From Methanothrix sp. (GTDB taxonomy: Archaea > Halobacteriota > Methanosarcinia > Methanotrichales > Methanotrichaceae): a stretch of 39,408 bases of DNA. Numbering within the stretch: position 1 is the stretch's first letter; every line of letters starts with the position of its first letter. The DNA lies in NCBI GenBank assembly GCA_020844795.1, contig CP086218.1, forward strand, positions 1,175,122 through 1,214,529, read 5' to 3'. The translations under genes and the position numbers were made by a program. The notes below the pieces were generated by a model. It searched no databases and was not told the DNA's origin. It saw only the letters and a program-made list of their open reading frames with translations. This document shows, in pieces, positions 1-39,408 of the stretch.

Positions 1-456
1 CCCGAGATCCCCGTCGAGCAGATCCAGCAGCGGGTGGTGGCGATGTGGCTGGGAAGCTTCTACGGAAGCAGCGGCTACGTAGCAAAGAGGCTCGGCAAAA
101 AGGGGCTTCGCGAGTTTCAGGATATGGGCGCCCACCAGGTCGCCGGGACCTTTAAAAGGCTGGAGCTCTCCGAGCCTAAAGACCTCGCCATCGCCGTCGC
201 CACCAACGACAAGAACCTCTTCGGCTCCGCCATATCGGTGGAGGAGGGGGACGGCTGGGCGCAGATTAGAAGGGAGAGGTGCGCCATCAAGGATGGGGTG
301 AACGCCTTCGCCCGGCTGGGGGCGGGGCTCGTGGCAAAGCAGCACTGCAAGACCTGCGTCGAGAGCCACTGGCGGAAGGTCTTCGCAGACCTGGGGATGA
401 AACTGGAGGTGGAGGAGACCGACGGCGGCTGCGTGATGAGGCTATCGCCCCGCTGA
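1..456 (+). CDS. Unidentified protein, 5'-truncated by the window edge
   Basis: The frame is open from base 1 to a TGA at 454-456, so the gene very probably begins before the window; a GTG at 34 is the first internal start but has no convincing ribosome binding site. About 150 residues are visible. They look soluble and mixed alpha/beta, with no signal peptide or membrane segment. The most distinctive part is near the C-terminus: a Cys-x-x-Cys pair (KQHCKTCVESHW) and a later single Cys, possibly a metal or Fe-S site or redox thiols. I do not recognise the family. The nearest impression is of the small cysteine-containing archaeal proteins annotated as ATC-hydrolase-like, but this is not firm. 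It is followed by a separate promoter, so it probably ends its transcript here. Confidence 0.7.
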   Translation, partial: PEIPVEQIQQRVVAMWLGSFYGSSGYVAKRLGKKGLREFQDMGAHQVAGTFKRLELSEPKDLAIAVATNDKNLFGSAISVEEGDGWAQIRRERCAIKDGVNAFARLGAGLVAKQHCKTCVESHWRKVFADLGMKLEVEETDGGCVMRLSPR

Positions 457-491
457 CCGCAGCCCCAGATCATCCTGTCAGCCCCCGGGGG

Positions 492-504
492 AAAAAATTT
501 AAAT
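492..504 (+). promoter_or_regulatory. Probable TATA box for the secreted protein at 543
   Basis: An A/T run (AAAAAATTTAAAT) stands alone in GC-rich DNA about 40-50 bases before the ATG at 543. That is a suitable distance for an archaeal TATA element with a leader of roughly 20 bases. A GGGAG at about 527-531 could be the ribosome binding site. Confidence 0.5.
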
Positions 505-542
505 CCGGTCCCGGATAATACCTCCTGGGAGTGTGATATGGA

Positions 543-1028
543 ATGATTTCAAACTGGATTTTGATTCTGATCGTATCGGCCCTCTTCCTGGTGGCGGTGC
601 CCGGTGGGGCCAACTACCTCGACCCCGCAAGGGGCCCCAACTACTCTGAGTGGCGGTCCTACTTCTCCGACCCGATATTCTTCTCCGGGGGCGCCCCCTC
701 GAGGGTCGACTACAGCCAGTATTACCCATATTTCGGCTCAGGGATCTTCAGAGAGCCGACGCCCCTGGGTGGATCTCGGAAGGCCCCTGTAGCCTTGGGA
801 AAGGTGACGAGAAAGCTCGCCGAGGAGAGGGCTCAGGCCATCGCCTCGACGGCGGACGGGTCCTCTCCGACCGCAAGCCCCATGTACCGCAGGATGATAA
901 ACCCGGAGGCTCTGCCATCGTTGAAGAACTGGACCAGGACGATGGATTATGCCAGAGACCGGTCGTCGGTGAGGGTCCTGGAGGGCGGAGAATGGACGGT
1001 CCCCCAGGACGTCCAGAAGATGTATTGA
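543..1028 (+). CDS. Small secreted protein of unknown function
   Basis: A 161-residue protein that begins with a typical Sec signal: an N-terminal hydrophobic stretch over residues 5-19, then a small-residue region (VPGGA) suitable for cleavage near residue 23. The mature part is rich in Tyr, Pro, Ser and Gly in its first half (several YxxYF-like patches, residues 40-62). Its second half is more polar and contains a basic/acidic stretch and two Trp residues. There is no lipobox, no membrane anchor and no cysteine that would suggest a cofactor. The ATG at 543 is chosen because an ATG five bases earlier stops after two codons. An isolated promoter suggests a single-gene unit. I recognise no domain; an extracellular or sheath-associated role is only an inference from export. 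Confidence 0.7.
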   Translation: MISNWILILIVSALFLVAVPGGANYLDPARGPNYSEWRSYFSDPIFFSGGAPSRVDYSQYYPYFGSGIFREPTPLGGSRKAPVALGKVTRKLAEERAQAIASTADGSSPTASPMYRRMINPEALPSLKNWTRTMDYARDRSSVRVLEGGEWTVPQDVQKMY

Positions 1029-1207
1029 CCGTATTGTCGTCATGAACGATCAGCCCAGTTGAAAGGATAGATCTCCCCACAGATCCATCGACCCGTAGCG
1101 TTTGACTCCGCCATCTTCCCAGAGGGGTGACCCCAGAGCCGACCGGCTCCGGGGACGGCCGACCCTCATAAGCTCAGCGGTTGGCGGAAGGGAGATCTGC
1201 CCCGATA

Positions 1208-3283
1208 CTACCTCGAAGATCTCCGGTGTCTATACATCACCGAGATGGCGTCGGCGCACTGCTCCGGGGTCTGGTATACGGGTATCCCGGCGTTCTCCAT
1301 CCTGATGACCTCCTCCATGGCGAACTCCTTTCCGGCGACGCAGACCATGATCGGCTTTCCGCGGTAGTCGATTCCGCCGAGGGGCTCGACGTAGCTACCC
1401 AGGATCTCCGCCTGGAGGATGACGATGAAGCTTCCCACGTCCTCGCTCTCGACCCCTATCTCGATCGTCCTCTTGACGGTCTCAGCGTCCATGCTGAAGG
1501 TGTAGTCGACGGGGTTGGTCCCCCCGACGTACTCGGGCAGAAGGGCCAGCAGCCTCTCCTTGAGGGAGGGCTCCAGCTCCGCGAGCCTCATCCCCTCGTC
1601 GATGACGGCGTCGGCGGAGATGACCCCCAGGGACCCGGCGTAGGTGATGATGAAGACCCCCTCCTTCTCGGGGAGGGGCTGCTTGGATACCGCCCTCGCC
1701 AGGTTGAACATATGCTCGTAGTCCCTCGCCCTGATCACCCCCGCCTGGGAGAAGACGGCGCTGTAGACGAGGTCGTCGCCCGCCATGGAGGCGGTATGGG
1801 AAGCGACGGCCTTCTTTCCCGCCTCGGTCCTCCCCGACTTGAGGGCGATGATCGGCTTCTCTCGTGTTATCCTCCTGGCCGCGTCGATGAACCGTCTTCC
1901 GCCCTTCACCGACTCCAGGTACATGCAGACGACCTCGACGTTCTCGTCCTTACTTACCGCCTCCAGCATATCCGTCTCGTTGATGTCGAGCTTGTTTCCT
2001 ATAGTCGCCACGATCCCGAAGTCCATGATGTGGCGCAGACCCCAGAGCATCCCGGCGGCACAGACCCCCGCCTGAGATATCAGGCCGATGTTCCCCTTCG
2101 AGAGGGCGTCGACGATCCCGATCGACTGGACCATGCTGCAGTGGGTGTTGATGATCCCCGAGCAGTTGGGCCCGAGGAGCCGCACGCCGTAGGCGTCGGT
2201 GATCGCCTTCATCTCCTCCTCGATCCTGCGCCCCTCCTCCCCCATCTCGGCGAAGCCCGCCGACTCGACGATGACGTACTTGACGCCGCAGTCGCAGCAC
2301 TCCCTCACCACCTCCGGGGTCATGGAGGCCTGGACGAGGATGACGGCGACGTCTATCGGCTTTCCTACGGCGCTGATCCTCGGGTAGGCCTTCACCCCCA
2401 GGATCGACTCGGCTTTGGGGTTTATGGGGTAGAGCTCCCCTTTGAAGTCGTGGCTGATGAGGTTGGAGAAGACGTTCCATCCGAGCTTGCCCCTCGTCCC
2501 CGAGGCTCCGATGACGGCGATGCTCTTCGGGTAAAATAGCTCCCGGAGGTCCTGGACCTTCGGCGGGGAGGTTTCCGCCACCTCCGGCGGATCGCCGAGG
2601 ATGATCCTCGCGTCCACCACCTTGTAGCCGTCGGGGTAGAGGAATACGGGGTTTAGGTCCATCTCGGATATCTCCGGGTGCTCCATCACCAGTTCTGAGA
2701 TCTGAATCAAAAGCCTCTTCAGGGCCGGTATGTCCGCCGACCTGCCCCGGTACCCCTCCAGGAGAGGGAGTCCCTTTATCCCCCTGATCATATCCTCGGC
2801 ATCATTCTCCGTTATGGGTATCGACCGGAGGGATACGTCCTGGAGGATCTCGACATAGATCCCGCCGAGGCCAAACATCAGTATCGGGCCGAAGGTGGGG
2901 TCTCTGGCGACCCCCACTATCGCCTCCGCGCCGGGCCGGGCCATCTCCTGGACGGCGACCCCAACGACCTCCTTATCGGAGAAGGCCCCAATAATCCTGC
3001 GGTACGCCTCCCTCACCTCATCGGGCCCCTGTAGGTCGAGGGCGACGCCGCCAGCATCGGACTTGTGGACGACCTGGGGAGAGATCACCTTCAGGACGAC
3101 GGGGCGGCCGATGGACTCGGCCATCGACACCGCCTCCTCCTCCGACCGGGAGAGATAGCCTTCCGTCGTCGTGATCCCCAGGCTCTCCAGGACCGCCTTG
3201 GACTCGTGCTCCATCAGGTAAGCTCTCCCCTCCTCCCCCGCCCGGCCAAAAATCTCCTTTAGCAGCTCTGTCATCTTCTCCAT
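1208..3283 (-). CDS. ADP-forming acetate/acyl-CoA ligase, fused beta-alpha subunits
   Basis: A 691-residue ADP-forming acyl-CoA synthetase (acetyl-CoA + ADP + Pi <-> acetate + ATP + CoA). Residues 1-230 are the beta-type ATP-grasp domain, with the VHKSDAGGV motif at 72-80 whose His73 matches the beta-subunit phosphorelay histidine. Residues about 250-691 are the alpha-type part. It starts with a Rossmann CoA-binding segment (PKSIAVIGASGTRGK, 252-266) and continues to the catalytic motif ASHTASMAG (494-502), whose His496 should carry the phosphate. Both halves look intact and the length is normal for fused enzymes; the order is beta then alpha. The start codon was not tested further, but it places a normal ATP-grasp N-terminus. 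It is convergent with the secreted gene upstream and stands alone. Substrate preference (acetate, branched or aryl acids) cannot be read from the sequence. Confidence 0.93.
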   Translation of the reverse strand: MEKMTELLKEIFGRAGEEGRAYLMEHESKAVLESLGITTTEGYLSRSEEEAVSMAESIGRPVVLKVISPQVVHKSDAGGVALDLQGPDEVREAYRRIIGAFSDKEVVGVAVQEMARPGAEAIVGVARDPTFGPILMFGLGGIYVEILQDVSLRSIPITENDAEDMIRGIKGLPLLEGYRGRSADIPALKRLLIQISELVMEHPEISEMDLNPVFLYPDGYKVVDARIILGDPPEVAETSPPKVQDLRELFYPKSIAVIGASGTRGKLGWNVFSNLISHDFKGELYPINPKAESILGVKAYPRISAVGKPIDVAVILVQASMTPEVVRECCDCGVKYVIVESAGFAEMGEEGRRIEEEMKAITDAYGVRLLGPNCSGIINTHCSMVQSIGIVDALSKGNIGLISQAGVCAAGMLWGLRHIMDFGIVATIGNKLDINETDMLEAVSKDENVEVVCMYLESVKGGRRFIDAARRITREKPIIALKSGRTEAGKKAVASHTASMAGDDLVYSAVFSQAGVIRARDYEHMFNLARAVSKQPLPEKEGVFIITYAGSLGVISADAVIDEGMRLAELEPSLKERLLALLPEYVGGTNPVDYTFSMDAETVKRTIEIGVESEDVGSFIVILQAEILGSYVEPLGGIDYRGKPIMVCVAGKEFAMEEVIRMENAGIPVYQTPEQCADAISVMYRHRRSSR

Positions 3284-3416
3284 CCTCCAGACTCCATCAC
3301 TTCGGGATCATCTTCCACAGGTACCGGCCTCTTCTATCCCGAACCGGCGTTAAACCTTTCCGTCCCCTACTCCTCCATCGCCGCCGAGGGTGGCAGTCCC
3401 CAACTCCCCGCCGCCT

Positions 3417-4523
3417 TCAGACATCGATGAGCCGGTATCGGGATGATCCAAGGCCGATCTCCTCTCCGTACTTTATCTGGAGACGACCGTCCGCCTCGGG
3501 CCGGACGCCCCTGAACTTATCCTCTCCCCGACCGTGGTGGGACTTCAACGCCGTCCCTCTGATCCCCTCCTGGCCGTTGACGAGGTCGAGGCTGGCGGCG
3601 TCGATGGCGACGGGGTCCTTCGATGCGAGGACCCCGACGTCGGGGACGATCGGCGCTCCGCTCCAGGGGAGGCAGTCGCAGTCCGGGGTGACGTCGATGA
3701 CGAAGTTGAAGAAGCCGACCCGTCCATCTTTCCCCATCACCGCCCCGAAGGCGTAATCCACCATCCTCTCGACGAAGATCGGGATCGTTCCCCAGTCCAG
3801 CTCCATCGCACCCTCAGGGCAGGCGACGAGACAGGCGCCACATCCGACGCACCTCTCAGGATCGATCCGGGCGGTCCCGCCCTCCAGCCGGACCGCGGAC
3901 TCGGGGCAGGCGGATGAGCAGTTGCCGCACCCGGTGCACCTTTCCTCCACCACCAGGGGCTGGGAAGCCCTGTGCTGGTCGGCCTTGCCGATGGGCGGGG
4001 CGCACCCCATCCCCAGGTTCTTGATGGCGCCGCCAAAGCCCGCCATGCCGTGGCCCTTGAAATGGGAGACGACGATCATCGAGTCGGCGGCAGCGATATC
4101 GCTGGCGATCTTCACCCTCTTCAGGTGACTCTTCCCGACCTCCACCTCTACGAAGTTTTCTCCTAATAGGCCGTCGGCTATGATCAGAGGAGCTCCCGCC
4201 GAGGAGAGGTCGAAGCCGTGCTCCATCGCCGTCAGAAGGTGTTCAACGGCGTTCTCTCTGCCCCCACGGTAGAGGGTGGCGGTATCGGTGAGAAAGGGCC
4301 TCCCCCCAGACTCCTTAACCGCGTCTGCCACCTGGCAGACGAAACCCGGCTTCACGTAGGTCTCGTTTCCCCTCTCGCCGAAGTGGAGCTTTATCGCCGT
4401 CAGGTCTCCCTCTCCGATCAGGTCATCGAACCCGGCGGCAGAAAATAGCCTCCTGACCCGGACGACCTCTTCTTCGCCCGGTTTTTTAGCCGTCATGGAT
4501 GCAAAATATACATCTGAAACCAT
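3417..4523 (-). CDS. DUF362 protein with two [4Fe-4S] ferredoxin motifs
   Basis: A 368-residue protein of the DUF362 iron-sulfur family. The DUF362 core includes the family-typical segment SHFKGHGMAGFGGAIKNLGM (153-172). An inserted bacterial-ferredoxin domain carries two complete CxxCxxCxxxCP motifs starting at Cys196 and Cys225, enough for two [4Fe-4S] clusters. There is no signal peptide, so it is probably cytoplasmic. The family's biochemical role is not established; such proteins are often annotated only as Fe-S or ferredoxin-like, and methanogens carry several copies. The ATG at 4523 is supported by a GGAGGT seven bases upstream (4531-4536). The gene stands alone. Confidence 0.88.
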   Translation of the reverse strand: MVSDVYFASMTAKKPGEEEVVRVRRLFSAAGFDDLIGEGDLTAIKLHFGERGNETYVKPGFVCQVADAVKESGGRPFLTDTATLYRGGRENAVEHLLTAMEHGFDLSSAGAPLIIADGLLGENFVEVEVGKSHLKRVKIASDIAAADSMIVVSHFKGHGMAGFGGAIKNLGMGCAPPIGKADQHRASQPLVVEERCTGCGNCSSACPESAVRLEGGTARIDPERCVGCGACLVACPEGAMELDWGTIPIFVERMVDYAFGAVMGKDGRVGFFNFVIDVTPDCDCLPWSGAPIVPDVGVLASKDPVAIDAASLDLVNGQEGIRGTALKSHHGRGEDKFRGVRPEADGRLQIKYGEEIGLGSSRYRLIDV

Positions 4524-4860
4524 ATATACGACCTCCCCATCCCGCCGGATGAAGCCCTTCTCTCACCGTTCTCTCTTCCACCAGATAAGTCCCTTCTGAT
4601 AGCAAGACGGAGGAGAGAGCACGATCCCAACGGCAGCCTGCTCACCCGGCCGTCCTTTGAACTCCTATCCGAACGCCGGTCCGGGAAGAGTCGCCGAAAA
4701 GTCCGGTGAAAAAGTGGGCGGAGAGGTAGTTGACCCATGAGAAGCGCCATCCTGATAATTCCTAGATACGACTCTGGTGTTTGCTGCCTCGGTCAGGACG
4801 GATAAGGGAATGGGCGATGCCGCCGGACCCGAAGAGATCAAAAGTTTCATCAACCTCCAG
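4524..4860. other. Intergenic stretch without a convincing gene
   Basis: Apart from the ribosome binding site of the DUF362 gene at 4531-4536, I see no coding region here. The reading frames that are open have no ribosome binding site, recognisable motif or neighbour linkage. The sequence is GC-rich up to about 4840 and turns A/T-rich just before the small ORF at 4903. Confidence 0.5.
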
Positions 4861-4880
4861 AATTATAACGATTAATCATC
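4861..4880 (+). promoter_or_regulatory. Possible promoter for the tiny ORF at 4903
   Basis: An A/T-rich block (AATTATAACGATTAATCATC) lies about 25-40 bases before the proposed GTG at 4903. It would give a very short leader. The contrast with the GC-rich surroundings is the main evidence. Confidence 0.4.
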
Positions 4881-4902
4881 ATAGAATATGGGGGTGATCC
4901 GA

Positions 4903-4989
4903 GTGATAGGTGAGATCCTGATCGCCCTCTCGGCCCTAAGCCTGGCGATCTGGGCCTATCTGGTACGGTACGTCAAAGTCGAAGCCTGA
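4903..4989 (+). CDS. Putative single-helix membrane miniprotein (28 aa)
   Basis: The frame from GTG 4903 to the TGA at 4987-4989 encodes 28 residues, largely one hydrophobic helix (ILIALSALSLAIWAYLV) followed by a short positively charged tail (RYVKVEA). That is the pattern of a one-pass membrane peptide with its C-terminus inside. The start is proposed because GGTGATC (4893-4899), a strong match to the archaeal anti-Shine-Dalgarno, lies just upstream. An in-frame ATG at 4888 would lengthen it by five residues but lacks that site. An A/T-rich promoter-like block precedes it. No family is recognised, and a chance ORF is possible at this length. Confidence 0.4.
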   Translation: MIGEILIALSALSLAIWAYLVRYVKVEA

Positions 4990-5113
4990 GGTACGCCATA
5001 ACCCAGACGAATGCCCTAATGCCCTTTCCGCTGGACCTCTTCTGCCGACCCCTTCTGCGACCTTCCCCCGGTGCCATCCGAACCGTCCGATAATCTGAGA
5101 AAGGCCTTTCCGG

Positions 5114-5156
5114 GGCGAGGCCGATTGACCGCCATCTCTCCGACTTTGGCCTCGCC
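5114..5156. repeat. 9-bp perfect inverted repeat
   Basis: GGCGAGGCC at 5114-5122 is the exact reverse complement of GGCCTCGCC at 5148-5156, with a 25-base spacer. It lies 25-67 bases beyond the stop of the minus-strand secreted gene, so it could form a 3'-end hairpin of that transcript. There is no T-tract, so a classical terminator is not supported. Confidence 0.45.
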
Positions 5157-5180
5157 AAACCCATTTCTTCTTCGAAGGAT

Positions 5181-5834
5181 CTACAGACAGGGGAGCCAAT
5201 CGACGGCCCCGGTGGTGGCGCTCTCGTTCTTGAAGAGCTGGATGTACTTCTCTATCGAGAATACCCCGACGACGTCCTCGACGGACCTTCCCACCTCGAA
5301 GGGCCTCTTCGCCCCCTCGATCTTCTCTACAGAGAGCCAGCCGATGTGGCCGACCCCTATGACGTTGGCGTTGAAGCTCGCCTCGATGCCGCTGTTGTTC
5401 ACCTCATTGAGGCGGCTGTTTCCCACAGTGCTGATCTGGGTGTGCTTCATCAGGCTCTCGGCGTGGGTATAACTCTCTGTCACCACCGCTCCGGCATCGT
5501 AGTTGGAGACGCAGAGCCGATCCACCCACTTCCTGTCGTAGGTGCCGGTCTGGTAGCTCACCGGGAAGTATTCGAAGGTCGCCTCCTTGCTGATGTTGAT
5601 GGAGTTTCGGTGGACCGAGAGCTCAAACTCCGTCCGATCGTAGAAGCTCCCGGACCCGGAGATCCTCTCGACGATCTTCTGGCCGCTGTAGCCCTGTCCA
5701 GTCTGGGCGATCAGCTCGTGGCTCCTATAACCCACCCCCTGGATCACCGACCGCTCATAGATGTAATTGGCAGCCGCCGCTGACCCAGCCAAAACCAGCA
5801 TCGAGATCAGGACAGCGCAGCATAGCCGATTCAA
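5181..5834 (-). CDS. Secreted protein, lineage-type beta-rich family
   Basis: A 217-residue exported protein with a signal peptide over residues 1-21 (hydrophobic VLISMLVLAGSAAAA, cleavage after AAA). The mature part alternates polar and hydrophobic residues, typical of beta sheet. Start is TTG 5834, backed by a GGGGAGG seven bases upstream. Toward the C-terminus is the segment GVFSIEKYIQLF, closely resembling GVFEVERTLRF of the secreted protein at 15281-15973 and GEYALQRNVRL of the lipoprotein at 12202. I therefore take the three as distant members of one lineage-specific family. There are three cysteines after the signal, no metal motif and no anchor. Function is unknown. Confidence 0.75.
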   Translation of the reverse strand: MNRLCCAVLISMLVLAGSAAAANYIYERSVIQGVGYRSHELIAQTGQGYSGQKIVERISGSGSFYDRTEFELSVHRNSINISKEATFEYFPVSYQTGTYDRKWVDRLCVSNYDAGAVVTESYTHAESLMKHTQISTVGNSRLNEVNNSGIEASFNANVIGVGHIGWLSVEKIEGAKRPFEVGRSVEDVVGVFSIEKYIQLFKNESATTGAVDWLPCL

Positions 5835-5870
5835 ATCTAACCTCCCCGATGACCCGGTGACGGCCTCATC

Positions 5871-5883
5871 GTTTAAAAACGTA
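5871..5883 (-). promoter_or_regulatory. Probable TATA element for the secreted gene at 5834
   Basis: On the minus strand the sequence CGTTTTTAAACGA lies about 40-50 bases upstream of the TTG start at 5834, with the Shine-Dalgarno GGGGAGG between. Another A/T-rich block at 5893-5915 could contribute but more likely belongs to the end of mobB. Confidence 0.45.
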
Positions 5884-5895
5884 TCGAGATAATTT

Positions 5896-5930
5896 CGTTT
5901 TAAAAAATAAATTAATCAGGTCTTGAGACC
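5896..5930 (-). terminator. Probable terminator after mobB
   Basis: Just past the mobB stop on the minus strand comes the short palindrome GGTCTCAAGACC (5919-5930), followed by a T-rich tract (ATTTATTTTTTAAAA, about 5897-5912). A small stem plus T-run is an adequate archaeal termination signal. It would separate mobB from the secreted gene downstream. Confidence 0.45.
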
Positions 5931-5935
5931 CCATC

Positions 5936-6385
5936 CTACCCCAGCCCCGGTGAACGGTAATCGGGAAGCGTCATCAATAGATCCACCAGCTCCTCGATCA
6001 ACCTTTCGTCGAAGGGAGGGCCTCCGTCCACCATCCTTATGGAGTTGGGGACGTCGATCCCTCCGAGGACGATCTTGGGAAGCATTGACCTCTTGAACCC
6101 CTCTACGACGGCGTAATCGACGCCGGAGCCTTCGAGCGCCTTTAGAGCAGAATCGAGGCTTCCGACCCTCGAGACGCTGAGGGTGACGCCGTCCTTTCCC
6201 ACCCCCAGCACCACCTCCGCCCCCGCATCGAAGTGGCGCCTTGTATCGCCCCTATCCTCGATCTCATGATCGGGCATGCTCTTGACCGTCCCGACCCGGC
6301 CGCGCCCCTTCAGCGACCTGACCATCGCCTCCACAAGGGAGGTCTTCCCCGACTTCTTCGGCCCCACCACAGATACGACCTTCAA
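5936..6385 (-). CDS. mobB: Molybdopterin-guanine dinucleotide biosynthesis protein B
   Basis: A 149-residue MobB-type GTP-binding protein. The Walker A motif GPKKSGKTS is at residues 8-16, the MobB-typical VGTVKSMPDHEIEDRGDTRR follows, and the later VVEGFKR segment is also family-like. MobB assists attachment of GMP to molybdopterin, giving the guanine dinucleotide cofactor used by enzymes such as formylmethanofuran dehydrogenase and formate dehydrogenase. The start is TTG 6385, supported by GGAGGGG in the ten bases or so upstream. Length is normal for the archaeal short form. The M20 peptidase gene ends 119 bases upstream, so co-transcription is possible but not compelling. No other cofactor genes adjoin it. 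Confidence 0.9.
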   Translation of the reverse strand: MKVVSVVGPKKSGKTSLVEAMVRSLKGRGRVGTVKSMPDHEIEDRGDTRRHFDAGAEVVLGVGKDGVTLSVSRVGSLDSALKALEGSGVDYAVVEGFKRSMLPKIVLGGIDVPNSIRMVDGGPPFDERLIEELVDLLMTLPDYRSPGLG

Positions 6386-6504
6386 TACATCCCCTCCGCC
6401 CCTCTCTTCATCCTCCTCGACCCCCTCTTGATATAGACCCGACGTTCTGCAGCTATCGCCTCAACTCATCTCACTTAGCACCTCGACCCCCCTAGACCGG
6501 AGGT

Positions 6505-7986
6505 TCAGCCCGTCATCAGGGTTGCAAGGAACCTGGCGTAGATCGATAGGTCCTCGACGGTCACGTTCTCGTCGGGTCCGTGGGGGTTGGAGTCGGTCTG
6601 GCGGCCGACGCCGTAGGCGCAGGTGGGGATCCCCGTCACCTCCACCACGTAAGCCTGGTCGAGGCTGTACTGGGCCCCGGCCAGACGAGGCCTCTTCCCC
6701 GACGCCCTCTCCAGAGCCCCCCTCACCTCCTCGACCCAGGGATGTTCTGGATCTATCCTCATGGGGGGGTAGCCCATCCAGGACCTCCATTCGAGGTCGA
6801 CGGGCACCGCGGCGACGGCCTCCTCCATCTCGGCGGCAGCTTCCTCCATCCTCTCCTCGGGGATTACCCTCCTGTCCCCGCCGACGACGCACCTCTCGGG
6901 GACTATGTTCTCCTTGACCCCGCCCCGGATGACGGTGACGTTCAGCATCGGCCGGACGTGATCGATCCCGAAGACGGCGAGCTCCGAGGAGGCGGGGAGG
7001 GCCGACCTCCTGGCCTCGACCTTCTTCTTGAGGTCCAGGAGCGCCTCTATCACCGGGAGCGCCTTCTCTATGGCGTTCTCCCCCAGGAAGCTCGCCCCGG
7101 AGTGGGCGGCCCTCCCCCGGACCGTCGCCTCCCAGTTGATCACCCCGTTGGAGCCGATGATGACGTCGTCGGAGAAGCTGTCCATGCAGAGCATCTTATC
7201 TCCTCTGACGAGCCCCTCGTCGGCGAAGAAGCATAGGCCGGAGTACCCCCCCACCTCTTCGTCGGTGGTGAGGAGGACCTCCAGGTTATAACGGTGCGAG
7301 CCGCAGGCGTCCACAGCCCTGAGGGCGGTGATGAGGGCCGCCACCGCCCCCTTGGAGTCGGCGACCCCCCGGCCGTAGATCCTCCCGTCCCGGACCATCA
7401 AGTCGAAGGGGTCGCAGGTCCACCCCTCTCCGGCGGGGACGACGTCGAGGTGGGTGTAGATCACCAGGGTCTCCTCGGCCCCGACGTCGAGGCGTGCCCG
7501 CAGGTTCGCCCTCTCTCCGGCAAGGCCTCTATTGCCGCACCTCTCTTCGAAGAGGTCCTGGGGGATCACCACCTTCTCCGTCTCAAAGCCGAGGTCCCTG
7601 AACGTCGCAACGAGGTGGTCGACGATCTCGGTGTAGTTCTTCCCCGGAGGGGCGACGGTATCAAAACTCACCAGATCCCTCAGGACCTCCAGCATCTCGC
7701 AGGCCTGCGAATCGAGGTATCTATTTAGCTCCATATATCTCAGCAGTTTTACCCTGGTCAGAGCCCTATTAAAGGCTTCTCTGATCTCTTCTTCTCCGGA
7801 CCCTCCCGGTCCCATCCCCTCTCCGAGGAGGAGGAAGTTGGCGAGAAGCCTCGCAAAGAGGACCTCCTCCATATATTTTGCCCTGCCCGGGCCGTACCTC
7901 TTCCTTAGCAGGTTCTCGATGTGGGCGTCCAGGATACCGCCTTCCCGGATTGTCAGGTCCACCCTCCTTTCGCCTAGACGGACCAT
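6505..7986 (-). CDS. M20-family metallopeptidase/deacylase with N-terminal extension
   Basis: A 493-residue M20 (ArgE/DapE/ACY1/CPG2-type) zinc amidohydrolase. The metal ligands are visible: His179 in THLDVVP, Asp210 in GRGVADSKG and the Glu pair 243-244 in TTDEEVGG. The glycine-rich HSG around VRGRAAHSGASF marks the dimerisation domain. Residues 1-100 form an extra helical N-terminal region not usual in DapE or ArgE. It is predicted cytoplasmic, with no signal. Likely activities are hydrolysis of an N-acyl amino acid or small peptide; succinyl-diaminopimelate desuccinylase is one option, but the substrate cannot be read. The ATG at 7986 has GGAGAGG just upstream. It lies in a minus-strand run behind the VIT1-like gene. 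Confidence 0.87.
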   Translation of the reverse strand: MVRLGERRVDLTIREGGILDAHIENLLRKRYGPGRAKYMEEVLFARLLANFLLLGEGMGPGGSGEEEIREAFNRALTRVKLLRYMELNRYLDSQACEMLEVLRDLVSFDTVAPPGKNYTEIVDHLVATFRDLGFETEKVVIPQDLFEERCGNRGLAGERANLRARLDVGAEETLVIYTHLDVVPAGEGWTCDPFDLMVRDGRIYGRGVADSKGAVAALITALRAVDACGSHRYNLEVLLTTDEEVGGYSGLCFFADEGLVRGDKMLCMDSFSDDVIIGSNGVINWEATVRGRAAHSGASFLGENAIEKALPVIEALLDLKKKVEARRSALPASSELAVFGIDHVRPMLNVTVIRGGVKENIVPERCVVGGDRRVIPEERMEEAAAEMEEAVAAVPVDLEWRSWMGYPPMRIDPEHPWVEEVRGALERASGKRPRLAGAQYSLDQAYVVEVTGIPTCAYGVGRQTDSNPHGPDENVTVEDLSIYARFLATLMTG

Positions 7987-8067
7987 CGTGCCTCTCCGGA
8001 AGCTCCAGAGATATCAGGAGGAAGGTGTCGGTCTCAAACCCCATCCCGCCGTACAACCGACGCCCCC

Positions 8068-8658
8068 CTAAACCCCACCCGGGGCAGAGACGAGGCTGAC
8101 GACGGCTATCGTCAACAGCCCCACCAGGATCATCTTCAACCCCGAGACGATCATCCGGTCCTGGCTGATCCTCGCCAGGAATAGCCCCAGGAGGAAGAGG
8201 CAGGCAAGGCCGAGGCCTAGAGATAGGCGGAAGGCCTCCTCCATATCGATCGCCGGGACGAAGAGGTATGGGAGGACGAGGATCGCCGCCCCGATGGCGG
8301 GGCTGATCCCGTTCACCAGGGCGACGACTACGATGGCAAACTCCGAGGCCCTCGCAAACTGGCTCTTCTTTAGGTCGGCGAGCATGGCAGCCTCGAGCTT
8401 CTTCAGGTCCCTCCTCCTCTCCGCCCGTTCCGCGAGATAGGCGCTGCTCATACCTGAAATGCCGAGAGCTATGCTCCCCCCCAAACCCGCCTTGATGACG
8501 ATCTGGGGGTCGGAGAGCCCCGAGAAGTGGGCTCCGATGACGACCCCCATGATGGTGAGGATCCCGTCGAAGGCGTTCATAACGAATAGACGCCTGGCTA
8601 TCCTGAAGGCCTCGCTCACCCGGAGGTAAGTCCTGAACCTGTTCAAGCTCCAGTCCAT
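8068..8658 (-). CDS. VIT1/CCC1-like membrane protein (metal carrier family)
   Basis: About 196 residues with a basic N-terminus, then hydrophobic segments around residues 24-45, 55-75, 105-125, 125-145 and 150-190: roughly five membrane helices. The pattern NAFDGILTIMGVVIG in the first helix and the GLGGSIALGISGMSSAYLAERAE segment after it match the VIT1/CCC1 iron/manganese transporter family. The longer open frame extends back into the phosphoglycerate mutase gene; I start at ATG 8658, which is 30 bases after that gene's stop and gives a plausible cytoplasmic N-terminus. It probably moves divalent iron or manganese across the membrane, but metal specificity is unproven. Tight spacing suggests co-transcription with gpmI. 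Confidence 0.75.
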   Translation of the reverse strand: MDWSLNRFRTYLRVSEAFRIARRLFVMNAFDGILTIMGVVIGAHFSGLSDPQIVIKAGLGGSIALGISGMSSAYLAERAERRRDLKKLEAAMLADLKKSQFARASEFAIVVVALVNGISPAIGAAILVLPYLFVPAIDMEEAFRLSLGLGLACLFLLGLFLARISQDRMIVSGLKMILVGLLTIAVVSLVSAPGGV

Positions 8659-8687
8659 CTCTTCGATCCGCCTCTCATCTCTTCGGC

Positions 8688-10205
8688 TCAATCTCTGGAT
8701 ATTAGAGACCTCCCCGTCATAGCCGGAGGGGGCGCGATGCCCATGAGCTCCAGGACCGTGGGGGCGACGTCGGCGAGGATCCCGCCGTCCCGGAGCCGCT
8801 CCCTTCGGCCGTCTTTGGCGAGGATGAAGGGAACCCGGTTTGAGGTGTGGGCGGTATGATGCTGGCCTGTGGTCCTGTCCTCCATCTTCTCGGCGTTCCC
8901 GTGATCTGAGGTGAGGAGGACCGCCCCGCCCCGGGCCAGGACCTCTCTGACGACTCTGCCGACGCACTCGTCGACCGCCTCCACCGCCTCCACGGCCGCA
9001 TCGAAGATCCCGGTATGCCCCACCATGTCGGAGTTGGCGTAGTTGAGGACGATGAGGTCGTAGACCCCCTCCCGGATCTTTCCGACGACGGCGTCGGTGA
9101 CGAGAAATGCGGACATCTCCGGCTTCTGGTCATAGGTCGCCACCTTCGGCGAGGGTATGAGGAGCCGGTCCTCTCCTGGGCTGGCCACCTCTCGGCCGCC
9201 GTTGAAGAAGAAGGTGACGTGGGCATACTTCTCCGTCTCGGCGATCCGCAGCTGCAAGAGCCCCGCCCTGCTCACCACGTCGCCCAGGGTATCGGTCAGA
9301 TGCTCTGCCGGGAAGGCGACGGCCGCCTCTATCGACTCCTGGTATTCGGTCATGCAGACGAAGGAGACGGCCATCTCCTCCGTCCCGAACTCGCAGAAGT
9401 CGGGGGTGGTGAAGGCCTTGGTTATCTGGCGGGCCCTATCGGGCCTGAAGTTGAAGAATATGATGGCATCGCCGTCTTCGACCATCCCTTGCGGATCGAC
9501 GACCGTCGGCAGGATAAACTCGTCGTCCTCCCCCCAGCCGTAAGCCGCCTCCACCGCCTCCTTTGGGCCTGGGGCCTGAAGCCCCTCCCCGGAGGTCATG
9601 GCCCGGTAGGCGAGCTTCGTCCTCTCCCATCGCCTGTCCCGGTCCATGGAGTAGTACCTCCCCGAGACGGTGGCGACCTTCCCGACGCCCGAAGATCCGA
9701 TCTCCTCCTCCAGCTCCCGGAAGTATCGGAGGGCGCTTCGAGGAGGGACGTCCCTCCCGTCGAGGATGGCGTGGATCCAGACCCTATCGATCCCCTTCGC
9801 CCTGGCGAGGCGGAGGAGGGCGTATAGGTGGAAGATATGGCTGTGGACTCCGCCGTCGGATAGAAGGCCCAGTAGGTGGAGGGCAGATCCCCTGGCCTTC
9901 ACCGCGTCCATCGCCGCCGTCAGGACGGGGTTATCGAAGAAGGTGCCGTCCTCGATGGCGAGGTTGATCCTGGTGTAATCCTGGTAGACGATCCTCCCCG
10001 CCCCCAGGTTGAGGTGGCCGACCTCGGAGTTTCCCATCTGCCCGGGGGGGAGGCCGACGTCGAGGCCGGCAGCCCCCAGGGTCGTCTTGGGGTAGGAGCT
10101 GGCTAGCATGTCGATGTTGGGGGTTTTGGCGGAGGCGATGGCGTTCCCATCCTTCTCATCCGCCTCCCCGAACCCGTCCATGATGATGAGGGTGACTGGC
10201 TTCAT
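8688..10205 (-). CDS. gpmI: 2,3-bisphosphoglycerate-independent phosphoglycerate mutase
   Basis: A 505-residue iPGM of the bacterial-type alkaline phosphatase superfamily, interconverting 3- and 2-phosphoglycerate in gluconeogenesis/glycolysis. Asp10 in the opening MDGFG binds metal. Ser60 in GQMGNSEVGH is the phosphorylated nucleophile. The later LNYANSDMVGHTG and TSDHGNAEKM motifs supply the remaining metal ligands. Length is standard. Start is ATG 10205, 46 bases after pcm; I see no strong Shine-Dalgarno there, so translation may be coupled or weak. It sits in the minus-strand series HVO_0476-like gene, pcm, gpmI, VIT1-like gene. Confidence 0.95.
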   Translation of the reverse strand: MKPVTLIIMDGFGEADEKDGNAIASAKTPNIDMLASSYPKTTLGAAGLDVGLPPGQMGNSEVGHLNLGAGRIVYQDYTRINLAIEDGTFFDNPVLTAAMDAVKARGSALHLLGLLSDGGVHSHIFHLYALLRLARAKGIDRVWIHAILDGRDVPPRSALRYFRELEEEIGSSGVGKVATVSGRYYSMDRDRRWERTKLAYRAMTSGEGLQAPGPKEAVEAAYGWGEDDEFILPTVVDPQGMVEDGDAIIFFNFRPDRARQITKAFTTPDFCEFGTEEMAVSFVCMTEYQESIEAAVAFPAEHLTDTLGDVVSRAGLLQLRIAETEKYAHVTFFFNGGREVASPGEDRLLIPSPKVATYDQKPEMSAFLVTDAVVGKIREGVYDLIVLNYANSDMVGHTGIFDAAVEAVEAVDECVGRVVREVLARGGAVLLTSDHGNAEKMEDRTTGQHHTAHTSNRVPFILAKDGRRERLRDGGILADVAPTVLELMGIAPPPAMTGRSLISRD

Positions 10206-10251
10206 CAGATCTGGGGTCTCATCAAATCAAGATAACCCTTTCTCACCCACC

Positions 10252-10875
10252 CTAGATATGAAAGCCGTGATCCCCCACCAGGGGGACGAAGACGACGCCT
10301 CCGTGGTGCTCCAGCTCGAAGCCCTCCTGCGTCCTCTCCACCAGGACTAGCTCCTGGTAGCATGACCCCACGGGGATGACGAGCTTTCCCCCCACCTTCA
10401 GCTGTTCTTTTAGCGGCTCGGGGATCTTCGGAGCCGTAGCTGCGACGTTTATCCGATCGTAAGGGGCGTATTCAGGCAGGCCCCGGCTTCCGTCCCCCTG
10501 GAGGACGGTGACGTTCTTGACCCCCGCAGCCTCCAGGTTCTTCTTGGCGAAGAAGACCAGCTCGGGTATCCGCTCGATGGAGTAGACGTGCCCTTCAGGC
10601 CCCACGAGATCGGCGATGACCGCAGCGTGGTAGCCGGAGCCGGTCCCCACGTCCAGGACCTTCATCCCCCCTGCGATCTCCAGGACGTCGCACATCATCG
10701 CCACCATGTGGGGAGCGGATATCGTCTGCCCCTCTCCTATGGGGAGGGGGCGGTCTTCGTAGGCGGTGTGGCGGATGCTCCGGGGGACGAAGAACTCCCG
10801 GGGGACCCTCTCCATCGCCTCGATAACCCTCTCGCTGACGTTCCCCCTGAGGATACCCATGATATCATCCTTCAT
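10252..10875 (-). CDS. pcm: Protein-L-isoaspartate O-methyltransferase
   Basis: A 207-residue Pcm that methylates L-isoaspartyl residues in aged proteins, using S-adenosylmethionine, to start their repair. The SAM-binding motif I is [14 protein letters not shown] (about residues 75-88), followed by YSIERIPEL. The typical pre-motif [14 protein letters not shown] stands before it, and the C-terminal GGKLVIPVG is also family-like. Its ATG shares one base with the stop of the zinc-protein gene upstream (TGATG at 10873-10877), so the two are translationally coupled. Cytoplasmic; length is typical. Confidence 0.95.
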
Positions 10876-11441
10876 CAGAGGGCGCCTCCCCAGACCCTTA
10901 TTATCTCTTTTGCCAGGGCCCTTGCCACAGATCGGCCGCTTCTGTCCTGGATCTTCTCCACCCTGAACCTCCTCCCTTCGACGGTCCTCAACTCTCCCAC
11001 CTCGAATAATTCATCGCCCTTGACCGGGACGGAGTAAGAGACGGTCTTGCCCCTCCGCTGGACGGCGACCTTCACCGCCACCACCTCGACGTCCCTCGTC
11101 CAGAGCGTCTTCACATCCCCGGCCGTGGCAGCCTCCTCCCGCCTCCCCCCTTCAACCTCGATGGAGGTGACCTCCACCATGGCGACCTCCTCCACCCCGT
11201 CGTCGACCAGGATCTCGTCGCCCACCCGGAGGAGGTCGTCCGCCGGAACCTCGATCGTCCGGCGGGTGGAGGATTCTATGGAGCTTATGATGACCCGGAG
11301 AGTGGTGAGCCTCGCCCGCTCCATCTTGACGGGATGGACCGCCCCGCACCCGCCACACCTCACCAGGTGCTCCCGTCCGAGCTTGACGGTGACGTGTTCG
11401 GTGAAGTCGTCGCATTGGGGGCAGAAGATCTCCTCATCCAT
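10875..11441 (-). CDS. HVO_0476-type zinc-finger protein
   Basis: A 188-residue protein with an N-terminal zinc ribbon: Cys7-x2-Cys10 (FCPQCDDF) and Cys29-x2-Cys32 ([11 protein letters not shown]). The rest is beta-rich with alternating charged and hydrophobic residues. This matches the euryarchaeal family known by the Haloferax name HVO_0476, whose role is unknown; an OB-like or nucleic-acid-binding fold is plausible. ATG 11441 has AAGGAGGG about ten bases upstream. It is coupled to pcm by a one-base overlap, so a link to protein maintenance or translation is an inference from context only. Confidence 0.85.
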
Positions 11442-11477
11442 GGTTAAAGCCCTCCTTCTTGGACTACTAAAAGGTGA

Positions 11478-12095
11478 CTATCGGAGGCCTGGACGGGGCC
11501 GGTCGGCGGGGCGGAAGACCTTCCCGTGGCCGGGGATGACGACGTCGGCCCGCTCCAGAGCCGCGAGCCTGCTGCTCCGGAGCGCCGGGGGGTCGCAGGC
11601 CAATTCGTCCTCTTGGGCCAGAAGGGATTCTATATCGGTCCCCGGGCCCGCCCCGTCCCGCCACCAGAATAGGTCCCCGGCGACGAGCCAGGTCTCGGTC
11701 CCCACTGGAACTAGGAGGGACCCGTGATCGGAGGTGTGCCCCGGCGTCGGGAGGACCTCGACCTCCGTCCCGGGGATGAACTCTCCGTAAGGGAGCTCTT
11801 CGTCGCCCCTGTAAATGTAGTTCGGATCGATGATCTCCGCCTCCGCAAAGAGCCTCATGTTCAGTATGTGGTCGAGGTGAGGGTGGGTTATGAAGATGAT
11901 ATCGACGTCCCGGGGACCGAGCCCCTCCCTGGAGAGGGCAGAGAGGAGCCCCACTCCATCGACGCCGGGGTCGACGAGGACCTTCAACCCGCCGTCCTCT
12001 ATCAGGACCGACGAGGGGGAGGCCCGAAGGCCGCCCCCCTCCAGGTCCGCCACGTACCCCTCACGAAGAACCGATATCCGAGCCGCCGCCATCAC
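11478..12095 (-). CDS. MBL-fold metallo-hydrolase, small MBLAC1-like type
   Basis: A 205-residue metallo-beta-lactamase-fold hydrolase. The dinuclear zinc motif THPHLDH is near residue 75, the second-shell His is in the PTPGHTSDHGS segment, the Asp in VAGDLFWWRD and the final His in VIPGHGK. The whole set is present, so it should be active. The compact size and the PGHTSDHGS arrangement are closest to glyoxalase II/MBLAC1-like enzymes; thioester, phosphodiester or lactone substrates are all possible. Start is GTG 12095 or the next codon ATG 12092; GAGGAGAT lies about ten bases upstream. It probably heads the minus-strand series that continues with the zinc-protein gene 36 bases on. Confidence 0.88.
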   Translation of the reverse strand: MMAAARISVLREGYVADLEGGGLRASPSSVLIEDGGLKVLVDPGVDGVGLLSALSREGLGPRDVDIIFITHPHLDHILNMRLFAEAEIIDPNYIYRGDEELPYGEFIPGTEVEVLPTPGHTSDHGSLLVPVGTETWLVAGDLFWWRDGAGPGTDIESLLAQEDELACDPPALRSSRLAALERADVVIPGHGKVFRPADRPRPGLR

Positions 12096-12128
12096 CTCTG
12101 GAAGATCTCCTCGATCCTCTCCAAAAGG

Positions 12129-12139
12129 GCTTTAATATG
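12129..12139. promoter_or_regulatory. A/T element between divergent genes
   Basis: The sequence GCTTTAATATG is the only A/T-rich block between the MBL gene (minus, start 12095) and the lipoprotein gene (plus, start 12202). Read on either strand it gives a TATA-like element at a workable distance (about 37 bases for minus, about 68 for plus). Which gene it serves cannot be decided. Confidence 0.4.
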
Positions 12140-12201
12140 CGGGTGATAAAGATATGACGGGCGGGCCCGGCGATCCCGGGTCGGTTCGGAGTTGGGTGGT
12201 A

Positions 12202-13518
12202 ATGCGACGTCTTCTGGGGTTGTTGATCGTTGGGGGCTGCATCATCCTGGCCCTATCGGGGTGCTGCGGGTCCGCAGACCAGGCCGACAAGACGGTGGAT
12301 CTATCGTCGATCAGAGTATCGGAGAAGACCTCCGCATCCCGCGAGGTCCAGAACATATCGAGTTCCTCTTTCGGCGGAAGGTTTACGAAGATGACGGTCA
12401 TCAGAAATCCAGCCACAGGAATGGCGATGAAGGAGTCTTACATCTACGGAGATTCCCTCAGACTGGCGAGGAAGAGCTACATCGGGGAGGAGTACTCGTC
12501 CATCGACCGCCTCGATAAGACGACGGTCGCCCGGGGCCTCGGCGCCATGGAGACGGAGGCCGACTTCTCGGGGACGGCCAGGTACAGGGTCGTCTCAAAG
12601 GGCGATACCGATATGGGCGAGATCGATATGGACGAGCAGTATTCGGGGGAGTACGCCCTCCAGAGGAACGTCCGGCTCCAGAGAGCCAGCCAGTATTCTA
12701 TCCCCCATATATCGGTGAAGAAGGAGGGAACTCTCAGGTACGAGAGGGGTAAGACCCTCACCGACTACGCCATCACCATAGAAAACGACGGCGGCAGGAC
12801 CCTGGAGCCGGTCCTGGTGAGGGACCTCTTCCCGCCGGGGGCGGCCTTCGTCAGCTCCGATCAGCGGCCGACCTTCACCTCCGACGGGGCAGAATGGTCC
12901 TTCACCCACATATCCCCAGGGGACGTCTTGACGGTCAATCTCGTCCTCGACGTCTCCGGCTTCCGGGGCGCCGATCTCGTCAACCGGGTCGAGGCATGCG
13001 GCGGTTACGGCGAAGATCTGGCCTGCGCCGCCAACTACTCCGCCATCGAGATCAACTGGCTCTCCTGGGGCGCCGCCGACGGGGTATCCGTCAGGAGTGA
13101 GGGGACGGTCGGCGGGTCCGTCCCAAACCGGGTCAGGTACACCCTGAAGGTTGAGAACCTGGGAGATGAGTCTCTGGTGGCGACGGCGACCGACCGGCTC
13201 CCATCGGGGATGAGGCTCATAGCCTCGTCCCCGACCTTCGCAGCCTACGAGGGCGGAGTCGTAAGATGGAACCTCGTCGATATCGGCCCTGGTGAGACGG
13301 AGACGATCGTCTACGAGGTCGAAGCGCTCTGGTCCGGGAGGTTTGTGAACCAGGTGGAGGTGGAGGCGAGATCCATCGGCGGCCCCGCCCTCCGGCCGGT
13401 GACGGCCAGGTCGGTGGTGGATGTGGAGAAGTTCGATGGAGAACTGCCCCGGCCGGGCTGGCAGCCCCCCGCATGGGGGTTCGGCGAGGCGGAGAGGGCC
13501 GTTTTATCGATCTTCTGA
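12202..13518 (+). CDS. Lipoprotein with two DUF11-type repeats
   Basis: A 438-residue exported protein. The start is ATG 12202 rather than the in-frame ATG at 12154, because it puts a basic pair (RR) directly before the hydrophobic helix and a lipobox-like LSGC, and follows GGGTGG. After the lipobox comes a region of about 170 residues with Ser/Tyr-rich beta-type sequence that resembles the secreted proteins at 5181 and 15281. Two DUF11-like domains then follow, the first starting near LTDYAITIENDGG and the second near RVRYTLKVENLGDES. Each has the Leu-Pro-x-Gly turn (DLFPPGAAF, DRLPSGMRL) typical of these surface-protein domains. The C-terminus has no membrane anchor. It is probably lipid-anchored on the cell surface; the role is unknown, perhaps adhesion or sheath structure. 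Confidence 0.8.
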   Translation: MRRLLGLLIVGGCIILALSGCCGSADQADKTVDLSSIRVSEKTSASREVQNISSSSFGGRFTKMTVIRNPATGMAMKESYIYGDSLRLARKSYIGEEYSSIDRLDKTTVARGLGAMETEADFSGTARYRVVSKGDTDMGEIDMDEQYSGEYALQRNVRLQRASQYSIPHISVKKEGTLRYERGKTLTDYAITIENDGGRTLEPVLVRDLFPPGAAFVSSDQRPTFTSDGAEWSFTHISPGDVLTVNLVLDVSGFRGADLVNRVEACGGYGEDLACAANYSAIEINWLSWGAADGVSVRSEGTVGGSVPNRVRYTLKVENLGDESLVATATDRLPSGMRLIASSPTFAAYEGGVVRWNLVDIGPGETETIVYEVEALWSGRFVNQVEVEARSIGGPALRPVTARSVVDVEKFDGELPRPGWQPPAWGFGEAERAVLSIF

Positions 13519-13632
13519 CCGACCCCGGCGGGGTGATTATCGAACCCGATGATACCTGATGGCAGATGAGAACTGACCGCCTGGGGGAACTGGCAGCCCA
13601 TGGACCTGAAGGTGCGATGGAGGCGGGGTGGT

Positions 13633-14088
13633 ATGTTCAGAGAGGAGATAAGTGACGAGATCGAGGTCCTGGCCGGGGCTGGGGCGGTCTGGAGGGTTCT
13701 CACCGACTTTGAGGGGTATAGCGAGTGGAACACCTTCATCAGGCCGGTGGTGGGGGCTGCGGAGGTGGGGGCGAGGCTCCGGGTCCAGGTCAGGCCTCCG
13801 GGGGGGAGGGCGATGGCCTTCAGGCCGAGGGTGACCGCGGTCGTCCCGCAGAGAGAGCTCCGGTGGAAGGGGAGGCTCTGGGCCCCAGGCCTCCTGGACG
13901 GAGAGCACATCTTCGAGATCGAGCCCCTGGGGCCGGATAAGGTCAGGTTCGTCCAGAGAGAGATATTCCGGGGCCTTCTCGTCCCCTTAGTATCGAAGAA
14001 GACCCTGGATCAGACCGTCGCCGGATTTGGGGATATGAACAGGGGCCTGAAGGAGAGGGCCGAGGTCGGCCGCTGGATCGGTCCATGA
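13633..14088 (+). CDS. SRPBCC (START/Bet v1-like) family protein
   Basis: About 151 residues of SRPBCC type, a helix-grip fold with a deep hydrophobic cavity used to bind lipids or other hydrophobic ligands. Visible hallmarks are the opening EEISDEIEVLAGAGAVWRVL, then DFEGYSEWNTFI, a central strand ending in PQRELRWKGRL, and a final long helix (FGDMNRGLKERAE). The start at ATG 13633 fits the usual N-terminus of the fold and follows a GGCGGGGTGG; an upstream ATG at 13600 would add 11 basic residues. No signal is present, so it should be cytoplasmic. Ligand and pathway are unknown. Confidence 0.85.
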   Translation: MFREEISDEIEVLAGAGAVWRVLTDFEGYSEWNTFIRPVVGAAEVGARLRVQVRPPGGRAMAFRPRVTAVVPQRELRWKGRLWAPGLLDGEHIFEIEPLGPDKVRFVQREIFRGLLVPLVSKKTLDQTVAGFGDMNRGLKERAEVGRWIGP

Positions 14089-14205
14089 GGGGGGGGGCGG
14101 GGTTATGCGATGGAATATCCCTCTGACCCCTCCGGTTATAAGCTGGGATCGGCGGTGATATCCTCAGAGAGGCGCCCCGGTACCAGGTTGATATACCAAG
14201 CCGGA

Positions 14206-14216
14206 GGATTTATATC
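14206..14216 (+). promoter_or_regulatory. TATA box for the small zinc protein
   Basis: GGATTTATATC lies only about 20-28 bases before the ATG at 14234. In archaea this spacing implies transcription starting at or very near the start codon, so the mRNA would be leaderless or nearly so. No Shine-Dalgarno is seen, which agrees. Confidence 0.5.
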
Positions 14217-14233
14217 CCATCACTCCCTTAAAG

Positions 14234-14413
14234 ATGGCGAGTTTGGTGTATCGAATGGTCGATGATTACCAACCCATCTATTACATCCCCGGTCGAGGTG
14301 GGGAGTTTCCCCTCCCCGGAGAGAGGACCGCCTACGTATGCCGTCACTGCGGGGCGGAGCCCTTTATGGACGGTCCCCATCACTCGGATAGCTGCCCAAG
14401 ATACAGCCGCTGA
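14234..14413 (+). CDS. Small zinc-binding protein (59 aa), unknown
   Basis: A 59-residue ORF ending at the TGA 14411-14413. It contains a Cys-x-x-Cys (YVCRHCGAEP) followed after about 12 residues by a His-His-x3-Cys (PHHSDSCPRYS). These four or five ligands could form one zinc knuckle. The N-terminal half is rich in Tyr and Pro. Evidence that it is real: the treble of metal ligands, a good TATA box at leaderless distance and no competing gene on the other strand. It resembles no family I can name. Confidence 0.55.
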   Translation: MASLVYRMVDDYQPIYYIPGRGGEFPLPGERTAYVCRHCGAEPFMDGPHHSDSCPRYSR

Positions 14414-14484
14414 GGTTTCCAGAATCGAGAGATGGATATAAGGATACATATAAAAAATATGTTGCGGCCCTCACCGCCCCCCCG

Positions 14485-15096
14485 TCACATGAAGGTTACC
14501 TTTCCCTTGCCGGCCCTCTGGTGTCTCCTTTCAGGGTCGTCGGAGTACGAGATCCCCCATATTACGTTGACCGTCTCGCCGGACCGGAACGACCTGTCGA
14601 ACTGATCTCCGGTCTCCATCTTCCTCTTGAACTCTATCACCGTGAAACCATCCTTCTCGGCTCCTCCATACTCCAGGAGGTCGTCGGTCCCCCCCAGGTC
14701 GGTGTCGGGCGGGTGAGGTCCGTAGTTGCCGGTGGAGTAGGCGTCCCTGGCGTAAACCTCTCCCTCATCATCTACATACCCTATTACGATGTCGGCGTCC
14801 CTCATCCAGACCGAGGGGTCAAAGCCGATGGAGACCCATCCTCCGGTCTCTCCCTTGATCGCCATGTAGAGGGTCTCGGCGTCGTTCTTCCAGAATACCT
14901 CAAAGATCCCTCCCGATAGGGAGATCTTCCGGGCGTACTCCCCCTCGGAGATGACGCCGTCCGGAGCCCATTCGGCGGTGACGGCCATCTCGACCGCCTC
15001 CCTCGATGGACCGGCCCCATCTTCTCTCGGCCCTGTGCATCCCGACGATAAGACCGCCAGGACCACCAAGGACAGGAGAACAAACTTCGAAGCCAT
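14485..15096 (-). CDS. DOMON-domain lipoprotein
   Basis: A 203-residue lipoprotein: signal helix at residues 4-17 and lipobox LSSGC with the lipidated Cys20. The mature part is a DOMON domain, a beta-sandwich that binds heme or sugars. It shows the family landmarks: WAPDGVISEGEYA, then FEVFWKNDAETLYMAIKGETGGWVSIGFD, then ADIVIGYVDDEGEVYARDAYSTG. A Met at WMRDADIV and a His near the C-terminus (RRHQRAGKG) stand where some heme-binding DOMON proteins place their axial ligands, so b-type heme binding is possible but unproven. It would be anchored on the outer face of the membrane. ATG 15096 follows a TATA element at leaderless distance. Confidence 0.85.
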   Translation of the reverse strand: MASKFVLLSLVVLAVLSSGCTGPREDGAGPSREAVEMAVTAEWAPDGVISEGEYARKISLSGGIFEVFWKNDAETLYMAIKGETGGWVSIGFDPSVWMRDADIVIGYVDDEGEVYARDAYSTGNYGPHPPDTDLGGTDDLLEYGGAEKDGFTVIEFKRKMETGDQFDRSFRSGETVNVIWGISYSDDPERRHQRAGKGKVTFM

Positions 15097-15116
15097 GGTA
15101 TAGTAACGGCGCTCAA

Positions 15117-15128
15117 AGATAAAAAAAT
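15117..15128 (-). promoter_or_regulatory. TATA box for the DOMON lipoprotein
   Basis: On the minus strand a T-rich TTTTTTTATCTT element lies about 21-32 bases upstream of ATG 15096. No Shine-Dalgarno precedes the ATG, so a leaderless transcript is likely. Confidence 0.5.
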
Positions 15129-15280
15129 GTTGGGATGGGATAGGAGCTTGTTATTAAGGAGGCAAACCCGTCCAAGGAGATATCCTCCACCAGGTTTGCG
15201 TCCCTTATCCGGGGGAGCAGGTGGAATAGAACGGCGAATCTCTCAACTCCTATATACAGGTGCCCTCTCCGGAGCGCCGA

Positions 15281-15973
15281 TCAGGGGAGGAGCCTTTTGA
15301 AAGCCCCGGTGTCGGGGCTCTCGCTGAACCGGAGGGTCCTTTCGACCTCGAAGACTCCGGAGAAGGTCTGGTGCTCCTTCATATCCTTGTAGAAGATCTG
15401 GTGCCACCGGTAGTCGCTCTCCCAGGTCCCGGTGAAGCTCGTCGATACATCCATCCCCACCAGATGGGAGGTGCCGACGGCCCTCGGCACCGAGGTATCC
15501 GCCGGATCCTTCGACGGGGAGGGCGGGGCCGACGAGGCGAAGTAAGTCGTCTGGACCCTCTCCATCTCCGTCACCTCGAACCGCTCCTCGACCTTTGCGC
15601 CGATGCCGCCGTAGAAGGCTCTGGAGTGGATGCTCTTCGCCCCCACCATGGGGGTCTCTCCGGAGTAGCTGATCTTTAGGTCTTCGACGAGGTTCAGAGG
15701 GACGGGTCCGCCGTCGAGGCTTCCCCGGATGGCGGTGGCGCTCGTCGATACGGCGGCCCTGGAGTCCATCTCGAGGCGGCCGTCTCCGTAGATGAAGCTG
15801 GAGTACTCAAGGCCGATCCTCCTGTCCACCACCGAGGAGCCGACCTCAAAGTAGCCGGTGCCCGACGCCCTGACCCGATTGTAGAAATTCTCGCCCTGGG
15901 CCTCCTCGGATATGGCCGGAGTCCCGGCCGCCCCCCCCATCGCAAAGACGGCGATGAAGAGGATAGCGGTCAA
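15281..15973 (-). CDS. Secreted protein, lineage-type beta-rich family
   Basis: About 230 residues. The open frame runs much further upstream, but that part is Pro/Arg/Ser-rich and overlaps the divergent gene. I place the start at TTG 15973, which leaves a hydrophobic signal (LTAILFIAVFAMGGAAG) at the very N-terminus; the exact start is uncertain. The mature part is beta-rich, with the segment SSFIYGDGRLEMDSR similar to ESYIYGDSLRLARKS in the 12202 lipoprotein. Near the C-terminus GVFEVERTLRF is similar to the end of the 5181 protein. There are no cysteines after the signal, no anchor and no known domain. A TATA-like TTTTATTAAG on the minus strand at 16031-16040 is the likely promoter. Confidence 0.7.
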   Translation of the reverse strand: MTAILFIAVFAMGGAAGTPAISEEAQGENFYNRVRASGTGYFEVGSSVVDRRIGLEYSSFIYGDGRLEMDSRAAVSTSATAIRGSLDGGPVPLNLVEDLKISYSGETPMVGAKSIHSRAFYGGIGAKVEERFEVTEMERVQTTYFASSAPPSPSKDPADTSVPRAVGTSHLVGMDVSTSFTGTWESDYRWHQIFYKDMKEHQTFSGVFEVERTLRFSESPDTGAFKRLLP

Positions 15974-16112
15974 CTTGGCCCCCTTCGTCCCTCTCGCCCC
16001 ACAGTGCCTTTCGGTAACTGTATCTCGCTTCTTAATAAAAAGTCTGTCGTCCCGGACCAGATCCCCCCAGAGGACCGGATACTCCAAGGTTTGAAATACA
16101 GAGAGTCTCGAT

Positions 16113-16174
16113 ATACAACGGAAGGACCGGCATACCTTGGGAGATACAACGGAAGTGCCGGTATGCCTTGGTAG
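16113..16174. repeat. Two-copy 31-bp tandem repeat in a divergent promoter region
   Basis: Unit 1 (16113-16143) and unit 2 (16144-16174) both begin ATACAACGGAAG and share CCGG-AT-CC-TTGG-AG with a few substitutions. Across the units, GGCATACC (16129-16136) and GGTATGCC (16160-16167) are exact inverted complements, so the block also carries dyad symmetry. It lies between the minus-strand secreted gene and the plus-strand MBL gene, ending five bases before the latter's TATA-like element. A binding site for a dimeric regulator is the natural reading. Confidence 0.6.
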
Positions 16175-16179
16175 AGAGC

Positions 16180-16189
16180 GGTTAATATC
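16180..16189 (+). promoter_or_regulatory. TATA-like element for the MBL gene at 16222
   Basis: GGTTAATATC lies about 33-42 bases before GTG 16222 and directly follows the tandem repeat. The Shine-Dalgarno GAGGTGGGGG comes between it and the start. Confidence 0.5.
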
Positions 16190-16221
16190 AGGCCGGATGC
16201 GGCCTTTTGAGAGGTGGGGGG

Positions 16222-17337
16222 GTGAAGATCGAGGTCTGGACCTGGGGGACGGGGGGGCCCTTCGGGAGGGAGCTGGGGATAATCCCTGAGAGGAGACGCC
16301 GGGGACATACGGCGACATCGATAGTGGTATCCGATGGGAGAGATGGAGGGGCTACGGTCCACTATATGATCGACGCCGGGGCTCCCGCCGTCGAGACGAT
16401 GATCGAGAGGGGGATCTCCTCCCCCCAGATCCTCTTCATCACCCACCCCCACTTCGACCACATCTCCGACCTCGACCGCCTCGCCAACAGCAGGATGAGG
16501 GGGCTGATGCTCCGGGGAGGGGTCCGGGATCTCGAAGAGGCGAAGGCGATATTTGGGCCACTGGTGGTGGTGGGGGCCGATGAATGCATAAACCACCCCG
16601 CCGACGGGGTCAGGGCGAGGTTCGGCTACCTGGAGGGGCTCGTCTCCTGGAAGTCGATATCGGCGTATGATAAATGGCACTCGGTCCATCAGGACGGTCC
16701 GAGGGGACGGAAAGAGGGCTCCATCGAGATACGTCGGGCCGGCCATGAGAGATCCGGCTCCAACGCCGAAATGACCGCGGATATGATCAGAGAGGAGGAG
16801 AGAGCCGCCCCGTCGACGGGGCCGGAGAGCGCCATCAGAACCGAAAGACACCTACCCCTGGAGTTCAAGCTCCTCCCGGTCCGGCATTCAAAACACGCCC
16901 CTGGCTCGTCCACCTTCGTGTTCAGGTTCAGGAGGAGCGGAGGCGGCCAGAGGGTCCCGGAAGACGGAGGCGGCCGCCTGCGACCCAGGAACGTCGTCAT
17001 CTTCGGGGACTTCAAATCGATGGAGGGCTGGGTCGCCGACAGCCCCGACCTCATAGACCCGGCCTGCCTCATCCTCGACTCCAACACCATAAGGGCCTGC
17101 GGAAAGTATCACGCCAGCTTCGAGGAGAACAGGTCCCTCATCGACCGGTGGACCACTGGGGGCGAGGAGGTCCTCGTCCTATTGAACCACATCTCGGGCT
17201 TCGGCGACTACCTTGAGGGGTTCTACGACGGCGTCCCCGACGACAGGGACTGGCAGGAAGCCGTCGACGGATACGCCCCAAAGCCGGGGGTCGCCATCAA
17301 AATAGCCGAGGACGGGAGTTGCCATAGGATAATATGA
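16222..17337 (+). CDS. MBL-fold metallo-hydrolase with a hydrophilic insertion
   Basis: A 371-residue metallo-beta-lactamase-fold enzyme. The dinuclear metal motif THPHFDH (followed by ISDLDRL) is near residue 75. VIFGDF near residue 255 supplies the bridging Asp and the LLNHISGF segment the late His. The broad arrangement is like RNase Z/cyclic-phosphodiesterase-type members. Between the two halves lies a polar, charged stretch of about 50 residues (around 155-210, rich in Glu, Arg and Ser) that looks unstructured and unusual for the fold. GTG 16222 is preferred over the in-frame TTG at 16207 because GAGGTGGGGG sits just before it. No signal peptide. Substrate unknown; regulation may involve the tandem repeat upstream. 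Confidence 0.82.
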   Translation: MKIEVWTWGTGGPFGRELGIIPERRRRGHTATSIVVSDGRDGGATVHYMIDAGAPAVETMIERGISSPQILFITHPHFDHISDLDRLANSRMRGLMLRGGVRDLEEAKAIFGPLVVVGADECINHPADGVRARFGYLEGLVSWKSISAYDKWHSVHQDGPRGRKEGSIEIRRAGHERSGSNAEMTADMIREEERAAPSTGPESAIRTERHLPLEFKLLPVRHSKHAPGSSTFVFRFRRSGGGQRVPEDGGGRLRPRNVVIFGDFKSMEGWVADSPDLIDPACLILDSNTIRACGKYHASFEENRSLIDRWTTGGEEVLVLLNHISGFGDYLEGFYDGVPDDRDWQEAVDGYAPKPGVAIKIAEDGSCHRII

Positions 17338-17436
17338 CCATATCCTCCGGAGGTCAGAGAGCACCGGCAGACTATAGAACTCAGCAAGAATCATTTATTG
17401 CTGCTAAAAGCCCGCAAAAAGGGGAGCGTTATCGTC

Positions 17437-18480
17437 ATGAAAGATGAGATATTTCTGATCCTTCTCGGGGCGCTGCTGGCGGCCCCGGCCGCCTCTGCAG
17501 CCCCGGTCTTCCAGGACCTGGGCCCTTACTCCGTCTCCTTCAACCTCATCCTACAATCCGGCTGGACCGTCCAGGTCCCGGAGCCGGTCGAGGGGAGGAC
17601 GCCGGAGGGGGTCGGTTACGTCGAGCGAACTATCCGGATAGACTCCGATGAAGGCCTGGCCGAGATCAGGGTGACTGCATACGGGTCCCCCGTCCCGGCC
17701 GGAGACGGGGCCACCAGGGCCCTCAGCCGGAAGGCCCCCTGGGGGATCGGGACCGTCGGGGTCGAGACGAAGGAGAGGCTGGTGGACAGGCGTACCGGGT
17801 CTCATACCACCTTCCAGCAGCCCAGGGGCGGAGAGGTCCATCAGGCGGCATACTGGCTGGATAGATACCTCGCCCCCGGCGACTATCGGGGACGGACGTC
17901 CTGCGTCATATCCTCGTCCCTTCCCTGGCAGGCGACGAAAGAGCTCTTCGATACCCTCCACGTGGAGGAGAGGAGAGAGGAGGCCGAGAGGCCCACGACG
18001 ATTGCGACTGTGATCGCAGGGGAGTACCGGGTCTCCTTCGACCTCGGAGATCTCGATTACACCGTCATCGATGGGGAGGCCGTGGCTGGAGAGGAGGATG
18101 GTCCCGGGGTTCTCAGGCGCAAGATCACCATCGACGGCGGAGATAAGGCTGCTTCTATCATGATAACCGGCTACAGCGAGCCGAGGCTGGTGAATGCTGA
18201 GACCGAAAGGCTCCTCGCCGAGGCGCTCCTCCAGGCCGGGGGATACATCAAGAATAACGGATCCCTGTGGGATATCGGTGGAGTCTCCGGGGTTCTGGGG
18301 GTCGGAGAAGATCCAAACCACCAGATATTGTATGTGGCGATCTTCTGGCCCGACCAGATCCGGAGAGCCGGGGGCGACCTAATCGGGATGACGAGATGCG
18401 AGGTGGTCTCGAGGTACCGGTGGACCGAGACGGAGAGGCTCCTTTCCACCCTCCGGGTGGAGAGGTCAATGGAGGGATGA
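17437..18480 (+). CDS. Secreted protein with an internally duplicated domain
   Basis: A 347-residue exported protein from ATG 17437 (GGGGAG nine bases upstream), with a signal peptide over residues 1-22 (LILLGALLAAPAASAA). The mature part is two similar domains in tandem. Matching landmarks are YSVSFNL with YRVSFDL, RTIRIDSDEGLAEIRVTAYG with RKITIDGGDKAASIMITGYS, and SCVISSSLPWQATKELFDTL with RCEVVSRYRWTETERLLSTL. The copies are diverged, about 160 residues each. One Cys is retained at the same place in each copy, which could form a disulfide. I know no family name. The next gene starts within 25 bases, so the two are probably co-transcribed. Confidence 0.78.
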   Translation: MKDEIFLILLGALLAAPAASAAPVFQDLGPYSVSFNLILQSGWTVQVPEPVEGRTPEGVGYVERTIRIDSDEGLAEIRVTAYGSPVPAGDGATRALSRKAPWGIGTVGVETKERLVDRRTGSHTTFQQPRGGEVHQAAYWLDRYLAPGDYRGRTSCVISSSLPWQATKELFDTLHVEERREEAERPTTIATVIAGEYRVSFDLGDLDYTVIDGEAVAGEEDGPGVLRRKITIDGGDKAASIMITGYSEPRLVNAETERLLAEALLQAGGYIKNNGSLWDIGGVSGVLGVGEDPNHQILYVAIFWPDQIRRAGGDLIGMTRCEVVSRYRWTETERLLSTLRVERSMEG

Positions 18481-18503
18481 ACAGCCCTGGAGGTTCGAGT
18501 TCC

Positions 18504-20114
18504 ATGCCGGATATGGGACGGCTTCTGTTGTGGGCGCTCCTCCTCGTCCATCTCCTACCGATGGCGTCTGGTGGAGAAGGAGCGAGCCCTTATCTGGAGA
18601 TCGACGAGTTCGCCCTCGCCGCCCCCGCCGGGGCGGAGGCGACCCCAGGAGACCTCGCCCGCTACCTCTCTATGGCCGGAGATGGCGACGAAGAGCGGGC
18701 CCGGGCGATCTACCGGTGGATCACGGCTAAGATCGATTACGACGTCGAAGCTTCAAAGGGCGGCCCCGGGGTCGGTGGCCGGGGTAGGAGTCCCGAAGAG
18801 GTCCTCTCGGAGAGGAGGGGGGTATGCGGCGAGTACAGCGCCCTCTTTGCGAGGCTCTGCCAGCTCTCGGGGCTCGAGGCCGAGGTGATCCCCGGCATCG
18901 GGAAAGGGAGCGGCTACACCGTAGGCTCAGATATTCCGGGATCGAGGAACCACGCCTGGAACGCCGTCAAGATCGATGGCGAGTGGAGGCTCGTCGACTC
19001 CACCTGGGGTGCCGGATACCTGGACCCCCGGGCCGGGTTCGTCGAGAAGTTCGAGGAGTTCTACTTCCTGACCCCCCCAGAGGATCTCGTCTGGACCCAC
19101 CTCCCCGAGGACCCCAGATGGCAGCTTTTGGAGGAGCCTCTATCGCGGGAGGAGTTCGAGGGCCTCCCTTATCCGAAGGCCGCATTCTTCAACAACGATA
19201 TCCTGATCCTGGAACCGATGGAGGGGACGATCGGATCCGACGGCGAGGCGGCGGTCCACCTCTCCGCCCCGGAGGAGGTGGGGTTCATCGCCGAACTCTT
19301 CGACGAGAGGGGGGAGAAGCTTCCCGGCCGGTTCGCCCAGGTCCGGCGGTCCGGCGGCGAGGTTCTCGTCCGGGCGGCCTTCCCCGATCCGGGAGACTAT
19401 ACCCTCCGGATATATTCAAAGCGGTTCCAGGCGGAGGAGGCGTACGCCTGGACCCTCGACTACCGGATCGCCGCCGGGATGAACGCCCCGGCGGGGGTCG
19501 GCTTTCCCGCAGTCTGGGACGGCTTCTGGGAGATGGGACTGGAGGCGAAGAGCCACCCAGGAGGGCTGATCGAGGCGGGGGCGGAGATGGAGGTCGCCTT
19601 CTCGGCCCCCGAGGAGGTCCTCCTCCTGGCCCGCCTCCTCGACGACGGGGGGCGGGAGCTTCCCGAAGAGGCGACCTTCGCCCAGAGGGAGGGGGAAGAT
19701 TACGTCGTCAGGGCCGCCTTCCCGGCCCAGGGAGAGTACACCCTCCGGATCTACGGGAGGCGGGGCGGCGATCCCGGAGGCGAGTACGCCCCGGTCCTCG
19801 AATACGCCGTCGTCGCCGGGGCCGGGAACGATGGAGCCGGATATCCCAGGGCCCTGGGGGCTTTTGCCGCAGTTGGAGCCAGGCTCATCCATCCCCTGGA
19901 GGGGAGGCTTCCCGCCGCATCCCAGGAGTTTGACCTCCTCGTCCCCGGAGCCGGGGATGTGGCGGTGATCAACGGCGGCGTCTGGACTCGTTTAACCAAA
20001 GACGGGGAACATTTTTGGGGGGAGGCGGTCCTCTCCGGTGGAGAGGCCCGGGTGGCGGCGCGGTTCTCTGAAGACCGGGAATACAGCGTCCTCCTCGCCT
20101 ATGATGTAGAGTGA
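18504..20114 (+). CDS. Exported transglutaminase-like protein with repeated C-terminal domains
   Basis: A 536-residue protein from ATG 18504, preceded by GGAGGT ten bases upstream; an ATG at 18477 that overlaps the previous stop is an alternative. A hydrophobic signal covers residues 6-20. Residues 40-175 form a transglutaminase/cysteine-protease core with the complete triad: Cys108 in RRGVCGEYSALF, His150 in RNHAWNAVKI and Asp165 in LVDSTWG. The C-terminal half holds two clear beta-sandwich repeats (SAPEEVGFIAELFDERG... and SAPEEVLLLARLLDDGG..., each ending AAFPxxGxYTLRIY) and a weaker third, like the KY/CYK3-type proteins. It probably cross-links or cleaves surface proteins outside the cell; which of these is unknown. 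Confidence 0.87.
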   Translation: MPDMGRLLLWALLLVHLLPMASGGEGASPYLEIDEFALAAPAGAEATPGDLARYLSMAGDGDEERARAIYRWITAKIDYDVEASKGGPGVGGRGRSPEEVLSERRGVCGEYSALFARLCQLSGLEAEVIPGIGKGSGYTVGSDIPGSRNHAWNAVKIDGEWRLVDSTWGAGYLDPRAGFVEKFEEFYFLTPPEDLVWTHLPEDPRWQLLEEPLSREEFEGLPYPKAAFFNNDILILEPMEGTIGSDGEAAVHLSAPEEVGFIAELFDERGEKLPGRFAQVRRSGGEVLVRAAFPDPGDYTLRIYSKRFQAEEAYAWTLDYRIAAGMNAPAGVGFPAVWDGFWEMGLEAKSHPGGLIEAGAEMEVAFSAPEEVLLLARLLDDGGRELPEEATFAQREGEDYVVRAAFPAQGEYTLRIYGRRGGDPGGEYAPVLEYAVVAGAGNDGAGYPRALGAFAAVGARLIHPLEGRLPAASQEFDLLVPGAGDVAVINGGVWTRLTKDGEHFWGEAVLSGGEARVAARFSEDREYSVLLAYDVE

Positions 20115-20336
20115 GAGTCCTCCAGGCAAGCTAAACCTCGCCATTTTAGATACCTCAAAATCCATCTTGCCATCGTTGATGTCAGATTTCGAGCTGCATA
20201 TCGAGATCGAGATACGCCGTATCGATGATTCACTCGAAGACTTGCTCTCCCAAAGTCGTCATGAGATCCTCAGCCATGGATGGAATGGACGCCGCCTTTG
20301 ATAGCGGGGGAGGCCTGAAGTATAAATTCCTGCGAA

Positions 20337-20358
20337 GAAAAGATTAAAAAAAGGTTTT
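20337..20358 (-). terminator. T-tract terminator of the fpo operon
   Basis: Immediately after the fpoN stop the minus strand reads a run of T (CCTTTTTTTAATCTTTTCTTC). Archaeal RNA polymerase ends transcripts at such U-rich tracts, and this is the end of the eleven-gene operon with a convergent gene beyond. Confidence 0.6.
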
Positions 20359-21837
20359 TCAGTGCAGCAGAACCGCTGCTGCACTGTAGGCGAAGTCTAC
20401 GAAGGCCTGCGGGAAGAGGCCGATGTAGAAGACCGCCACCAGGGCGACGACCATAGCCAGAACGTAGCCCCTCGGCTCGAGGATCTTCTCGCCAGCGGGC
20501 TCTTTCATGTACATGTACATGATCACCCTCAGATAATATGCGAGGGAGAGAGCGCTGTTGAGGACCGCCAGGACCGCGAGCCAGACGAGGCCTGCGTGGA
20601 TGGCCGACATGAAGACCATCAACTTGCCCCAGAAGACCGCCATCGGCGGGATCCCCGAGAGGGAGAAGAGGAAGATCAGCATGCAGAACGCCGTTATCGG
20701 CGCCCTTCTTCCCAGTCCCGCATAATGCTCGATGTCATCGGAGTTCTCCTTGCCTTCTCTGAGGACCATATAGCCGACCACCGCCACGGCGATGAAGGCC
20801 CCGGCCTTGGAGAAGGCGTGACCGAGGATGAGCATCAGGCTTCCTGCGATCCCTCCCAGCGCCACGTCGATATCGAAGCCGCCGTTGTTGACGGCGCCGA
20901 CGACGACGAAGGCTATGGCGATGTATCCGGCATAAGCGACGCTGGAGTATGCGAGCATCCTCTTTACGCTATTCTGCCAGATGGCGACGATGTTCCCCAG
21001 GGTCATCGTCAACGCCACCAGGACCGCGAAGGCCATGAACCACTCCATCCTCAGGGCGAGGAGGGCGATGAAGATCACCTTGAAGGCGGCGACGAACCCC
21101 ATCTTCTTGGAGCCGGCGGCGAGGAAGGCCGTGACGATCGTCGGCGACCCCTCGTAAGTGTCCGGTGCCCACATGTGGAAGGGGACGAGGGCCATCTTGA
21201 ACCCGAAGCCTGCCACCACGAATAGGAGGGCTACGAGGGTTGCAGGGCCCATCATCTCCATGGAGGCTGCTGCCACTTCCGCGATCTTCGTCGTCCCGGT
21301 GAGGCCGTAGAGGAGGGAGAAGCCGAAGAGCATCGTCGCAGATGAGACGGACCCGAAGATGAAGTACTTCATCGCGGCTTCCAGGTTCTTCCTCTCCCTG
21401 TCGAAGGCGGCCATGGCGTAAGTCGACAGGCTCGCCAGCTCAAAGCCGACCCATAACGTCAGGAGATCGACCGCGCTGGAGACTACCATCATCCCGATCG
21501 TTGCCAGGAGGAGTAGTATGTAGAACTCGTCCTGGGCGGGACTGTCCTTGTACCTGCTGAGGCCGGCCAGGACCACGATCAGAGAGACCGAGATGAAGAC
21601 CACCTTGAAGAACTGGGAGAGAGGGTCGACCTCCACCGTCCCAAAGAAGATCGGCCCCGTGGTCCTATCGGCACCGATCGCGAGGAGGAGGGCGGCCGCA
21701 AGCCCGGCGAGGGCGAGGTACCCCTGTATGTTCTTGTTCTTCAGGCGAAGCCCCAAGAGGACCATCACCATTACAAGTCCCGTCAGCAACGACTCTGCTC
21801 CCATAAGAGAGAGATAGTCGCTGAATCCTAGTGTCAC
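20359..21837 (-). CDS. fpoN: F420H2 dehydrogenase (Fpo) subunit N, antiporter-like
   Basis: A 492-residue proton-translocating membrane subunit homologous to NuoN/ND2 of complex I, with about 14 helices. Family landmarks are the conserved Glu/Lys helices around WVGFELASLSTYAM, the GSxSSATMLFGFSLLYG helix and the PFHMWAPDTYEGSPT loop, followed by KRMLAYSSVAYAGY. It is the last gene of the operon. Start is GTG 21837, with GGTGATC, a strong Shine-Dalgarno, within the last codons of fpoM. In Methanosarcina an fpoO follows; here none is seen, and a terminator comes at once. Confidence 0.95.
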   Translation of the reverse strand: MTLGFSDYLSLMGAESLLTGLVMVMVLLGLRLKNKNIQGYLALAGLAAALLLAIGADRTTGPIFFGTVEVDPLSQFFKVVFISVSLIVVLAGLSRYKDSPAQDEFYILLLLATIGMMVVSSAVDLLTLWVGFELASLSTYAMAAFDRERKNLEAAMKYFIFGSVSSATMLFGFSLLYGLTGTTKIAEVAAASMEMMGPATLVALLFVVAGFGFKMALVPFHMWAPDTYEGSPTIVTAFLAAGSKKMGFVAAFKVIFIALLALRMEWFMAFAVLVALTMTLGNIVAIWQNSVKRMLAYSSVAYAGYIAIAFVVVGAVNNGGFDIDVALGGIAGSLMLILGHAFSKAGAFIAVAVVGYMVLREGKENSDDIEHYAGLGRRAPITAFCMLIFLFSLSGIPPMAVFWGKLMVFMSAIHAGLVWLAVLAVLNSALSLAYYLRVIMYMYMKEPAGEKILEPRGYVLAMVVALVAVFYIGLFPQAFVDFAYSAAAVLLH

Positions 21838-21838
21838 T

Positions 21839-23341
21839 TCAGATCACCCCCGTCTGCGCCAGGGTCAAAAACGGATTGACCAGCGGCTCTGCCGCAACTC
21901 CCATGATGTCGGTGATCGTCGCCGGCTGGACCCCGAAGTAGATTATGAGCAGTATCAATATGCCCATCGACAGGATCTCGTAGGAATGAGGATCTTTGAG
22001 ATCCAGGTACTTCTTCAGGATCGGCCCGAACATCACCTTCTGCATCGCCCAGAGGTGGTATCCCGCGGTGACGACGATGCCGCCGAAGATCGTTATCAGG
22101 ACGTATACGGGCAGGTTCTCGTAAGCTCCGGCCAGGACCGATACCTCGGCGACGAAGCCGCACATCCCCGGCAGACCCAGGGAGGCCATGAATCCCGCCA
22201 GCATCAGGACGCTGAACTGGGGCATCCTGTCGGCGAGCCCTCCGAGCTCGGAGATTATCCTCGTCCCAGCGATGTGCTGGATCGTCCCGGCGGACATGAA
22301 GAGGACGCAGGTGATGAGCCCGTGGCTGAACTGCTGGAACATCGCCCCCTGGACAGAGAGGATGCTCAAAGCTCCGGCCCCCAGGAGGACGTAGCCCATG
22401 TGGCTGACGCTGGAGTAGGCGACCATCTTCTTAAGGTCCTTCTGGGACAGGGCCAAGAAGGCTCCATAGACGATGCTCACAACCCCTATCACCGCCATCA
22501 GCGTGATGTAGTTGGGGGATACGTTCGGGAGTATCGGCATGATTATCCTGAAGAGTCCATAGCCTCCCATCTTCAGGAGTAGCGCCGCCAGAAGGACGCT
22601 GCCCGCGGTAGGCGCCTCGACGTGGGCGTCGGGAAGCCAGGTGTGGAAGGGGACGGCGGGCATCTTCACCAGGAACCCCAGAAGGAGCCCGAAGAAGATC
22701 AGGTTCAGCGCCATCGGCGAGAATATCGTCGAGTCCCCCGTCGCCGCCAGGAGCGTCATCATGTCGAAGGTCCGCAGGCCCTCAGGCGTCCTGTAGCTGA
22801 AGTAGAGGGCGAATATCGAGAGGAGCATTATCAAGCTCGCCACGTGGGTGTAGATGAAGAACTTGACAGCTGCATAGTCCTTCCTCGGCCCGCCCCATAC
22901 CCCCACCAGGAAGAACATGGGGATCAGGACGACCTCCCAGAAGATGTAGAAGAGGAAGAAGTCCAGGGCCGCGAATACTCCGAGAACCCCCACCTCGTTC
23001 AGGAGGAGGAGGGCGAAGAACTGGTTTGACCTCTTAGTCTCACCCCAGGAGTATACCACCACCAAAACGGTGACGATGGTTGTCAGGAGGATCAGAGGCA
23101 AACCTATGCCGTCTACTCCGACGGTATACTTGACGCCGATGGCCGGTACCCAGTCGTAGCTCTCGACGAACTGCATGGCGTTCGTCGTCCTGTCGAACTC
23201 CCTGAAGATCTGGAGCGATATCACCAGAGGTATCAGAGACCCGATCAGGGCAGCATACTTCGCACCCCTCCCGAAGAAGAAGGCAACGATAGCTGCTAAG
23301 AGCGGTACGGCGATCATCAGTGAAATGGCGTTATCCATCAT
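21839..23341 (-). CDS. fpoM: F420H2 dehydrogenase (Fpo) subunit M, antiporter-like
   Basis: A 500-residue NuoM/ND4 homolog, one of three Mrp-antiporter-like pumps of the membrane arm. Landmarks are FYIFWEVVLIPMFFLVGVWGG with the key Glu, VPFHTWLPDAHVEAPTAGSVLLAALLLKMG with the second-half charged residues, and KKMVAYSSVSHMGYVLLG. All membrane helices appear complete. Its ATG overlaps the fpoL stop by four bases (ATGA), showing translational coupling. Confidence 0.96.
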   Translation of the reverse strand: MMDNAISLMIAVPLLAAIVAFFFGRGAKYAALIGSLIPLVISLQIFREFDRTTNAMQFVESYDWVPAIGVKYTVGVDGIGLPLILLTTIVTVLVVVYSWGETKRSNQFFALLLLNEVGVLGVFAALDFFLFYIFWEVVLIPMFFLVGVWGGPRKDYAAVKFFIYTHVASLIMLLSIFALYFSYRTPEGLRTFDMMTLLAATGDSTIFSPMALNLIFFGLLLGFLVKMPAVPFHTWLPDAHVEAPTAGSVLLAALLLKMGGYGLFRIIMPILPNVSPNYITLMAVIGVVSIVYGAFLALSQKDLKKMVAYSSVSHMGYVLLGAGALSILSVQGAMFQQFSHGLITCVLFMSAGTIQHIAGTRIISELGGLADRMPQFSVLMLAGFMASLGLPGMCGFVAEVSVLAGAYENLPVYVLITIFGGIVVTAGYHLWAMQKVMFGPILKKYLDLKDPHSYEILSMGILILLIIYFGVQPATITDIMGVAAEPLVNPFLTLAQTGVI

Positions 23342-25296
23342 ATCGCCACCTCCATTGTAGCCAGTTGAATCAAGATCAACAGCACTGCCAGTCCTAGAAC
23401 TATGGCGGTGATGTAGTTCTGTATGACCCCGGTCTGAAGCTTACGCAGCGTTCCGCCGACCCCCACCAATACTGCACTTATCTTGTTCACCGCTCCATCT
23501 ATGATCTTCAGATCGATCATATTGGAGACTAGGGCCAAGCCGTAGACCACCTTCTCTGCGAACCAGAGGGTGTAGATCTCGTGCTGGTAGTAGGCCTTGA
23601 GGAGGATCTGCCTGACGGGGTCCTTCTCCGAGGTGATCATAGACGGATCGAACCTCTTCCACCTCGAGTAGAATAGTGCCGCTATTATTATTCCACCGAC
23701 TCCGACTATTATCGGGAGGAGCTTGAAGATCAGCGGCTCATGGACGTGGTCGTGGTGGACATGGTGGCCTCCGATATGGGCCAGCTCTTCAAAGTCGACT
23801 CCGAAGTGGTCGAAGTTGTTGCCCACGTAGTCGTAGAAGGCTCCCTGGGACGGCATCCCCATGAAGAGGGCGAATACCGCGAGAATCACCAGAGGCCCCA
23901 GCATGATCCAGGGGGACTCGTGCTTGTGATAGTCGGACCTCGGCTCGCCGTCGAAGGTGAGGAACCAGAGCCTGAAGGTGTAGATCGCCGTCAGGAGGGC
24001 CGCCAGGATGACGAATACGTACGGTACCCATCCGAGGCCGAAGGCCCCGTTCTCGAAGGCGAGGATTATGATCTCGTCCTTGCTGAAGAAGCCCGTCGTC
24101 AGGGGGAACCCTGCCAGGGTCAGCGACCCCGCCAGCATGGTGAGGCCGGTCCATTTCATCGATCTCAAGACGCCTCCCATCTCCCTCATATCATTCGTCG
24201 CCACGGCGTGGATGACGCTGCCTGCGCAGAGGAAGAGGAGGGCCTTGAAGAAGGAGTGGCCTATGAGGTGGAACATGGATACGCCGACGGCGGTCGCGCC
24301 GACGGCGGCACCGAACCCCAGGGCCGCCATCATATATCCCAGCTGGCTGACCGTCGAATAGGCGAGAACCCTCTTGATGTCGAACATCACCAGGCCCATC
24401 GTCGCCGCAAATAGCGCCGTGAAGGCGCCTATGTATGCCACGACCATGAGGGCATCTGGGGCCGCATAGAAGAGGGGGAACATCCTGGCGACGAGGTAGA
24501 CGCCGGCGGTTACCATCGTCGCAGCGTGTATCATGGCCGAGACGGTGGTGGGACCCTCCATGGCGTCGGGGAGCCAGACGTGGAGCGGGAACTGACCGGA
24601 CTTGCCCACCGCCCCTCCGAAGAGGAGTAGGGCGATCCAGGTGAGCTGGTCGGGGGGTATGAGGGCGAGGCTGTCGTATATCGTCTGGAACTGGAGGAGG
24701 TAAGCCCCCTCAGGGAGGACGAGGTTCAGCTTCACCATGTTGGTGTATAGGATCACGATCCCCGCCAGGAACATGACGTCTCCGACCCTCGTCACCAGGA
24801 AGGCCTTCTTAGCGGCAGAGGCCGCTGAGGGCTTGCGGTACCAGAACCCGATGAGAAGGTACGAACAGAGGCCCACCAGCTCCCAGAATATGAAGAGCTG
24901 AAGCAGGTTGTCCGAGAAGACCAGGCCGAGCATCGCCGCGGTGAAGAGGCCGGCTTCGGCGAAGTACCGTGCCATGCCCGGGTCGCCTTCCATGTACCCC
25001 AGAGCGTACGTATGAATCAGCGTACAGACGAAGGTCACCATCAACAGCATCACTATCGCGAGCGGATCTATCAGTATCCCCACGTTGAAGCTGGCGAACC
25101 AGTGCATCGATTGATGGACTATCTCATTGTTCGGGTAGATCTCTCTGAATATCTGGAACGAGAGTATGAACCCGGCGAAGGTAGCCAGAACTGTGAGGAA
25201 CCCGCCGCCCTTTGGCAGACGCCAACCGAGGAAGATCGTGAGGACGAAGGCCAGAACCGGCAGCCCCACGATCAGATAGGCGTAATCTTGGTACAT
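23338..25296 (-). CDS. fpoL: F420H2 dehydrogenase (Fpo) subunit L, antiporter-like
   Basis: A 652-residue NuoL/ND5 homolog, the distal pump of the membrane arm. It has LFIFWELVGLCSYLLIGFWY, KSGQFPLHVWLPDAMEGPTTVSAMIHAATMV and KRVLAYSTVSQLGYM. A C-terminal extension with further helices would include the lateral helix along the arm. A His-rich cytoplasmic or outer loop (IGGHHVHHDHVHEP, near residue 490) is notable and could bind metal. Four bases separate it from fpoK. Confidence 0.96.
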   Translation of the reverse strand: MYQDYAYLIVGLPVLAFVLTIFLGWRLPKGGGFLTVLATFAGFILSFQIFREIYPNNEIVHQSMHWFASFNVGILIDPLAIVMLLMVTFVCTLIHTYALGYMEGDPGMARYFAEAGLFTAAMLGLVFSDNLLQLFIFWELVGLCSYLLIGFWYRKPSAASAAKKAFLVTRVGDVMFLAGIVILYTNMVKLNLVLPEGAYLLQFQTIYDSLALIPPDQLTWIALLLFGGAVGKSGQFPLHVWLPDAMEGPTTVSAMIHAATMVTAGVYLVARMFPLFYAAPDALMVVAYIGAFTALFAATMGLVMFDIKRVLAYSTVSQLGYMMAALGFGAAVGATAVGVSMFHLIGHSFFKALLFLCAGSVIHAVATNDMREMGGVLRSMKWTGLTMLAGSLTLAGFPLTTGFFSKDEIIILAFENGAFGLGWVPYVFVILAALLTAIYTFRLWFLTFDGEPRSDYHKHESPWIMLGPLVILAVFALFMGMPSQGAFYDYVGNNFDHFGVDFEELAHIGGHHVHHDHVHEPLIFKLLPIIVGVGGIIIAALFYSRWKRFDPSMITSEKDPVRQILLKAYYQHEIYTLWFAEKVVYGLALVSNMIDLKIIDGAVNKISAVLVGVGGTLRKLQTGVIQNYITAIVLGLAVLLILIQLATMEVAI

Positions 25297-25300
25297 CCCT

Positions 25301-25603
25301 CTACCACCTCAACGCATTGATATTGTCCAGCTCTATCGTTCCATACAGCCTGTAGAGCGCGATCATTATGGCAAACCCTATGGCGGCCTCTGCAGCCGCG
25401 AGGGCGATGGCGAAGAGGGCGAATACCTGGCCGTTTACATTGGGCAGGTACGCCGAGAACGCCACCAGGTTTATTATCGCGCTGTTGAGCAGGATCTCAA
25501 TGCACATCATCAGCTTGATACCGTTGCGCTGGGTAAGAAGGCCGTAAAGGCCTATGGCGAACATCGCCGAAGCCAGCAGCACGTAAAACACCAGTGGAAT
25601 CAT
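25301..25603 (-). CDS. fpoK: F420H2 dehydrogenase (Fpo) subunit K
   Basis: A 100-residue NuoK/ND4L homolog with three helices and the conserved membrane Glu residues in [16 protein letters not shown] and [17 protein letters not shown]. The start is ATG 25603, preceded by GGAGGGA; an in-frame GTG at 25621 would place that Shine-Dalgarno inside the gene. It connects the proton path between the Fpo J and N subunits. Confidence 0.94.
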
Positions 25604-25625
25604 CTCTTTTCCTCCCTCCACCCCA

Positions 25626-25892
25626 TCATTTCGGGATCTCCTTTCGTGCTACGTAGATCGCAGCGATCATCGCCGCCAGGAGGACGAGGGCGAGGACCTC
25701 GAAGGCGAAGATGTAGATCGTGAAGAGCTCAACGCCGATGTCCGCGACGCCGCTCTCCGGGGCCCTGACCCCCTCCCTCGGCTCGAAACTATACGGGCTC
25801 TTCTCTGCGCCGTCCCATGGAGAAGCTGCGAAGAATACGATCAGCGTCGCCAGAAAGATCAGCATTAATATCGCTGTTTTTACCTTAACCAT
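25626..25892 (-). CDS. fpoJ: F420H2 dehydrogenase (Fpo) subunit J, C-terminal half
   Basis: An 88-residue protein with two membrane segments, equivalent to the C-terminal part of NuoJ/ND6 (final helix [22 protein letters not shown]). A soluble loop of about 35 residues separates the helices. Its ATG overlaps the end of the first fpoJ gene by eight bases and follows GAGGAGG. NuoJ is one protein in bacteria; the split into two genes is also known in Methanosarcina, so it is a group feature and not a frameshift. Confidence 0.9.
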
Positions 25893-26184
25893 GGGATTCC
25901 TCCTCCACCAGAGTCCTCCTTGTGAGCATCACTGCAAAGAGTATCAGCACTCCGACGCTCCCTATGTAGACCAGCACCTGGGCGACGCCCACGAAACTGG
26001 CGTTCAGGGAGACGTATAGCATAGCCACCGATGCGAAGGCCCCCAGGAGATATAGAGCGGCATGGACCATGTTCCTGGACCATACGGTTAGGATCGAGAA
26101 GCCGAGGATCAGCACCGCCAATATGGAGAACGCCCCAAGCTCTAACAGGAACCTTATGTCGTAAAATTGAGTCAGATCTATCAT
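25885..26184 (-). CDS. fpoJ: F420H2 dehydrogenase (Fpo) subunit J, N-terminal half
   Basis: A 99-residue protein with three helices, equivalent to the N-terminal part of NuoJ/ND6. It contains the family's characteristic VAQVLVYIGSVGVLILFAVML helix with the pi-bulge Tyr/Gly region. GGAGGT lies nine bases before ATG 26184. Its stop lies within the start of the second fpoJ gene. Confidence 0.92.
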   Translation of the reverse strand: MIDLTQFYDIRFLLELGAFSILAVLILGFSILTVWSRNMVHAALYLLGAFASVAMLYVSLNASFVGVAQVLVYIGSVGVLILFAVMLTRRTLVEEESHG

Positions 26185-26204
26185 TTGATCTCAACCTCCG
26201 ATAG

Positions 26205-26753
26205 TCACTCTGCCTTCTTGGCAGGCTTCTCGCTGGGAGCTGCCTCTCCTTCTTTGGCCTTGGCAGCCTTCGCCTTCTTGGCCTTGGCAGCCTCTGCAGC
26301 CTTCCTCTTCTTCTCCTCTTCGGCCTTCTTCGCCTCTTCGGCGAGCTGCGAGAGCTCCTGGTCGGTGTACATGCCGACGCCGATATCCTCGGGTCCGTAG
26401 ATTATATCGTCCCTATCCCAGCCGGCTATCTCGAAGGTCTTCGACATGTGGAGACAGTCGGGGGGACAGTCGTCGACGCATAGGCCGCAGAACATGCACC
26501 TGCCGTAATCGATCTTCGGATACTGCAGCTTCTTGTTCTTGACGGGGTTTCCGCGCTTGTACTCCACCAGTTCGATGCAGTCGTTGGGGCAGATCCTGAC
26601 ACAAGCACCGCAGCCGATGCACTTTCTTATCTCCAGGACGTGAACGCCCCTCTCTGCGTCGGGAAGATCCATGATCTTCTCCGGATAAAGACGGGTCACC
26701 TCTACGCCGCTGATGGAGCGCTTGAGGGTCATTTTGAGGTTCTTAAGCACCAT
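26205..26753 (-). CDS. fpoI: F420H2 dehydrogenase (Fpo) subunit I, with Lys-rich tail
   Basis: A 182-residue NuoI/TYKY homolog. Two [4Fe-4S] motifs are complete: Cys45, 48, 51 and 55, and Cys86, 89, 92 and 96; these carry electrons to the N2-type cluster of FpoB. Residues 138-182 form an added tail made almost only of Ala, Lys and Glu, with 14 Lys in 45 residues, likely a charged helix or disordered. With no FpoF in the operon, the tail is a candidate docking site for an acidic ferredoxin; this is an inference. GAGGTGATGATCT precedes ATG 26753. Confidence 0.94.
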   Translation of the reverse strand: MVLKNLKMTLKRSISGVEVTRLYPEKIMDLPDAERGVHVLEIRKCIGCGACVRICPNDCIELVEYKRGNPVKNKKLQYPKIDYGRCMFCGLCVDDCPPDCLHMSKTFEIAGWDRDDIIYGPEDIGVGMYTDQELSQLAEEAKKAEEEKKRKAAEAAKAKKAKAAKAKEGEAAPSEKPAKKAE

Positions 26754-26764
26754 AGATCATCACC

Positions 26765-27811
26765 TCACGCAAAGTAGAGCCCCACCGCCACCGCCCACAC
26801 GAAGTTGATCAGCGAGAGGGGAAGGAGTATCTTCCATCCCAGGTCTGTCACCTGATCGATCCTGAACCTCGGCAGCGATACCCTGATCCATATCAGGGCC
26901 ACCAGAACTATCAGGAGCTTCATGAAGAACCAGACCATCGGCGATATGAAAGTTATCACCGGGATGACCGGACCGTTCCAGCCTCCAAGGAAGAGGAGGA
27001 CGAGAAGGATCGACCCGAGGAGCATCACTATGTACTCCTGGAAGTAGAGGAGACCGAACCTGATGCCGCTGTACTCGGTATTGTAGCCGGCGATGATCTC
27101 CTCCTCAGCCTCGGTCTGGTCGAAGGGCATCCTGCCCAGATCGACGATGAGACAGATGGCGAATATCACGAACCCCAGGGGCTGAGCCAGGGCGAACCAG
27201 ATCCCCTGCTGGGCGTTGACTATCTCTACCAGGTTCAGGCTGTGGGCCATTACGGCTACGCTTATGACGCATACGCCCATGGGAACCTCGTAGGCTATCA
27301 TCCTCGCTATGCCCCGAAAGGCTCCCAGCATCGAGTACTTGTTGTTCGAAGCGTACCCGGCCATGAAGGCCCCTATCGCCATCAGGCTTAGAACCGCCTC
27401 GACGTAGAGGGCGCTGATGTCCATGTTGGCCACCACGAGGGGTATGACCTCTCCGTCGATGATAACGGCGCCGAAGGGGAGCGCTCCCGCAATCAGCATG
27501 GTGGTGGCGACCGCCACGATGGGAGCCCATACGTAGACAGATTTGTCCGCACCCCTGGGGATGATATCCTCTTTTGTGAAGAGCTTGATGGCGTCAGCCC
27601 CCAGCTGAAGGACCCCCCATCGGCCACCGACCCTGTTCGGGCCGTACCTGGACTGAAGGTCGCCCATGACCTTCCTCTCAAGCCAGACCAACAGCATCGC
27701 AGCCACGTTGATGACTGAGGCGAGGATGGCGGCAGCGACCAGCCCGAGGATCAGACCGTATATCTTCGGCTCCCGGGCTGCAAATTCTGTGATCGCAGAT
27801 AATAGTTCCAT
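26765..27811 (-). CDS. fpoH: F420H2 dehydrogenase (Fpo) subunit H
   Basis: A 348-residue NuoH/ND1 homolog with eight or so helices, joining the peripheral arm to the membrane arm. It holds the family signature (ERKVMGDLQSRYGPNRVG) at about residues 46-63, and the acidic loop DQTEAEEEIIAGYNTEYSG that lines the quinone-type pocket. Here the acceptor should be methanophenazine. AGGAGG lies about nine bases before ATG 27811. Confidence 0.96.
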   Translation of the reverse strand: MELLSAITEFAAREPKIYGLILGLVAAAILASVINVAAMLLVWLERKVMGDLQSRYGPNRVGGRWGVLQLGADAIKLFTKEDIIPRGADKSVYVWAPIVAVATTMLIAGALPFGAVIIDGEVIPLVVANMDISALYVEAVLSLMAIGAFMAGYASNNKYSMLGAFRGIARMIAYEVPMGVCVISVAVMAHSLNLVEIVNAQQGIWFALAQPLGFVIFAICLIVDLGRMPFDQTEAEEEIIAGYNTEYSGIRFGLLYFQEYIVMLLGSILLVLLFLGGWNGPVIPVITFISPMVWFFMKLLIVLVALIWIRVSLPRFRIDQVTDLGWKILLPLSLINFVWAVAVGLYFA

Positions 27812-27823
27812 TGTAGAATCCTC

Positions 27824-29539
27824 CTACCTGTCCACCTCGCTGGTGCAAGCGTCCATGCTGCCCGCGATGGCGACGACGTCGGCTATGTAGACGCCCTCCA
27901 GGAGCGGGGGAAGGGCCTGGAAATAGGCGTAGACCGGACCCCTCGCTTTGACCTTGACGGGCTTGTCCGTCCCGTCGCTCACGACGAAGAAGCCCATCTC
28001 GCCCCGGTGGTCTTCCACCCGGTAGTAGGCCTCCCCAGGTTCGGGCTTGACCTTCTTTGGAACGTTATCGGCCATGATGGGACCGCTCGGTATCTGGTCG
28101 AGGCACTGCTCGACTATATAGCAGCTCTCTATGATCTCGTCCAGCCTGACCTCGACCCTCGCCTTGGAGTCTCCCTCCTTCCTGGTGATCACATCGAAGT
28201 CCAGGTCCTTGTAGAGGAGATACGGATCTTCCCTCCTCATGTCATATGGGGTGTCCGAAGCCCGGAGGGGCGGACCAGAAACCCCGAGCCTCCTGGCCTC
28301 CGACGGGGAGAGAACGCCGACCCCATCCATCCTCCTTTTGTAGATGCTGTCGGATAAGAAGAGCTCCTTGTACTCCTCGGTCTTCTCCCGGACCATCTTC
28401 AGGGCGTCGAGGGTCATATCCTTGAAGCCGTCGGGAAGGTCGTTTCTGACCCCGCCGAACCGGACGAAGCTGTGGTTGATCCTCGCCCCCGTCACGCTCT
28501 CTATGCAGGTGAGGACGTCCTCTCGGTCGATGATCATGTAGAGGAAAGGCGAGTAGACGGCGCTCGCGATGAGGGTAAGAAACTCGGCGGTCCCCAGAAG
28601 ATGGCTCTGGATCCTCGAAAGCTCCTGGGTGATGACCCGGATGTACTGGGCCCTCTCGGGGGGCTCGATCCCGAGGAGCCTCTCGACGGCGCCGCAATAG
28701 GCTTCATTGTTGGTGAGGGCCGCCATATAGCAGAGACGGTCGGTGATGGGGATCCCCTGGACGTACGTCCTGTTCTCCATGATCTTCTCGATCCCCTTGT
28801 GGATGTACCCGACGTCCAGGAACGCCTTCCTAACCCTCTCCCCATCGACGAGGATGTCGAGGAGGAACGGGCCCGGGACTACGGCGTGCTGGGGCCCCAG
28901 GTGGAGGATCATCTCAGAGGACTCCTTGATCTCCATCTCCTCCCGCTCCCGGAAGGTGGGGTACTTAGGCCTCTGGGCGGGGACGGTACCTGCCTCGATC
29001 TCGGCCTGCGTCGGAGGGATGCGGTAATGGGTGTACCCGTCGGGGGTGACCGTCTCTATCGCCCTCTCCCCGGTGGTGACGTCGGGATAGCCCTTGAAGT
29101 CCTTCCTCCAGGGCCATGACCCGACGAGCTCGTCGGGTAGCAGGAGGGGGTAAAGCTCGGGATGTCCTTCAAAATCGATCCCCAGCATCTCCCAGATCTC
29201 GCGCTCGTACCAGTTGGCGTTCCAGTAAAGGCCTGTCAGGGATTTGACCCGGGGGTTCGCCCTGGGGGTCTTAACCTTGAGGAGGGCCACCACCTTATGA
29301 GCCCCGTGGCTTGCGAGGAGCTCCGTCACCTCGAAGAGGCCTTCATCGATCCTGTCGACGCCCACCGCGCCAGAGTAGTGATCGAAGCCGTGATTGTCCC
29401 TCAGATACTTGCAGACCTCAACGATCCTCTCCGGCTTGACCGTAGCCCAGAGCTGCCGCTCGGGGGCGACCTTCGCCTCCTCGATCGCACCCGGAAAGGC
29501 CGACTGCAGGGCGCTCAAGACATCATTTGCAGTTTTCAA
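27824..29539 (-). CDS. fpoCD: F420H2 dehydrogenase (Fpo) subunits C and D fused
   Basis: A 571-residue fusion. Residues 1-155 are NuoC/30-kDa type, with the signature around NWYEREIWEMLGIDFEGHP (109-127). Residues about 205-571 are NuoD/49-kDa type. The linker (155-205) is Pro- and charge-rich. In the D half, the loop that in complex I reads GPQHPxxHG is GPQHAVVPGPF (216-225); it keeps the first His but not the second, like Ech/Mbh-type relatives, which fits a non-quinone acceptor. The frame is continuous, so fusion is more likely than error. Start is TTG 29539 with GAGGAGG nine bases upstream. Confidence 0.93.
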   Translation of the reverse strand: MKTANDVLSALQSAFPGAIEEAKVAPERQLWATVKPERIVEVCKYLRDNHGFDHYSGAVGVDRIDEGLFEVTELLASHGAHKVVALLKVKTPRANPRVKSLTGLYWNANWYEREIWEMLGIDFEGHPELYPLLLPDELVGSWPWRKDFKGYPDVTTGERAIETVTPDGYTHYRIPPTQAEIEAGTVPAQRPKYPTFREREEMEIKESSEMILHLGPQHAVVPGPFLLDILVDGERVRKAFLDVGYIHKGIEKIMENRTYVQGIPITDRLCYMAALTNNEAYCGAVERLLGIEPPERAQYIRVITQELSRIQSHLLGTAEFLTLIASAVYSPFLYMIIDREDVLTCIESVTGARINHSFVRFGGVRNDLPDGFKDMTLDALKMVREKTEEYKELFLSDSIYKRRMDGVGVLSPSEARRLGVSGPPLRASDTPYDMRREDPYLLYKDLDFDVITRKEGDSKARVEVRLDEIIESCYIVEQCLDQIPSGPIMADNVPKKVKPEPGEAYYRVEDHRGEMGFFVVSDGTDKPVKVKARGPVYAYFQALPPLLEGVYIADVVAIAGSMDACTSEVDR

Positions 29540-29554
29540 CGATGAACTCCTCCT

Positions 29555-30127
29555 CTAATAGCCCCTCTTGTCCTTACGCTGCTTGATCTTCTCCTGAAGA
29601 GCCCTGAAACCCTCTATGAACTTCTCGGGCCTCGGCGGACACCCAGGGACGTAGACATCTATAGGGAAGAATCGGTCGGTGTTGTTGATGATGTTGTAAG
29701 AGTCGTAAAAGGGCCCTCCAGAGATGGCACACTCGCCTATCGCCATGACCCACTTCGGCTCCGGCATCTCTTCCCAGAGGTCCTTTATCGCCGGAAGGTA
29801 CTTCCTGGTTATGTAGCCGCTGATGATCATGACGTCGACCTGCCTTGGGGTCGCCCGGGGGAAGATCCCGAACCGATCGCAGTCGTAGTGGGGACATCCG
29901 AAGACGAGCATCTCGACGCCGCAACAGCCCATCGGCTGCATCAGAAACCACAGCGAGTTCTTTCTGCCCCAGTTCAGGACGTTCTTTATGGGGCCCATAT
30001 CGATGATCTCGTGGATCTTCTCCGTGGTCGTAAACCAGACATCTGTCAGGGGCCTACCCCAGATCGTCCACTTCTCCAACTCCTCATCAACAGCAACCGG
30101 AACAGGTATGACATCACTTATACCCAA
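29555..30127 (-). CDS. fpoB: F420H2 dehydrogenase (Fpo) subunit B
   Basis: A 190-residue NuoB/PSST homolog holding the last [4Fe-4S] cluster (N2), with ligands Cys68-Cys69, Cys133 and Cys163 (MQPMGCCGVEM, IGECAISGG, VPGCPPRPE). Two further cysteines, Cys78 and Cys83, sit between the ligands (FGCPHYDCDRF). About 40 extra residues lead into the domain. TTG 30127 is the proposed start, with GGAGG ten bases upstream, inside the end of fpoA; the genes overlap by ten bases. Confidence 0.94.
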   Translation of the reverse strand: MGISDVIPVPVAVDEELEKWTIWGRPLTDVWFTTTEKIHEIIDMGPIKNVLNWGRKNSLWFLMQPMGCCGVEMLVFGCPHYDCDRFGIFPRATPRQVDVMIISGYITRKYLPAIKDLWEEMPEPKWVMAIGECAISGGPFYDSYNIINNTDRFFPIDVYVPGCPPRPEKFIEGFRALQEKIKQRKDKRGY

Positions 30128-30513
30128 CGCAATGCCTCCTTCTTAATGTCGTAGAGCAACCCGATCAAGAGAACAACTATGAAAATAGCCATCCCGGTGA
30201 TCGCAATGCTCACTCCGCCTACGGCGGGGATCGCCTCGGAAGCGTAGACATAAATCCATGGGTAGAGGAATAAAACCTCAACGTCGAAGACCACGAAGAC
30301 GATGGCGAAGAGATAGTACTGGACGTTGTACTGGACTCCAGCGTCCCGGATGGGTCTCAGACCGCCCTCGTAAGTGGACCTCTTCCGAAAAGTTGATTTT
30401 TGAGGAGATATTATCTTCACGGCAGCTAGCGCGCCGATAGGCACTAGAGCACCTATTATCAAAAACATAATAAGTGGGATATAATAGTCCACTGCCACCA
30501 TTTCGCCGCTCAT
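30118..30513 (-). CDS. fpoA: F420H2 dehydrogenase (Fpo) subunit A
   Basis: A 131-residue NuoA/ND3 homolog with three helices and the conserved loop between helices 1 and 2 (KSTFRKRSTYEGGLRPI, close to the quinone-type pocket). The helix FAIVFVVFDVEVLFLYPW with membrane Asp/Glu residues is family-typical. It heads the operon: AAAGGAGGT lies close upstream of ATG 30513 and a TATA element lies further up. Confidence 0.95.
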   Translation of the reverse strand: MSGEMVAVDYYIPLIMFLIIGALVPIGALAAVKIISPQKSTFRKRSTYEGGLRPIRDAGVQYNVQYYLFAIVFVVFDVEVLFLYPWIYVYASEAIPAVGGVSIAITGMAIFIVVLLIGLLYDIKKEALRWV

Positions 30514-30552
30514 TTTTTACCTCCTTTAGCCGTAAGAGCTAAACACAAAGTA

Positions 30553-30565
30553 CTGATATAAAAGG
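30553..30565 (-). promoter_or_regulatory. TATA box of the fpo operon
   Basis: Read on the minus strand, CCTTTTATATCAG lies about 40-52 bases upstream of fpoA. That gives a leader of about 20 bases carrying the Shine-Dalgarno AAAGGAGGT. It is the only clear promoter for the eleven downstream genes. Confidence 0.6.
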
Positions 30566-30657
30566 TTTATGAGAAAATCGATTAGCACCACGATCGCTAA
30601 GCAGGGAAGCCGCCGATCCCAAAAGGGGAGAAATCAGCATAATTAGGGTGAGTTTAG

Positions 30658-31572
30658 GTGGATTATATAAACCAGATCAAGTTAGAGGCCGGGATGGAGA
30701 TAGATGAGCTGGTGAGGATGATGGAGCGTTGCGGCTTTGGGGCCAGGAGGCTGGCAGAAGCCGTCAACATCTACGAGGAGATGCTCTCGGAAGATTATAC
30801 CAGAGTCTTCACCCTGGCCGGCGCGATGATCCCTGCGGGGATGAGAAATATAATATCGTCCCTCATAAGGGAAGGGCGGATAGACGTCCTCGTATCCACC
30901 GGAGCGAACCTCGTCCACGACGTCATCGAGGGCTACAGCCATCACATCCTGGGAGATCCCGAAGCTTCCGACCCATCTCTGAGAGACGAGGGGATGAGCA
31001 GGATATTCGACGTCTATGTCGAGGATGGCGACTTCGCCAGGTTCGAGGAGATCCTTCAGGATTCGCTTCCAGAGGGGACCGACCCCATGACCGGAAGAGA
31101 GTTCTTGAGGCTCCTGGGAAGCAAGATCGACGACGAGAAGTCGATCCTGCGATCTGCCTACGACTGCGGCGTTCCCATCTTCTGTCCTGCCCTCTCCGAT
31201 TCGATGATCGGCTTACAGGCCTGGCTTTATAAGCAGACGAGAGGGCTAACCGTCGACGCCTTCGGCGACGTGGGGGAGCTGGTGGATATCTTCTACGGTG
31301 CTGAACGGTCAGGGATAGTGATCATTGGTGGAGGAGTCCCCAAGAACTTCGCCCTCCAGGCTATGCTCGTGACCCCAAAGAGCTTCGACCTCGCCATCCA
31401 GCTCACCACAGACCGACCAGAGGCTGGGGGGCTCTCGGGAGCGTCCCTATCGGAGGCGGTATCCTGGGGGAAGATCGGTCCGGAGGCGAGGAAGGTCACC
31501 GTCTACGGCGACGCCACCATCACCTTACCCCTGATGGTGGCGGCGACTCTGACCAGGCTTGAGAAGAAATAA
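30658..31572 (+). CDS. dys: Deoxyhypusine synthase
   Basis: A 304-residue deoxyhypusine synthase. It moves the aminobutyl group of spermidine to a lysine of initiation factor aIF5A, in an NAD-dependent reaction. The catalytic lysine is Lys272 in SEAVSWGKI, and the NAD-binding stretches STGANLVHDVIEG and GGGVPKNF are present. Length matches archaeal enzymes. Start is GTG 30658, with AGGGTGA upstream. It is divergent from the fpo operon. The gene for UbiX follows closely. Confidence 0.95.
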   Translation: MDYINQIKLEAGMEIDELVRMMERCGFGARRLAEAVNIYEEMLSEDYTRVFTLAGAMIPAGMRNIISSLIREGRIDVLVSTGANLVHDVIEGYSHHILGDPEASDPSLRDEGMSRIFDVYVEDGDFARFEEILQDSLPEGTDPMTGREFLRLLGSKIDDEKSILRSAYDCGVPIFCPALSDSMIGLQAWLYKQTRGLTVDAFGDVGELVDIFYGAERSGIVIIGGGVPKNFALQAMLVTPKSFDLAIQLTTDRPEAGGLSGASLSEAVSWGKIGPEARKVTVYGDATITLPLMVAATLTRLEKK

Positions 31573-31595
31573 AGGGCTGGTATGAGTTACCATCT

Positions 31596-32237
31596 TTGAT
31601 AGGACGTGGTATCATAAAGAGAACGGGAAAGATTCTTGACGTGGTGGTGGGGATCAGCGGAGCCTCCGGGGTAGCCTATGGCATCAGGCTCCTGGAGGTC
31701 CTGGCTGAGATGGGATCGGCCACCCACCTGGTGATGACCGATGCTGCCCGGAAGATAATAGAGATCGAGACGGAGGCGACTCCCATCGAGGTGGAGATGA
31801 TGGCCGACCGGGTCTATTCCCCCCGGGACTTCACCGCTTCGATAGCCAGCGGCTCTTACCTCTTCGACGCCATGGTGGTGGCTCCCTGCAGCATGAAGAC
31901 CCTGGCGGGGATAGCGAACGGCATCTCCGACACCCTCATCACCCGGGCGGCCGACGTCTGCTTGAAGGAGAGGCGCAGATTGATATTGGTGACCCGGGAG
32001 TCGCCCCTCAACCTCGTCCACCTGAGGAACATGGTCGCCGCCACCGAGGCGGGAGCTATCATCGTTCCTCCGTGCCCGGGCTTTTATACGAAGCCAGAGA
32101 CCGTCGAGGAGATGGTGGATGTGGTGGTGGGGAGGGTCTTGGACCTCCTCGGAGCCGACCACCAGCTCTCCAGGAGGTGGAGGACTCCGATGAGCGGAAA
32201 TGCTTATAACGACGAAAATCAGATGGAAAAGAGGTGA
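31596..32237 (+). CDS. ubiX: UbiX-family flavin prenyltransferase
   Basis: A UbiX-type flavoprotein that makes prenylated FMN from FMN and dimethylallyl phosphate, the cofactor of UbiD-type decarboxylases. The N-terminal GISGASGVAYGIRLLEVL is diagnostic. Further motifs are PCSMKTLAGIANGISDTLITRAADV, LVTRESPLNLVHLRNM and the PPCPGFYTKP end. It is 213 residues from TTG 31596; a GTG at 31641 would give a more usual N-terminus, and I cannot decide. The last 25 residues are a polar tail beyond the usual end. No ubiD is in the window, so the partner is elsewhere. Confidence 0.9.
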   Translation: MIGRGIIKRTGKILDVVVGISGASGVAYGIRLLEVLAEMGSATHLVMTDAARKIIEIETEATPIEVEMMADRVYSPRDFTASIASGSYLFDAMVVAPCSMKTLAGIANGISDTLITRAADVCLKERRRLILVTRESPLNLVHLRNMVAATEAGAIIVPPCPGFYTKPETVEEMVDVVVGRVLDLLGADHQLSRRWRTPMSGNAYNDENQMEKR

Positions 32238-32242
32238 CTTAG

Positions 32243-32416
32243 ATGAAATGTCAAATGTGTGCTATCGACAAGGAGACGCTCCCGGTAAAGGCCAAGCAGG
32301 CTACCATACACGGGATCAAGGACACCGTTTTTAACGTCTGTAAAGAATGTCTTGAAGCTGCCCATAAATCGTACATGGACAAAGAATTTCTCCTGAAGAA
32401 GGGAGGAGAAGGATAG
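32243..32416 (+). CDS. 57-residue zinc-ribbon protein, unknown
   Basis: From ATG 32243 to the TAG at 32414-32416 the frame encodes 57 residues with two Cys pairs, CQMC near the N-terminus and CKEC about 28 residues later. This four-cysteine arrangement should bind one zinc (or an Fe-S cluster). The rest is Lys-rich and helical. GAGGTGACT lies four to twelve bases before the ATG, a strong translation signal, and the ORF begins five bases after ubiX, so it is probably co-transcribed. Its place just before atwA may or may not be meaningful. Family not recognised. Confidence 0.7.
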   Translation: MKCQMCAIDKETLPVKAKQATIHGIKDTVFNVCKECLEAAHKSYMDKEFLLKKGGEG

Positions 32417-32509
32417 CTTCATCCTCATCAACCCCGATCATCTCCGCCCTTTATTTGAGGGAAGAGTCCCCCGGACCCGGAGATATGCTCGGGGATGGAC
32501 TATCTATGG

Positions 32510-32585
32510 GGTTGAGATCGATGGTCGAGGTTGATGATCGATGCTGCCGGTCTCTGACGAGACGGTCTCGGATAAACTTAAATTT
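32510..32585 (+). promoter_or_regulatory. Promoter and repeat-bearing leader of the atwA/mmp operon
   Basis: A TATA-like ATAAACTTAAATTT (32572-32585) lies about 50 bases before atwA. Directly upstream is the string GTCTC-TGAC-GAGAC-G-GTCTC (32550-32569), containing two overlapping palindromes. Further up, an imperfect direct repeat GGTTGA(T)GATCGATG occurs at 32510-32523 and 32529-32543. Such clustered symmetry around one promoter is what an operator would look like; no regulator is identified. Confidence 0.5.
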
Positions 32586-32632
32586 GTGATGGTTTGTACT
32601 TCGTTCACAATACCAATTCGAGGCGAGATAAT

Positions 32633-34237
32633 TTGACACCATTTATTGAGATCCGGGACTTGACGGTGCGGTTTGGCGAAGTTGAAGCGCTGCGTGGCGT
32701 CAATTTGGAGATCTTGGAGGGGGAGTCTCTCGGCATCCTGGGGAGGAGCGGATCGGGAAAGAGCGTCCTTTTGCACGTCCTTCGTGGCGTCGAGACCTTC
32801 GAGGATATCAGCGGAAACGTGATCTACCACGTCGCACGATGTCCCAAATGTCGGAACGTAGAGCCGCCGAGCAGGGCGGGAGAGAAGTGCAGATGCGGCG
32901 GGTCTTTCGAGCCCTTCGACGCCGACTTCGTCTCCCTCGGGATAAACGACCGGGATAGACGGGACATATCTCGCAGGATAGCCATCATGCTCCAGCGGAC
33001 CTTCGCCCTCTACGGTGACGAGAGGGTGATCGTCAATGTCATGCGGGCCGTCGAGGAGGCGAGCGGGGGGTCGATCAGCGTCAACCGGGCGGCGGACCTC
33101 CTCGACGAGGTTAACCTCTCCCACCGGATGATGCATGTGGCCAGGGAGCTCTCGGGGGGCGAGAAGCAGCGGGTAGTCCTAGCCCGTCAGCTCGCCAAGT
33201 CGCCTATGATGCTCCTGGCGGACGAGCCCTCGGGGACCCTGGACCCGAAGACCGCAGAGCTGGTCCACGATAGCATAAAGCGGGCCGTCGAGGACTTCAA
33301 CATGACGATGGTCATCACCAGCCACTGGCCGGACGTCATGGTGGAGCTGACGGACCGGGCCGTCCTCCTCGACCGCGGCGAGATAGTATCCCAGGGCAAG
33401 CCGTCGGATATAGCCGCAGAGTTCGCCGCCATGGCAGGCAAGATAGATGAGAGGAAGAAGGCTGATGTCGGCGCCCCTATAATCCGATGTAAAGATCTCT
33501 CAAAGCGGTATATAAGCATCGACCGGGGTGTCATCAGGGCGGTGGACGACGTCAGCCTGGAGATCTACGAGGGTGAGATCTTCGGCCTGGTGGGGACGAG
33601 CGGAGCCGGGAAGACGACCCTCTCCAAGATGCTCAACGGGATCATCCTCCCGACGAATGGAGGGATATGGTGCAGGATCGGAGACGAGTGGGTGGATATG
33701 ACGGTCCTGGGCGCGGACCATAAGGGGAGGGCTACAAAATACATGGGGATGCTCCATCAAGAGTACACCCTCTACCCATACCGGAGCGTCATCGACAACC
33801 TCACCGAGTCGATCGGCCTCGCCCTCCCCTTCGAGCTGGCGGAGAGGAAGGCGATCCACACCCTCGTCACCGTCGGCTTCTCCGAGGAGGAGGCGATGAA
33901 GGTCCTATCCAAGAACCCCTACGAGCTGAGCGAGGGGGAGAGGCACAGGGTCGCCATGGCCCAGGTCCTCATCAAGGAGCCGAGGATAGTCGTCCTGGAC
34001 GAGCCTACGGGAACCATGGATCTGATAACCAAGATAGACGTCTCCAACTCCGTTCTGAACGCCAGAGAAGAGCTGGGCGAGACGTTCCTGATAGTCAGCC
34101 ACGATATGGACTTCGTCCAGAACGTCTGCGACCGGGCGGCGCTGATGCGAGACGGAAAGATCGTCCACGTGGGGACCCCCGATGGCGTCCTCAACCTGAT
34201 GACCAAAGAGGAAGAAGAGGAGATGCTGGGGAGTTAA
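32633..34237 (+). CDS. atwA: Methyl-coenzyme M reductase activation component A2
   Basis: A 534-residue protein with two ABC-type ATPase domains in tandem, the AtwA/A2 factor needed for ATP-dependent reductive activation of methyl-coenzyme M reductase. Domain 1 has Walker A GRSGSGKS (37-44), domain 2 GTSGAGKT, each with an ABC signature (LSGGEKQR, LSEGERHR) and Walker B (LLADEPSGT, VLDEPTGT). A Cys insert (Cys70, 73, 86, 88: RCPKCRN...KCRCGG) in domain 1 could hold a metal. No membrane segments, so not a transporter. Start is TTG 32633; the TTG at 32594 would add 13 residues without a Shine-Dalgarno. Confidence 0.94.
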   Translation: MTPFIEIRDLTVRFGEVEALRGVNLEILEGESLGILGRSGSGKSVLLHVLRGVETFEDISGNVIYHVARCPKCRNVEPPSRAGEKCRCGGSFEPFDADFVSLGINDRDRRDISRRIAIMLQRTFALYGDERVIVNVMRAVEEASGGSISVNRAADLLDEVNLSHRMMHVARELSGGEKQRVVLARQLAKSPMMLLADEPSGTLDPKTAELVHDSIKRAVEDFNMTMVITSHWPDVMVELTDRAVLLDRGEIVSQGKPSDIAAEFAAMAGKIDERKKADVGAPIIRCKDLSKRYISIDRGVIRAVDDVSLEIYEGEIFGLVGTSGAGKTTLSKMLNGIILPTNGGIWCRIGDEWVDMTVLGADHKGRATKYMGMLHQEYTLYPYRSVIDNLTESIGLALPFELAERKAIHTLVTVGFSEEEAMKVLSKNPYELSEGERHRVAMAQVLIKEPRIVVLDEPTGTMDLITKIDVSNSVLNAREELGETFLIVSHDMDFVQNVCDRAALMRDGKIVHVGTPDGVLNLMTKEEEEEMLGS

Positions 34238-34238
34238 C

Positions 34239-35765
34239 TTGAAAGTCTCTGTTAATGGTGCTGAGATCTCCCTCGAGGATGGCTTGACCCTCAGGGACGC
34301 CCTGGATACCGCAGGCGTCCTAGCCCCCGAGGGCGCCACCATCGGGATAGTCAAGGGCCGGGAGGAGGTGGAGCGAGAGACCGACTCTTACTGGCTCAAC
34401 ACCACCAAGGGCAAGCTGAGGATAGAGCTTATCGATACGGGGTTGCAGGAGGTCTGGCACGAGGCGGTCCGGCAGATACCGGGGCTTAAGGTCAGGTGGA
34501 GTGACGTCGCCGCCGTCGCCTTCGGTCCGGTCTCCACCAGGATCGCCCCCTCGAGAAGGGTGGAGGAGTACGACCGGTGGGAGGTGGCCCTGGGAGCCGG
34601 CGGCTTTGAGGCTGATAAGTCTCAGATAGTCTTCTCGAGGAAGAGACATTCTGCCGCCTACGGCTCCCCCGCCGAGAACCGGGGGGTCTTTGCGGCGGTG
34701 GTGGGGGGAAAAGACCTCCTGGGAAGGCTGGAGATGGGTGATTCGATCCTGGATGTGGAGCCTATCGTCGAGTGGGCGGCGCTCTCCGATAAGATGGCGA
34801 CCCAGGACCTCTCCCTCCCCCTCACCGACGGGATGGAGATCTACACCAGATTTGATGTCGACCTGAACGAATCGGCGCCCCAGGGGGCGGAGTTCTTCCT
34901 CGCGGCTACCAGGGACGGGGTCTTCGCCGTCGCAGGGACCTCCAGCTCCTTCGCCTCCACCGACGTCCTGCTGGGAGAGCGGATCGAGTTTGAGAACCGT
35001 GAGCCGAGGAGCGAGGGCGCCGTCACCATCCGGACGAGCGGGAGGGGGCTGGGGAGGATCTTCATCTACAAGGCGGACAGGACCTCCATCCCCGGCCACT
35101 CCATGGTGGGGAAGGTGAGATCCGGGATGGACCTGGTGAAGCTCGCCGAAGCGGGGATGAAGCTAGCGGTGAAGGTCAATCCCGAGAGGATCATGCTGAT
35201 GGGCCTTCCCCTCAAAGAGGCGGAGGAGATCGCTCAGGATCAGGGGATCGGCTTTGAGGTGGAAGGTCATACAGGAGACGATGCCGTGGTGGTGGAGCAG
35301 AAGCCCGTCACCACCATGCAGATCCTCAAAGAGAGAAAGGTAGTCGTCACGTCCATCCCGTCAGACCGGATGGTGGCGATAGAGCTATACGACGACCTCG
35401 CCCCCAAGACCCTCGACTACTTCAGGCACGTGGTGGGGCTGAAAGAGAAGCCGGTCGGACCTTTGCCCGTATACTTCGTCTACGAGAACACCGTCCTCTT
35501 CAAGCCGGCGATCTCGGCGACCAGCTACAAGGAGATACTCCCCGAGAATAAGCCCGATGAGTTAGTCCGGGCCGGCGAGATCGGGGTGACAAACCAGGCG
35601 GCAAAGAACGCCGGCCTAGTGGGGGTGAAGCTCGTCGACGACACCAGGTACGGCCCCTCTGGAGAGAAGTTTTTGGCGACGAACATCGTCGGCAGGATCC
35701 TCGAGCCCGAGAAGCTCCGGTCCGTTAGAGAGGAAGAGACCGTTTACGTTCTGGAGGTCCGATAG
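34239..35765 (+). CDS. mmp3: Methanogenesis marker protein 3 (cyclophilin-like)
   Basis: A 508-residue MMP3. Residues 1-70 resemble a beta-grasp (ThiS/MoaD-like) domain, opening KVSVNGAEISLEDGLTLRDAL. A cyclophilin-like segment, MVAIELYDDLAPKTLDYF, starts at residue 378. From published work as I recall it, MMP3 is part of the complex that activates methyl-coenzyme M reductase together with A2, McrC, MMP7 and MMP17; its exact role is not settled. TTG 34239 starts one base after the atwA stop, with GGGGAG just upstream. Confidence 0.92.
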   Translation: MKVSVNGAEISLEDGLTLRDALDTAGVLAPEGATIGIVKGREEVERETDSYWLNTTKGKLRIELIDTGLQEVWHEAVRQIPGLKVRWSDVAAVAFGPVSTRIAPSRRVEEYDRWEVALGAGGFEADKSQIVFSRKRHSAAYGSPAENRGVFAAVVGGKDLLGRLEMGDSILDVEPIVEWAALSDKMATQDLSLPLTDGMEIYTRFDVDLNESAPQGAEFFLAATRDGVFAVAGTSSSFASTDVLLGERIEFENREPRSEGAVTIRTSGRGLGRIFIYKADRTSIPGHSMVGKVRSGMDLVKLAEAGMKLAVKVNPERIMLMGLPLKEAEEIAQDQGIGFEVEGHTGDDAVVVEQKPVTTMQILKERKVVVTSIPSDRMVAIELYDDLAPKTLDYFRHVVGLKEKPVGPLPVYFVYENTVLFKPAISATSYKEILPENKPDELVRAGEIGVTNQAAKNAGLVGVKLVDDTRYGPSGEKFLATNIVGRILEPEKLRSVREEETVYVLEVR

Positions 35766-36191
35766 GTGAAGTCTACCAAGTACGTGGTGACGAGTCAGGA
35801 TTCCGATGTCCTCCCCTCCGATATAGCCCTCAGGATTTACGAACTCGGCCGCGACATAAACGTCAAAGAGACCTGTTTTGGCGTCATCATCGACGGCGAA
35901 GAGGAGGATATATCGGCGACGGTGGAGGATCTGAGGAAGATGGACGAGACCAACATCTTCATCAAAGATCGGGGCTTCTCTCCCGGAGACCCACGAAGGT
36001 GCAGGGGCCACCGAGGCGGCGGGGCCAGGCCCGGCTTTTACATGATGGAGCACGAGTCAGAGATCCTGCCCCTGATATCCCGGGGGCTCGCCTCCGAGGC
36101 TAGGGGGGAAGATCCTCCCTCCGGGGTCGAGACTAAGAGGCGTCCGACATTGGAAGATTTGGAAGCGATGATTAACGAGGAATTTTCCTGA
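35766..36191 (+). CDS. mmp6: Methanogenesis marker protein 6
   Basis: A 141-residue MMP6, conserved in methanogens and of unknown role. The N-terminal part (KYVVTSQDSDVLPSDIALRI, then ETCFGVIIDGEE) is the conserved core. A basic Gly/Arg-rich patch (RRCRGHRGGGARPGF) follows, then an acidic C-terminus. It begins with GTG immediately after the mmp3 stop, so translation is coupled. No membrane segment. Confidence 0.88.
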   Translation: MKSTKYVVTSQDSDVLPSDIALRIYELGRDINVKETCFGVIIDGEEEDISATVEDLRKMDETNIFIKDRGFSPGDPRRCRGHRGGGARPGFYMMEHESEILPLISRGLASEARGEDPPSGVETKRRPTLEDLEAMINEEFS

Positions 36192-36200
36192 GGTCCTTTC

Positions 36201-36638
36201 ATGGTTAAAGTCATGGTATACCCCCCCACCAGCATGATCCTCGCGGATCTCGTCGAGAGGAAAGGCCACGAGGCGCTGGTAGTCTCAAAAGAAGTGAGAA
36301 AGAAGGTCGACACCCCCGGTCTCGACTCGCCCCCCCTGAACATGACCACCGAAGACCCCAAGAAGGGGCTGAAGTACGCCGCCGTCGACGTCCCCTCCGG
36401 GGTGAGAGGGAGGATGGCGCTCCTGGGGCCGATGATAGAGGAGGCGGAGGCGGCGATCGTGATAAAAGGAGACGACTGCACCCTGGGGTGCACCGGCTGC
36501 GCCAGGACCAACGAGCTCGCCCGCTTCCTCCTCAAGACGAAACGGATACCCCTTCTGGAGCTCGAATACCCCGAAGATGAGGTTGAAGCGAAGCGGTTCG
36601 TCTTCAAGATCCGGGAATTTCTGGAGGGTTTGAGTTGA
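36201..36638 (+). CDS. mmp5: Methanogenesis marker protein 5
   Basis: A 145-residue MMP5. A cysteine cluster [10 protein letters not shown] (Cys93, 97 and 100) stands in the C-terminal half, followed by [20 protein letters not shown]. This order, a hydrophobic strand, cysteines, a helix and an IPxLE strand ending in a helix, resembles the N-terminal domain of MMP15 encoded next and the C-terminal part of 2-hydroxyacyl-CoA dehydratase D-component subunits. An Fe-S cluster is plausible. Function is not established. ATG 36201 follows GAGGT; the end overlaps mmp15 by four bases. Confidence 0.9.
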
Positions 36639-37861
36639 TCAGGATAGCCCAGCTCTCCTGCGGCCCCGAGTACAGCGGCGTCCAGGGGGAGCTGCAGAAG
36701 GCGGCCGACATGGTGGGAGCGGAGCTGATATTCCCCGAGGTCTCCCTCGAGGACGTCATGAACGTGGAGGAGAGGTTCGGGATCGAGGTGGCCAGCGGCG
36801 ACCTCAACCTCGCCATGGCCAGGGCGACGCGGATCGTGGAGAACCCCGACCTCGCCGACGCCGTCTTCGTCGCCACCTGCTTTCGGTGTGCCGAAGGCGC
36901 CATAGTTCGAAGCGAGATCAGAAAGTACATCCATGAGAACTCCAGGATCCCCGTCCTCAGCTACTCCTTCACCGAGAGGACGACCGCCGAGACGCTCCTC
37001 ACCAGGATGGAGGCCCTCGTCACCACCGCCAAGTTCAAGGGACTATTATCCCGGGAGAGACAGACGGGCCTCACCGCCGGGATCGACTCCGGCTCGACGA
37101 CGACCAAGTCGGTGGTAATGAAAGATAACGAGGTGATAGGGACAGGCTGGGTTCCCACTACGGAGGTCGTCAAGAGCGCCGAGGCAGCCTACAACGCCGC
37201 CCTCGAATCCGCCGGCGTAAAGAGAGAGGAGATCCAGGGGCTGGGGACGACGGGGTACGGCCGCCACCTGGTGGGAAGAGAGTTCGGGGCGAAGCTGATC
37301 CAAGAGGAGATCACCGTCAACTCCAAGGGGGCGGTCTTCCTGGCGGAGGCCCAGAAGGGCGAAGCCACGGTGATCGATATCGGTGGGATGGACAACAAGG
37401 CGATATCCGTCCAGGACGGGATCCCTGGGACCTTCACCATGGGCGGGATCTGCGCCGGGGCCTCGGGGAGGTTTCTGGAGCTCACCGCCAGGCGGCTCGG
37501 GGTCGACATAACGGAGCTGGGGAAGCTCGCCCTGAAGGGGGACTACCAGAAAGTCCCCATGAACAGCTACTGCATCGTCTTCGGGACCCAGTCCCTGGTG
37601 AACAGCCTCTCGGCAGGATCGAAGCCCGAGGACGTGGCGATGGCCGCCTGCCACAGCGTCGCAGAGCAGGTCTTCGAACAGCAGCTGCAGGAGGTGGAGG
37701 TGAAAGAGCCGGTGATCATGGTGGGGGGTACCGCCCTGATCGAGGGGCTCCCCCGGGCGATGGAGCAGCTTTTAGGGATGAAAGTTATGGTCCCCCATTA
37801 CGCCCAGTATATCGGCTGCGTCGGCGCTAGCCTCCTCGTCTCCGGCCTCGTGGAGGATTGA
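36635..37861 (+). CDS. mmp15: Methanogenesis marker protein 15, activase-type ATPase
   Basis: A 408-residue MMP15. Residues about 148-408 are an ATPase of the BadF/BadG/HgdC activator family (ASKHA fold): phosphate loop DSGSTTTK (151-158), DIGG (248-251) and VGGTA (363-367). The two cysteines that bridge a [4Fe-4S] cluster between subunits in HgdC are present, Cys273 ([11 protein letters not shown]) and Cys313 ([10 protein letters not shown]). Residues 1-140 are an extra domain with Cys9, Cys82 and Cys85 and an RIPVL strand resembling MMP5. It should be an ATP-driven low-potential electron donor; the acceptor is unknown. The TTG/ATG-type start overlaps the mmp5 stop by four bases. Confidence 0.93.
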
Positions 37862-37862
37862 G

Positions 37863-38438
37863 ATGGAGATGGACCCCCTCGAGGTCTTCGAGGTCGAGAT
37901 GCCCGGAGAGGGTTACGGGGCCGATAAGTACCGGGAGATCATCATGGACATCCTCCAGGATCTGGGGCTCATCAGGTCGATAGGGAGGCTCTACGTTTAC
38001 GTCAACATAGAGAGACCCTACTTCGCCGTCTTCGGGATGATCCGGGGGAAGCTGCCTCCCCTGAAGGTGGAGGAAGTCGGCGACCTGGTGGCCGCCGAGG
38101 GCGGGTATCAGATCACCGTTGAGGACGAGGAGCATATGGCGGGGCTCATCCGAGCCCTCTGGGGCGCCTACGGCCGGGAGAAGGTGGAGCAGCCCGATAG
38201 AAACGTCCTCGTGGTCCTATCGGAGGAGTCGCCCGGAGGTCTGGTGGTGGCGGATCTGGAGACGGAGTTTCGACGCGACCTCCTGGACGCCCTGGTACGG
38301 ATAGCCCCCGAGGGCTTCAGGAACCGGAGGAACGAGATGGCAAAAGATAACTTCTTCTTTTTGGCGGCGGAAGAGACGATAACTCCAGAGATCATCGCCG
38401 AGGCCAAAGAGAGGCTGGGGGGTATGCGAGATGCTTGA
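37863..38438 (+). CDS. mmp17: Methanogenesis marker protein 17
   Basis: A 191-residue MMP17 without any cysteine. The first half opens MEMDPLEVFEVEMPGEGYG and continues with LYVYVNIERPYFAVFGMIRG; the second half ends in a helix rich in charged residues. In earlier work MMP17 co-purified with the methyl-coenzyme M reductase activating complex, so it is probably a structural partner of MMP7 and MMP3. It starts one base after the mmp15 stop and overlaps mmp7 by eight bases. Confidence 0.9.
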   Translation: MEMDPLEVFEVEMPGEGYGADKYREIIMDILQDLGLIRSIGRLYVYVNIERPYFAVFGMIRGKLPPLKVEEVGDLVAAEGGYQITVEDEEHMAGLIRALWGAYGREKVEQPDRNVLVVLSEESPGGLVVADLETEFRRDLLDALVRIAPEGFRNRRNEMAKDNFFFLAAEETITPEIIAEAKERLGGMRDA

Positions 38439-39354
38439 TCCCGTGATGTTCACCGGCGGCGTCTACAAGCACGACCTGGTGACGGAGCTCATCGAGGACC
38501 TGGGAGGCTACCTCCTCCAGAAGAACGTCACCCAGAGCGAGGTGATCCTCCTGATGCTCGTCCCCCACGAGGACATGCCGGCGTTGGAGGCTATGACCAA
38601 GGAGCTGAAGGGGAAGCTGGAACGGGCTCCCCTCGCGGGGACGGAGATCGCCGTCGTCACCCCGACCCTCGCCATCCATCACCTCCCCCACCCCGCCTGC
38701 GACGTCGCCGAGTACATCAGGAGGCATGGGGCCAAGAGCAACATGATTGGGATGGGGCGGGGGGTCGCAAGAGAGATCTCCCAGATGGACGAGTTCGAGT
38801 CCGCCCTCATCAACGAGCACGACGCCGTCGTATTCACCTTCGGAAACTTCGCCGACTGCATCCTCAAGAAAGAACACCTCTATCGGACCCTCACCGTCCC
38901 CGTCATCGTCACCGGTGGCCCCGAGATGAAGAAAGAAGATCGCCCTTACGCCTTCGAGTACGTCCCCAACGTCGGCCGGATCGCCCACAGGTCCCGGAAG
39001 GCGACGGAGATCGGGTCCCTCGACAACATCATCGCCGCCGTTGGGAGGGCCCTCGACAGCGTCCGGGCCTCGATATCGAAGGACCCCCTCACCACCACCC
39101 CGCCGAGGGCGATGGAGGTGGTTAGAGAGCAGGTCCCTGACGTTACGCAGTCCCTTTCGCCGCTGCCGATAGCCCTTAACCTCAACGGCCTGAGGATTAA
39201 GCTGCCATACGATGAGTACGCTGAGGCGGTCGCGGGGGTGGAGTTCGACGAGGGCGTCACCCTTGGGGAGATCGCGAAGGTGATGCCCTCGAGGATGAAG
39301 AACTATATACTCGTTCGGATATTGCCCGTATCAGAGACCGGCTTTGTCGTCTAG
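38431..39354 (+). CDS. mmp7: Methanogenesis marker protein 7
   Basis: A 307-residue MMP7. Conserved stretches are MFTGGVYKHDLVTELIEDLG at the start, THHLPHPAC-like PTLAIHHLPHPACDVAEYI in the middle and the FGNFADCILKKEH segment. Two cysteines, in PHPACDVAEY and NFADCILKK, are candidate cluster ligands. MMP7 was found in the methyl-coenzyme M reductase activating complex. The start lies within the end of mmp17, on the eight-base overlap, so translation is coupled. Confidence 0.9.
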   Translation: MLDPVMFTGGVYKHDLVTELIEDLGGYLLQKNVTQSEVILLMLVPHEDMPALEAMTKELKGKLERAPLAGTEIAVVTPTLAIHHLPHPACDVAEYIRRHGAKSNMIGMGRGVAREISQMDEFESALINEHDAVVFTFGNFADCILKKEHLYRTLTVPVIVTGGPEMKKEDRPYAFEYVPNVGRIAHRSRKATEIGSLDNIIAAVGRALDSVRASISKDPLTTTPPRAMEVVREQVPDVTQSLSPLPIALNLNGLRIKLPYDEYAEAVAGVEFDEGVTLGEIAKVMPSRMKNYILVRILPVSETGFVV

Positions 39355-39364
39355 GTGAGGGGAA

Positions 39365-39408
39365 ATGAGCTTTGAAGAAGATCTGGAGAAGGTCCTGGAG
39401 AAGGGGAC
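39365..39408 (+). CDS. Start of the next gene in the marker cluster (truncated)
   Basis: ATG 39365 opens a frame that runs off the window (MSFEEDLEKVLEKG...), eleven bases after the mmp7 stop, with GGTGAGGGG just upstream. Only 14 full codons are visible, acidic and helical, too few to assign. Another methanogenesis marker is likely by position. Confidence 0.6.
   Translation, partial: MSFEEDLEKVLEKG

Follow-up and report, generated by a model that had tools for sequence, protein, structure and literature searches.

MMP5 and MMP15, conserved proteins encoded in the MCR activation gene cluster of methane-metabolizing archaea, as candidate sources of low-potential electrons

The closest described systems to the gene pair considered here are the activators and D-components of 2-hydroxyacyl-CoA dehydratases and their relatives. 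HgdC and HadI (PDB 1hux and 4eht), which activate 2-hydroxyacyl-CoA dehydratases, have the same activase fold and cluster cysteines as residues 147-401 of MMP15. The D-components BzdN/BzdO and HadB/HadC (PF06050, HGD-D) have a C-lobe that is matched by MMP5 and by the N-terminal domain of MMP15 (MMP15-N). According to the available part of PMC11971306, the [8Fe-9S] cluster of BzdN is ligated by Cys36, Cys73, Cys100, Cys263, Cys293 and Cys327, with a helix of residues 327-343 starting at Cys327. DCCP with its reductase DCCP-R (PDB 7yyl) resembles MMP5 and MMP15 in that an archerase is combined with a D-type protein; the same portion of PMC11971306 describes how this system reduces small molecules, the site being an [8Fe-9S] cluster. 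The differences are in architecture. The five solved activases listed among our matches are 243-276 residues long, too short for an N-terminal domain such as that of MMP15. Compared with D-components, MMP5 and MMP15-N are half size and without the N-lobe, and have an extra C9 and an extra CxxC. DCCP is a complete, two-lobed protein, whereas here the C-lobe-like halves are split over two genes, one of which is fused to an activase.

The MCR activation complex, McrC-MMP7-MMP17-MMP3-A2, is the described system whose Mmp and A2 genes lie in the same cluster as mmp5 and mmp15. In the available part of its cryo-EM report (PMC12176620), three [8Fe-9S-C]-like clusters form a path from the MMP7/MMP17 surface to F430, and activation requires ATP and electrons of very low potential. 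The ATP requirement of the purified complex was ascribed to the ABC protein A2, activity was obtained with Ti(III) citrate and not with DTT, and the authors propose that further Mmp proteins take part (PMC12176620, same part). A review states, in its available part, that DTT worked with components A2 and A3a (PMC9081873). MMP5, MMP6 and MMP15 are unnamed in the available main text of PMC12176620, and MMP5 and MMP15 are unnamed in PMC9584954.

The window analyzed here is a 39,408-nucleotide stretch of a Methanothrix sp. genome. TIGRFAM-type models identified the cluster A2-MMP3-MMP6-MMP5-MMP15-MMP17-MMP7 at window positions 32594-39354 (Table 1). A preliminary description of this DNA had placed overlapping mmp5 and mmp15 genes inside the MCR activation cluster, and this arrangement was borne out; the overlap is the four bases TTGA, which contain the TGA stop codon of mmp5 and the TTG start codon of mmp15. 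The full gene order was found in 55 of the 80 loci from the genome contig set that encode an MMP15 N-domain, and the other 25 had a partial cluster in the same order. Genes for deoxyhypusine synthase and a UbiX flavin prenyltransferase lie upstream on the same strand (30658-32237). The cluster has been listed among methanogenesis markers (available part of PMC3226654) and the single CxxC of DUF2112 has been noted (available part of PMC9425974). In the open literature, to which our search was confined, we found no paper in which MMP5 or MMP15-N is classed with the D-component.

Table 1. Genes and sequence features of the mmp5-mmp15 region in window coordinates
Feature	Position	Strand	Evidence and remarks
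atwA (component A2, ATPase of MCR activation complex)	32594..34237	+	TIGR03269, E 3e-249
mmp3	34239..35765	+	TIGR03268
mmp6	35766..36191	+	TIGR03272
mmp5 (145 aa, DUF2112)	36201..36638	+	TIGR03271, E 9e-66; predicted free D-component C-lobe-like alpha/beta domain with invariant CxxC
MMP5 C97-x-x-C100	36489..36500	+	Start of helix 98-113, after strand 3; 62/62; C97 opposite HGD-D C339
MMP5 RIPLLELEY (115-123), fourth strand	36543..36569	+	Sequence; P117 in at least 97%
mmp15 (408 aa)	36635..37861	+	TIGR03286, E 7e-212; predicted D-component C-lobe-like domain fused N-terminal to HgdC-type activase
MMP15 N-terminal domain (1-142), invariant C9, C82, C85	36635..37060	+	67/67; hhalign to HGD-D C-lobe P 2.2e-7, 93.6%
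MMP15 C82-F-R-C85	36878..36889	+	Directly before helix 86-102; C85 opposite D-component cluster ligand
MMP15 RIPVLSYSF (104-112), fourth strand	36944..36970	+	Sequence; P106 and Y110 invariant, 25/25
MMP15 activase (archerase-type ATPase) domain (147-401)	37073..37837	+	TIGR00241; VIA Z 35.6 MbdQ, 33.4 HgdC
MMP15 C273, predicted bridging [4Fe-4S] ligand	37451..37453	+	Opposite HgdC Cys127; 67/67 homologues
MMP15 C313, predicted bridging [4Fe-4S] ligand	37571..37573	+	Opposite HgdC Cys166; 67/67 homologues
mmp17	37863..38438	+	TIGR03291; adjoins outermost cluster of published complex (PMC12176620, available part)
mmp7	38431..39354	+	TIGR03274; bears outermost [8Fe-9S-C]-like cluster (PMC12176620, available part)

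Stretches of 100 N connect the contigs of the source assembly, and the window ends at such a join. A second region, running from the end of A2 through mmp3, mmp6, mmp5, mmp15, mmp17 and mmp7, was found at G000:C1:862103-867828 (loci L002, L213 and L214) and is 86.9% identical to window positions 34094-39405. We considered whether this region represents a paralogue. Given this level of identity and its location on a different contig of such an assembly, it is more probably a co-binned strain variant. Nothing similar was found among plasmid records.

The activase half of MMP15 was assigned directly. The BadF/BcrA ATPase domain is present at full length (TIGR00241, E 3.4e-99 over positions 2-248 of 248; PF01869, E 2.9e-73), and it is already recognized by public models. 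The AlphaFold2 model of MMP15 has a pLDDT of 88.9 and a pTM of 0.87. In VIA comparisons of residues 147-401, MbdQ and HgdC were followed by HadI (Z 32.1-32.4), with rmsd values of 1.5-1.9 Å to these three proteins; DCCP-R came further down (Z 26.1), and the next proteins, glycerol kinases, had Z scores near 21. Among the matches listed, the structural alignments span the activase half only. C273 and C313 align with the cluster cysteines in all five solved activases among these matches, the HgdC residue numbers in Table 1 having been counted along the structure-match alignment; residues 272-274 have pLDDT values below 50 in the monomer model. The activase ATPase fold and the two bridging cysteines of HgdC-type archerases, both of which the preliminary description had attributed to MMP15, are thus present, and its proviso that Cys273 and Cys313 might vary among homologues found no support. 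We conclude that residues 147-401 are an HgdC-type activase. Six cysteines of MMP15 are invariant in all 67 distinct homologues, namely C9, C82, C85, C273, C313 and C339. The last of these (window 37649-37651) lies in the activase domain, and none of the five solved activases listed has a cysteine at that position.

Homologues were counted after removal of identical sequences, which left 67 MMP15 sequences from 73 stretches and 62 MMP5 sequences from 68. Before folding, six of the 80 loci for MMP15 and three of the 80 for MMP5 were left out as short or missing, followed by near-identical ones, and the family alignments comprise 25 MMP15 and 23 MMP5 sequences of those available. The third invariant cysteine of MMP15-N, C9, follows strand 1. 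The cysteine cluster previously described in MMP5 was narrower than thought: C97 and C100 are kept throughout, whereas position 93 is a cysteine in only 7 of the 62 homologues. The AlphaFold2 model of MMP5 has a pLDDT of 80.4 and a pTM of 0.74, with residues 43-50 and 56-61 under 50. Both models have the same order of elements, consisting of a strand, a helix, a short strand, helices, a strand, the cysteine loop, a helix, a strand and a helix, and we therefore predict that MMP5 and residues 1-142 of MMP15 share one alpha/beta topology. This agreement between models speaks against the two folds being unrelated, an outcome for which the preliminary description had allowed. The same description had proposed a common sequence pattern. 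Direct hhalign comparison of MMP5 with MMP15-N gave P 1.1e-4 (2.5e-4 in reverse), better than the best of 150 column shuffles (4.6e-3), and the RIPLLELEY and RIPVLSYSF segments are present as described; however, masking the cysteines reduced the match to P 1e-3 over 21-22 columns, so this direct likeness is weak. By hhalign, both domains match the D-component C-lobe more closely than they match one another.

For hhalign comparisons we used three profiles, those of MMP15-N, of MMP5 and of the D-component, the last built on 54 sequences encoded in archaeal genomes. The control panel was small, with 66 families derived from neighboring open reading frames. MMP5 and MMP15 are themselves among these; the other 64 are unrelated, and the panel includes some wrong-frame shadows. 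Self-matches aside, both proteins matched the D-component C-lobe best, MMP5 giving P 2.5e-6 (88.8%; see Table 1 for MMP15-N). With the C-lobe as query, MMP15-N and MMP5 gave P 5.0e-6 and 5.7e-6, respectively. The best unrelated panel families reached P 1.5e-2 with MMP15-N, 2.2e-3 with MMP5 and 1.9e-2 with the C-lobe, and the best of 150 column shuffles against the C-lobe reached 1.4e-2 for MMP15-N and 1e-3 for MMP5. Masking the cysteines left P values of 5.5e-7 (MMP15-N) and 1.6e-5 (MMP5), so the match is not carried by the cysteines. The D-component N-lobe as target gave P 9.5e-3 with MMP15-N and 2.3e-3 with MMP5, and matched its own C-lobe at P 1.1e-4. Nitrogenase-like proteins (PF00148) were also considered as relatives, but their best matches, P 1.1e-2 for MMP15-N and 5.3e-3 for MMP5, were at background; the D-component C-lobe itself matches two PF00148 profiles weakly (P 6e-4 and 7e-4).

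The alignments placed MMP5 C97 and MMP15 C85 on C339 of the D-component reference, a residue kept in 54 of 54 sequences. By counting, this position is opposite BzdN Cys327, the cluster ligand at the start of a helix. Neither MMP5 nor MMP15-N has an invariant counterpart of BzdN Cys263 or Cys293, and MMP15 C9 falls two alignment columns from reference C251, which is itself a cysteine in only 5 of the 54 sequences. Each protein model contains a single C-lobe-like lobe, with two invariant cysteines in MMP5 and three in MMP15-N; D-components are marked by two lobes and, between these, three to six ligand cysteines, an arrangement absent from both MMP5 and MMP15.

Other searches gave a fainter signal. 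The Pfam HGD-D model matched 2 of 23 MMP5 members (best E 0.02) and none of 25 MMP15-N members, in no case passing the Pfam cut-off. Searches of PDB sequences with the MMP15-N profile returned five matches with E up to 10, none of them a dehydratase, and with the MMP5 profile returned DCCP at E 0.32-0.55. Foldseek ranked BzdN (8s02 chain B), DCCP (E 0.04) and a dehydratase beta subunit first for the MMP5 model, with E 0.03-0.06, followed by an unrelated fourth match at E 0.07. In VIA-align, TIR and DNPH1 came first, with Z up to 10.4, and the C-lobe of DCCP had rank 44, with Z 7.5 and an rmsd of 4.8 over 124 aligned residues. The Pfam, PDB-sequence and structure searches are by themselves too weak for a D-component link. 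Thus, of the earlier suggestion that these proteins resemble dehydratase D-components, the profile match to the C-lobe withstood its controls, but the geometry of MMP5 is not clearly that of a dehydratase lobe. Taking the profile comparisons together, we consider it highly probable that MMP5 and MMP15-N are kin to the C-lobe of the D-component found in 2-hydroxyacyl-CoA dehydratases, benzoyl-CoA reductases and double-cubane proteins.

In contrast to HgdC and HadI, MMP15 occurs in a source genome with no HGD-D match (87.7% complete assembly), and the only BadF/BcrA matches in that genome are the two MMP15 copies. HGD-D exceeded its cut-off in 36 of 196 genomes, including 19 of the 122 genomes among these that encode MMP15; one weak match (G195, E 8e-4) was left out of the counts. 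At E 0.001, at least two MMP15-model matches were present in 19/19 genomes with HGD-D compared with 33/103 without it. Outside family f7 the latter figure was 6/75, the source genome being among the six by virtue of its strain-variant copy. Fisher's test outside f7 gave p 5e-15, the genomes not being independent of one another. Since genomes with HGD-D carry extra activase matches, and since the source genome has no HGD-D, we judged it unlikely that MMP15 serves as the activator of an ordinary D-component.

We then surveyed 246 genomes of the phylum, applying family cut-offs unless stated otherwise. MMP15 was over its cut-off in 151 genomes (177 match at E 0.001) and MMP5 in 148, all of them among the 151. 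The three exceptions, G093, G229 and G239, are 74-92% complete and also have no full second copy of MMP15. MMP5 is likewise present on 68 of the 73 stretches with MMP15, some of which come from the same genomes, and the remaining five belong to families f7 and f25. McrA was found at E 0.001 in 146 genomes (147 with a weak match in G119, E 2e-4, that was left out), 108 of them over the cut-off, and MMP7 in 152 genomes, 106 of them over the cut-off; the MMP7 model may also pick up McrC, because most genomes have two matches. With McrA counted at E 0.001, MMP15 is missing from two genomes that have McrA, and McrA from seven that have MMP15.

Two full-length MMP15 copies were found in 31 of 36 f7 genomes and in both f25 genomes. 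Comparison of the two copies in four f7 genomes showed 44-47% identity and all six cysteines in each copy. MMP5 lies directly upstream of the lower-scoring copy in all 32 f7 genomes that have MMP5, and the rest of the cluster is absent from the f7 stretches retrieved; in the two f25 genomes MMP5 was seen beside neither copy. The lower-scoring f7 copy groups with f17, f29 and f31 in the MMP15 tree (support 100/99). In the MMP5 tree, f7 and f25 group with f17 and f29 (95/94) and with f31 (80/42), following the lower-scoring MMP15 copy. These data agree with the previous description of MMP5 and MMP15 as a pair. The anciently split copies (L229-L232 and L224 in f7; L234-L236 in f25) possibly form a heterodimeric activase like MbdP/MbdQ. 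A natural MMP6-MMP5 fusion was observed in an f6 genome (L050, open reading frame from base 1169; blastp E 2e-23 to MMP6 and 1.5e-43 to MMP5), hinting that MMP6 is a third partner. Open frames of 267-277 amino acids at the MMP5 position in other f6 genomes suggest the same fusion.

By analogy with the known systems, an archerase and a D-like acceptor encoded in the same cluster would be a natural source of the MCR-activating electron, and our leading interpretation, about as likely as not, is that the MMP15-MMP5 pair injects low-potential electrons specifically for MCR activation, with a presumed target in the activation complex. In such a mechanism MMP15 would be a dedicated archerase, two copies of which would form a putative dimer sharing one predicted [4Fe-4S] cluster through C273 and C313. 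ATP hydrolysis would bend this pair and push an electron to very low potential. The acceptor would consist of two half-size relatives of the C-lobe replacing a full D-component, one being MMP15 residues 1-142, with C9, C82 and C85, fused before each activase, and the other being free MMP5, with C97 and C100. Through a cluster on one or both halves, the electron would reach the surface cluster at MMP7/MMP17, the contact, direction and target all being presumed, and would then travel via the McrC clusters to F430, where Ni(I) would form. In HgdC one injected electron can serve many turnovers, and the same property here would fit a transient helper role. Loose binding would also explain why pull-downs lack MMP15 and MMP5; BzdPQ, too, is believed to associate no more than transiently with BzdNO (available part of PMC11971306). 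A more elaborate version, which we regard as possible but doubtful, is that MMP5 and MMP15-N close over a shared high-nuclearity cluster held by their five invariant cysteines, forming a split D-component with a built-in archerase that supplies electrons to the [8Fe-9S-C]-type clusters in the MCR activation complex.

The main rival is cluster maturation, in which MMP15-MMP5, perhaps with MMP6, would spend its ATP-driven electron on the assembly, fusion or insertion of the [8Fe-9S-C]-like clusters found in McrC and MMP7, at a step after NifB, with MMP5 or MMP15-N acting as a scaffold and not as an electron relay. We consider this rather unlikely, although several observations are in its favor. 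We know of no archerase that works in cluster assembly, while the MMP6-MMP5 fusion would fit such a role. According to the available part of PMC12176620, the complex bears three such clusters that NifB is thought to make, nifB follows the Mmp cluster in M. marburgensis, and the cluster-loaded purified complex was active without added MMP15 when given Ti(III) citrate. Moreover, the available part of PMC11971306 describes [8Fe-9S] double-cubane clusters held by relatives of the D-component. Maturation would nevertheless supply no electron source to replace the Ti(III) citrate of the published assay, as injection by MMP15-MMP5 would. Between use of the electron for activation and for cluster building, the data favor neither decisively.

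Two further explanations were weighed. MMP15 could re-reduce some other low-potential methanogenesis cofactor, for example a corrinoid or a [4Fe-4S] enzyme, and be clustered with MCR genes only as a fellow methanogenesis gene. Activase relatives act on several acceptors, and the two MMP15 paralogues in most f7 and both f25 genomes may mean two jobs. The conserved gene order, complete or partial in every one of the 80 loci, and the near match of MMP15 presence to that of McrA and MMP7 at E 0.001 across the 246 genomes make this explanation quite improbable. Alternatively, MMP15 could be an ATP-dependent chaperone or a kinase-like remnant, in which case MMP5 and the N-domain would be ordinary Rossmann-like domains with cysteines that bind either zinc or no ligand at all. 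The geometry of MMP5 is that of a generic Rossmann-like domain, and the ATPase fold is common to more distant actin-like kinases. We nonetheless find a non-redox role very improbable in view of the HgdC-type cysteines being in place and the invariance of six cysteines in MMP15 and two in MMP5, which for MMP15 extends to both paralogues in four f7 genomes.

MMP5 and MMP15 are therefore good candidates for the electron source that switches on MCR, and candidate proteins, residues and a partner can now be named for formation of Ni(I) F430. If electron injection by this pair is correct, it would provide a function class for two conserved proteins of methane-metabolizing archaea and, judging from divergent McrA copies, also of alkane-metabolizing archaea, and would extend archerase chemistry to nickel. 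If the split D-component also exists, an ATP-driven electron pump would be present in nearly every MCR-bearing genome sampled, and it would join dehydratase-type and nitrogenase-type low-potential chemistry.
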